Part shown: piece by piece, positions 1-64,000 of the stretch
Layout of the letters: each line of letters starts with the position of its first letter
How positions within the stretch are numbered: the first letter of the stretch is position 1
DNA from: Neospora caninum Liverpool
Lineage: Eukaryota > Apicomplexa > Conoidasida > Eucoccidiorida > Sarcocystidae
Assembly (NCBI RefSeq): GCF_000208865.1
Contig: NC_018395.1
Coordinates: 1,395,920-1,459,919 of the forward strand
Reading direction: 5' to 3'
Length of the DNA: 64,000 nt
Translations under genes and position numbers: made by a program
The notes under the pieces: generated by a model
Database searches by the model: none
The model's input: the letters and a program-made list of their open reading frames with translations, nothing else
What the model was told of the DNA's origin: nothing

Positions 1-3000
1 CAAGCTGCTTGAAAAAGAAGAAGGAGACAAACGGACGGAAGGAGCTCTCGACAGGGCCTCGGGCCTACAGGCCCTGTCGTGTCCAGAAGGCCTCGAGTAA
101 GTTGTCGCGGTACCCCCGTTCATGTCTCGCACTCGACTGAGGAAATTCAGGAGATTCTTGCACAATCGGCAGCCCAGCACGCCTTGTTTTGTGAGTGTCG
201 GGCGAGATTCACGGTGGCTGCAGACTACCGTCGGTCGTTGACCCTCCTGGAACGCCAGGAAAAAAACACACATTTCTTGCTCTTCATCGGTAAACACGTG
301 CCGTCTTCTGCCCTGAAGGAGTGTGTGGAAGAGTCGCCTCGACTGGCGAGTAGCAGTGACCAGTATATGCAGCGCTCTGTATGAAGCAAACAAAGCGGAT
401 GCTGGCACAGTGCACAGTCTTCAGAATACATTCAGCGATCGAAGTCTGTGTCCTCATGTGAGAGAGCAATGAGATCGTACAAACCGGCAGTCGAGGGGAC
501 TACACACGAAACTCTTGGTGTCGTGTGGCGTGGCGTGGTTCAACAGCTGGTGGCACGGGAAGCCAAGCTGCGGCTTCGCGTGCACAGATGACCTCAGAGA
601 CTACTGCAACATGAGTCCTACGCTAACGACTGTCGTGGAAAGATTTCACACTACCCAACCGTCTGCATGGAAGACGGTAGGAAGTTCCGTAGAAGCCCTG
701 CGGTCAACGTCGCGTTGAATACTTGGCAAAGAGCGACGCGAAAAACGTGAAGGGCGCTAAAGAGGTACATTTGGTCTCCTCGCGAAGCCCACCGCCGTCG
801 CCCAGACCCTACGACCAGTAGGGTCTGGGAACGACTGAATCGCGTCTGTTCGTCATTTCTTGCAACGAACAAAAAACACCACCCGAGACTAATGGGAGCA
901 CCAAACGTGCATGGTCCAGATTTCATGTGCATACACGTGCGGAATCACGATGTATTTCTCTCGTTTTCCACTTTGTCCTTCTGTTTACAGTTTTCTTTCT
1001 CACGTTCTACCACAACGGTTTCATTTGCGCTCGCCGTCGATAAATAGCGCTTCCGTTCTTCGTTTCTCTGCCAGTTGTTAAGTGGTGTCGCGGATTTCTC
1101 GTCTCCTTGTCTGCTTCCTTTTGACCTAGCGGTGGCACTCCTGCAGGGAAAACGGTTTTCTGTCGTGGAGCAAGAAGTGCAGAGGGGGGGAACAGTGTTG
1201 ATGCCAGTGTCTTTTAGCCGGTGGAGGCGCCCACATTGTGTGCCTGTCTTGTTGAGGCGCGTGGTTACAGGCTGCAGAGAGCTTCTACCTGAAACCTGAC
1301 GCGAACAGCATAGGCGGCCTCGCACCTCTACCCTCTTTCCAGCAGTTTTTGGGAGACTTTGAGAAGAAGGGTCGTACCACCGTGAACAGTGCAGCCGTCA
1401 AGCTCGTCGTCTGCTCTCTCCGGCGGAATCTGTCTTTCTACAAGGCCCCGATTCACGCCACAGAGGAGGAACTCGCAATGACTCAAGACGCCGTGAGTTG
1501 ACACTGAGGGACTGGCCTTGCCGCACAAAGGCCCCAACAGGACAAAACCCCCTTAAGTAGCAGCCAGGGCGTTCTCTGAGAACCCTCATTTGTAGGTGAC
1601 CTTGGATGCTAGTGTATGACGCATGCCTGTCTTCTCTCTGCTCACTTGCCAAGAAGCGGAAGTTTTCGTGCAAGCACCTGGAGTGCAGAAGCCTCAGTCA
1701 CGTGCAGCGCAAAACGTCCAGAATGATCCTTTCTGAATCCCTGACCAGCGATGAATCGAAACCCGTTCGGCACCAGGAGGCCTGTCTCCGCAAATTGTGC
1801 GTTGCTGTGTGCCTGCATCTGCAGATTTTGGACGCGATTGCAGGCATGGGGCCCAATATAGGAAATGGAGGGACTGCAAGCGCTTCAGGTGGACCGGTAG
1901 ATGTTCTCCGACACTACGCCACCTGCAAAAATCCGACGAGCAGAAGCTGCAGTGGCATGGACGGGTTTCTTCACGACGTTGGCTTGGGCTTGGACTTTTC
2001 AAACTTCGAGAAGGCTATCGGCCTCTCCACGCGAATGAGCCGCGGTATATCCACTTGCACGTTGAAGAAAACCTTGATAAACTCGTATCCCGAGGAACGC
2101 TTAATCCACACCCAGCGCACACTTGGTTGGTGGAACCTTTTCGGGAAGTGGACAGAGCATCAGGAAACTGAAATGTCTCTCTTTGGTCGGCGCACTGCCG
2201 CTCCGGTGTCACACAAAGGGACGACTTCGTGAATTCTAGTTATAGAAAAAACCACGTGCCAGTTTTCGGGCAAGACACGTGGAAGACTGTGTATCGTTCA
2301 AGCGTGAAACACATCTTTTACCCTGTCTCTTTATTTGCAGGAAGAGGAGTGTACATTCCACCTTGCTCGACATGGCTCATAGCGTTACAGTTCGCCGATC
2401 ACATCTACATTCAGACACACGACGGGAAAGGCAACATTGGTCAGAGTTTCTACAGATTGCTTGAACTCGCCCATTCATTGCAAGGACACTTCAGTTCATC
2501 GTCTGTTAGCTCCAGCGATCGATTTGCGTTCCATTCGTCTCTCGGTTACCTGACTACGATGCCCGAGTTTCTGGGCACTGGCATTCAACTCAAGGCGAAA
2601 CTGTACCTTCCTTATCTCCTCGCCAAGCCAGAAGAGACAGGAATACGCGAATTCGAGACGCTTTGTCAAAATCGTAATCTGGGGTTCAAACTTGTACACC
2701 CAGCTATTTTCGACCAAAGCAAAAACAGTACTGGTGAGATGCACAGATGTCCCCTCATTGCGAGCAACATCCGCGATAAAACAAAATTCCATGAAGCTCA
2801 AGAAGACCAGGGGCTCCGGTACCGAGTTTCCACGTACTCATAATCTATTTCAAGAACGAACCGAAATGGAAGCCCGGTTAAAGTAGTAGAGTTTTTCAGG
2901 ACTCTAAACAGTCTACCACTCTGCCCACTTATCTGAAAGAGAACCGGCAGACGCGCTATGCGTCAACTTTGTGTCCCGCACACGCGGCCTGAAGTGCATC

Positions 3001-6000
3001 CACCGTTGACAAAGCGGGCATGGTTATCTCTTCCTGGTAGTCCTAGCGTCATAAGCAAAGCACGGTTATAGGTCAGAGAAGCCAGAAACGCCTCTCCTCA
3101 CTTGTCTCCCTCGAGAAAGATGAGCCCCCTATGGTTTTTACAGCATAACGAGTGTATCTTTCCCTTCCCGTATTTGTCCGCTCCCGTTTCCAGACATGGG
3201 ATCCTGATGCCTTCTCTGCTCTGAGCTCTTGTCTACTCTTTGCTATGCGTATATCCCATTTCCTGTACGCGGTCGACTGCTTCTAGCGCTGCCTGTTTTC
3301 TCTCTCTTCACCTGGACAGCCATGGTCTGGGTCATGTCGACGGTCTCGTTGGGCGTGACCGAGTTGCAGCAACTCGAAGCCTTCATCAAGAGCGTCGACG
3401 CCATTCTGGAGCTGGAGGAAAGCAAAGCGGGCTCACTCGGTGCGACGCCGCCTCGAGCTCTCGCTGAAGAAGGTGAAGTCGTTCTTCCTCCCCTCCCTGA
3501 GAAAAAGGCCGCCAGCCAAGGGCCAACTGATTCACCCCGACCCAAAGTCGCGCCGAAAAAGGACATCGCCACGGCGGCAGGTCAGGCGCAGTGGAGAGAT
3601 ATACGGTACGCAACAGAGAAAAAAGAATGCTGTGTCTTTCTCGTACTACTACGATCCGTATTCCAGCTGGTGAAACACCTGTCGAGCACACGTACAACAA
3701 CTCTGCGGCAAAAAATAACCTTTTTTGACGCACACACTGCTGTAAGACAGGTCGGAAATAGGGGCACCTGCAACGTCAAGCAATTCTTTCTGCTCATGTG
3801 TACGCGTACATGCGTATCTGCGGGTGCTCATGAGCCTGTATGATTGAAGCACTTGCGAACTCCTATGGACGTTTGTATGTGAAAGCATCGGAGTGGGTAC
3901 GTCAACCTCGTGTATATTTAGGCGAGCCTCGCGTTTCCGAGTTCAGAGAATTCGACAGCGCGTGGCTGTGTGCGGGTGACATTCAGGACCGCGTTTGGAG
4001 GAAGCTCGCAGCACTGTGTCCACATTGGCAAGGCGTATAGGTTTCCAGGTATCGAAACAGAAGAAAGAGCGTTTTGTGCGAGACAGTTTGATTGTTTGGG
4101 GGTCGGTTGCATTGTAAGGGCGCGCAGTTTGCCTACGTGAGACTGGCAGACTGTGGCAATATTATCTACAAGATAAGGGCGCTGTTGACCGTTGCAGAAA
4201 GATGCAAGCTTTCCTCGTGTGTTGCCTCGCTAGATATTTGCCTTTATCGTCTGGCCAAAATATACATTTGGAGAGCAAGCAAGATGACTTGGTCGATGGA
4301 AGCTCTCGGGGTGATCTTGCCCGAGTGGCGTGTCCAGTTGAGATCCACATACTTTCCTACGCTCTGAAGTGGAGAACAACCGGAGAACGGTGTGCTCCCT
4401 ACAGCGAGGAGTCTGCTTTCTTTCTGGCGTTTTTTTTGAACACGCAGGTGACATTGCAGCAACAGATACTGACGCCTTTGTGAAATTTCGTGGTCTCTTC
4501 GAAGAGGTGATGGGGAAACCTCAGAATTCGATGGACGTCTTACTCAGTGCTGCATCGTCTTCACGGGCTTTGTTGGAAGTCTTTGATATGTTCCAAATCG
4601 CGGCTCTACTCGACGGTCTGCGGAAAGCTGTTTCTTTATCATGCATTCAAGTCAGCAACCTGTGCTTCATTACCTGCCGCAACTTCGCCTCCGTTCCTTT
4701 CTTGCCTTTCCTGGTGGCATCGCCGAGCTTCACGCGATACAATAACCGAGGGCTGCTGCATCTGGCAGAAGTGGAAAAGGCTGTAATTGCGAGATTGACA
4801 AGTAGCCAAGATCGAGATGACCCTCTTCCCCTGGTTGGCCAGCGGTATATTCCGGTCTCCAGTCTCACTGCACAGCAGCAGACGATTCTAAGAACCCGAT
4901 TCTTCGTCGATCTGCCCGATAAGAAGATGAACGCGGAGAAAGATGTCCTCGACAGCGCCTACGAATCCTTCAACTTCTGGCCGAGGCACAGAGGCGTTAT
5001 TTTCTCAGCGGATCAGACCATGGTGTGCCTCGTGAACTTTTGTGATCACGTCACCATCCTCGCCACATGTGACGACCAGGAACAACTCTGGTAAGGCTTC
5101 CGTCCAAAAACGCGCGACGCCATGAATCCACGGAAGACAAATGTTCGATGAAGGCTACCTGAGCGTTTCGGTTACTGCCAAGTCTTATGCCGCCGCTGTT
5201 ACTGAGACGCGAACACTCGTCGCACTCGGATAGCGTATGGAAGCCAATACACATGCGTGTGCTGATAGGTGTATATTCACTTGGGGGCCCATGACTGCGT
5301 GTGCCAATACCTAAGAAGACCGCAGTTGGAGACGTCGGCGAAGACATGACCTTCGGAGGCCAAGAATCCTCACCGCACGTGACTGCATCTAAACGCCTGG
5401 GTACTTTTCACTGTTTCGATGTGCAGCAACGGTATGACGATGCTTCGAGCGCTTCAAAGCATTCAGGCCACCTTGGCCGTGCTGGAAGATAGAGACGCCC
5501 CTGACGGCTTGGCCATCGCCCGACGGGCTGACATTGGCGGCTACGCGGGGCCCAATCTGAAGAAGAGTGTGTGCCTGGCGACTTCCATCGCAGCCCAAGT
5601 ACGCTGGACGAAAACGTGGCATCACCGGTTGTTCTACGCTCTTTCACAAGGCAGTCCTGAGGAAAGAACCAGTGTTGCCCATTCCTCCTGCAGCGCCATA
5701 GACTCGGGGCAGCGCTCATTCCACAGACACAATTTAGGAAAGACGCGCACACTGCGATTTGTCTGCTCTCTGTCTCTTCGCGTTCCCATCCTCCCTGTCA
5801 CCCACGATCCCGGCAGCGGTCGCTGTTGCGATGATTACCGGCGATGGCACGCCTGAAAGCGTGGGAGATTGCACGAGCACATTTTTTTGATGCAACAGGC
5901 ACAACCTGAGCAACGTGTACTGGATGTGCTCGGCTGGTTCCTTCAGCTCAGTGTAACGGGATTAAAGGCGGAAAGTGACAGTCGAGCGACAGCATGGGCC

Positions 6001-6180
6001 ACAGATTACCGGGATCGACTGGAAATTATAAGCGACTGGACGCCACGTGACGCTCCCGCCATTCCCGCCACAGCATCAACCCAAAAAGAGATGCCACAGC
6101 ATTCTGTAGTGGTCTCGAAGATGATCGCCTTTGATCACGAGGTGGAGCTGCTGGAGTCCTTCTTGAAAATCCTCACGTGA
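1..6180 (+). CDS. Tandem degenerate ATP:guanidino phosphotransferase-domain protein (5' end outside window)
   Basis: Exons that join in phase are 1343-1492, 1825-2044, 2341-2733, 3320-3580, 4448-5090, 5427-5598 and 5899-6180 (TGA); together they encode about 706 residues. An open frame at 2-96 ends in a GTAAGT donor, so the gene probably enters from the left edge. The stretch 97-1342 is unresolved. Two regions align by eye with the catalytic domain of arginine/creatine kinases. Domain 1 has RGVYI, then FADHIYI, then an FLGTGIQLKA segment. Domain 2 has LTAQQQTIL, FWPRHRGVIF, then NFCDHVTIL. These correspond to the family's LTxEEQ, WPxGRGIF and NEEDHLR segments. Both copies keep the Asp-His of NEEDH but lack the catalytic Glu, and the active-site Cys of CPTNLGT is also missing. 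A Pro/Lys-rich linker (about 3440-3580) separates the domains. Phosphagen kinase activity is therefore unlikely; a structural or ligand-binding role is inference. Confidence 0.72.
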
Positions 6181-8951
6181 GCTGGCAATCGATCAATTCC
6201 CTGAAGTTTAAAAGAACACAGGCTGCGTCTGTTCCTCTCACCGAGCCTCCACTCTCCCGACGCAGTCGCCATCCCGCGGTTTTCGGAGACGGCCTCTGCT
6301 CTCTCCTTGTGCCCTCCTCTCCCCCGCTCCGACGGACACCCCGTATTATCTGAGTTCTACCACCTTGGCACGTTTATGTGTGAAGTGAGTTTCGAGTGCA
6401 GGCGCCACATTCCAGTTAGACGTGAATTCGCGCTGCCTCCCCGTCTTGTCGGCCATACACCCGGTGGCGCATATTGTCTAGGTCCCTAGATAGACAGTCC
6501 TTCACAGCCACAGGACCGACCCATCATCGCGAAATCTCTGAACACGTGTCCCAAAAAGCCACGCTTGAAATGCTTTTCGTGACCAGTAGCCGAACGGCAA
6601 AAGATCGATATGCATATCTCTGCGCAGCGGGCGATAAACTGTGATGTGCCTGTCTTCCAGAGAAATCGCTGCAGAGGAGTGAACTGGTCAAAGACCCCCC
6701 GTGGACAAGAACCTCTCCACGAGACAGAAAAGCTGCCACGCGGAAAGAGCAAACCGTAGACCCGCCTGCGGCGGCTCCGCTCACACGGTCGCTACCTCCC
6801 AGGGCCCATTTTGACGAGTCCACACTAACAAACCGTTGGTAGATGCATCGAGGCCAAGGCATATATCTGGCCTAGTCTTCAGGAATTCCGCATGGAATAC
6901 GCACTGCGGGGCACACACCACGCAACTGCCGCACCACTATGTTAGCCCCGGAAAAGATGCTTTCTGAACCGTTTTTTCTCCTACGTTCGACTGCATTTGA
7001 GGGGTGGGAGAATAGATATTTCTGGGTGCTTGTGGACCATCACTTTTGGTTCCGAACTTCACACGGTGGAACGGGTCCGTCAAAAGTGTGCAGTGGTTCC
7101 CCTGAGCATCTCCCTTCTTGCCGGAAGATGGCGCAAGCAGACAGCTGCGGCCAGCCCCAAATTTGACTCCCCCGCGTCGATTCTGACGTAGAAGCGCTGG
7201 CCTCCACACCAGCTACCCGGCCCGGTGACAAGCCTTACACCAGAGATGGGAAGACAAAAAGAGAGGAGGAAGAGGCAGGACAAGCAACTTTCCCCCCCGG
7301 GGGGTCTGTCACGCCAAACACGCGTTTTTCCTGTCAAGATGGCAGCACCTGACATCCCGACCACTGTTGAGCTGCATCCGAATGCTCTTTTGGAGGAGTA
7401 TCCGCGCACTGTCATATTTAGGCGATCTCGTCGCCTCAACCTGCCTCTTCTGTAGCGTCCCGCCACCCCAGCATTCCCGTGACCAGATTGAAACGGGTAA
7501 CTGTGAGACTAGCGACTCCGCAAACCACCCTTGCATGTGCCATCAGTCCTCTGTCTGATGTGCTTTGAGGAGCCGACGTCGGCCGTAGGAAAGAACTGTC
7601 TCCTCGTGGTGAGCCAAATATCTCGTTACGACGGCAGAGCGTTGCGATGGGATCAGACTCGGGTGAAAGTGAGAACAATGTTAGCGCCTTGACACTCTGA
7701 CAGAGGGTTTCCGTGTTTCCGTCCTATGGATTCACGTGTTGGTTTTGGACTCGGGTACCCCTGGCGTGGGCTTACAAGAGCCCTGGAAAGGTGACTGCCC
7801 GCTTCAATCTGGTCCAGTTTTGTTTTTGCCACTCCTGTTTCAAGTGTGGCGGAAGGATATATCCCTCCCAGTGAACCCTTCCCTTTCCCTTAAGCCCAGA
7901 TGCGTCGCCACATCGTCCTCCGTCCGGTATGCAGCCGGCCCTTCACGATTGGCAGCATGCGCGAAGCGCGACCGATCAAGTGGATCTGGGGAGCCTGTCA
8001 ATGCCTGCATCACGCCCCACACATGAGTGACTCGGCAAAGCAGCTATCGTAGGCTGAAACATGAAGGTGTTTGCCCCAACTCTGACGGCGTTTTCGTCAA
8101 TCTCTCAAGTCCAACCAGTTCCACGCCGCACTGGAAGTGTCTGTCCTGCGGACACAAACTGAACTTTTTTTGGGTAGGTTGTAACAGGTCGGTCATCTGC
8201 AGATGCCTCGTTTCCTGACGCTTACCGTAGCCGTAGAAGGTGGCAACCACTGGCCGGAACAGAAAGGAGGGGCACAGCCAGCTCTCTCTGTCTCTAGTTA
8301 CACTCCCTCTATACATATACGGCGTCCCGGACTCGGCGTCCCAATGGAGCTACATGTCACACACACCACAGGAGAGCAAAATAGCACAACGTCCTGCGTT
8401 TTCAAAGAAACACATTCAATGCCCCTTCGTCTTCCGCTAAATCGCTGTTGACGTGCTCCCCCCACGAATGGCTGGTCTGGTCGGTCTGAAGCTCAACACT
8501 ACAGCGGGTGCCTTCCCACTTACAAATGCCGTGAAGTGAAATACGGTGTGCGAGAGCTCTGGCGATGCGCCTTGCTGGACTCCACGCCTATCATCCTCGA
8601 GCTCTTTATTTGCCGCGTCCGCCTGACCCGAAACTGTTGACGGAGAATCCCGTGGCACGAAAAGGAACAACGATACGCCGCTTCGCGTCAGGGTCCACGT
8701 GCCTGGTGCACGCAGAACAGGCAGGGAGATACAGCAGTGGCGGATCCAGCAAGAAACTCTATCACGCGCTCTCGCGTATGCCTTCGTTCTGTTCTTGCCT
8801 GTGCCGCTTTCTGTCTCTGCGTCATTTTCCGTTCACTTCGATTGTCTACCACGGTTTCTCGCCTCTACGCACTGGGATCCGGGGCACCCAGGCAGTCAAC
8901 AGAGAAGATCAAAACGACAACAGCATCACCGAAGGCTCTACACAAATACTG
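6181..8951. other. Gap between convergent genes; no supported gene
   Basis: This 2.8 kb interval lies between the stop of the guanidino-kinase-like gene (+) and the stop of the secreted orphan (-), so both 3' UTRs must fall here. Open frames are short, have no recognisable motifs and lack convincing splice partners. I see no tRNA-like or repeat structure. Confidence 0.5.
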
Positions 8952-10142
8952 TCAACAGCCCAGACTCTTGTGACGGCAGTTGTCGTCTCTCACCCTAAGG
9001 CAAGCTTTGTACGCTTGTGAAGGTCGCACTCCAATTGTCGCTGAAGTGCGTTCCCTGAATGTAGCTCGGGTGTCTGGTCCTACGAACGCGATTAGAGAAG
9101 TAAATTTACCAGGTATGCCGTGGCCTGTTATCGCAGTCCCGTCTTCCTTGAAGTGTACATCAACGAGCTCCTCCTCCTCACTGTCCACAAATCCAAGCCA
9201 CGTTCGGCGCCGGAGAGCCAACCTCCACCACGGGGCGCCAAGCGGATGGTCAGTGCTCTCCTCTCTGTACGCTTCATCTGTCTCGTGTGGCGTTCTGTCG
9301 CGGGTGGCGCCGGTAGTTCGGTTGCCCCATCCGCCGCTCCAGCCTTTTGGGAAGATGCGAAGAACGCGAAGGAGCGCTACCAGTCTGTTGTCTCCTCGAT
9401 GTCCGCGCGGCTTCTCGTCCCGTCGGCCACGATTCCCGCGTGCTGAAGACACGTTTGGCGAAATGTGTCCTTCCGGGTTTGAAGGCTGCAGCCCTTGGGA
9501 TTCGGTCGAAGCGAACGAGTTCTGTTTTAGAACACCGCCGCTTGTCGCCCAGTCCGTGTCCCTTCGATCGCAGAAAACGCTTTCAGAGGTTTGAAAGCAG
9601 AATGCGGGGACCTGACGGTTGCTCTTTCTCCGTGTTTGAAAGATAAACTCTGGCTGAGTGCCGCCCACACCGCAGCCTTTATCGGGGATGTGATAACGCC
9701 GCAATGGGGAGCAGAAGCGTGAAGGGTCCCCGAATGCATGTTTCCAAAGACGAGACCGCGCCACGAACGTCCCGTGCTCATCAAAAAAGGCCTGGAAGGG
9801 GGAAGGCAAGCACAAGCGTGACGCTCGCACAGTGCAGGAGCTCTGTCCAGTGTCCGGCAAAAGAGCCGCCAAGCCATGAAGTTGCTCGTGCAGCACTGAT
9901 GCCCCGTGGCCGCTGGGCATCAGTGGTCTTCTGAACTTGCGGGGCGCGGACCATGGTCTCGTGTTCGTACTAAAGCGTGACGCACAACAGGCAAGCAAGC
10001 TTGCAACAGCGACAGGAGAGCCTGTGATGGCTCTTGTGCAGAAAGGCCTCGAATATCGGAAAGAGACGGCCCCATGCTGTCTCAAGGCGTCTCCTACTGT
10101 GTTGCAGAGCAACAAACAAAGCAGGATGCCGAAGAATGGCAT
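8952..10142 (-). CDS. Putative secreted protein, single exon, unknown function
   Basis: The frame runs 396 codons from an ATG at 10142. It is open further upstream, but 10142 is the first ATG and gives a textbook signal peptide. The N-terminus starts MPFFGILLCLLLCNTVGDA, a hydrophobic core followed by small residues suited to signal peptidase, with predicted cleavage near residue 20. The mature part is polar, rich in Arg, Ser and Gly, and probably disordered. It has an N-glycosylation-type NRT and an acidic patch (VDSEEEELVDV) about 80 residues before the end. No further membrane segment, enzyme motif or RRLxx-type export cleavage site was noticed. Single-exon secreted disordered proteins are common among coccidian dense-granule and rhoptry effectors, but that assignment is only inference. 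The main doubt is whether the frame is really expressed. Confidence 0.5.
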   Translation of the reverse strand: MPFFGILLCLLLCNTVGDALRQHGAVSFRYSRPFCTRAITGSPVAVASLLACCASRFSTNTRPWSAPRKFRRPLMPSGHGASVLHEQLHGLAALLPDTGQSSCTVRASRLCLPSPFQAFFDEHGTFVARSRLWKHAFGDPSRFCSPLRRYHIPDKGCGVGGTQPEFIFQTRRKSNRQVPAFCFQTSESVFCDRRDTDWATSGGVLKQNSFASTESQGLQPSNPEGHISPNVSSARGNRGRRDEKPRGHRGDNRLVALLRVLRIFPKGWSGGWGNRTTGATRDRTPHETDEAYREESTDHPLGAPWWRLALRRRTWLGFVDSEEEELVDVHFKEDGTAITGHGIPGKFTSLIAFVGPDTRATFRERTSATIGVRPSQAYKACLRVRDDNCRHKSLGC

Positions 10143-13100
10143 AATGAAGATGCAGCTGGAAATATACACCCGTACAGCAGTCGAGATGAGAATCACGCCG
10201 CCGGTCAGTAATTGACGGCCGCAGACAACCGCCAAAGAGGTGGGGAAGATACGTCCATCGAGTGGTCTTCAGGGTCGTCAAATGGTGCGTCACAACAGAG
10301 GCGTCGAGAAACGACTGTGTGGTGTTGTCCACTACACAGATCGTTACGTCTCGACCCGTCGGGCTCAAGGCGTGCTCTTCCTCGTGCCGCCTTCCCGACG
10401 CATCATTGTGGATAGAATTTGATCCCACGAGAAGCGACGGCTCCCAAATCACTCGGGATTTCCCTGAAAGTGCCCTTCTGTGAGTTTTTTCACACAAAAA
10501 TTCACGGTTTGAACCGTCCCGTTGAGTCCCCGACAGACGAGCTGCCCCCCCGCGTCATGGTTGCGACTTTTCGCAGGTGGCGGGGACGGGCCAAGTTGAG
10601 AGGAGTCTTTTACTGCATTGGGCCCGTGACGGCTAACGGGCACATTGAACGCCCTGTTCAAAAAACAATCCTGCGCTCCACAGGCGTTCATCAACATGGA
10701 GTCGCTTCACTTTATTATATACATGCATCTGTGGACGCACGCAAAAGCCCCAAAATAACGACAGAGACCCGCAAATGCATGGCAGACGTTCGTGGCTTGT
10801 TGCAGTGCCCCCTGTCACTAGCAGTAAGCAGCGTGCGGCTGCTCCCGCCTCCTCCTGTGCTTGTGTCGTAGTCTGAGGCAATCTGCGTAACAGAAGCCCG
10901 TCGGAGCAATTACTCTTGGACGAATCCTGCTTCAGTGTCTGCAAATAGTGATTCGATGCCGAAACGAACGCACACTGCTGGTTCCGGAGGCAGCAGACAA
11001 CATCCATCAGTAATCAAGAGGACGAAAGGAGAACGAAATCAACCGAGTACACCTGTATCCTTGCTCGGAATGTATGTCACCAGCAAACGAAGTGAACACT
11101 CCCAAACAAAAGGGGTAGAAGGTACAGCATTAATATGCCTGTTGACGCTTCTCCTCAGACCGGATGACCGGCAGCTAGCCCGGGATGCTGGTTTCCTACG
11201 GCTTACCCCCTCCTGTCTTCGACATTGTCGAAGGCGTTCCGTTACCAGCAACACACATGTCTCTTGTTCACCGTCTTTGCACATCAGTACTGCAACTACA
11301 AGCTACTGAGTCCGATCAATGCACTTCTGTGATGCCTCGCGTTGATGTTGCGTCCCAAGCCTCCCACTGACTCCCGCTCTCTCACAGAAACCCAAGTCAA
11401 AGAAATAAAGCTTGAGCGTGAGCCGTACAAAGGGTTCTGAAAGAACTGCTGTCGGCCGTTGCACTCTCTTCATCGGAGTGCTCCTCAGATTTGGAGAGGT
11501 CAAAGGTGCTGCGTGCTATCCTTGGGCGCATGTGGATGCGCCTGACGTATGCGCATGAGCTCCTCCTTTAGGCTTGTCCACAATGCCCCCACTTTGCAAG
11601 GCACGTACGTGTGGTGGGGAGAGATTCGTAGAACTCCCTGGCAAGGCGCTTGCCTGGTTCACTACTGGCATTTCAGTTGTCTGTCAGTAAGATAGTTTTG
11701 GCTTTTCTGGATCCGAGTCATACTGATGCAGCATAAACTCGCAACGTTCCTTTCATGCGTGTAACCAGTGATTGGCTTTGCGTGTTGCATGAAACCATCA
11801 GAAGTGGCGATGATTTAGTATTAGGCGTTTTCCCGCGTGTCCCGTGTCATGCAGCGGTCCTTTGATAGAATGCTGAATACCAAGGATGGACAATAGGCGT
11901 CATAATTTGTGCACATCTTTGTCTTTCACGTTGCCCTCTAAGTAGAACCGGGTCAATCATAGCGACCGCATGACTCGACTTTGAGTCGCGTTTTCGGGCG
12001 CCTGATGCGGAGTGGATCAAGTTTTGGAGAGCTCTCGGTCAGCTCCGCGTGAACCCCATTCTGAAGAAAATTCCATGCAAAGGCAGCTGTGAGCTGGACA
12101 GAGGGACGCATGGCGGGTCTGATCCTTAGGCTGAAAAAGCCCGTGAAGTGACATGTGGGTATTAGTGCCTTAGAGATTTGGGACCCACACCTGCGAAGAC
12201 GGACACATGCTTCGGGAACACACAACATGCCCATGGGGGGGTATGCAGCCGTCTGAGTTCCACTCGAGCAAGCCACGTGAACAGTCTCTTACCTGTGGAG
12301 AAATCAGGCCACAGCGCAACTGATGGGGCAGCGCCGTGCGGACACAAAACTATTCGCGCGAACAAACTGACGTCCGAGTCTGGCGCCGTGGCTCGGTTAG
12401 CCTGGTGCAACTAAAAGCCTTTCACCTTCGCCTCCTGATGGCGGTGCATAGACTAGGATGCTGTTCTGCTTAGCATTGTCGAAGGTGAATGTTCATTGAG
12501 TCTCTGCAGTCTAGTAATTCCTCGTGTTTATTAACGTGATGCCGACGTGCACAAAGGTCTCACTGCTTTTCGAGGTTGTTCTTCACCTGGCGTCGCCTAG
12601 CCTCCATCCTCGGTAACCTTTCGGGCTGTGGTGCTACGGAATGACATTCGCACTTGCACAAGAGAATTGAAGTTATCTGGCCCTCCTGCCTCCCTTGTGA
12701 GCAAAACAGGTTTCTCTAAAAACGTGTTCTGCCACCTGCGGGCCCTCTTGGAAGGGGGGGAGACGGGGGGATATGGCGTCCGGAGACACACGTTATATAC
12801 GTGAGGGCATAGTCACTGTACTGGCTTTCCGAGAGTTGCACATGTGCTCCTAGATGCACGCCACCAGAGTGCATGGATGGTAGCTGTTTCAACTGTTTGT
12901 ACCCCATGCCTTAGGTGTTGTCGAGCCATGATGCTGGCATGTGGCATGACAGTGGATATAAAGAAGTCATTGAAAAAACATTTTTACTACGAAGAGCTGT
13001 TGTCGAGATGAGAGGAATACATTATCAGTGATAAACGAATTTTTGAATGGAAAGTAATCTTTGTGGATCAGGCTGATCCTGATCCTGAGCCGTGCGGTGT

Positions 13101-13594
13101 TAGCTGTGTCTGGCTTAGAGGCGCATGAAGGCCCACGCAGCGGTGTACGACCAGGGATCGAGATGGATCGGGGAACCTCAGGTTTCTCAGAAAAAATGAC
13201 TGACAAAATCAGTTCGCAGAGTTCGCTGTGAAGACACCGTCGCGTTCTGGGAGCGTTCACGTGGAGGGAAAAAAACATTCAACCAGCCTCTGCATCACAC
13301 CCATCGTTTCCATCCAGCCATGCCCCCACGTCATCGCGCTCCACATGATACAACGAACAAAATGTAGCAAGTGAGTCTTCAGGTGTCACAGCACACTCGG
13401 TGGCGGCGGCGACAATCCTGTCCCTTATTTCGACTTTGGTGCTCAACGGCCTTCCCAAGAGTGGATAAGAAAAACGAACAGCTCCAGGGACAACGAAAGA
13501 GCCCCTCGAGGCCCCCGGATAGTGCGTACGTCTACCCGCTTTCTGCATGCGTAGAGCTGAAGCTTCACACACGTTTCATGATCCTTCTGTCCGT
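10143..13594. other. Gap between secreted orphan and IMC4; no supported gene
   Basis: This interval should contain the promoter of the leftward secreted orphan and the 3' UTR of the leftward IMC4 gene. One minus-strand small frame (13551-13279, 90 codons) just past the IMC4 stop looks somewhat protein-like and is listed as a finding. The rest shows only short unremarkable frames. Confidence 0.45.
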
Positions 13595-15813
13595 TCAATT
13601 AATGTTGACTTGGCTCTGCTGTCCAGGAGCAAGAGGCGTGACAGACACTTGTACGTATGGTCCTTCGCCACCGGCTGGATGCTGCGACGCCTGCGCCATT
13701 GCGGCCTGCTGAGCTTGAATGGCCTCGGCGTTAGGCGCTGGAGACGGAGGCGCAGATCCAACGGCACCACCAGCACTCACAGGAGTGATTGCGCCGCTCG
13801 GATGCTGATCAGATCGAAGCGAGGTGGGGATATGATCTTTCGACCAGCCTGCCCAGCCAGCAGGGGGTGCACCGCCGTCCCATCCCTGAGGAGTTGGCAT
13901 AGTCGGATATCCCTGCTGTGCCAGAATTTCGACCGTGCTCTGCATGGTTCCCAGCTGCGGTCACACGCACGGACACAAGACAAACAAATCTTAGGACTTG
14001 TACTCACGATTCCGTTGTGGGACACGTTCGCGAGCGAGTCTGTTTGGTAGGCTTGCCGCGGATGGTAGCCACAGGCTGACGGGCGACGGGAACAACTGCA
14101 TCTCGTTGCCTCTGCGTGTGCATTGCACATGAGGGTTGCTTGATAACGAAGAAAAAACTCACCTCAACAGGTTGTTGCTCACGTCGGGGCATGCAGCACG
14201 CCGACAACGAATAGCAAGGATGGCCTGGCGTGACAATGCCTTCCACGCCTTCCTGGCTGCCCTGGTAGTACAAAGGAAGGAGTTTGGGGTTACCCATAGC
14301 TTCCTTGGGAACGGGGTGTTCAATGGTGCGCTGCACGTGGACAGGGACAGGCACCTCCTTGTAGCGGGGCTCGATCTTGGGGCAAAGATATTCCTGGACA
14401 ATTTGGAGTTCGACAGGGACGGGAACATTACGGTCAACGATCTTCTCAACCGGAATCGGGCGGTAGTGGGTCATGGGCACTTCGACCGGCTTGGGAATGT
14501 GACGGTACTGCGGGGTCATAACATTGCGGTAAGTGTGTTGGATGTGGGGGACTTCGACGACCTTCTCCACATCAACGACTTTCTCCATGACCACCGGCTT
14601 CGGCACCTCGACGACCTCTTCCTCCTGAATGACCTGGACCGCCTCCAACGGTTTCTCAATCACAACGTCGCGGTAGTCCACTTGGCTGATTTCGACAATC
14701 TTTTCCTTTACAACTTTGCGCGGGACAGGAATAACGCGTTCTTGCACCACGACGCGTGGAACCTCGATGATTTTCTCTTGGTAGACATATTGAGGGACTT
14801 CGACGATTTTGTCAACAACCTATCACACCACGATCCACAAAAGCACGGAGTCACTATGAATACACTGAAGGTCTCATATTAAGGTTCAACTGGGAATATT
14901 GCTTTCGGGTGGCGTTGCATGTGGCGGTATGGGACACTTGGGAACTTTAAAAAAAACAATGTGAATATTCTGGTTCGACGGGAGGTGGTAACGCTATGTA
15001 TCTTTCTTAGAGTCTAATGCGGATGCGTGCACAATGCGCACAGTCGAAAATGGGGGATCGCCGTGTAGGCATCCGAGGCACGTACCTTAACTTGAGGCAC
15101 CTCGATAATTTTTTGCTGGTACACGGGCTTGTTGACGTGTCTGACGCGTTCTTGGATGATGGGCTTGGCGACATGTGTCACCTTCTCGTGCACAACGTGT
15201 TGCGGCACCTCGACGATTCTGTCGACATACTGCACTTGAGGGACTTCAATGACTCGTTCCTGGATTTCCTCCTTCAGCACCTCGACAACTCGTTCCTAAA
15301 AAACACCGAACGGACTCTGAGCACTTCCTTTCCACAAAACTGCGGCGCATATTTATCCACACGACTCACCATGTACGGCACCGTGCCGGTCCAATCAGTG
15401 GGTTGACACCCCGACATCATATTTCTTTCCAGACTCGCTTATAGATATTTGGTGAAACGAAAACTAGCCTGAAGCAGGATCGACGAACTTCCACGCTGAG
15501 ACGGAACCATTCCGAAAACTAGCAGCGCCTGTGTAGGAATCTGTTCTTTCGACTACTTAGCGGCCAGCTAGATACTTCCTGTGCGCGCAGCCCGCGACCT
15601 TGTTGGGGGTAGTAGTCAACATTTTGTGTGTATTCTGTGCGACTAACCAAGAAATCTCACCTGGACAAGAGGCTCGAGAATCCGAGCTTCTCCTTGGGTG
15701 GCAACAACTCCAGACACGAGGCGGCTTCCTTGAGTCTGTTGCGCTTGAAGAGCCGCTCCAGAGCCCTGCTCGCCCTCACAGGGAGCGCACGGCTGGCAGC
15801 ACTCAGAAAACAT
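13595..15813 (-). CDS. IMC4: Alveolin, inner membrane complex protein IMC4
   Basis: Four exons read on the minus strand: 15813-15661, 15295-15086, 14819-14163 and 13954-13595 (stop). They total 459 residues, and all three introns are phase 0. Alveolins are intermediate-filament-like proteins of the subpellicular network under the inner membrane complex, giving the parasite shape and tensile strength. The N-terminus, MFSECCQPCAPCEG, has four Cys in twelve residues and is a likely palmitoylation site. Residues from about 52 to 270 are made of alveolin repeats of the EVPQVQYVDRIVEVP / EKIVEVP type, rich in Val, Pro and Glu. A second Cys group (PCYSLSACCMP) follows the repeats, and the C-terminus is Pro/Gly/Gln-rich. 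Its neighbour, transcribed divergently, is IMC1, the arrangement known in Toxoplasma. Identity rests on this pairing, the length and the Cys-rich start. Confidence 0.87.
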
Positions 15814-17399
15814 GGTGACAAGGAAGAAGACAACTTTGTGAAGGAGAAACAAAAAAACGTCTCTACGGCAAAGTGCAAACGCACTTCAGTCACCTGTTTC
15901 TGGAGCGCTTGCGCACGTTCGCCGCGAGAAATTTTCTCTGTGCGCGGACGAGGTGTTTTTCCACAACTCAAGGAAGAAGTGCGCAACGGTAAATGTTTGG
16001 GGCTGGACAGGTTCCGCGTCCCCTTGCAGAAAATTTGCGCAAAGAGAGATGCCCCGCTCAACTTTGAAAAAGGATAAAAATCGAGAACAGCGACTCGAGT
16101 GTTTGTTCGTTCCACAATAAAACTTGCGCCAGTCGAGAACAAGCAGATATATTTACAGAGAGAGGCGACGCGCTGCGCGTAAGCCACACTCGTGTCCGAT
16201 GCGAGAATTTCCACCTAGCAATCGCAGGCCGGAGGACAACAGGACCAACCCAGGTAAAACAGCTCAAATGTCCCAGCGGTCGCTCTCAAGCTAAACTGGA
16301 GCTGTAGAAACCGCGCCACCCCAGGCAGCTTGACCTTGCGCAGACGCGCAGCCGGTCTTCGGGGGTATGTCACCGCCAGCGACAGGGTTCCTGGTCTTGT
16401 CCCCGACAAGCGCGAGACCGGAGAAGCGGGCGCACCGTCCTTCCAGCGTTCTCGTCTGCTGCGCGCCGCACCGTCAACCGCTCGACGCCTGTGCTGGCAG
16501 TTAGCTGGGTGACTTGGTCGTCCCGGAAAACAGCGCGGTTATACCCACGGTGCTGGCATGGATCTTGCTGGTTACGTCCTGGGGTCTGCGCAAACAGAAA
16601 CCGACAGCACCAACAGCTCCGGCGCTGTCGAGAGGGACGAGGTGCTCTCTCGTCTGGTCGCGAACTGTATTTCTAGGGCGTGTCGAGCGATACGAGAAGA
16701 CTCGGGTTCCGAAGCGCTGCGCTGCCGCGTAGTCTCTGCGCGATGTGTGTCGCGGCTCGCTTCGCGAGAAGACCATACGCGGTTTGAATCGCCTCTTGCA
16801 CGCGCTGTTCGCGGCACGTCTCTTACTCAAGGACATCGGCGGTGAAGCTTGGCTGGTCATCGCTGGCAGTTGAGCCAGGCACGATTCTTTTCAGAAATCT
16901 TTTTGTGTCACGATTTCTAAGGCGCCTGTGCTTCGCCGTCGTCTTCTTTTTTAGTTGGCATTTTCTATGTAGTCTTGAACTTTTCAGTCAAGATATCCGT
17001 CTTCCTTACAAACGTAGTTTTGGACGCAGCCTGGCCTAACGAAAAGACTTCGGCCACCGTCCCTGTCCGTCGTGGCGCCGACATTCCTAAACAGCAGCGA
17101 TTTTTTGAGCCTCGAAGCTGGCTGAAACGCAGCACATTTCCCACTATTGAGTCAACATCAGGGTGGAGTTTGGACTGTGGGTTTCCATTGGATTATCCTA
17201 TCTCCCTCGGGAAAAAAACTCGTTAGAAAGCAGTGTTTTTGTTGTTCTTGCGTACTTCTCGTGGCTCGACCGCGAGCCAGACTAGGGCCAGCCACATTGT
17301 GTCTGATTTGCACCCAGTCGCCTTGTGTGTGTGTGTGCCGAGGAATCTCTCTCGGATACTTCCCACCTTCAAAGATTAGTATCCGTGTTTGTCGTCAGA
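15814..17399. promoter_or_regulatory. Shared divergent upstream region of IMC4 and IMC1
   Basis: The 1586 bases between the two start codons must hold both 5' UTRs and promoters of two genes that are co-expressed during daughter budding in Toxoplasma. The palindrome TGCGCA occurs five times: 15910-15915, 15980-15985, 16036-16041, 16337-16342 and 16587-16592. Less than one copy is expected by chance in this length. No TATA-like element was identified with confidence. A regulatory role for the palindrome is inference. Confidence 0.55.
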
Positions 17400-20196
17400 A
17401 TGTTTCAGAAGTGCGCCGATGCGTGCGGCGATTGCTGCCAGCCTGCTGACCAGCAGCGCGCCCATGCCACACTTCCCCCGCACGTGGTTCTGACTCAGAA
17501 CTCCGACAGCCCGACCGTCCGTATGGCCGCCGGGCCTACTTCACCATCAGCTTTGCAACAGCTCCATGCCACGCAGGAATCTGTCAGATCTGTCACCCTT
17601 GAAGAACGGGCTGACCGGTCTCGAACAGTCGCCCTCGCCGAACAGACCGACAGACAATGGGTGAGAGAAACGTTTGCCGTCTCGACCACCCACTAAACAC
17701 CTGTACCGCGAGCCTCTGAAGTGCTGAGGTCGAAATCTAATGTTCGTGGACAGAAGCCTTGGTAATGAACAGATCGCCAGCGTCAGTAACGCCGTGGATC
17801 AGTCTTGCGTATCGTACTTGTCTTCAGACAATACCTGTTTGTGCAGATACGGCCTTTGTACTCGCCTTCGTGCAGAAGTATGCGCCAAGCAGTGTTGGTA
17901 CTACACCGTAGGACGCACAGGTGGTACCGGTGGCCTGCGGGGAATGGAAATTGTTAGAAGCGATGCATACCGAGGGGTCCGTCTTGCACGTGAACAGCTT
18001 TTAAGGCAGACGTTACCAAACGAATGTGTTGCAGAGAAGCGTGATGGCGGTTCGACAGATTCTGAGGGATGTAGGATCGACGAGTTCTTACAGTCTTGTT
18101 TTTTTCCATGCGGTCCATCAGGTCGCCATCACTGCCTACCAGCCTATCGATACAGTGACGAAGACCGTCGAGGTGCCGGTTGTCCGCACAGTGGAGACCT
18201 ACGTCCCCAAGGTTGTTGTTGAGGAGAAGATTGTCGAAGTGCCCAAATACGTCCCGGAATACGTTGAGAAGGTAAGAGGAGCGGCGCCGTGTAAGAATTT
18301 CAAAATCCCGTGCACAATATGAAATTGCGTGACGATGGTACGTCAGTTTCCGACGGTTTTTGATGTCTTCGCAGGTGGTTGAGGTACCTGAGGTCCAGTA
18401 CGTCGACAAAATCGTCGAAGTACCCGAGTACCAGTACGAGTACAAATATGTGCCCAAGGTCGAAACCAAGGAAAACATCATTCAGCGCCCGAAATACGAA
18501 ACCAAGTACATCGAGAAGGTTGTTGAGGTCCCCCAGGTCAAGGAAGTCGTGCGCTACCAGGAAGTCGAGGAAGTCGAGGAAATCATTCGGTAGGGTTCTC
18601 TTGCACTGTTGTCACAAATGAAGTGGACATATCGCGCGATGCTTCAGTTCCTGGTGTGGACTACGAATCAGAGGAATAAACCGGACTGAAAAGTACGGTG
18701 AAGGAAGAGGTGGTAGCGGTGTCAGTTTCCTTTCCGTTTATCCGGACTGGGTTTTCCTGTTGGTGTGGTCGCTGCCAGGTACGTGCCGAAGGACTCCGTT
18801 GTTCCGGAAGAATGGAAGCGCATCCAGGAGGAGCAAGATAAGCGTGAGGCGGAGTTGAAGCAGAAGGAGGAGAAGGAAGAGGAAGAGCTGAAAGGACTCT
18901 TGGACGAGGAGCGCAAACTGCATGAGGAGAGAATGCAGCAGCAGATTAAAATCCAGCAGCAAATCATCCAGCAGCAACTGAGTGCCCGGGCCGAACAGGA
19001 ACGGCTGCTCAAGCAGAAGTGCGAGTCTGAGGCCGTTCACTTCCCAGTGGTGGAGGGTGCCCCTCCAGTAAGTCTCGGTGTCATTCACCAGCCTATATGT
19101 GGTCCCGTCTGTATAGCTCACTATTTGAAAGACCGTGCTAGTCCTTACGCTGTGGCAAACGTTGCACAGTGAGGGAAGAGGCCGAGACGTGGCATTCCGA
19201 ATACCGTCGGGTTCACACCCGTTGTCGTTGGCGCGCGCACCCTGTTTGTAATTTTCCCGTTTTGTGTATGGCGCATGCTTCTGTTGTCAGCTCCCGGCGA
19301 TCCCCAAGGTCGAACAGGTCTTCAAGCCTAAAGTCATCAAGCAGGTGGAGATTCAAAAGCACGTGCCGATCTCCGTTGACGTCCCTGTGCCTTACATGGT
19401 GCCGAAGCCAGTGGTTGTGTCCGTTCAGGTGCCCGTGCTGAAGTTCCGGGACCACTTCGTGCCTGTTCCGGTTCGACGACGCGTCGTGCCTCGCATCCGC
19501 TGGACAAACGAAGTGTATGAGGTGGAGTGCATCAAGGAAAAGCCTTTCCTCCAGGTGCAAGATGTCATCAAGCCTGTGCCTTGCGACGTCGAGATCCGCG
19601 TCCACGAGTTTGTCGACAGAGCCGCCCCGATCAACCCAGCAGAACTGTCTCAGGCAGATATCCACGCCATGTGGATGCGGGTCAACGCCGACCTGGCAGA
19701 GAAGCGCAAGCAGGAACTGGGCGACAAGTACCCGTATGTCAAGCACCCGGCAGGCACGGTCTTCGGCGAGCCAGGATGCAGCGCGGAAGAAGGCGAAGAG
19801 CAAAGCTCTGACGCCGAAGCTGAAGGCGGCGCACCGTCTGGAGCCGAACCGCTTGCACTCCACCCAGGTCACCCGCTCAACATGACTTACCTCCAGAACG
19901 AATGGATCAAGAAGAGCACTGTGTCCACACACGAGATGTACACTCCGGAGTGGTTCGAGGCGCATCAGAAGGCCCTGTTCAACTTGACGATGCAGCATCC
20001 GACTCAGGTCCAGCTGAGCGCAGAACAGGCTGCCCAGCTTCAGCAGCAGGAGGCTCAGTTCGGTGACGCGCCGTGGGTGGAAGAGGCTCGTGCTGGAGCA
20101 ACTGTGAAGGTACACGAGCCAGACGTACAATCTGCACAGTGCTGCGCGATTTGCGCGGTTTGTGGCGACGGTGGTGCGTGCCGATGCCAGTGCTAA
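17400..20196 (+). CDS. IMC1: Alveolin, inner membrane complex protein IMC1
   Basis: Five exons (17400-17660, 18122-18271, 18375-18589, 18779-19067 and 19291-20196) join in phase to 606 residues, close to the roughly 609 of Toxoplasma IMC1. It is a filament protein of the subpellicular network. The N-terminus MFQKCADACGDCCQPAD carries four Cys, suited to lipidation. Residues from about 88 to 215 are alveolin repeats (KTVEVPVVRTVETYVPK, EVQYVDKIVEVPEYQYEY). A charged Glu/Gln-rich helix from about 215 to 300 looks like a coiled coil. A second set of Val/Pro repeats follows (PISVDVPVPYMVPKPVVV). The C-terminus ends in a seven-Cys cluster, QCCAICAVCGDGGACRCQC. In Toxoplasma the IMC1 tail is proteolytically removed as the daughter network matures, and this tail fits that. 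Start and stop are well supported. Confidence 0.92.
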
Positions 20197-23100
20197 GAAC
20201 CACGGCATTCCGCGAATTGTACAAATTAGCCACACTGAAGGCCATGACCGACGGGAACTGTGTGGACCAGACCCCTGGGTCTACGTAATGACAAGGGAGC
20301 CGCGCCACTGTGACAGGTGGATGCACCTCAGCCTGGCACGGAGTTTCAAGTTTTATAGTCGTTTCTTTTTCATGACTTGAATCCTACTTGTACCTGCTTG
20401 GAAATGTCTCTACGTCGAATGTTGGATACACGCGACATCGACGGCGCGGATGCACGTGCCGCGTGGGTGGGAATCCGAGGCAGGGGGCGAGTGAAAGAGG
20501 AGATGACGCGAATTTTAAGAGGATCCAGGCAGCTGTTTATTTTTGTTTTTCTCGGTTGTGGCGTGATGAAACCTGTTCTCACCCGTGTGCCCTGTGTAGC
20601 GGGGGTTTCTTTGTCACAAGCGTTTGAAGAGCCCGTGGATATAAAGAGCTTGTACGTATCCGCTGCCAAGCCCGTGCGCAGATTCACTTCACTTCTTCTA
20701 CCCATGCCAGATGCTCAATTTTTCGAAGCAAACGCGTCGCGGGCAAACGCTCAGTTGAGAGAGAAGCCACCCGGATAGTGTGTTGGGCGACGCCCTCTCA
20801 GCAGGGTGGCGGCATCTGCACATGGGCAAATCGTCAGGAAGCTCTAGTACTGCAATAACGGGTGGCATCCGGGTGCCTTTTCAGTTTCCAGCTCCACAAA
20901 AAGAGGCGTCGTGCTTTGAGAATAGATATACTGTCCCGGCTTGGACAAAATAGCTCTCCACAGGGATTAAGATAAAGGCAGCTAACGCATGGGATAGTTA
21001 ACGGCCACAGCATCCTCGAGCAAAAACCGTACCCAGCAGGTTGCAGCTACCACATTAATGTTTCAGGAAAGCAACGGTCGCAGGGTTCTCCGTTGCAATG
21101 TGAAAATGCAAGCACATGGAGAAATGCAGGTCTTGTGCACAGGTAGATATTCCCAGAGCCTTCTTCGGTAATGGCGCGTCAGAGCGGTCGTTCAATGGAC
21201 CGCCTGAGGAGCCTCTGGGTCCGTTGTTTTCTGCTTTGCTCTCTTGTGTAGAGTGTCACAAACGTGGAATGTGGCGTCGCGAGGCTCTGAGGGGCAAAAC
21301 TCGCCTCTGGATAAAACTGCCCTTGATTTGCAAAAAAGTATGGACATGCTCTCCCTGGGTTTCCATGTCAGGCGAATGAAGGTGTGTACAATAGCTTCAG
21401 TTGGCACATGTGTGCATCAACTCGCTCTCTGACCCAGAAGACACCGAGGCTCAGCCCGTTTGCTTAGTTCTGCTCTGTGAATTGTCTTTCATTGAAGCTC
21501 TGGTCCGTCTCTTCTAGTAAAGCAGACCCATCCGAAGCATTAGTCGATCGATAGAAAGGCCAACAGTTAATAGATAGTATTAGAAACGTTACGAGCTACC
21601 TGAGATTCGAATGGTGAGAAGCGTAGAGTGGCTCCTCCGTGACATTCGAAAGACTCGTTGCGGGTACCCACGCAGGCGTGATGGCTAGTACTGCTGAGAT
21701 GTTCCTGGAGGTCGACTCCCCGTATACGATCACTTACTCACGAATGTCTTTGGTATGACCGCTGCTGCGTGGTCAAAAGAAGCCTTTCTGCTCCCCTTAG
21801 GGTTTGTTGATCTGCAGACGCCGAGCGGGGTTGTGCAGTCAGTTTGAAGGTCAACAATTAACAAGGTTCAACAGTCCATGCTTCGTAGTCCATCTGGACA
21901 ACGGCACGATTTCCGTTATTTTTTGTGACTTCGTCGGAATAGGTTTACGGTGCTTTTGAACTTGGGTCTCGCCGAGTTCATACTTCCTCATCATCTGAAC
22001 TATTTCCTCACCAGCCGATGTTCGCTCCCTTCCTCTTTACGATACAGTTTGTCCGAGCAGTTTCACATACGTAGAAATGTGAGATGTGGAGTCGTCGAGG
22101 CTGGCATACTCTGTTAACCTGCAAAGCGAGGTTTCACTCGATAGGAGTCACATCCCAATGTTGCCGGCATACGGATAGTCGCTTCTGCGTCCCTCGGCTT
22201 CAGTTTGGCAGGTTACAATTTTCTTGGGAAGTTGCTCTAAGAATGCAGAAGGGGAACGAATACGGTCCATGGTTTCAGTCAGGTGGTTTTCCCTCGTCGG
22301 CAGTTGGGTTGTCCTTTGTATGTGCGAGCAGGAAATGCAGCGGTGGGCAGATTGGTTAGCCGATGAATCCAATCGAAAAGATTCACTGCTTGAAGAACTA
22401 CGCCTGTGGCTACCTGAAACTGGAGCTGAATATCTCTATGCATGCACTGGAGGAATTGGCTCACGCGAATAGCGCCGAGGACAGGTTTTGAGTCAGGTCG
22501 CCAGGCAGTTCGTGACGTAGCGGCACACATCCGGAAACCCTGGACTGAGTATCGAGTCATTGTAGACTGGCGAAAAGTTCAAAACAAGAAGTGCAACATC
22601 CAACGGAGACTTACCCCGTCCAATAATTCCTGGCGCTCATAACCGTCGATCTTTTTATCCATCGACAACGACGGATGCGTGTATATTCTAGTGATGGCTG
22701 CATGCGCTAGTTGTTGGGAGCATGCCTGTTGTTATGCGTCTTGCCCGTCCGACTCTCATGCGCATGCGCTCCGGCCACAACACAATGACCTTCCACACAT
22801 TTCCGATGGTTCTTTCATTTTCGATGGTGACAGAAAAACCGTCTCTGACTGCTGTTTCTGGCTTTATGAAAAGTGGTGTCTGTCTTTCGCATCCAAAATA
22901 CACGCCACTTTCACGCATGTGGTTGCTCCTCTAGAGCGCGGTTCTTTCAAACAAAGTTCCCTTGACACACAGCGACATGCGCAGCAGAGAGCCGTTCACC
23001 TTCGTCGTCTGAAGGCCTACCAACATTAGCAGCAAGTTATCATTCCTGTTTTTAGATAGCTGCTCCGGCAAGGGTGTGCGACTCTGCACGTCGCCTCTGT

Positions 23101-23444
23101 TCCAGTCCAAGCCAAACTCTGAAGCTTCTGCCTCTAAATTTTGTTGGCACTTTGCCGGCTGTGGGCGTGAGGGTGAACAAAACGCTGCAGCATCCGGCAA
23201 TTCCAAAGCTGGTCGAGGCATTCTGGCGTGAAAAGTTCTCTTTTAGGAGCTCTTTGGAGCAACCTGACGTCACGACTCTCGTGGACTGTCCGAGAGGCCA
23301 ACTTCGAGGGCGGCAGAGAAAGCGAGGAGTCGACAAAAAGACAGAGGGAAACAGAGAGCGTAGAGAGACGAAGAGACAAAAGGGCGAACTAGCAGGGTAG
23401 CGTACATTCTTTTGCTCCATGGTTGCTCAGTAAACTGAGCCGCC
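20197..23444. other. Gap between IMC1 and the macro-domain gene; no supported gene
   Basis: This 3.2 kb interval should hold the IMC1 3' UTR and the promoter and 5' UTR of the next rightward gene. A 124-codon plus-strand frame from an ATG at 20404 lies directly in the expected 3' UTR and has no recognisable features. A frame at 23074-23400 ends in an Arg/Lys/Glu-rich stretch just ahead of the next start and is more likely 5' UTR. Nothing else is supported. Confidence 0.45.
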
Positions 23445-26061
23445 ATGGAGGGCTCTGTCCCAGGCGAAGGAATGCGGACCCTCATGAGTTCGGGGCTCCC
23501 CAGGGTATCCCCGTCGCGGTGTCGCGGTCTCTCCGTCCCATTCGTATGCACCCTTTCCCTCTCTTCACGGCACGGCGTCCCTCCTTCGTCTCGGAAAATC
23601 CCTCCACCTTTTTGGACGTATCGGACACTCTGTGGCCGTTCTTCCGTTACAGCCTCCGGGAAGCCTGCCGCTCCGGGCAACCTCTTCTCTTCTGCCACTG
23701 GTGACGCTTCGTCTGTCTCAACCGGAGTGCTGGCCCAACTGTCTCAGAGGCGGTTTGTGAGACCAAACCAAGGGAGGAACGATTACAAGCAAGTGGGGGG
23801 GAAGAAGCGGGGCCAAGGCGTGCAGGTGCTCCCCGAAACGATTCGACTTCTGATCGAGACGAGAAAGGCCGCTACAGCCGGCGGTCCTGTTGGGCGCCAA
23901 CCGCTTCAAGTAAGTTGTGACGGGCAGCAGAATGCATTTCGAAAAAGGGGCTGTAACTTGTTTTTCAGGAACGAGCAGAGCCACTACACTTTCCCAATAG
24001 CAGTGCGAGCTGCTCGGTTCGACAGACGACGCCGGCCTGCGTTAACATATTTATATATATAGTATCGGTCAGATATTTTTTGTGCTGGAAAGAGGGTGTT
24101 AGGCAAGAGGACTGGACAAATCAGAGTGGCATAGTGGCGACTAAAGCATCCGTATATGCACATAAACGCATCGGCGTGTGTGTACGCATTACAAATGCAC
24201 ACGGAATCTCACCCATTCAGACTCGGGAGGGTATGTCCAGTCCTAAAACCGTGCAATTTTGTACGAAGATGCATCGAGGGTTGTTCTGCTACGTGTCCAC
24301 GGTGCGTCGTAGCTATTGGAAACGCAGAAGCATGCTGAGGCAACTGGCGCATCGAGTTGGGGTCGGGACAGGCGTTTCCCCATCACCGAGGCTCTTCGCC
24401 TACCCACCGTTGCAGAAGTGAACGCTCCATGGGAGCCTTCCGGCGAAGCTAGCAAACGGTCGTCCACACGGCCTTTGCCGTCATCTGTTGGGAACGACGA
24501 AGATCAGGATTACGGCTTTTCTGACGGAGTTGCTCGCCAACAGGAACGTCTCGGGGCACTCGACAAAGTGGCGCTGCATTCCGGAGGTGAGGCAGAACCT
24601 CTGCTGGTCGAGGAGCAGTTTTACACGAGTAGCGCGTACGAAACGCTCTGTCACTTTCCGGGAGTTGAAAAGGGTTTCTAGTCTTTTTGTGCTTGAAAAG
24701 GGCGGGCTAAGTCCCACACATGCTGCGTGTGTCCCAGCCGTTTCGAGGATACATCTAAAGGTCGCCACTCTTGTGTTCCTGAAGTCGTCGCCCATTGATT
24801 CCTACGTCCCTTTTAGAGTCGTCGCTATATTTCTGGTGCGTCGCGGTTTTTGCAACAGACGCTTTGGTGTTGACCGACGAAGTGGCTGCTGGTGTGTATC
24901 TGTTCAGATATATCGCATTTGCGCGTCGACGCGACAGTTGTGGGGGCAGCTCGGTCGTTCAAGGTTGTTGGCGACGGCCGAGGCTTCACGGGATGCTCAG
25001 CTCTTCTCGAGGGTGCAGGGCCCTGTCTAGCGTCGTTCATTTCTCAACAACGCCGGCATTTCGGCGAGGAGTTGCTTCATACGCCCGTGCGCGGCGACCT
25101 GTCCAGTGCGCACATGGTGGCTGCAGCCGCTGTTCGGGCGCTCCGTCGCGGCGTTCACCTCTTCACCGCCTCCACGGTTCCCCCTCCGTTGCGTTCCTCG
25201 TCGATGGTGCCTTCCTTGGCAGAGATCGAAGAAATGCCTACTATGGAACTTTCCCAGGTTGCAGCTCGTGCCGCTGTTTTGGGTGTACGCGGAGGAGGCG
25301 CCGGAGCAAGGGGGCCGGGTATGTCTTCTACTCAGAACGGAAATGTGGGAGGCATGTCGGCTGCATCAGGTTCTGAGTCGGACGCTGGTGGGTCATATGC
25401 AGATGGTGTCAGAGACAAGGCCCTATTGCATGTTTCCGACGATAACCTGTACAAGGCTCCCCTGGATCCTTCGCAGTTGTCGCCTCCAGGAGCAGTTTTG
25501 ATTTCGCCGGGATTCAACTTGCCATCCAGTTTTCTCATTCATGTTGCAGAACCGAACGCGGTTCTGTCTAATCAGCAAATGCTCGACGCCCTGTTTCGGC
25601 AAGAGGAGCGGGAAGCGCTTCGCCGCAAAGAGAAACTCCTTTCGAGGTTCGGCACTGCTCAGGCAGCCGATGACGCAATGAGCGACGAAGAAGTTGAAGA
25701 AGACAAGGAGTTGACAGCTTCCTCTGGATCGCCGTGGCAGGATGAAAATGAGCACGGTGTGCAGAGGATGCTGTTGCTAGAAGAATGCTACATCAATGCC
25801 CTGAACGCAGCATGGGCCTTGGGAGTGCGTTCCGTTGCTCTCCCGTGTCTTGGGGCTGGCGTAGGACGGTTCCCGGTGTTCATTGCTGCGAGATGCGCTG
25901 CCAGAGGCGTGGCTAGGTGGATTGCGGAACAACGAGGGCGTGATTCACGGGGAAACACGGAGAGCGACGAGAGAACCGATTTTGAAAGGATTGTGTTTTG
26001 CACCTCGAGCGATGTTGAGTGGAACGCGCTGAGGAGAGTCATCCCACAGTTTCTCTCCTAG
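23445..26061 (+). CDS. Macro-domain (ADP-ribose-binding fold) protein
   Basis: Three exons, 23445-23909, 24313-24586 and 24908-26061, join in phases 0 and 1 to 630 residues. The start ATG has an excellent context (GCCGCCATGG). Residues 1-245 are Ser/Arg/Pro-rich with no recognised domain. Residues about 245-625 form a macro domain interrupted by low-complexity inserts. Visible blocks are GDISHLRVDATVVGAAR (family GDITxLxVDAIVNAAN), GDGRGFTG (family GGGGVDG), PPGAVLISPGFNLPSSFLIHV (family GEAVITPGYNLPAKYVIHT), LLLEECYINALNAAW, LPCLGAGVGRFP (family FPAISTGVYGFP) and a final FERIVFC strand. The Asn-Ala-Ala-Asn signature is replaced by Gly-Ala-Ala-Arg. Macro domains bind or hydrolyse ADP-ribose conjugates; loss of these Asn makes hydrolase activity doubtful, though binding may remain. 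Acidic insert DEEVEEDKE sits near residue 505. Cellular location is not evident. Confidence 0.8.
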
Positions 26062-28437
26062 TCTGGAGGCTGACCTGATCGAATGGACTCCATGCTCGTC
26101 ATGAAAACTTTTGTTGACGTTGAAACTAAGTGCCATTCCCCTATTGTGCAAGTGGGCAGCCATGGATGCAATACGCCTTCACCGAGCTTTCCGTCGTTGC
26201 CGCTTTTTTATCCGCGGTAGGTTTCCACTCTGCTCGGCGTGCATCCGACCACGCTGTGTGTAGACAGTGCGAAACGCCAAGCAGGCGAGATGCTTTGCAG
26301 GGGGTACGAGGATATCCCTGTTGATTAGTGTGACAACCACGTGATAATTAAGAGAGATATCGCTCAGCCTCTCAGTGAAACTGTAACTCTTGCGATTCTT
26401 GTGTGGAAGGGTGTTTCCTCAGAAGGGGGACAGGGAGCTACACGCAAGCATATCAAGACACGACGCGGGGAAATGGGTCTCCCTGCAGTATGTTTGTTCG
26501 GAATGGGGAGACTGTAAACGAACTAACGGGCTATGCGAAAAGTAGACAGATACAGTACTTTTTGATAAGAATAAGGGCTTGTTTTGCAAAGGGTGTTAAA
26601 AATAGAGGAAAAAAGGATGACACAGAGGAATTCGCCCGCGTGGCGGAGTCATTCGAATAGAGGGAGAAGGGTACACCTATAGCTGCAGACAGTTTTTTTC
26701 TCAGTACTCACATTTCTGCTCTGTAGATTATGTGTGGGTAAGAAACAAAGCCCGCATTCTCGAGCTTGTCATTCAGATCGCGCGAAGATGGCAGTCAAAG
26801 TAGAAGCTCCAGTGGGGTGGCCGTTCAAATGCTTGAGGACGAGCCGAGGCACATGCACTTCCCGTACCAGACTATCCCCGTCTGGCAGGCAATAAACACA
26901 AGACATGTAGTCTCTACCACTGTATGGACTCCAATACCACGGTTTTTTTCGATTTCTTTACAAGTGGGTGTACACACATTATAGAATATAGCGGTTTGCT
27001 CCTGGATGCAGCAGTACAAACTGTGCACAGAAGACTCGGTGGCGTGAAAGGAGGTGTGAGCTCGTTAGTTCCGGTTGCAGCTACGGCGGGTTGTCGTGCA
27101 GGCTTAACTCGCTGCGTCTTGACAGAAAGGATTACACAGTACAGGCTTCGTGACGAACAGGACTCGCCTCCGTTGTACGAGCGACTTCTGTGTTTTGTGA
27201 AGAGAATTGAGCCTTGATTGCACAGAGAAGGCATTGGTCTTATTACTTTCTGGTAGCCTGTTTCTTCCTCTCGTCATCTGCCTTTTAGGGTTGTAGGGAC
27301 GAGTGGAGATTATCGTAACAGTTGACCCGTTTGACAATAATCAGAAGAATAAATCGTGATGAGCAAACGTTCCCGTGTCACTCGACAAGTGCGCCATCTA
27401 GGGAGTCGACGAATCCAAAAAGCCCCGTAACGCGTGCACAGCGATTCACAAATGGGTACATGTGCGTATGGCATAACATGATTTCCCGGGTTTTCATACT
27501 ATAATTCTCCCGTTTTTATGCCGGGTCCGGAACCGGCGGACCCCCGTATTTTACCGGTTCAGTGTTTTGGACTCCCATCAGGCAACAAGTCTGGTTTTTT
27601 CGAAAAAGGGTCAAGGTGTGAATTCGTGGTTGCCACTGACAAAAGCAACCGATCTCTGACTTGAGAGATATTTTGCTGTCGGCGAGCACTTGGTTTGCCC
27701 TGTCGCTCCTTCACTCAAGCACATCTCTCGGTTGAGCTCCAATTTTTGACGTTCCCACGTTCATGAGTTTAGTAAAAAAGCAGCTTCACGTGGGCATCAC
27801 ATGTATCACTACAGATCGAAAGGAAGTCCTCTTTTCTCCGCCGGAGTCTCGTCTTTTCTTCGAGGTGTCTGTAGAGTTCTTGTCCAGAATCCGCGCCTCA
27901 ACTCAAACCTCAAGCGTCTCTGATCGCTTCACTAAACTGCTGATACGCGACAAAGCTGTGCCTGTGTATCTCGGTCGTCAGCAGGACGCGACTGCAATGA
28001 AAGTATACGGCGGTTAGTGGCATTGAAAACAACTTTAAGATCTTCTGTGGTTGCCTGCTTCTAATATTTCTTCCCGAAACTCTGCAGAGTTCACCGCAAA
28101 CAAGTAGGACGACGTTTGGCATTCGCGCCGCTGCCCCTGCAGTGTTTACATTTGGGATCTACCGTATCCGAACAGTGATCTGCGAATCTCACGTCAAAGC
28201 GTCCGCTTTAAAATTCGTTCGGCATCCAAGAGATGTATGTGTGGTGTATGTGCTGGCTTCTCTACGAACGAATTCGTAAGTAAAGCAAATTTGGTAATTT
28301 TTTGATCCTGACTAGTCATTTCATCATCTCTGAAATGACCTAGCTGCATGTGTCTGAGACAGTGTCGAATGCAGATTGACGGAGAATCCTTAGGAAAACG
28401 GAATGAATTTTCTCTCTGTCCCACATAGACTGTGACG
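26062..28437. other. Gap between the macro-domain and alpha-tubulin genes
   Basis: The interval should contain the 3' UTR of the macro gene and the promoter and 5' UTR of the tubulin gene. Only short frames without motifs were seen. Base composition is more AT-rich than further right. No RNA gene recognised. Confidence 0.45.
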
Positions 28438-31400
28438 ATGCGAGAGATCATCAGTCTGCATATTGGGCAGGCAGGCGTGCAGGTTGGGAACGCTTGCTGG
28501 TAAGTTGTTATCGGTAGGTCAGCTGAACAAACTGAACCCGTTTATCCGTCCCGCCAGCGTCACCGTTGTAGTTACATGACTGTTTCCATCCAGAAATCTC
28601 CAAAAAGCGGAAAAATGATCTCTCATTGCTCCCAACATGGTTGGCTACAGTCCACATTACTAACGTGAAGGGGTAGCAAGCAATCAAGTGCAAAAGTATC
28701 GAAGAAACTTGGGACATATATGTCTCTGTTAAACATGTGGTAGAGAGCTGGCAAGACGGGTTTAGCCTCTGCGCATCGGATTTAAAACAATACGGTCCCC
28801 CATTTAAAACGAACAGTACGCATTCGGGGACTTGCCCACGCTTTAGTGTGGTGTCATCCTTGGCATTATGTGAGAAGGCTTAAAACCGTGGGATTCTTCC
28901 TCAGTAGAAATGGAGAAAGAGCAGCCGACCGCCTCTAGCTCGAACAACACTGTCGCACAACTTCCCCTGACTGTACTACGTCAGCTATGGTTGAAGATCC
29001 GTTAGCCCCGAACGGATGTATGAACATATACGAGAGATATATCCCAACGGTCTTTTTCAGAAGTACACAATGGCATTCTACTTTTTCAGTTGGTTCTCTG
29101 AAGTCTTGTACCTCGTCCTGCTCAAAAGAAAATGATCTTTCTATTACTCTTCGGGAGTTTTCCCACTTCAAACGCAAGCAGCAAAAGAGTAGCTGTGCAT
29201 CTGGCAGTCGTGGAAGCAAAAACAATGGCACGTGTTCACACCTCCTCTATAGTTCGGTGTGTTCTCACATTCTTGCAACCCCTTCCTTCTTGGTACGCGT
29301 TCCTTCAGTTGCTTCATCAAGATGTCTTCTAGTTGTGTTCGTGCAAACAGGGAACTGTTTTGCCTGGAACACGGTATCCGTCCAGGTGGTCGGCGACTCG
29401 ATCCGGTGGACGGTGGTGAATTCGTCTCACCCGATTCCTCGTTCAACGCTTTCTTTGCAGAGACTTCGCAGAAGCAATATGTGAGCCAGAATTGGGTGAT
29501 TGAGGGTATTGCTTTCCGCAAGTCTTCTGAGGCGTGCCTGCGCTCCCCTGAACAGAAAATTGCGGAGCCGTCCTTAAGTTGTTGTACCAGAGGACAGCTT
29601 CTGCTAGGTGGTTCCGAGGGAGTACTAGCATCAAAGATTAGACGAAAATCATCTGAAAGCCCAGAAACTCTCTTTTGAGCCAGGATACTCCTCCATATTG
29701 CAGTTAAAGCAGAACAAACAGAAGTATGTAACTTCCATGCTCTCCTCTCCTGAGTGCCGCTTGCGCGGTGGCACACTTTTCCCATGACAACGGAGGCCAT
29801 CCGGAAATTCCTCGACACGAATTCGAGGAAGCGACGGTATCCGGCAGTTTTTATTTATGAAGGAATCCTGCTAGGATCACCGGTTAATGTGTGCAGGGCT
29901 GCATGTCCTGTACTTGCTGTTTTCGTCAGGTTCCGAGGTGCGTGATGGTTGATTTGGAGCCAACCGTCGTGGACGATGTTCGAAAAGGGAGCTATGGGAA
30001 ACTGTTTCATCCCGACTTCCTCTTGTCGGGAAAGGAAGATGCTGCGAACAACTTTGCCAGAGGATATTACACCGTCGGCCGAGAGATGGCTGATACAGTG
30101 ATGGATTGCATTCGTCGCCTGGCCGACAACTGCGACGGTCTTCAGGGATTCCTAGTGTTTCACGCTGTCGGCGGCGGGACTGGCAGTGGTCTCGGATGCC
30201 ACCTCATGGAAACACTGTCTGCGGAGTTCGGAAGGAAGCCAAAACTCAACTTTTGTGTTTGGCCCAGTCCGCAAGTGCGTTTCACCTCTCGAATCCTCCG
30301 ATACCGGTAGATTTCCACGAGACACACCTACCGTGAGCTCTTCAGGTGGTTGCAACTAAAACGAAAAGAGTAGAAGATGAGTTTAGATTTGGGTCACCTC
30401 GATAAAATACGCGGTTCGCGCCACATACAAGTAAAGACTACACGTATGGAAAAATATACGCGCCTCGGGTACACATGTGATAATATTTATAGATAGACGT
30501 GTGTGTTTTCGCGCTTTGGAATAAGGCTACCAAAAGTCATGCACATTTTAGACAAAGCATGGCTAATTATTCTTAGACATCTTGCTTCTCAGCTCCCGGC
30601 CTCATTGTAGCAGGTACGAGAGACGACGCTGGCGAGGGCTGGTTGTGGTTTACAAAGAAGCTTTGGTAGATATCTCAACTGGACATCAGTTCCACACAAT
30701 GTTCTGCTCTGCAGGTGTCGACGTCAGTTGTCGAGCCTTACAACGCCGTTCTGAGCTCTCACTCTCTGTTGGAGTATACCGATGTGGCGGTGATCCTGGA
30801 CAACGAGGCCGTTTATGATATATGCCGACGAAACTTGGATATACAGATCCCGTCATACTGCGACCTCAATCGAATCATCGCACAGGTCAAAAGCTAAATA
30901 AAGTATCCTCGTTAGTATAGCCGTTGCCTCTCTTACCGTTTCAAAGGGATTTATGGATGATCAGCATGTCAGTATATACATATATATATACAATATTCAT
31001 TGGTACACGTATGCGAAGATAGGCAGGTCTGTGTCCGTATTTATAGAGATCGATAAGTAGGCAAGCAAAGCTCTTCATCGGAGATTGAGGAAGGAAAAGT
31101 CCTTTTAGCAAGACAGAGTGTCGTATTTCTTAACGCAATGTTCACTCTGCGTAACGCTTGTGGTTGTTGTCAACCCTCATACCGGTGTTTGGGGAAGGCT
31201 GGGAGAAGTCTTCTGGCATCAGGCAGGAATCTGTGATTTGAAGAGCGGAAGAGGTGTTGTAAAACAGCGTGAGACAATTACTGCGAGAAAACCGTCTATA
31301 AGGAAATTGCGTATCTAACGATTCCCCACAGTCCTTTTTTTGGTCGTTCACGTGCATTGCCTCTGCACACCTCAGGTCATATCGTCGGTCACCACCTCTC

Positions 31401-32942
31401 TTCGGTTCGACGGCGCACTCAATGTGGATATGACAGAGTACCAAACGAATCTAGTGCCATATCCCCGCATTCATTTCCTGCTGACCAGTTACGCGCCACT
31501 TCTGTCCGCCAGCAAGTACAAACATGAGCAAATGAACGTCAGGGAGATCACTGTTGCTGCTTTCGAAGAAAGGAATATGATGGCCAAGTGTCGCCCCTCT
31601 ATGGGAAAATACATGGCTTGTTGTTTGATGTACAGGTAAACAGCACGTCTAGAAAAGCTGTATGCATGCAACTCGCACGAACACACACAATTTATAAATC
31701 TAGGAACATGCACGCATAAAAACATTTTTAGAGAAGGGTAGCTCGACAGATAAGCGCACGTGTTCATATATTAGTAGATATGCAACCATGTAGAAATGCA
31801 TATGCACATATATAATTGTAAGCGCTGTTGCTGTTTGCAGATGTCATGAAGAACGGAGTCAACAAGGAAGCTTAGCACGAACACCTTTGTCTGTTTTTTG
31901 TGTTTGTTCCTGTTTCGCCAGAGGAGACGTTACGCCAAAAGATGTTAATGCTGCAATGGGGACTATCAAAGCAAGGCGAGATATCAATTTCGTTGACTGG
32001 TGCCCCACCGGATTCAAAACTGGTTTAAACTACCAGCCACCTACATTCGTGCCAGACAGTCACCTGGCTGCAGCACCTCGCTCTGTTTGTATGATGAGCA
32101 ACTCCACAGCAATCAAGGAAGTTATCGACAGAATAGACACCAAGTTTGACAAAATGTATTCCAAGAGAGCCTTCGTTCACTGGTCAGTATTCTTGCCTCC
32201 TCACTGCGAGTTAGCGGAATGCTAGCACCGTTGACGTGAAAGGAAGCGAACAAGAGGAGCTGAGGAAAACCGTAGTCGAGAAAATGGTCAAAAGGGGATA
32301 CGGCGAGCATACGCCCGTGAATCCGAAAGCACGAAAAGATACACGCGCATACCTTCTCTCTCATAAACATACACGCTCATGTGCTTATGAAGAGGAAGGA
32401 CATCCTTCCACCCGATCCGACACAGCGCGTCACATACCAGTCCTTTTGCGTTGTGCCTGTGGAAGATGCACACACTAGACATCGCAGAGAAGAGTAATGT
32501 CGGAAGCGGTGTTCTGTACGAGTAAGATAGGTTACCTGTGGCTTTCCGTGTTTCAAACAACGCCCCCTTAGCGATAATTTTCTATTTCTTTCATTCAACC
32601 CACTTATATGAGCACCCGACAAGGTCCTACCTCTCTTGTTCGCATAAGAGATGGATAAGCTTGCTGCGAGAACTGGAATGTCGCCTCCTTCTATGTGCGT
32701 TTTTGCATTCACAAGCTGGATCGAAACCACCTCTGAGCACCTTTGCCCCCCAATATTTCTTTGTGTGTGTCTCACTGTCTGAGTCTCGCAGGTTCGTGGG
32801 CGAAGGTATGGAGGAGGGACAACTCACTGAAGCACGAGACGACTTGGCTGCTCTGGAGAGAGACTACGACGAGGTTGCTGCAGACACAAAGATTGATGCC
32901 GACGAAGAAGAAGATGTGAATGAGGACTCGCTCCCGAACTGA
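28438..32942 (+). CDS. Divergent alpha-tubulin isotype
   Basis: Seven exons encode 459 residues with consistent phases: 28438-28499, 29351-29480, 29930-30274, 30715-30885, 31376-31635, 31922-32182 and 32792-32942. It starts [21 protein letters not shown] and carries the GTP-binding GGGTGSG loop, the catalytic Glu region ([20 protein letters not shown]), [13 protein letters not shown] and the VGEGMEEG segment near the C-terminus, so the tubulin fold and its GTPase contacts appear intact. It differs from conventional alpha-tubulin at the luminal loop around residue 40, where the acetylatable Lys is replaced by a Gly/Arg/Asp-rich sequence. It also differs at the C-terminal tail, which is acidic but ends SLPN with no terminal Tyr. 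Coccidia have one main alpha-tubulin plus divergent isotypes (TUBA2 and TUBA3 in Toxoplasma); this is one of those, but I cannot say which. Confidence 0.93.
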
Positions 32943-34302
32943 GCCGTTTGTGGAACATCCTTAGATAAGAGCTTCCGTTTTGTTTCCGGAAAGAAACGTG
33001 GTTGTTTGAAAAAAGGCATTGCAGCTACCCTGAAAGAATAACAGGTTCGCTACCTGAGAAAAGAGAAGAAACGTTTTCAGGGTAACTCTTCTTCAATGTT
33101 TTCTTTAGTGCATTTCTCGAGGATATTCAAGTGATATTTGTGTAGTTTGTTGCTCATTACTCGATTTGCACGCACCTTTCAATCATATCGTTTTACGAAC
33201 CGCTTGCAGTCCTGTCAGGCTGGCCTTTCGTTTTTACATCGAAAGTTTGGGACAATTGTCTGTGCCCGCCGTTTGTATAATCTTCCTTTCAAAGCCCTGA
33301 TATGGACGGAAGCCCCACCTAGCACGTGGAAGGAATTTGTTAGGAATCGAGCTTTCTTGACCGTAGCCACTCACACGCTCAAAACTATAGGCCCACGCAC
33401 GTCGGTGTCTCACTCCATTCCACAGTCTGCATTCGCCCCGTACGCAGGCTCAGACCGTTGTATACGATGGGCATTTGACGACAGAAGAGACGAAAAACTC
33501 TGTAAATGTGACGCGTTCTATGTTTTCTTCTAAACCCAGCATTGAGTTCAAGTGGTCAACGTGCAAATATATCTCGTGTATACCCATGTGTGACTATGGC
33601 TTTTATGTGTGCACGCATACAGTACCTTGTCGTCAAATATCACAATGGTTTTGTTCTGGTGTCGCAAAGGTGGTGGATCCTTAAAGAGGATGATTCTGAA
33701 TCACGAAGCTGTCCAGTCCGACAAAAGCAAATGACAATATTCACAGTACGGGAACCGCTGGGAAGATCAGAGCCGGTACTACGTTCAACAACACAGTGGA
33801 CCAATAATAAACGTCTTCTTGAGCCGCTGCTTCGTCTGCCTGAAAAGACTCCCTCTTTCTGCAGTCGATACGACGGAAAAGATACCCGCATGGTGAATAG
33901 CTGAAGAATTATTATCATACACACGAGATGCAGAGAGGGAATCGGAATGGTCGTTGGCTGGTGAAGCCGAGTGACATGCAAGGCATCGTCCTGGTGACTT
34001 GTATTATTTGGGAAACTCCTTTCATCTCTTGGTAATAGTCTTAACAGGCTCAAAAATCCCATGCTCTTCACGGGGTATACTCCAGTCAGCGGCGATGTTC
34101 GTCGTCACACGCACGAACAATCAGTTTGTCTTGCAGTTGGATCTCTACGATGGAGTGGTATTGCTCTGAACAAGCAGATGGTTTCGTTTTTCAGACTCGT
34201 CTATTTGGATGTATCGAAACCAGCAATACAAAAAACACTCGCGCACCGGTGTGAGTCGCCCCCGACGACTCATTGGGTCATGGACTGGGGCCAGAGCATT
34301 GC
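32943..34302. other. Gap between convergent tubulin and small orphan genes
   Basis: The tubulin gene (+) and the small orphan (-) end towards each other here, so the interval most likely consists of their two 3' UTRs. Frames on both strands are short and without recognisable sequence. Confidence 0.4.
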
Positions 34303-34551
34303 TCAGTCCCCGAAGGCAGAGGTCACAACAAGCTCCGCGAACTTCTTGTTAACTGCTGCCAGCAGGGCAGCACTCGCAGCATCTAATGCAGGGGCCGGTT
34401 CAACAGTATATCCCGAAGGCCTCACGATGATCACGCCTTCTTGAAGAGGGTATTGCGCGTTTGCAGCGCTGATGACGGCCTCGGGTTCTGGGTGGTTTTC
34501 CTCTAAAAACGCCGCGGCTTGTTGGACAAATTGTTTCTTCGCCTGCTCCAT
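34303..34551 (-). CDS. Small orphan protein (82 aa) or terminal exon
   Basis: The frame runs 82 codons from an ATG at 34551 with G at +4; an in-frame TGA lies just upstream, so either this is the true start or the frame is a spliced last exon. The product begins MEQAKKQFVQQAAAFLEENH and continues with Ala/Glu-rich helical sequence, a short Val/Ile strand-like part (GVIIVRPSGYTV) and a second Ala-rich helix ending TSAFGD. Composition is much more protein-like than the surrounding AT-rich DNA. No signal peptide, membrane segment or known motif. It lies about 0.4 kb downstream of the three-exon orphan on the same strand, which leaves open that it belongs to an alternative transcript of that gene. 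Function unknown. Confidence 0.5.
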   Translation of the reverse strand: MEQAKKQFVQQAAAFLEENHPEPEAVISAANAQYPLQEGVIIVRPSGYTVEPAPALDAASAALLAAVNKKFAELVVTSAFGD

Positions 34552-34960
34552 ATGCACTCAGTCAGCGATAACACGGTGAAGTAACCCCGCCAGTACTTTC
34601 ATGAACTTCCTCTACGACACTGACACACGTAACACCCCATAACAGCTAACAGCTGGGCCAGAGCTCAATACAACAAAATCGTAAATACTGTGTGGCAGCC
34701 TTCCACTACAGGCTCCGATCATCCTCATCGTTTCATGAAAAAAGGCAGAAGCGTGTGATATGCCGTTGGCACTCGACGGTTTTCCATGGGTCACTAGATT
34801 TCCTCATGCTGGAGACCTTCAAAGGTAACAGCGGGAGCGCTGGTGTGCTACTTCCACTCCACCTGCGCTTGCTGATATACCTATCTCCCTGATTACCTGT
34901 TTATCTTCATTTACAAACATTCAACAAACTTAGATTGATGTACACACAAACAAACAAGGT

Positions 34961-37286
34961 CTATGTGTTTACGTAAGTGCCTCCCTGAATATTGTACGTG
35001 AGCCCCACCTCCGGTGTAGTATCACTCACTTGCTTTGCCTCGTCTTTTTCCTTGAGTTTAGCAGCCACGGGATTGTAGTTTGCGTCTCGCTGAGGCGGTG
35101 GAACACCTCCCGTAGGACGTGGCGGTCTGTGAAGTTCAGGGATGTCTAACTCTTGCGCCTTCTGGACAGCCCACCGATGATACCAGTACTCATTTATCCT
35201 GTTCTTGTACCTCTTCATTCTTTTGTAATCTTCGGGACGCAGATCCTGGAAAATGGCGGAGACATCGCAGCAGCGTCTCTACATGATTGCTCCAGATCTG
35301 TAAAGATACGAGAGATGACTTGTGAGAGTTTCAGGGTGACTCCCAACGCCCATGTGAATGCGGTCACCACTTTTCAGGTGCATTCGGTCTGAGCCCCGGC
35401 ACACTAGGCAGTGGATGCCACATAAATACTTTAACTCCTACGACGTGCGGACACGGGCGTTAACACGCCCCTGCCATTCTTGTTTTCACAGGTTCCTTAC
35501 TGAAAAAGCTGGAAGACAATAATACGTCCAGGTACTCTTCTCCAGGTAAAAGTCGCTACACTGCAAGCTAATTGCCGCAGTAGCCTCCTCTAGAGTATCG
35601 AACATTCCTGAGAGTTGTCCCGCAGAACAGGAAAGCCACCACGGTGAGAACAGGAAGGTCGGGATTCGCCGTAGTCCCGTGGCTACGTGGTTTATATATC
35701 GTTTTTGTGGTGAAGCAATTGGCACGTGCCACGCAAACTGAAAAAGTTCCAATATCATTTCAAGGGTCACAGCAACAACGTAAAGGGCATGACATTTTAT
35801 GTCGGGCGTCTTTTGGACTGGACATGCTATAGTATGTGGCATCGTCTAGAGCGTCATTTAGGTTATTTTGCCCATCATGGTCAAGGCGCCAAGGTGTCCG
35901 GTGTTAAAGCATGATGAACCTTCCGTATGCAGCAGCATCGTTTACTTGCAACTACCGCATTTGAAGCAAGGAAAGATAAAATTGTTGCGAACCGAGGTTA
36001 GTGAGGACCTTTCATACCCTGTGAGTGAGAAATATTTCTATAGCGTACATATTGGAACGGTCACAGACAGGCTGTCAATCGGTCATGACAAACTCCTTCG
36101 CATGAGGTCTATTTCGATTCTAGGTTGGATGTTCAGGCCCAGGCCGCTTTCCTACAAGTCTGCAGTCAAGCTTCCTGTACTTCTAACATGGGTTGAGTTA
36201 TTTGTTTGGGCGTTACGGTTAACACCAGATTGACGGCAACACCATTGTATGTTACATACGCTGGGCTACCTCTTTCTGTAGACGCCGGTGCCTGCATCGG
36301 CAGGAACCGACCGACAACCCCTTACCCGTTTGATCAATAGCTACTGCAATTGTCGGATCGTGATGGGGCTTGTCAGCAAGATCTCTGGCCATGACACAGG
36401 CGACCGTACCATCCGCCTGAACTTTCCAGTAGCAATCGTCTTCGGGATTGTAGAAAAAGTTTGACTTTCGCCCTCCACCTGTCATATAGTGGACGCGAAA
36501 TTTCTTCTCGAGGTTCTTCTGCTTGGAGATCTCCTTGTGGAACGGTGTATACGCAACGCTTGGATGAGGAAGAGTGGCTGGCGCTGGTGTCACTTGTATG
36601 TTGAACCTGTCCCTCCGTACGCTATTGATCATTTGCATATATTGTTCCACAGGAGGATTTATGCTTTGGTATGTAATCGATTCTTGTTGTATTCTATCTG
36701 CGTCGTGGTCCGCCAGGAACTGCACAACATTATTGTTTTTGTACCGGCGCCGTTTCTCTCTGAATTCGAGTTCCTCTTTGCTGGGTTCTGCTTTGCCTTT
36801 GAGCCCCGACGCTGCCCTGGAAACGAACCAGCTATTCCTTCTTCTCTGGTAGTCTTTGAGTTCCTCGTAGCGGGACGAGTTCAGGGTGGCGGCAGCCTCT
36901 CGTGACTCCCAAGAATCCATTCCTTGTGGTGGAGATGTTGCATGTGCAATCTGCTCGAGTCTACTAGTATATAGTGCTGTGTGATTTGGTGAGGATTCCT
37001 CCCCGAATCGTATCGATTGCCGAGAGGGCTCATTGTCGAGGAGTAGCGGTGTCTCTTGGAGACCGTCGATGGCATCAGAAGAGGGAGTCAAGCTCGTGAG
37101 ATGCGAAGCTCTCACGTTGTTTCGGGCAACATCTGCACGGCACGGCGAGTGCAGCTCGGAACGTTCGGCTGTCACCTCAAATCTGGCACACTGCCAAGGA
37201 ACTACACATCCAGATGGTACAAGAACTATAACACACGCCTGCATTAACCGTAACAAACGTGGAAATGTGGCATGGTAACAGGGCAT
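34961..37286 (-). CDS. Orphan protein with N-terminal signal-like segment, three exons
   Basis: Exons 37286-36326, 35607-35501 and 35245-34961 (stop) join in phases 1 and 0 to 450 residues. Donors are GTAAGG at both introns. The start ATG has a good context (CCCACCATGC). Residues 1-33 contain a basic stretch followed by a hydrophobic core (LMQACVIVLVPSG), which could be a signal peptide or organelle-targeting segment. Residues about 125-330 are charged and include paired basic/aromatic motifs (DYQRRRNSWF, FREKRRRYKNNN) and a compact block HYMTGGGRKSNFFYNPEDD with CYWKVQADG. The C-terminal 95 residues contain RINEYWYHRWAVQKAQELD and then a Pro-rich, likely flexible tail. The character resembles a lineage-specific secreted or organellar subunit, but no family was recognised. 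The second exon is short (107 bases) and rests on phase agreement at both ends. Confidence 0.65.
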
Positions 37287-38668
37287 GGTGGGAAACTTCT
37301 GAAAAAAAAGAGTAGGTGGACCATGACGGGCTGCGTATCAAGTCAGTCCACCTCATGGAAGTATTGAGCAACCGTACCACAAAAAGAAAATGGTGACTTC
37401 ACACACAGACACAGATTTGGGTCCCTTCATGTGGATCCCACGACAGCAACCCCCTGATCTCGTGCAAACGCACAATTCACATCCCGAGTGCAAACTAAGT
37501 TAACGTCTGCGATTGACCGATACAAAAGACGGACGACATCATTGTTTCTCAAAGTGTGTTGTGATTATCGGGAGTTTATTACTGAAATGCAAGCTGCTCT
37601 GCGTACGTTTTTGCTGGCCGCCTAATGCACGGTTCGATCTGTGCGTGTTCTGGCTGGTCGCGTCTTCAATGTTCGCAGCTAGCCAGGTGTTTCCGTTCCG
37701 CTGACTAAATTGACTACTTTTTGCGGTGTCGTGGATCGATTACTACGAACACGGTGCTGCAGTCGCCAGGATGCCTCAACAAATGGGTGTGGCTGCTTCA
37801 AAATCCTCTTTACGTACACTGATTATCAACGTTTTCTAGATCCATCGATCATGTTGAATGAGTGCCGAAGTCAGTAGACGCTCCTTCCAAGCGGTACCGA
37901 ATTTTGTTCCGATTTCAGCGCAAAGCAGGACTGATCCACCGGCTCTTCCAAAGAGTCAGCCTCTCTGCTGTAGAAACCATGTTAATGTGGCACCAAGACG
38001 TTGTCAGGGGGTGCCACCTTTTCTTGCGATGAATCATTGGGCTACTTTCTCATGACCCCTTTTAGCCATACTTATACTGGACGTGGGAGCCGGAGCCCCC
38101 CTGCGTAGCTACCCGAAAAATGTGCCGTCTGCCAGAAACTGACATGAAGGTACCCTTGATGCTCCATTCTGACGAAGTGCTCCACACACAACATTTGCGT
38201 ATGCATCATTTTGCTTGTCTGTAAGAAGCCTGTGGCTATTTACATAGGGGTAGAGAAAAGAAACAAGTTGAGCGAGAAGCGTATATGTGTACTGTTCCGC
38301 AGGCGGCACAAGAAAGGCCACTTTCGTCGATTCCCCAGTTAAAGCACTTGTCCATGAGTTAGCCAGTGTTGCTGGACTGCAACGGAAACCATATTCGCCC
38401 CGCTGAGTACTAGACGTAAGAATAGAGGAGTATAACTATTGACGACGTCTTCCAAGGCGAATATATCACGAAGCTAGAATAAACGGCTCGTTCCAGGCAG
38501 TTAGTCGGGGTGGCTTTGCAGCCTCAACAGGACGCACTCGATATGCTTGTCGGCAAGTTCCTGACTGAAACGATTTCCTTAAACAAGTAGAAGAGTTTTA
38601 TCACTTCCGATGTGCCCTACACCGGAAAAAAAGTCCCTACATACACATGTTCTGTCGTTTTTCTCTCG
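37287..38668. other. Gap upstream of the three-exon orphan; no supported gene
   Basis: This region should carry the promoter of the leftward orphan (start 37286) and the 3' UTR of the leftward FAM13-like gene (stop at 38669). Frames are short and unremarkable on both strands. No repeat or RNA gene was seen. Confidence 0.4.
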
Positions 38669-41600
38669 TTACACACAGAACTCGTGTCGGTTTTGGTCGA
38701 AGACTTCGGAGGGTATGGTGTCATCATCGGGTCCACGTTGACAGAGAGTGGTGTGGGATGGAGTAGCCGAAAGGCGAGTCTGCTGCCTTTCAACGAGTCT
38801 CGAAATTTCTTGTTTCACATCTTTGTATCTTCTGTACTCCCTCTCGATGGGAGCAATGTCTTTGTAGAGTCGAACATGTCTCCCCGTCTCTGAAATGAAG
38901 TTCGCCTGGTACGTCAGCAGTTTCGTTCTCAGCTGCCGCTTTTCCTGCTGGAGCCGCAGGAGTCGCTGCTCTATCTCATCCGCACTTCCGCCTGCCACTT
39001 CTTCACCTTTCCGCAAACTTCCACGTCCCTCATTACTGACTACAGCGCTCGTATGACCGCTACTCAACACTCCCGCTCCTACAGCTGCGTCTCGGCTGTC
39101 ATTTCGAACAATATGAGAGAACGATGTCGCCACATCGCCAACAGGCTGCGATGCAGATCTGCCTACGGAATTTTGTCTGCCACTCGCCCCCATTTTCTCC
39201 ACACTGCCCGAACTAGGTGTTTCACGCTCTGCGCCCTGGGACGTAGTGCCGCTGGTATTGCCAGCTAGACACGTGGCTTTCCCCTTCTGCCGCAAAAGGT
39301 CAGAACTAGAGATTCCATTGGCTCCAGTGATGCCGCCTACTGTGCTCCGCCGCGGTTCCTCGAACTTCTCGCCACCACTCCGTCTTCGCTCAAGAGCTCT
39401 GCTGCCCGCTACCGCCTTGTCACTTCTTCCCCCGCAACTTATCGTTGCTTCGTGGGAGAGAGTTACCCCGGCGTTCCCAAACCTGTCTACGTGGTATCCC
39501 GGACTCGCCGTTTCTGCGGCGAGGTTCTGCTTGTCTACTCGCAGTTCTGTCTCTTCCCAAGCTACTCTCCTCCCTCCCGCCTCTTTCATGCTGAGAGCAC
39601 ATGAGCCCATTGAATCTACCTTCGACAAGGTGGGCCCAGCTGCCTTTTCCAGAGCTCCAGCGCTCACACGACTGGTGACCACACACTGACGTGTCTGCCG
39701 TACGCTTGCCGTTCCAGTTCCTCGGACGGTGTCCCCATCCAGTTCGCTGTCAAACACCCCGGAATCGTTCCGTTTAGGGCTGGGCACGACGACCGCACCC
39801 TGTGAAATTCGCTGTGTGACTCCTGGTACGCGATCTGAGCTCTCTGTTGCCTCTTTCTTCCCCTCTGAAATGCCATGCAAACCTCCTGGCCTGTGAGACA
39901 TTGCCGCCTGCAGTTTCGAAGGCTCACTGCTCGACCGATCAGCACTAGACGGCTCCGTGTGCGCCCGAGAGAAGGAGTCCGGCCCTAAACCAGCTGAGCG
40001 TCTCGAAACCGGAGCCGAAGTCAACCCTCTATGGCCGTCACCGGCAGTGGAGGCCTCTCTCGGTTTTCGTGCGACAGCATGCTGTGAAGAAAGCGACTTT
40101 ACTGATTCTCGTGACGAGACAGCTGAATGCCACCTCGAGTCACGCCTGCCGTCTGAGACAGGTTGCACTGGCTCTGCTGGAGCGGCTACACTCAGGTTTT
40201 CTTCTGAAGCAAAGGTGGTAGCGACGGACCGCCCTGTGTGCTGCTCCCCTTCCTGGTACTCAAGGCGAAGCAGAACGCGACGAAGATACTGGTAGTGAGA
40301 GTAGAGAGGACGAAGGGGTTCCTTGTCCGGACGCCCCGGCTGTCTGCCGTACCGCCTTTCGAAGGCGAGATCGTACGCTCTAAGCTCTTCCTTCAACCGG
40401 CGCTTACTGAAAGCAACGAGGGCATGCATATGGCTCTCGCCGTCGCGGGCTTTTGGATGCTGCCTGCGCGCTCCGCATGCTTCGATCGCAGCCGCTCTCA
40501 AGCGCTCGCAACACGCCGACAACCACGAGTGAACAAAGATGTTCAAGTCACCTTGATCGCGCTGAAGTGAAGACTGAGACGAAGGCGAACCATCTCCACC
40601 CTTTCCTCCGTCCGCTGAACCCGAATGGAGTCGAACTGCCGCCGCCGCCGCAGAGACTGCTGCTGCGGCCGCTGCAACCGCGGCCTCCACAGGATCTCGG
40701 ACGAGAGTGTGCTCCATGGCCATGCTGGACGAAGAACTGGATGGCGACAGAGGGTGCTGAGAAATCAACACCATCAAGATCCGCAAAGACAGAAAAGCTC
40801 CGGTTCGCAGAAAGACAGTCGGGTCAAATGCTTACCTGTGGGCGACCTCTACGAACAAATAGGTGTGCCATCTACTTGTACCCACGAACATCCACGCATT
40901 TACCCGTGTAGCTTAGCATAGGCGCTTACGAGGCACCATTCTGTAAGCTGGATCCTGTGGGTGAACCGTCACTGCCTTTCCTGTCCTCAGATGCACGGAC
41001 ACACTTTCTTTTGTGTTTGGCCACACTACCTGGGTGCTAAAATTCAGAACTCACCGCGCTTTTGAGAGTCGTGCATGCACTGGACGATTCCGCGCCGTCG
41101 GAACAAAGACTGGGGTCTTGTGCCACATCTCTGTCTTTGCTGGAGGAGGATAAACGGCGCGAGGTCCGAGAAACCACGCGCAGGCCGTTCCGTGCCTCCC
41201 GACATTCTCTCGCCTCTTCCTCTCGCACGGGTTGCGCTTCCCTTTCTTTCTCCTCTGCGGACTGCGACAATCCATCAAGCCCTGCAGTCGACGCAGCGGG
41301 AGCGACGCCATCTGCGGACACTGGCAAATCGGTGAAGAGCCTCTCCTGTCTCTTCTGTTTCATTGCTTTCCCTTTTTCCTTTGTTTTCTCGGTAGATTCC
41401 CGGCCGCTCAGTGCACGGCTCTCTCGACCCTCTCGCACGTGGCCGTTCAGCGCATCTACGCCAAACAGGTCAGAGTGCGTGGTTGAGGGCACGGGCGTAT
41501 CATCTGAGTGTAGGCGGCGTTGTTCTTCCGGAAAGAACGCGAGGGGGGCGTTAGGCGGACCTGTCTCTACCGACGCTGCACTGTCCGCCTCGGCTGACTC

Positions 41601-42728
41601 CTCTGTGTAACGTCTCTTTTCCTTCCCTCCGGACGCCCGTACATCTTCCGGTTTTGCCTGTTCCGCCGTTGACGAAGCAGCGCGTCGACTGCGTCCGGCT
41701 TCGTGTCGGTCGCCGAAACTGCTTCCTTGCGCGTCGCGTTCCAGCGAGGCAGCAGAGCGCGGCGAAGAAGACCCGGAACGCCGAAACTTCGTTTGGAACA
41801 CATGAATCTGTTTTCTGGGGCTGATTGGAGGACTCAGCGCCTCCTCGCCAGTGCGGCTCTCTGAACTCGACATCCTCTGCCGGGGCTGAGATGCGTCCTC
41901 CCCGCCTTCCGCTTCGTCCGCTTGGTGCGGACTCGGGGTGTCTGCTGACTCCGAGAACGCGACGTCACCTCTCTGGGTAGCCCGAATCCGTTCAGAGTCG
42001 GCACTCAAAAAGCTTTCGGGAGTTTCCCAGTAAGCATGCCCCCCGGCCTCGGCCTCTCCGGCGACGGTCCCCGAGGTGTGCACGAGATGGCTTTGTCCCT
42101 CTTCCCCAGTCGAAAGCGACTCCTCGTCTTCCGGCCGCAAAGGCCACTCGCCCCAGCCCTTGGTGCCGCCGCTGCGAGAGCACGCCGAGCTCGCCGAGGC
42201 AGTGCGGACGTGGTTGAGACTCGGCTCTTCCCTCTCTGCGCCGAAGAGAAACTCCCCGTCGAGGTATCCGAGAACAGGCAACCCGTCTTCTTCCTCTATT
42301 GCTGCCTCTTCCCGATACAGGTGTCTAGGCATCGCAACTGTCTTGTGTGGAATCTTTTTGATCCTGCATCCCCGCAGGAGGTAGCCGTGCTTTCCATCTC
42401 TCTGCTCGCCCTCCGTCAGCGCAAACATGCCACGCATGCGGGTTGGCGCGCCAGCAGGGGAGGCGCCTACGGCCGCTTGCCGTGCCCGACTCGGTGTCAA
42501 CGCATCGCGAGACGGGGATCCCGAAACTGGACACCAGCGCCGAATGGCGCCCTGCAGATCTGCGGCCAGGAAAAGGAGGTTCTGATGATGTTGCTGAGCC
42601 GCCAAGGCAGCCACCGCCGCGACTGCGCCAGGCCCAGACGTCCCCGAGAGCCCAGAGAGACAGCACACGCTGTCCTCGCCCTCCGATCCTGCCCCGACTG
42701 GCAGCTCGTGCGCCAGAGAGGTCTGCAT
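38669..42728 (-). CDS. FAM13-type C-terminal-module protein
   Basis: Two exons, 42728-41055 and 40756-38669, join across a GTGAGT donor and a TTGATTTCTCAG acceptor in phase 0, giving 1253 residues. The first 560 residues are mostly Ser/Glu/Arg-rich and probably disordered, apart from a block near residues 105-155 (RIKKIPHKTVAMPRHLYREE). After the intron comes a poly-Ser/poly-Ala stretch, then at about 670-725 KRRLKEELRAYDLAFERRYG ... PLRPLYSHYQYLRRVL. At about 1155-1220 comes EKRQLRTKLLTYQANF ... YRRYKDVKQEISRL. Both match the pattern of the two helical modules at the C-terminus of animal FAM13A/B (basic helix, F..x.GR, a KE/P..x.Y spacer, second helix). No RhoGAP domain was seen. The molecular role of these modules is poorly defined; protein-protein contacts are inferred. 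The first ATG after the upstream basic stretch was chosen as start. Confidence 0.65.
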
Positions 42729-45700
42729 GGTCGCCGAGAACCCACGAAGGAGGGGAAATAACCCCGACACGAAAGGACAAGAGAAACGCGGGAGAGACGA
42801 ACTAGGCGATGCACGTACATCTAGGAGGCACCGGGGCCGCCTCCTTCTGCCTCTTCTCTCTGCCCTCGAACGAAGGATACAGCCAGACGTGATCCACAAA
42901 AACGATCATGAAGACAGTGATTTTACCTGGTCAGGCCCCATTGCAGAAGATGGGACAAAAAACGCACTGATATATATATATATATATATTTATATGCTGG
43001 TGCCGAGTGGCAGAGATGACTACGGTGGCCGAGGACTGAGAATTCAGTTCGTCACGACTGGAGCTGACGCGGCGTGAAGAAATTGAGAGACGCGAGAAAA
43101 AAGAGAGGAAACGGAGCAGCGGCTACAGACGAAGAGAGAGTCGAGATGGAAAGGCAGGCGAGGAGAGCTGACTGCATCCGATGCTCCGGCACCTCGAACC
43201 ACCCCGTTCCGGTTCGGCGGGGGGAACGACAGACCAACCCGGCGCGAAGGTACGGAGGCTGCGGCAAAGTTCTCGCTCAGAAATACACGTCGGGCCAAAC
43301 ACACGAAGTAGCTTAAAAACAAGATGGAATGCGGACGTCTTTCCTGTGAAACCAGATATGCCGACAAGGCTTTGAAAAGACACAGGATTCCACGTGAGCC
43401 AATCACCACAGACCGCAGACTGCGGCAAAGGACGAACTTGGCCTGCTGTGCTGCTTCGCATTTCAACCGCGAGTTACCTGAACGCCGCAGAGACACCCGC
43501 GACCGCTGCGAAGCCGGAGCTCCTAGCCCCAAGCAAGGCGACAATGGCGTGTAAAAACTGGACACTTCTTGCCCTGTCTTCCCATTGGCGACACACGGAC
43601 AGGAACCCTCCACCTTCCGCTACATCGAGGCATTCGGATGCGCAGGTACGCGGAAGAAAACGTTTTTCCATGACAGGAACAGAACAATCCCCAAAAGACA
43701 GCGGGTTGAAGCTCTTTGCCGCTATGAGACAACAGCTAGATGGCTGTTATGGCGGAGTCCAGTTAGCACGAGCAATTCATCTGCATCATGGAGTGCAGCG
43801 GAAAAAAGCGGTAGCCACACTCGCAGAACGCGAAAAAAGTCAGGAGATCGGACTCGCTGCTGGCGGAATAACGCAACAGGAGATACCAGAAAGACTACAG
43901 GAGACAGAGCGCGCAGGAGCGAAAGTTCGGACCACGTACGGGCAGCAAAAGAGAGAAACGCATCCCGCGAAAACTTCAAGACGTTTCCTGGCGCCTAGAG
44001 AAAACAGGCAAATAAGCATAACTTTCATAGAGAACACTACCGGGTGGATTTTCCGAAGGCGATGTGACACGCACGAGGCAGCTGCGCGGTGCTGTGGAAA
44101 TTGTTGCCTTGCACTGCTCTCTTCTGTTCTATCACCATCCAAACCACACTCATGCATTTCAGAGAAAAAATCACGTGATTTCTCGTGGCCTGACTGTTGG
44201 TCCGGCCGCGTTTCGGCCTTCAGAGAAGAGCCACCCCTTTTTGAAGACCCGAATGCCCAAGAAGACACGCATAGGGACGCATTCCTCCCCTCCCCTTTTC
44301 GCTGAATCCACAGATGCCCTCCAGCAACGTTTCTGCCTGATTCGCTTGACGCGTGCGCGCAAATGTCAATCCAAGCGCACAGAAGGTACTCAGGACACCC
44401 ACTGGCCCACACCCTGCGCCTCTGGAAGCAGATTGCACAGCGTCTTGAGGCTCTTTCATTTGCAGGAGCGGTGGTTTTGGCCGCTGCGGCAAATGGACAC
44501 CCAGCCCCGTCACTTGATCGTCGGAGCGCGCCGCAAAGTAGTTCCCCCAACCGCAGAACCGTCAGGAAAAGCCGGAGTTTGCGGTGTCTTGTGGAGGTCC
44601 GCCGAGCAAAGTGTTCTGGAAGGCGCTTGCAGTAGGGAAAATTGCCGGCAGAACGCCAGTGACAATAAAAGAAAAGCACACGTTGAACATGAAGCCAAAA
44701 CCACTGATAGAGGATGCTTTTTGCGCCACATAACGAAGGAAAAAACAGGAACGGCGCAAGTGTATAGACAGTGGGCAGTTGCTAGGGAGGGGGGCAAACT
44801 GAAACGCGCGTACTGCAGACAACAAGCCGAGCAGCTAGTGCTGGAATTTTTTGCGCAGAAAAAAACATGCCAAGAGAACAGTTAACAGCTTCCCTCCTCA
44901 CCAAAACCGGAACGGAGGATACTTGGCAAGCGGCGTTTCTCCTTCTGGGTAAATTTCCATGGGGGTCCTGTACCGGCGGGTTGAACACCCAGTCCCGGGG
45001 GATGACCCGAAGTCTGCCACCCACGCGTGAAAAGTTACTGGAACGAATCCTGACAACGAACAGAAGGTCGAGAATCAGAAGTAAGCGGCGAAAAAAGGAG
45101 CACACCAGCACTGAGACCACTTTATGTGGAAGAACTACCTGTATCAGGGCTCTTCCTCGACCCGCTTTTGTGAAACCGTTGAGACCCCCCAGGGAGTGTC
45201 AACCGCCACGCTGCGTTTCCACGGCAACGGCACCCCTCGTTTCTTTCCCCAATTTTGAAAACACACACATGTGTAACATCGCTGTCCGCAGGAAGCCGCT
45301 TCGTTTTTCTTTTCAAGAGACACCTCGTTTCCTCCAGCTGCTCTGATGCAGCGGCAGCAGACTGACTGGGGGGCCGGCGCACACTGCGGGCTTCAGGGCG
45401 GAGCGAAGAAACGAAAGAGTGCGACTTGTCTTTGCCTCTCCAGTGTGGATGGAAGACGGACTGCCTACATTAAAGTACTGGTCGATGAGGACGGAGCCAA
45501 CCAAAGCGTTCGGCTGGCCTTTCCGTCGCTCCTTGTGCACTCCCTATCACTGAGAACCCCTGTCCCCCGGGCAGTGCCTTAAAACTCGGCCGCGGTGACA
45601 CGCGTCCTGCCTGCTGTATCTATCCTGAGAACATTCCCACCCTGTCTCCTCTCTGCACAGGGGCGCAATTCGCCACCGCACATCTTGCTCGTGTTTCTCT

Positions 45701-45993
45701 TTTTGTGCCGAAGCACGCGGTCGTCTGCTCTTGTTTCTCTCCAGGATCCGTAACGGAAGAGCTCTACCGCCTGAGCTGCATACAGGGTGATTTCGCGCTC
45801 TGAAACGCTCCTCCCCCCTCAACGTTCGACCGTTCCTTCCTCCCAGGGCTTCTTGCTCTCTTTTCTCTTCCCGTTTTCCTCCGTTTCGGTCCTCTGGACA
45901 CACGCATTTCGCTATTCCGAGACCAGCGCACCGGTGAACACACGCAAAAGCTCCACTTTCCACTTTGCCGCCTTCCGCTCGCGCGAGCCTTCC
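42729..45993. other. Divergent intergenic region between FAM13-like and helicase genes
   Basis: The 3.3 kb between two divergent starts must hold both promoters and 5' UTRs. Several overlapping frames of 90-300 codons occur on both strands around 43.4-44.9 kb, but they overlap each other, lack motifs and have no convincing splice partners. A short (AT)10 run lies at 42970-42989. No gene is supported here. Confidence 0.45.
42970..42989. repeat. (AT)10 microsatellite
   Basis: A simple dinucleotide run about 240 bases upstream of the FAM13-like start codon, probably within or near its promoter or 5' UTR. Length polymorphism between strains is likely. Confidence 0.9.
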
Positions 45994-48900
45994 ATGGACC
46001 CGCCACCGGTCGACTCCGAACCTTCTCGCTTCTCCTTTTCTTCCTTCTCTTCTGTCCCTGACGGAGACCCTGAGGCCGGTCAGCTCGTGTCTGCGTCGCT
46101 GCCTGCTGCCTTGCTTGACTCGCTATGGCTGCCTTCGTCCATTGACCTCCTCGCTGCTCGCCTCAAACTCCTTCACCTGCGGGCGGAGCGGAACGCTCGC
46201 TGCGTTTCCCCTGCGCCCCTCGCTGATTTTTCTCCTGGCGGTCCAGCTGCGCTTGCGCCGTCTTCGGCCTACGAAGGACGGGGGGTGGACTCTGGCGAAA
46301 GGCAGGCGCCAGAAGAGAAGACGCGCGAGGACGCATGCGCTTCGCTGCATGCATCCATCGATGCCTTTGTCTTTCAGCCGCAGAATGCCCTGAAAGGCGG
46401 TTCTCCGTTCGCCTCAAATCCTTTGGCAGCTGGGACCCACCAGAATGGCCGTGTGACAGCGGAGGCGCGGGCGGGCGGCGACTCGCGCCGCAGCGCTGAC
46501 GCGGGAAGCCGAGACTTCGCTCCCCGCACCAGCGACTCTGCATGCGCGCCCTGCGGGCCTCCCAACCCCTCGCGGAACCGAGAAGATGACAGAAAAGAGG
46601 ATGAGAGTGCAGACGGAGAAGACAAAGGGAAGGGGCGTGACGAGCCTGGCCGCAGGAAAGGTGGCGCCTTCGGAGAGGAAGAGCCGGTCTTGAGAGAGAG
46701 GACGGAGAAGCAAGAAGGCAGGGCGAAGACGGGCGAGAATGCTGGCGTTGCGCTGCCACGACTTAAAAGGTCACGTATCAAGGGACGAGAAGCCATTCGC
46801 GGCGTCGACGTCCTTCTGCACTATTCCAGCACTCTCACGCCTCAAAGGGAAGTGATGGCCGCCGTCATTCAGGCGTGCCAAAGCGAGAAACACGCCATCA
46901 TCGAGAGCCCCACAGGTACGCGTTTTGGTCACCAGTTCGCTTCGCTGGAGTCAGAAAGCGGCGTCGGACCTCTTTCGGATCTCTGCTGACTGAAGTTTTT
47001 TCTCTCTTCCCCGAAAAACCCTGACGCCTACTACGTTTCTGGTCGCTGCGCACCACGCTTGCCTGCCTCTCTTACCGGCTAGCGCCGACCCTCCACCTCT
47101 CTGCAAGCTCTGAACTTTTGCTTGCCCAGACTCCTGCCCCTCTACATCTGAGAAGTCCACGCGTCGGCAGACGCGCGAGAGAGGTGTCTGTGTTCCTAGG
47201 CAACCGTGGGAAGTGGCGCCCGGAGACAGGAAGCAAGGCGTCGCAGCCCACACAAAGAGAAAGAAACTCGATGCATGCGGCAGGTACTGTGGCCCACGCT
47301 GCTGCTCTTCCGTCCAAGAAAAAGTATCACCCAGATGATGACTCACTCAGTTGGACAGAACGAGGCGAGGCCGCCCTTTCCTCTTTTCTTTCGCAGGAAC
47401 CGGGAAGACGGCGGCTCTCCTTTGCGCGACCCTTGCGTGGCAGAGAGACGCTCAAACGGAGGCGAACAGCAGAAACGTGGGGCGGATTATTTACTGCACG
47501 CGGACTCAAAAGCAAGCATCACAGGTGAGAAGATCGCTTGGGCGTCTTTTCTCTGTCCTATTTCCTCCGGGGACTGGGGGCCCTCGTGTCCTGCGTTAGG
47601 TCGGCTCTCGGTTCGGCTTTCGCGCGGGCTCTGCTCTCAGTCCTCGCGCCCCGCTGGTTCGCCCTTCCGCTCTTCGCAGGCGTGTGTCGCCTTTGTGTGT
47701 TTCCCTAGACGAGGCCTCTGGTGGTCTCCCGTTCCTCGCTCTTCGCCTCGTGGTCCGTGATACCGTCTTCGCTGCCGCGTTTGCTCCGGATATTTCTAGG
47801 TGATTGGCGAACTGAAGAAAAGCCCGTACCAGCCTGCCGCCGTCCAGCTCGCATCGCGCTCGCACCTCTGTCCCTACATGAATCCTTCTCTTCGATCGTT
47901 TGTTATCTCTGCCGCTTCCCACCACCTCTCCCACGAGTCTTCCTGTTCTTGCCCCTCTCGTTCCCCCTCGTCTGCCTCTTCTTCCTCTTTCTGTCCTGAG
48001 GCTCGGCCGTCTCCGCCGACCTCTCTCCCCCCTGCTCTGCATGCACCTTCACTGCCTGCCGCGTCTCCTGCCGGGGGACACCCCAGAGGGAAACGGCAGG
48101 GGGTGGAGCCGCCTGTGTGCTTCGACGAGACAGACTCCACGAGAAAACGGAAGAATGAGGAGACCGAGAAGAACGAACCGCTCGAGAAGACAGAGGGAGC
48201 TCGTGGCCCTCAGCCTGAGACAGGGCACGAGGAGACGAGCGAAGCTTCTTTGCCTGTCAAGGCCGAAGAACCCAACGGGCTTCGGCCCGAGACGAAGACG
48301 GAGCCCGCTTCAGATTCCCAAAAAAGCCGTAGAGAGCAAGCGAATGGAAATCCGTGGTCCACACCGAACAGGTTTCTTCGCGTCAAACAGGGCCCTGTCT
48401 CTTCCGTCGCGTCCAAAAGGACCGCTTCGTTTCCGGGGGCGCGGAACAAACACGGGAGCGACTCGGGGTCGAGCGGGGGGCTGTCTGTCACCTTTCCTTC
48501 TGCGGAAAAGGGTGGCGCGTCAACTGTCTCGCATTCCCGCCTTCCCCACAAAGAGAAGAAGTATATCCAGTGTTCTCTGGACGCGCTCCTAGCAAAGATG
48601 AAGACCCGCTCACCGCGCGGAGAGGCCAGAGGACTCATCCACACGACGGACCCCACTGTTCGGTCGCACCGGGAAGGGAAGGAAGAGAGGGAAGGCGATG
48701 AGTCGGCAAGACACAGCGCCTGGCTCTGCTCGAAACGCAGAGAAGCGCCGCTGTCTGCGGACGCCAGCAGATTTCTTCGGCAGCTGCTCCTTCTCCCCGC
48801 CGCTGTTTCCTCCGGGTCTTCGCTGGCAAATTCCGCGCGCCTGGTGGAAGACGACGAATGTCGGCAATCCGGGACGCGAGTGGACGCCTGGCGGCGAAGA

Positions 48901-51900
48901 GCCGGGCGATTTCGCGACAGAAGCGAAACGGACAGCTTCGCCTTTCTCCTCGACAGACTCCTGGGCTTTGCTGTCGACAGCTGTGCTGCGCGTGGCCGCG
49001 AAGCCTCGGCGAGCTCCCCCCAGAACGCAGCTGCTTCAGAGAGAGCCGAAAACGAAGAGGAAGAAAACGCTGGAGAGGAAGACGATGCGGGAGACGGCGA
49101 GGCACACGAGAGCGGCGGCGGTGCTTGGACGTGGGCGACGGGGCAACAGCCTGAGACGAGGCGTTTGGCGCGCAGCCTTGGAGAGCGAAAGCGAGTCAAG
49201 TTGAGCGGGGAGAAGGGGACAGAGCTGGCGACAGCTTCCTCGCTCCGTCGGAATGCGAAGAGCGGCGCGGAGAGCTGGCAGGCTGCGCGTCGACCTCAGG
49301 ACCATCCCCTCGATCAGCCTGACGGCTGGCTGTGTCCCTTCTACGTTCGTTTGGGCGAGAGGCGCTTTGCGGAGAGCCTCTTTGATCGCGCGCGACCCAG
49401 GCTCGTGCTCTGTTCGGCGCAGGGCGCGTCTCAGGCTGCAGTCGACTGCGAAGCGCCGAAGGGAACAGGAGACACAGGGTGCGGTCCTGAGGGATGCGCA
49501 GCAGACGCGAACGGAGCAGGAAACGCGTCGACAGTCGAGCACGCAGGCGTTGGAGAGGGCTGCAGCAACCAGGAAGCGGGGTGCGAAGAAGACCGCGGTG
49601 CAATGGACATTGAAGAACTCGCAAAGTTCGCCCTGACGTCGTTTTGTTCGCTGCCACCCGATAGGGGCTGCGTCTCCGTCTCTCGCTCCAGAGTCTCCCA
49701 GAAGCAGAGGCAACTGTTGTCCGCTGCCGGCGCGTGTCCGTACCACGCAACGCTCTCGCTTCTACCCGCGGCCGACCTGGTTGTTTGCCCCTACAACTAC
49801 GTCCTCGACCCGGGCGTGTCGGCGAGCTCGAAGCTTAACGACTTGCTCAAAGGTGAGGGCCAAGCGAGGAGGAAGCTCGGCGCGCATGCGTCGCGCATGC
49901 GCGCTGGAACGGGGATGCATGGTGCGGTGGCCCGGCCGCCGAGCGGCACGCGCCCGAGAGGGGGCCTGCACACAGCGGCACAGCAGGGGTTGCGCAGGGG
50001 TGTTCACGCGCCCGAGAAGGCCGGCTGAAAAGAACCGTGAGAGAACACAGGGCGCGTCTTCCACGCCAGCTGTGTCGGCGTGTGCCTCGACGTGCACAGG
50101 AGAAAACGGAGCGTTCGAGAACAGAAAGTGGACGCAGAAAGCTCTTTTGAGATCCGAACCACGTCTGTGAATGCCTGGGGGTGTTGCAGCCCCTAGGCTT
50201 GGTCCCCGTTCGTATTTGTGTCGTCTCCCCCGTTTTCTCGCGCCTCTGCGTCTGTGTTTGCGAGTTCCTCTGTCCTGCGAGTATGTGCCTTGGCTCTTCC
50301 AGGTTCAGTCATCATCTTCGACGAAGGTCACAACGTCGAATCGATTTGCAGAGAGGTCGGCAGTCTCGACTTGCGCCTCCCACGGCTGGTCGCTCTCTTC
50401 CACTGGGCAGAGGCCATTCGCGGCTACATCGCCAAGCAGATCGCGTCTCCAGACGCTGCCGGCGTGCCGCTTTCCTTCGCGCCGTTCTCCTTCGCACCAG
50501 AAGCTTTGCATGCGAAAGACTTCTCTTCCTTCTTTTCAAGTGCACCCGCCTTTTCGACGTCTTCGGAGTCCGCGGCTCTCCCCGCGTCTGGGCACGGGCC
50601 GGGAGAGCCTGGCGAAGAGGAGGCCAAGCGGCGCCTGATCTCTTCGTGTCTCCCTGTTCTCCTCGACTTTCTTGGGCGCCTGATTCAGGTGGGAGTCAAG
50701 GCGACAGAGGGTCGCCGAGCGTTGGCCCGGGCCGTTCAGCAGCACGGGGCCGAGCTCGGCGCAGAGATCGCGTGGAGACGCAGGGGGAAGCTGCGTGCGG
50801 GTCAGGGCGGCAAAACGTGGGCGAGCTGGCGGAGCGGCGCTCCCGGCGGGAGACACAGCGGCCAGGGGCCCGAAGACTCAGAGCGCTTGATGGCTGTTAC
50901 TCTGAGGAGATGGGGCGGGGAGGTCAAACGCCGCGCCGGGGATGCTCGTGCGCCTGCTTCTTTTTCTTGCCTTCCTTCCCAGTCTTCCGTGGGGCCCTCT
51001 GGCGCCGGTCTACTCCGGCCAATTCCACCCGCGCTTCGTCCGCCTCCCTCGCCCATGTCGCAGTCTCTTCCTCGGCCCTCCTTTCCTGCTTTCGCTTCTT
51101 CTGCTCATTTTCCCAGGGAGCCCGCTCCACTTCCCCGCGCGTATTCCGCGCCGACTTTGGACGGCTGCCTGGACTTTCTTCTCGAGATGGGCGTGGCACG
51201 CCCAGAAGCTGAGGCGTACGGCAGCAAGGTGAAGGCGTCGCTCGACGAGATTCACCGTCTTCTTCTTCTAGCAGATCCGCAACAAGCTTCGAACGTGACG
51301 CGCGACCACGCGAACTGGGGAGACAGTCGAGAGATGCGAGAGCTGGAGAACCTCGTGCACATCTTCGCTCTCCTTACTGCCCACCCAAACTGCTACCAGG
51401 TGCGCCTGTCCTCAGAACTGCCCGAAGAGGAAGTCGAACGCCTGCTGTCTCTGCCCGAGACGCCCCGGAGCCCCGACCGGACTGGGCCTGCGTCCAGCCC
51501 CTGGGGATCGACAGAAGAGATGGATGCAGAACTTGAGGGACAGAGCGAGCGACACGCAGAGCCTGAGCGGACTCGTGCACCGGGCGAACGCGAGACTTCC
51601 ACTAGCACGTCCAAAACGCTGTGCTTAAGAAACATGTGCCTTCACCTGTGGCTCCTCGCCCCCGCCGTCACCTTTGAGAGGATCAGCGCGCAAGCACGAA
51701 CAGTCATCGTTGCCTCCGGGACTCTTGAGCCCATCGAATCTTTAATGTAAGAAAACTCGCTCTCTCTCTTTTCTCTCTCTTTTCCTCTGTCTTTTCCTCT
51801 CTCCTTTCCTCTCGAGGCACTTGTCTCTTCAATCACGCCTGTGTTCGTGCAACGTGTGATGACACAGAAACATACGTGTCCGTTGACTGCACTTACGCTT

Positions 51901-54900
51901 CGATCTCTAGAAATATATACCGCTCTATGTATATATTTGCATCTTTAGATGCCTTTTCTGCATGCTACGTGTGTATATTGTCATTTTGTAGCGACTGACT
52001 GCTTCTTCCCTGCGGTTTCCCGCGGAAGCCCGCAGAGGGAGTTTCCAGTGCCACATGCACCAGAAAGACGTCTCTCCTCGCTTCTGTTTGCAACGCAGGT
52101 CGGAGCTCGGACCCTCTTTCACGCGACGGCTGCTGCCCACGCCTGTGCGTGCGGGCCACGTCGCGGCTCCTGCACAGCTCGCCATCGCCTGTCTCCGAAC
52201 GATGCCGATCGGCGAGTCTCCGTCCGTTTTTTTCCCGCCTGGAGGTCTGGTGGACGCGCACTCTCCCCAAGTTTCCGGGCCTTTCGCTTCCTCTGCCCCT
52301 CCTGCACCCTCCCCTCCCGACTCCAACTCCTGCATGCAAACGCAGACCTTTTCCGCTTCTTCCTGTCCTTCCTTTCCTTCTTCCGCTGCTTCTGCTCCTG
52401 GATGTCGACAGCGTCCCGCGTCAATGCAGTCTCTTTCCCAAAGCAGAACGAGTAACCAAGCGTTTCGGTTCTCTCTGCCTGCGCGCCCGTCCGTTTCGCT
52501 CTCTCGTTCGTCGGCGTTTGCGGCGGGGCAGTCGGTGCCGCTCGAGTGCACCAACCGGCAGCTGTCGAATCCGTCTTTTCTCGTCCACCTCGGCTGGTGC
52601 ATTGCGCAGCTGGTTCAGGCGATCCCTGGCGGCATTCTCGTCTTCTTCCCCTCCTTCAGCATGTTGGAGCGAGCCCAGAGACTGTGGCGTGCGGGCTCGC
52701 GGGGGCGAGAGTTCGGGTCGGACTCGGCGGCGCCCAAGGCCCGAGCGAGGAGACGGAGCGGCGACGAGAAGAGCGAAGGCCCCAAGAAACGTGGAGGCTC
52801 TCGGCAGCATTTCTCCTTTTCACAGGCGCATGCAGACAAGGGCGGGTGGCAAGCGAGCGACCGCGCCGACTCGGAGCGCATGCAGTCAGTCTGGCAAGTG
52901 CTCACGCTGTTGAAGAAGACCGTGCTTGTGGAGCGCGGGACTGATGCTCCTTCTCCGCCTCCCGTTTTTTGTCGCCCTCGCCGCCGGTCGGATTCGGCCT
53001 CAGACTCTGAAGAACTCGACCAAGCCCCAGACCCTGGTCGGCTCTCGCTGGCGAGAAGCGACGCAGCAGGCGACGCTGGAGGCGGTTGCGAGAGGGATCC
53101 TAAGGAGGTCTTCTGTGAGAGCGTGGACGTTCAAGGCCATGCGCTGATGCTGGCTGTTTACCGTGGCAAAATGAGCGAGGGCCTGTCGTTCAACGACGAC
53201 TACTGCCGAGGCGTCATTTGCATAGGCATCCCTTATCCTGCTTTTCGAGATCCCAAGATCGAGAGCAAAATGCGATTCAACGACACTCTTCACCTCCTCA
53301 GTCCCTCGCCAGAACACCTTCTCTCTTCAGCCTCTCCTCCCGTTCCTGGCCCATCTTCGTCCGCGTGTCCAGCTCCGCCTCGTCTTCTCGCTTCTTCCTT
53401 GTCTTCTCTCTCTTGTCGCTCTTCTCTCTCTTCTCTCCCTTCTGCTGCGTCTTGCCTTCAGCGCGCGAGCGACTCAGAGGCAGCGCGCGAGAAAGGAGAG
53501 TCTTTTCTTAGGACGGCGGAAACCGGAGGAAAAGCTGGAGGACAGGACAGCCGCTGCTTGCGCAGCGAAGGCGATGGAAAGACTCCTACCCTGTTTGCGA
53601 CGCCCTGGCAGGGAGAAGGGTGGGAGGCGACACCGGCAACGCCCTGGCTAGACGGCCGAAGGTGGTACACCATCCAGGCGTACAGAGCTCTGAACCAGGC
53701 GATCGGACGGTGCATTCGACACATGTAAGCTGCCAAATCTTGACGTCTCCGCTCCACACACATGCGCACATGCATCTACGGAAACACAAACTGACCTAGC
53801 CAATCAGACTCTCTTTAGCTGTCGACAGAGGGCAAAGCCGCGGGTTTCCGTTCAAACCCGCGTGAGAGCGAAGGAAAACGCCGCTTCGGGGTTTTTGGAT
53901 ACACACACGCGGATGAAACCAACATATACACACAGTTATAATGATACTTTGTGTAGTTTCTAAGATTTCCATGTTGACTAGTATATATTTACATATTCTG
54001 AAACGTATATACATATATATATATATATATATGGATGGATAGATAGATTGTGAGATACCTCCTCTAGAGTGGATGGTAACTGAAGGAAAGCAAATGGCAT
54101 GTCCTTTTTTGTTTGTTTTTCTCCTGTTTCTCGTTTGATTCGCAAGTGTTTGGCAGGGGTGTGGAAGAGGGAACGGCTTCCGTTTGAGCATCGTGTTCGC
54201 GCGATGGTTTTTGGTTTGTGCCTCCGCGTTTTTGTTTCATTTCCTCGTACTGGTTTCTTCTCTTTCCGACTCTCTACCGTCATGTCTTTTCCCCTTTTCT
54301 CTCTCGGCCCTCCTCTCTTCCTCGCTTTCGTCCGTCTCGTCGCCGCTATCATCTCGAGCTTTTCGCTGTCTCCCTCCTGTCTCCCGCACGCTCTGTGTCC
54401 CTGCAGACACGACTACGGCGTTGTCATTCTATTGGACTCTCGCCACGTTTTACCTTCCGCCTCCAAGTGTGCATCCTTTGCGCCTTCGTCTCTCGCTTCT
54501 CTCTCCCGTGGCGGTCCAGCCCCTGTGAACGCGCTACAGCGCCCGCCCGAGACCGGCGGCACTTCCCCACACTTTTTTTGCCGGTGGTTCCTCCCTCACC
54601 TGCACACTTTCACTTCCTGCGACTCTCTCGTTCAAGCTCTCCGCGGTCACTTCTATGTCGCCCCGCGCGTTGCCGCTCACAGGCGCCTCCTCGCCGCTTC
54701 GGGCCTGCCTGCAGGCACGCACACCCTGCTTGGGGCTGTCGCCTGCGCTTCTTCTCAGCGAAAGGGCGGCGACGCCAGCGTCCAGGGAGACTCGCCGGAC
54801 AGCGCCGAAGAAGCGAAGACGCAGGCAGAGTCGCGGGCGAGAAAAGAGCTGGACGAGAAGGAGAATGCACTCCAGAGCGGCCGCGACGGCTGGCCTGGAA

Positions 54901-55928
54901 ACACCGCGAGGCTCGGCTCTCGCCAAGCGCCTCCGCATGGCATTGTGCATGCGTCGCCGCATGTAGACAGCGAGGCCGCTTTTCCAGTTCGTTTAGCGGC
55001 TTCGAGTGACCTCATACACGCCAAAGAACGGGGCGTAGCGGACACGGGTACGGCGCCTGTGAGGCCGGCCCAGCTCCCATGCCAGCTGTACGCTTTGCTT
55101 CGGGAAGTCTCTTGTGGAAGCGCACACGCAGCAGAAAGGTGTAGAGAGACAGGCGAGGCACGTAGGTCGTCGTGTCCTCGCGGCGCTTCGCCACTAGATC
55201 AGCCTGCGCACAGGATGTTCGGCCACCGAGTATTGCCACAGACTGGGTCGTCCGACACGGCACCGGACCAGGAACGAGGGAACGCACCCGACACAGGTGA
55301 CGAGACACTCGAGGGCAGTGTCTGTACACCTGAGTTTTTGCAGGGCTGCCTGGGCACTTTCAACACCGCACCGCGTGGCCGTGTGCATCCCACGAATAGC
55401 ACACAGTGCACACAGGCTGAGAACGGGGAGGGTGTTTCAGCTGACAACTCTGCGAACTGTGCCTCGCGTCGGGAAGGAGGGAAGCTGGCTGTCTCGACTT
55501 CTATCGAGAGGGAGAGCGAGACTGCAGAAAACAAAGGGTGTTTTTTTGCGGCCGTTCCGTGGAAACGGAGTGGAGACGCCACACATCCTTTTGCAGAAGA
55601 ACTGCCTTCTCAAAGGGGGACAGCAGAGACAGCGGCTCGCGCGGACAAAGGGAATGGGGAGGAAGAAGACGAGGACGAGGTTCGATGGAAACGCGCCGTC
55701 GAGGGGAAGGCGGGCGAGGCTGTCTGCCGGGACGGGCTGGGCGGCACAGCGAGGAAGGCAGACGAGGCGGAAGAAGGCACGGGGGCAGACGCAGGCAGGG
55801 AATGGCGACCGAATGCCGAGGTAGGGGCGACACGGAAGGAAGACAGCGTGGAAAGAACGGGGGCGGAAAGTTGGGGAAGGCGAGAAGAAGATCGGGAGGA
55901 ATTGGAAGACATCCTCGCAGCGCTGTGA
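45994..55928 (+). CDS. FANCJ/RTEL1-type iron-sulfur superfamily 2 DNA helicase
   Basis: Six exons (45994-46915, 47397-47524, 47800-49852, 50303-51746, 52099-53724 and 54407-55928) join in phase to 2564 residues, about twice the animal FANCJ or RTEL1 length. These helicases unwind D-loops, R-loops or G-quadruplex DNA in 5'-3' direction. Motifs in order: ESPTGTGKTAALL (Walker A, residues 304-316) with an intron in it; IIYCTRTQKQ (motif Ia); SHLCPYM, WLCPFY and GACPYH, which are candidate FeS-cluster Cys; CPYNYVLDP; DEGH at 1041-1044 in place of DEAH; VIVASGTLEPIESL; GKMSEGLSFNDDYCRGVICI (motif V); QAYRALNQAIGRCIRH (motif VI). The last two resemble FANCJ more than RTEL1. Several hundred low-complexity residues interrupt the FeS domain and the region between motifs. 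The 470-residue tail is Glu/Ser/Gly-rich. Confidence 0.88.
54013..54032. repeat. (AT)10 microsatellite followed by GGAT/GATA repeats
   Basis: This simple repeat lies inside the last intron of the helicase gene (53725-54406). It is followed directly by a few GGAT and GATA units. No function is suggested. Confidence 0.9.
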
Positions 55929-58209
55929 CATCCTTTCGGAGACTGAGCCGAGAGAACCTCACTGTTCTGGTCTCGCGGTCCCTGGAGGATGCCCGAAAGA
56001 AATCGTTTCGTTGATTTGTTGACGCCCACCTATTGGACAAGTCGCGATTATCTTGCTGGCCGTGTGCCGCCGTGGGGATTGTGCGGGCAAAGAAGCGGCT
56101 GGGTGGTTCTCTCAAAAATCCAGTCGCGCCGACTTCGAAGTCTTGTCAGCAACGCAGTGTTCGTGGACGAAAAGGAACAAACACGTGTCCAGCTTGTTTT
56201 TCAAGACCATAAACCGCTTCACTCACCGCTGACGTCTCAGCATGCTGACTGAATCTCCGTTGATCTCGCTGCCAATGTCTCCCTTCTTGTCTCTCCCCGC
56301 CTGTGCGCTTCCTTTCTCTCGCCTTCCTCTCTCTGGCCCTTGCTCTTCTGTTCTCGCAATCGCTGTCTCTCTGAGTCTTTCCCTCTTTCTCTCTCGCCTT
56401 TCCTCCGTTCCGGTCTTGCTTCTGCGTTGGGCACTGCGTGAGTTGTTTTTCGTTCTTTGTGGAATACCTGGCGCGGGTTCGACAGGCTCCGCGCAAGTCG
56501 GCCCTTCCAGTCTCCCGCTAGCAGCAATTGCGCCGGCACCACTTTTGAACCTAACAGAGTAGACGTCCTGTGACCACAACCAAACAGCAGCAATGCCGTT
56601 CTGTCCCATAAAAGCGAGGCAGCCAGAAGCGCACACAAAGACAGCCGGTGGCCCGTCCAATCATACTATAAGCAGTGCCACGGGAGAATTTCAGAGTCAG
56701 CAATCCTCCATAGCTGCGGTACCTGTTGCCTTACCCGAGAGGTTAACCTTTCCTTTTACGTACTCGGGGCACGCAATACCATTCAGGTACTGCGTGCCCC
56801 GCGGCGAGGATTTCTTCGCTGCGACACACTGGCGGCTGTCTGGTGCCTCGAAACAAAGCGGGATCCCCGGCGTGTCGCCGCCTCAGCCCTGACGGCGAGG
56901 CCGAGCGCCGCCTCCCGTGTCCGTTTCGCAGCCTTTTCCACGTTTCCGCGACCTTCACAACTGCGGATGCGGCCAATACGTGACCAGTCTTCCTGTAGTG
57001 AGCGGCGCGGCGCGTGTCTCCCCTCCCTCTCTGCCACGTTGAGTCACCGTACCTCGTCCAGGCCCTACCGCGCCCGTGGCAGCGGAGTATTCCAGAAAGC
57101 GTCACCTCGAACTTCAGAAAAGACGACTCGCGCCTTCCGTGGCACCAGGTGTGCAAAAACGATGCGGGTAACCCACTTCCTTCTTTCGATGTGGCGCAGC
57201 TGGACGCCACGCGTGTGTGTGTGTGTCTCGACGGGAGATCCGCCTCAACTTTTCGCAGGACCGCCCAGCCGTTTTCGCGGCGAGAGACTGCTTGCCCGAT
57301 GTACCAGTGCGCGGCCTGAGCTCGGCGCCAGACAGAAAGAAGGAAGTCTCCGCCTCTTTTCGTCCGTAGACTTTCCTCTCTCTCTTGAGTTGGCAAGAGA
57401 TTTCCTCTCGGGGTGCGACACCTTCGGAGGAACGCTCTCAGTGTCTTCTCGCGCGTGTCGCGTCTCGCGCCGCCGAGAATTCCGCCCGCCTCCTCCTTCC
57501 CCCTCATGGCGCGGTACGCGTGTTGGGAGCTTCCTGGCGGACCGCCTCGGAATTTGTCTGACGGGTTCGCTGTTCGGGCCTTGCGTTTCAACGCAAAACA
57601 ACTCGCCGTTGCTGGATCCCAGCTCGGGCTGGCGGGTCTTCCTTTGGCTTTCCCGGCCTCCTTCCCATTCTCTGCTGTACAGACACCGGAAAAGCAGCCG
57701 CGCGGTCCCAGCGCTGTGACTCAGCTTCGAGACACATACGTTGTTCCGCCCAGGCTCTGCGGCCAGGCCTTTTTCCTCGTTCGGTTCACCTCGCGAGCGC
57801 CTACACCTTTCCGAAACCTTTGGCGCCTCTCATTATGCCATCCTTCGCGCTGTTCGATGCTTACAGACGGGCAAACGCCGCTTCGCGGCGCTCCGCTCGA
57901 CTTCGCGGATCTTTTCATCTTGTCTCCATCGTCTCCGCTGCCTCTGCATCTTCGATTCAGCGAGCAGTCGAATAGAGACGACTCTCACCAAAACTTCCTT
58001 CCTTTCCTCGCTGCCTCCGGTTCTCTACCCTTCCGACCTTCTTCGTTCCCAGTGCACTTCCTCTCTTTTTGTTCACTCCTCTTTCCCCCTCTTCCTTTTC
58101 TGTTCTTCGATTTTCCCGCTGTCTCGTTTCTCTCTCCTCTATGGTTTGAGGATGCCGTGGGGACCTTCGGGGGCTGGCGTGCCAGGTGTGTCGGAATCGG
58201 GGAGGCGCG
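55929..58209. other. Gap between helicase and large open frame
   Basis: The 2.3 kb interval should carry the helicase 3' UTR and the promoter and 5' UTR of the next gene on the same strand. The last kilobase is strongly pyrimidine-rich (CT/TC runs), which is common in coccidian 5' UTRs. A 282-codon minus-strand frame (57591-56743) and a 266-codon plus-strand frame (57413-58213) are open but show no protein-like features and were not accepted. Confidence 0.4.
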
Positions 58210-61200
58210 ATGACGCTGCCGGATGAGGACGAAAACATTCTCTTCTCGGAGGTTGTCGATTTTTCCATTTTCCCCCTTTCGCCAGGACGCAGACGCGAGC
58301 TCCGCGCCACTGCGGAGCTCCCGAGCATCTCGGACCTCCTCGGCGTCAAAGATGTCCGTGACGACGACGAAGTCGCTGCTGCCATCTGGGAAGCGTACGA
58401 CCGCCTGTACACCCAGTTCTCCGCACCTCGCTCTTCCTCGCCCTCCCCTCGACTCTCTCCTTCCCTGCCTCCATCTTCTCCTTCCTCATCTTCCTCGTTT
58501 TCCCCATCCACATCTTCCTCGTCCTCCTCGGTCTCACCGCCTCCTGTGTGTGGCGCTGCTTCGGTCCATGTGTTTTGTTCTCCTCAGCATGTCCGCGATG
58601 GCTTCCGTGTTCTGTTCTCCTTCGCCTTCGAGGCGGAAACTGGCGAGAGAAGCCCGCGGGAGTCTCTCGTCCTCGCTGCTCTCTCCGCCTCGCTTCTCCG
58701 CTGTCCTGCATGTGTCGTGGCCTACGTCGCCGGCTGTCGCCAGTTTCTCTTGGCGCTGCAAAGCGGCGAAAGCAGAGACAGAAAAAACCCGCAGAGACCG
58801 CGCAGTGAGGAGCCCCACGAGGCCGGCGACAGCCTAGCGGACGGAGAAGATTCCGACGAGGAAGGGAGCCTCCTCTGCGCAAGGCTGCAGAAGAAAATCC
58901 TGGCGTGGGACTTGCTGCGCCTGCTGGCGGTTCTCGCTGCTGATCGAGACCGCAGGGAAGAAGAGGATCGACGAGAGGAGGCGGCAGGAAAGAAGGCCGA
59001 CTTCGACATAGGCGACCGTGAGGATCCCGGCGGGCAGAAGACGGGGAAAGAAGCGGATATTTCTTTGTCAGGCGACACGGCAGGAAACAGAGAACGCTGC
59101 AGTCTCCTCTCGTTGGTACGCACAGGCGTGCAGACAGCACTTGATAAAAAGGCCGAGGTCGACAAAGGCTGTTGTCTCGCCACCAAGGAAGATGCCGCGT
59201 CTCCGCGCACTCCGGCGCCCTCTTCCGGTCCCGCCTCGGAAAACGCACTTTGTCTCTGCTTCCCCGAAAAAAACCTCCAAACGCTCCTCAGACGCCTTTC
59301 CCAGCACAGGTCAACTCTTTCGTCGGATCTGTCCAGTCGCGTCAGCGCCTCTCGTCAGCCGTCTCTTTCCTTTCGTCCTTCGCCATGCTCTTCCGCACCG
59401 CCCTTGCCGTCGTGTTCTTCCGTTGACCTTCCGAGTGTCTGTACACTGTTGGAAGTGCTGCTGGACAGCGCTCGGCTGCTGTACGTGGACTTTGATCTTC
59501 CACTGAAATCGCTCCAGGAAGACCTCAGGGATTTCGGTTCTTCCATTCCTGCTCTTTTCCTTCCTCTTCTGCGGAACCAGGAGTGTCTGCCAGCGCGGGA
59601 CCGAGGGCTGGAGACAGGCGTTTGTGGGGATTGTTCTGGTCCGTGCTCTTCTCCCTCGCTGAGCAGTGTCGGGCACGCGGAAGGAAGTGCTGATGGAGAG
59701 AAGCCGCGAGAAGGCCGCCAGGTGCGGCGAGCCGAGGATGCAGGGTTCGAGGAGGAAGGCAGCGGGAAGGAAGGAGACGAAGAAGCGCCCCGCAAGGAAA
59801 AAGAGAGACTCTGGCTACGGATGACCACCAGCGCGTTTTGCTCGCTTCGCGGGTTGACTCCAGAGACCCGAGAGCGGCTGTCGGGACACCGACGAACTCT
59901 GCGGAGCCTGGTCGTGGCTCTCCCTTCTCTGCTCGCTTCTTCTCCGGTGGATCTCTCGTCTGCTCGATGCAGCGAGCTTTGGGAGGCGTCTGTTTCGTCT
60001 TCCGGATTCGCCGCCTCGGCGGCTCTTCCTCCGTCGACTCTCCTTCTGCCTCTCCTCCCGTCGCCCGTTTTCTGCGTCGGGATTTTGCTGTATGCGCTTC
60101 TTCTTCGCCCCTGTGGAGTCGCACCTCTGCTGCTCTCTTTTCAAACGCATGCTCTTCCTGCCGTCCGGCTAGCTGCATGCGCAGCCCTCCACATTGCAGC
60201 TGTCAGACGCCCTAGTCTTCTCCTGCCTCCTTCCTCTCCTTCCGCCTCGTCTTGTGCCGCGTCTTCTGCCTCGGCTTCCTCATTGGCGTTTCCGGTTTCT
60301 TCCGCCGCTCCCTCTTCGTTCGCTACTGGGTCCAAATCCGACCCGGTGACCATCTGCGAAGAAGCCGGGTGCGTGGACGAGGACGGAGAGACACAGGGTG
60401 ACGGCGACTACTCGAAGGGAGAAAGGCACCGAGGAGAGGCCTCATGCGACGAGAGGCGGTTCGCTTCTCCGCCTGCCTCGCCGATGTCGGCTCTCGTCAG
60501 CGTCGTCCAGATGTGGGTCACGCTTCTCCACATTCTGTCTGTGCGTCTCGGTCAGGCGACACAGGAGATGGCGGCATGTCTCCAGCGATGCAGGAATGGC
60601 GCCTGGACGGGCGATCCAGAGATGGAGGATGTCGAGGACAACGTCGTCAGCTCTCTTCACCATCTTGTGCTGATTCTGCGCGCCCTTCACTCTCTCTTTG
60701 TTGTGGTTCTCTCTCCTGACTCCACTCCCGCAGTCGCGGAACCGATTGCCAGAGTGGGGGAGGAAGTCTTCAACTTCGCGACACGTTTACCGCCTTCTTC
60801 ATCTCTCTTTCCATTCTGTCCTTTCTCGTCCTCGTCCGCCGCGACGTCTTCGAACCCTGGCTCGTCGTCGGTCTCCCTTTCTCTTCCTGCCGCTGACTCT
60901 CTTTCTCTCTTTGACGCGTCGCCGCCTTCCTCTGCCTCCTCTGTGCCTCTTTTCTCGTCTTCTTCTTTGCCTTCTTCTCTGTCTTCGTCTTGTTGTCTTG
61001 CTTCTTCTTCTGTCCCCTCATCTCCTTCGGAAAGACATGTTTTGGAGTCGCACACGGGAGCGAGGCAGCTTCCGCATGGGACCCGTCCCTGGAGACAGTC
61101 TCCGACTGTCCCTGGAGAACGAGGCTGTGGAGAGGACGCGGGGCAACCTGCTCGGTTTCCCGCCCTCGGATCCGTGGCAGCAGTGATCCAGGAGGAACTG

Positions 61201-64000
61201 AGTGCGTGCGCGTCCCACGAGAAGGGGCTGCTGCTCGGCGCGGCGGAGGACGAACTTGGTTGTCTAGACAGTGCATCTTTGGCGAAGTCGAGAGGGGAAA
61301 CGCGACGCGCTGGTTGCCAAGACGCAGCGAGAAGCGACGCCCTTTTTCCTCCTTCGACTTTTTTCGAGCGAGAAGAAGACCGCGCCGTGCTCCTGCGTGA
61401 GGGGCTGTATCTGCTTCTGCCGTTCCCGAGCGGTCTCACGCGGGGCGAGGCGGGAAGAACAGGCGACGAAGCGAGAGGAAGCGTTGAGCTTCTTCTGGAT
61501 CGAAACTCGGCGGCGATCGCTCTCGGCGGTCTCCCGCGGGTTTTGAAGACGCTCGCGAGAGGCCTGGTCGAGCTGTGGGGTCAGCTGGAGGTTCACTCCT
61601 GTCTCTCTGAGCGGCGAGCGTTTTCTCGGACAGGCGCGGGATTTCGTGGAGGCGACCTGAGAGAAGCACCGGCTTCTGAAGAAGAGGGAGCAAGAGGCGA
61701 GGAAGACCAGTCTCGACCTGGGTTAAGTGAAGAACGCGGAAGCCAGGTGGGGAATGCCAGACGCGCGCGGGGCTTTCCCGAAGAAGCGGCGGTCGTTCTC
61801 GGCAGTGTCAGCGCTTGTCTCTCCGCAGAGCTCACTGTCGAGATCCTCGTCCTCAAGACGCTGCTCGTCGCCGTCTCCCTTCTGTACAAACTCGTTCGCT
61901 CCCCTGCACGCTCCTCACTCCTCTCCTCGCCGGCATCCCGTCCCCCTCGCCACGCTTCCGCGGCTGAGCTGTCCACTGAGACTTTCTCCCTCATGTCGGA
62001 AATGGCCTGTCGTGCCCGCGGACGCCGTCGCGAACTCGCCGAGGCTCTCTCTCTCGCGCAGCCCGGCGGCGAACGCAGGGAGTCGAGGCAGGACGGAAAT
62101 CCACAGCGGCGCAATTCTTCGCCGCGCACGGGTGCAGAACGGCGGTCGAGAGACACCCGAGGAGGCCTTTCAGCCGCAAAAGGGGGGGAGTCCGGCCTCC
62201 CCGAAGGCGCGCAGGAAGAAGGAGAGGTTGGCAGGGAGAAGCGAATTTTTGCGGGGATGGTGTGGGCGTGCGAACTGCTTGAGCGCATGAGCAGCAGCAT
62301 CGCCCGCTTCTTGCCAGGAAGAGAGGAAGGAAGAGAAAAGGATGGAGATGCCGGGAAGGAGGGGAAACCGAAGGAACGCGTGGCAGCGAGGGCGAACAGA
62401 GGCGGAAAGCGGATCCAGACAGTGGGGGAGGCCAAAGAATCGAGCGAATCCGAGGGCGCGTGTGAAGATGCGGCCGTGAGCCGCCTGAGGGCCGAAATTC
62501 TCGGTGCGTCGTCAGAGGAACGCGATCCTCACGGCTGCCATCCCTCGTGTTCTTCCTCATCTTCGCGTGTCGCTGCTTCGCCGTTTCTCTCCGCTGCGCC
62601 TCTTCTGCCCTCGCCTGCGTCCCGAGCGCGTGAGGCCGCCGGTGCACGTGCTGTCGGCGCGACAAGATGGGTCTGTCATTCGACCCAGGACGCGTCGACA
62701 ACCGCGGCAGGCAAAACAGGGGACTCTGTCCCGTTTTCGATTCGCCAAGAACAAGAGATCATTCTCGTGTCGGACTCGGAAGAAGAGGCGCAGCCGCCCC
62801 GCCTTCGTTCCTCGGCTCCTCGGCGACCTCACACGCACTTTGCAGTTGTCCTGGGAGACAGCGACCGCCGTGCCTCGGCGGCAGCGTCTCTGAGGGCTGG
62901 GGATCAGGAGCACGCGAGAGGAGGGAACGCGAGAGGCCAAGGAGAGACTCGCCTCCTTTCTTCGCCCCCACGCGCCGGTAGAGGAGGCGCAGCGGAAGCC
63001 CGCCAGCCGGCGGGGACTGGATCAACGGGCGTCGCCTCGACTCTGTCGGGTCGTGAAACCTCCGCCGCAGAAGGCGCGAGTCTAGAAGAACCGACCAGCC
63101 GCGTTTCAAAAGAGCAGGGTGGATCGGCTGCCTTTTCCAGGAGGGACTTCTGCGGACCGGGAGACGCTCCCGGCGTAGAGCTTATTCTGAGTGATGAAGA
63201 AGAGAGCGAACAGGGCCAGCTGCACGCGCAGCGCGCTGGAGAGGACACGCAGGAACAGGGGAGAGGCTCGAGCGAAGGAGCGAGAGAACGAGTGGTCACC
63301 CTCGATTGGGACTTCCCGGAAGACGACGAAACGCGGCGAGAGGTGGAGCTCAGGCAAGAAAGGAAGAGGGAGAGGGCCAGAGAGCGGCCGCGTTCTCCCC
63401 GTGCTCAGACGAAGAGACAGCGCACAGCGGACCTTTCGACTGTTGACTTTCTCGCCTCGTGTGTCTCTTCTCCCAGTCCTTGGACTTCTCGCGCTTCCTC
63501 GGCCTCTTCCTCAGGCTCCGCGTCTCCTCGATCCAGCTCGAGATCTTCACCGTGCCGGGAAATTCGCAGCAGAGCCAGGTCGCCTTCGTCCAGGTGCTCC
63601 TCCGTTGTCTCTGTTCGTCCTTCTCCCTCTTCGTCTCCTTCTCCCCCCCCTTCTCCTTCGTGCCCCTCCCCGTCTCCTGCTGTCTCCTCTCGCTCTTCGT
63701 CGCGCTCTTCTTCTCTCTCATCTGCCTCGTCTTCCTCGTTCTCTACTTCGCTTTCCTGCTCTGGGGCTGCTGGAGGAGTGGACATATCGGCTTTGTGGGC
63801 CGATGCCGAGGCCGCGCGAGATATGCAGGCGGCAGCGCAGGAGGCGCGAACTGCGCGCGAGGCTGCGGAGAAGCTTCGGAGGCGACAGGAGGCCGGAGTG
63901 AAGAAGAAAGCAAGCTGGACAGGTCGAACCCGCGAACAGGCCCGAGACGACGCGTGTCCCTCCCGCTGCTTCACCCCGAGCGACTCTGCGCCTGGTTCGC
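58210..64000 (+). CDS. Very large open frame, C-terminus outside window; possible Sen1/senataxin-type N-terminal region
   Basis: From an ATG at 58210 (or an upstream acceptor near 58180) the frame is open for 1930 codons to the right edge with no stop and no evident intron. The N-terminal 170 residues are compact (ILFSEVVDFSIF, AAIWEAYDRLYTQF) and include CPACVVAY at 165-172, recalling the CxxCVxxY near the start of senataxin. Leu-rich helical blocks separated by Ser/Glu/Arg-rich inserts continue to about residue 1400, consistent with a HEAT-like scaffold: LLEVLLDSARLLYVDF, LVSVVQMWVTLLHIL and LKTLLVAVSLLYKLV. Residues 1500-1700 hold SUMO-interaction-like motifs: EIILVSDSEEE at 1516-1526 and VELILSDEEESE from 1656. 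A Ser/Pro-rich tract (63471-63770) precedes a charged helix at the edge. If this is a Sen1-like protein, its helicase domain lies to the right. That identity is weak inference; the coding status is strong. Confidence 0.7.
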   Translation, partial: MTLPDEDENILFSEVVDFSIFPLSPGRRRELRATAELPSISDLLGVKDVRDDDEVAAAIWEAYDRLYTQFSAPRSSSPSPRLSPSLPPSSPSSSSSFSPSTSSSSSSVSPPPVCGAASVHVFCSPQHVRDGFRVLFSFAFEAETGERSPRESLVLAALSASLLRCPACVVAYVAGCRQFLLALQSGESRDRKNPQRPRSEEPHEAGDSLADGEDSDEEGSLLCARLQKKILAWDLLRLLAVLAADRDRREEEDRREEAAGKKADFDIGDREDPGGQKTGKEADISLSGDTAGNRERCSLLSLVRTGVQTALDKKAEVDKGCCLATKEDAASPRTPAPSSGPASENALCLCFPEKNLQTLLRRLSQHRSTLSSDLSSRVSASRQPSLSFRPSPCSSAPPLPSCSSVDLPSVCTLLEVLLDSARLLYVDFDLPLKSLQEDLRDFGSSIPALFLPLLRNQECLPARDRGLETGVCGDCSGPCSSPSLSSVGHAEGSADGEKPREGRQVRRAEDAGFEEEGSGKEGDEEAPRKEKERLWLRMTTSAFCSLRGLTPETRERLSGHRRTLRSLVVALPSLLASSPVDLSSARCSELWEASVSSSGFAASAALPPSTLLLPLLPSPVFCVGILLYALLLRPCGVAPLLLSFQTHALPAVRLAACAALHIAAVRRPSLLLPPSSPSASSCAASSASASSLAFPVSSAAPSSFATGSKSDPVTICEEAGCVDEDGETQGDGDYSKGERHRGEASCDERRFASPPASPMSALVSVVQMWVTLLHILSVRLGQATQEMAACLQRCRNGAWTGDPEMEDVEDNVVSSLHHLVLILRALHSLFVVVLSPDSTPAVAEPIARVGEEVFNFATRLPPSSSLFPFCPFSSSSAATSSNPGSSSVSLSLPAADSLSLFDASPPSSASSVPLFSSSSLPSSLSSSCCLASSSVPSSPSERHVLESHTGARQLPHGTRPWRQSPTVPGERGCGEDAGQPARFPALGSVAAVIQEELSACASHEKGLLLGAAEDELGCLDSASLAKSRGETRRAGCQDAARSDALFPPSTFFEREEDRAVLLREGLYLLLPFPSGLTRGEAGRTGDEARGSVELLLDRNSAAIALGGLPRVLKTLARGLVELWGQLEVHSCLSERRAFSRTGAGFRGGDLREAPASEEEGARGEEDQSRPGLSEERGSQVGNARRARGFPEEAAVVLGSVSACLSAELTVEILVLKTLLVAVSLLYKLVRSPARSSLLSSPASRPPRHASAAELSTETFSLMSEMACRARGRRRELAEALSLAQPGGERRESRQDGNPQRRNSSPRTGAERRSRDTRGGLSAAKGGESGLPEGAQEEGEVGREKRIFAGMVWACELLERMSSSIARFLPGREEGREKDGDAGKEGKPKERVAARANRGGKRIQTVGEAKESSESEGACEDAAVSRLRAEILGASSEERDPHGCHPSCSSSSSRVAASPFLSAAPLLPSPASRAREAAGARAVGATRWVCHSTQDASTTAAGKTGDSVPFSIRQEQEIILVSDSEEEAQPPRLRSSAPRRPHTHFAVVLGDSDRRASAAASLRAGDQEHARGGNARGQGETRLLSSPPRAGRGGAAEARQPAGTGSTGVASTLSGRETSAAEGASLEEPTSRVSKEQGGSAAFSRRDFCGPGDAPGVELILSDEEESEQGQLHAQRAGEDTQEQGRGSSEGARERVVTLDWDFPEDDETRREVELRQERKRERARERPRSPRAQTKRQRTADLSTVDFLASCVSSPSPWTSRASSASSSGSASPRSSSRSSPCREIRSRARSPSSRCSSVVSVRPSPSSSPSPPPSPSCPSPSPAVSSRSSSRSSSLSSASSSSFSTSLSCSGAAGGVDISALWADAEAARDMQAAAQEARTAREAAEKLRRRQEAGVKKKASWTGRTREQARDDACPSRCFTPSDSAPGS

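Follow-up and report, generated by a model that had tools for sequence, protein, structure and literature searches.

A coccidian protein of three tandem phosphagen-kinase-like domains with replaced active-site residues, a candidate non-catalytic scaffold

The locus described here raises the question of what a protein built from repeated phosphagen-kinase-like domains may do once the residues of the active site have been replaced. The window, by which we mean the whole stretch of 64,000 nucleotides that was analysed, corresponds to C10:1395920-1459919 of a 57.5 Mb genome in 14 contigs; two such domains, B and C, are encoded within its positions 547-6180, and a further domain, A, lies upstream (L002). 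The preliminary description had the feature begin at 1343, which is a high-scoring acceptor-like site within exon 1271-1492; in the gene models that exon begins at 1271, and the gene itself starts about 5.3 kb before the window, with an ATG at C10:1390581 as located by eye. The features in the window are listed below.

1..96, plus strand: end of an exon begun upstream, in the stretch between domains A and B (P0011 residues 513-543; donor GA/GTAAGT).
547..676, plus strand: exon of the N-terminal subdomain of domain B, with SCGFACTDDLRDYC at 566-607 (by eye the counterpart of the arginine kinase GIYAPDAEAY segment).
1271..1492, plus strand: domain B exon; the place of STRVR is now KLVVCSLRRN, 1400-1429 (splicing, alignment).
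1825..2044, plus strand: domain B exon (P0011 match, splicing).
2341..2733, plus strand: exon of the domain B catalytic core, with FADH in the place of NEEDH at 2391-2402 and TTMPEFLGTG in the place of CPTNLGT at 2553-2582 (whole-genome PF00217 match).
3320..3605, plus strand: end of domain B (LGVTELQ, 3349-3369) and proline-rich linker (P0011 match, splicing).
3987..4048, plus strand: exon of the N-terminal subdomain of domain C, TAFGGSSQHCVHIGKAYRFPG (P0011 match; present in the Besnoitia model P0013).
4448..5090, plus strand: domain C exon with DIAATDTDAF at 4450-4479, NLCFITCRNF in the place of STRVR at 4657-4686, HRGVIF at 4987-5004 and VNFCDH at 5032-5049 (PF00217 E=4.2e-4 for domain C).
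5427..5598, plus strand: domain C exon with GGYAGPN in the place of the active-site Cys loop at 5536-5556, GGYAG itself being 5536-5550 (alignment, splicing).
5947..6180, plus strand: last exon of domain C with the stop codon (P0011 match, splicing).

Joined in silico, the nine consecutive exons from 547 onwards give a single open frame that ends with the TGA at 6178-6180; each is preceded by AG, and all except the last, which ends in the stop codon, are followed by GT. The spliced product is identical, letter for letter, to residues 544-1330 of the database model P0011, which continues upstream through the exon ending at position 96 and then through domain A, and the encoded chain is about 1,200 to 1,330 residues long. 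The gene models of the locus, P0011, P0012 and P0014, disagree in their exons, stretches present in the Besnoitia and Toxoplasma models are absent from P0011 and P0012, and the end of the T. gondii model seemingly reads through, judged by eye, into the intron after the linker.

The relation of this chain to phosphagen kinases was characterized by profile searches and alignment. PF00217 matched the whole chain of P0011 with an E-value of 4e-26, that of the Besnoitia besnoiti model P0013 with 3.8e-29 and that of the Toxoplasma gondii model P0014 with 1.1e-24, in three, three and two stretches, respectively (stretches counted at E<=10). The family assignment of the preliminary description is borne out by this match, and so are its two domains in the window, although its count of two tandem copies falls short, since domain A, upstream, is a third and P0011 and P0013 each show three stretches. 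When the domains were scanned singly, with a query that, like the one used for relatives, included predicted exon stretches (24 residues; a long start) absent from the relatives' models, PF00217 placed B over the cut-off (8.3e-18) and both C (4.2e-4) and A (0.031) under it, A scoring lower than C (14.1 vs 20.2 bits). PF02807 matched domain A of P0011 with E=0.0016 (19.3 bits, below the cut-off of 25.7), or E=0.0098 with A scanned singly; it was not reported at E<=10 for P0013 or P0014, and the N-terminal parts of B and C are seen by alignment only.

Alignment by hhalign with three arginine-kinase domains from solved structures gave 85% for A (269 columns), 97% for B (293 columns) and 63% for C (195 columns), the best of 60 column shuffles per domain reaching 2%. 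Against one another the three domains remained below 4%, so that all three lie closer to arginine kinase than to one another, and the earlier impression that the copies are similarly degraded is not supported. Among solved structures, the B+C chain also matches a taurocyamine kinase, 4wo8 (E=5e-12), and an arginine kinase, 4rf6 (E=1e-10). By its sequence, the protein is made of three tandem phosphagen-kinase-like domains, the last two of which are in the window, and is homologous to the phosphagen kinases (PF00217 and PF02807), the alignment showing counterparts of their N-terminal and catalytic parts in each repeat. A tree of 13 bacterial sequences (of 47 loci), three arginine-kinase domains and two, three and two rows for A, B and C, respectively, gave no order of branching for the three domains, which sit on stems of 5.7-7.6 changes per column, the distances within a domain between genera being at most 0.25. 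AlphaFold returned a pLDDT of 30 from three coccidian rows; once 26 bacterial arginine kinases had joined the alignment it produced a kinase fold for B, which the added rows help to force, and since that guided alignment placed arginine-kinase N-termini on domain A the model is not independent evidence of the fold.

The active-site residues were read by eye from the alignment with 4bg4 and 4rf6, and PDB titles name mutants of C271, H227, H284 and E314. The counterpart of NEEDH is N-W-K/R-N-H in A, Q-F-A/V-D-H in B and N-F-C-D-H in C; the catalytic Glu (E225) is replaced in all three domains, by Lys/Arg, Ala/Val and Cys, respectively, and in both window domains the Asp-His that follows it is kept, as first described. 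The residue that now stands for the lost Glu differs from genus to genus, being Ala, Ala and Val in B and Arg, Lys and Lys in A for T. gondii, the window genome and Besnoitia, respectively, as would be expected if it no longer matters. The active-site Cys (C271, in the CPTNLGT loop) has given way to Asp in A, Met in B and Pro in C, with LGT retained in B, which agrees with the replacement of this segment noted earlier for the two window domains. Arginines 124, 126, 229, 280 and 309 are the ATP-contacting ones. At these places A has Leu, Cys, Arg, Thr and Arg (two of five kept), B has Val, Ser, Tyr, Gln and Lys/Glu (none) and C has Cys, Ile, Thr, Ala and Thr/Ala (none), the letters at 124 and 126 hinging on gap placement (in B, Val and Ser ungapped, Ala and Ser in a column-count alignment). 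STRVR had been called at best partly preserved, which proves too generous: neither of its two arginines pairs with a kept one in A, B or C.

We also asked how the losses are distributed in domain B, over 55 columns whose conservation among 26 bacterial arginine kinases reaches 92% or more; eight of these columns we chose as catalytic or ligand columns. T. gondii keeps 22 of the 55 but none of the eight (p=0.011), the window genome keeps 21 but again none (p=0.015), and Besnoitia keeps 22 and one of the eight, a Glu at the E314 place (p=0.09). Residue loss in B therefore leans to the active site, with eight columns of our own choosing and a Besnoitia value that is not significant. A still active, highly divergent kinase that relies on other residues would be in keeping with the Asp-His that B and C retain after the lost Glu, but it appears very improbable, since all three domains are devoid of the catalytic Glu and the active-site Cys and the ATP arginines are missing from B and C and largely from A. 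The same losses, together with its three domains, set the protein apart from phosphagen kinases; judged by its residues it is a pseudo-member of that family, not an active one, and the non-catalytic role that the preliminary description had proposed is likely.

A gene whose product has lost its catalytic residues might simply be decaying, and the comparison with its relatives bears on this. Relatives in other coccidia are present as gene models in Toxoplasma (P0014, domains A and B) and in Besnoitia (P0013, all three domains), the latter genus belonging to the Sarcocystidae. The T. gondii protein carries the name 'ATP:guanido phosphotransferase, C-terminal catalytic domain-containing protein', and the Besnoitia protein is 'hypothetical' at NCBI with a phosphagen-kinase C-terminal-domain name in UniRef; that these two proteins contain a phosphagen-kinase domain is already known, being flagged by databases. 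Whole-chain searches returned the same four proteins only (7,989 and 7,996 scored candidates), and with domain B alone none of 7,991 scored candidates came up as a relative at E<=10; as the search needs shared exact words and similar length, it could miss fragmentary models of Eimeria, Cystoisospora or Sarcocystis, and a separate T. gondii protein carrying domain C could also escape it.

Between the window genome and Besnoitia, the N-terminal part and the rest of each domain are 76% and 77% identical in A, 73% and 77% in B and 82% and 89% in C. Outside the domains, identity is 84% over the A-B stretch and 63% over the B-C linker; the former is as conserved as the domains, which are therefore not alone in being conserved. 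With T. gondii the identity is 83-89% over A and B, 92% over the stretch between them and 72% over the linker; that model ends before C, which is confirmed in one relative, Besnoitia. A decaying pseudogene or an artefact of gene prediction, to which the differing exons of P0011, P0012 and P0014 and the early end of the T. gondii model could point, is hard to reconcile with a Besnoitia model that is colinear through all three domains at 73-89% identity and with nine window exons that are bounded by AG and GT, or by the stop codon in the last, in an open frame. We regard it as highly unlikely, and the identity to Besnoitia indicates that the gene is not decaying. Long stems followed by little change suggest a burst of change and later constraint, a pattern that fits a new non-catalytic role.

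Could the protein have a working relative in the same genome, or still bind a substrate of the family? Searches of the 57.5 Mb with PF00217 and with shrimp arginine kinase revealed no intact phosphagen kinase elsewhere; both found one place only, the degenerate B exon 2341-2733, in line with the earlier remark that no phosphagen system is obvious. PF00217 had no match in 14 control genomes, and the sensitivity of the search rests on the degenerate B having been found, whereas PF02807 found nothing in this genome and likewise nothing in the controls and is hence uninformative. A working phosphagen system should not be assumed in Toxoplasma from the label 'ATP:guanido phosphotransferase' that databases give to its protein.

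Substrate binding could nevertheless have outlasted turnover, at least one domain acting as a sensor that binds a nucleotide or guanidino compound and reports to a partner. The H-L-R of NEEDHLR (R229) survives in domain A together with an Arg where R309 would be, the LGTG loop is retained in B, and in Besnoitia the B domain has a Glu in the position of E314; B and C, however, have none of the five ATP-contacting arginines, and the positions themselves drift between genera, the catalytic Glu place being Ala/Val in B and Lys/Arg in A and the R309 place of B being Lys/Glu. We consider a sensor rather unlikely, though least so for domain A. Nucleotide sensing, one of the two functions suggested in the preliminary description, is accordingly disfavoured on the by-eye count of zero of five arginines in both B and C.

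We find it fairly probable, from the residues and their conservation, that the protein is a pseudo-phosphagen kinase serving as a non-catalytic scaffold. Its ancestor would have been an active phosphagen kinase, the fold of which may have been retained as a rigid scaffold or adaptor whose surfaces bind partner proteins. Domain C would be the likeliest binding surface, because it has the lowest hhalign likeness to arginine kinase and is the most conserved towards Besnoitia. One point against a scaffold is that A keeps R229 and the Arg aligned to R309, which would permit weak ligand binding. As for its location, the best guess is the male-gamete flagellum, since in other lineages flagella are where repeated phosphotransfer enzymes are found.

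This location can be taken further, to a relict of a multi-domain flagellar phosphagen kinase that would now be an axoneme-anchored structural element of the male gamete, a reading by analogy that we consider possible if doubtful. As set out in PMC11779644, mammalian radial spokes carry adenylate kinases that have one, two or four catalytic domains and are held there by domains of the RIIa/DPY30 type; the accessible text of PMC12399478 names arginine kinase(s) beside ciliary adenylate kinases in Tetrahymena, and those of PMC12221091 and PMC3471859 link phosphagen kinases of stramenopiles to zoospores or flagella. Creatine kinases occur in Perkinsus, a related alveolate, according to a title cited in PMC9678886. 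Yet the main texts of four gamete papers (PMC8993856, PMC4345034, PMC4150949 and PMC6365665) do not name the family for these parasites. A fuller scenario, in which an alveolate ancestor had a flagellar phosphagen kinase of three domains that ceased to be catalytic on the way to the cyst-forming coccidia and was kept, after loss of the phosphagen system, as a male-gamete axoneme component anchored by a docking domain, seems less likely still; if true, an energy-shuttle enzyme would have turned into a structural part once the phosphagen system was gone.

The anchoring step was examined at the N-terminus of P0011, which by eye resembles a docking domain of the RIIa/DPY30 type, in a genome that encodes RIIa exons (two over the cut-off) and Dpy-30 exons (three over the cut-off). 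Home-made profiles, however, score this N-terminus at 0-1.6 bits, values that are reached by 230, 116 and 522 out of 5000 shuffles, and by 8, 19 and 53 out of 1015 ORFs in the window, with the RIIa, DPY30 and joint profiles, respectively. Pfam gives nothing at E<=10 for the segment, the genome searches with RIIa and Dpy-30 do not list the N-terminal exon (an intron splits the segment, which handicaps both), and the Toxoplasma and Besnoitia models are without that N-terminus. Not clearly better than shuffles and with no Pfam match, the docking domain remains a guess. In the rest of the genome, L053 and L054 (RIIa) and L057, L058 and L059 (Dpy-30) are the exons that pass the Pfam cut-off; of their peptides, that of L053 matches PKA RII and radial-spoke RSP7/RSP11 chains, and that of L058 matches DPY30 and adenylate kinase 7.

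Among the closest known systems are the Anthopleura arginine kinase (4rf6-4rf9) and the Schistosoma taurocyamine kinase (4wo8), in which full-length domains also stand in tandem in one chain; they are the top sequence matches and the top Foldseek matches of the arginine-kinase-guided model. Both have two domains, each with the catalytic-loop E-E-D and CP(S/T)NLGT in the printed alignments, whereas the coccidian protein has three domains that are scarcely alike and has lost both motifs. The sea-urchin sperm flagellar creatine kinase carries three tandem domains in one chain, an arrangement shared with the coccidian protein, but is an active enzyme; that the coccidian protein descended from such a three-domain flagellar enzyme is a guess. 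Pseudo-enzymes are well known among protein kinases, and a conserved triple-domain case in Toxoplasma relatives would show an energy-buffering enzyme family outliving its chemistry. The radial-spoke kinases AK7, AK8 and AK9 are alike in manner of working only, as far as the accessible text of PMC11779644 goes: their nucleotide-kinase domains, repeated in AK8 and AK9, are part of a larger structure, but the fold differs from that of phosphagen kinases and their anchoring domain has no established counterpart here. A literature search, whose coverage of subscription papers was poor, retrieved no paper on the three-domain sea-urchin enzyme or on pseudo- or inactive phosphagen kinases and, among the papers listed, no description of an apicomplexan pseudo-phosphagen kinase or of this protein, the accessible parts of PMC12221091, PMC9678886 and PMC3471859 included.

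As to the neighbouring genes, the one upstream (L004, about 700-6100, minus strand) resembles by eye an importin-type HEAT-repeat protein. Further along the window, an open frame at 24874-26058 contains a Macro domain (2.5e-12), and open frames at 47800-53725 match DEAD_2 (1.9e-7) and Helicase_C_2 (5.7e-29) and are probably pieces of one XPD/RTEL1-type helicase gene.
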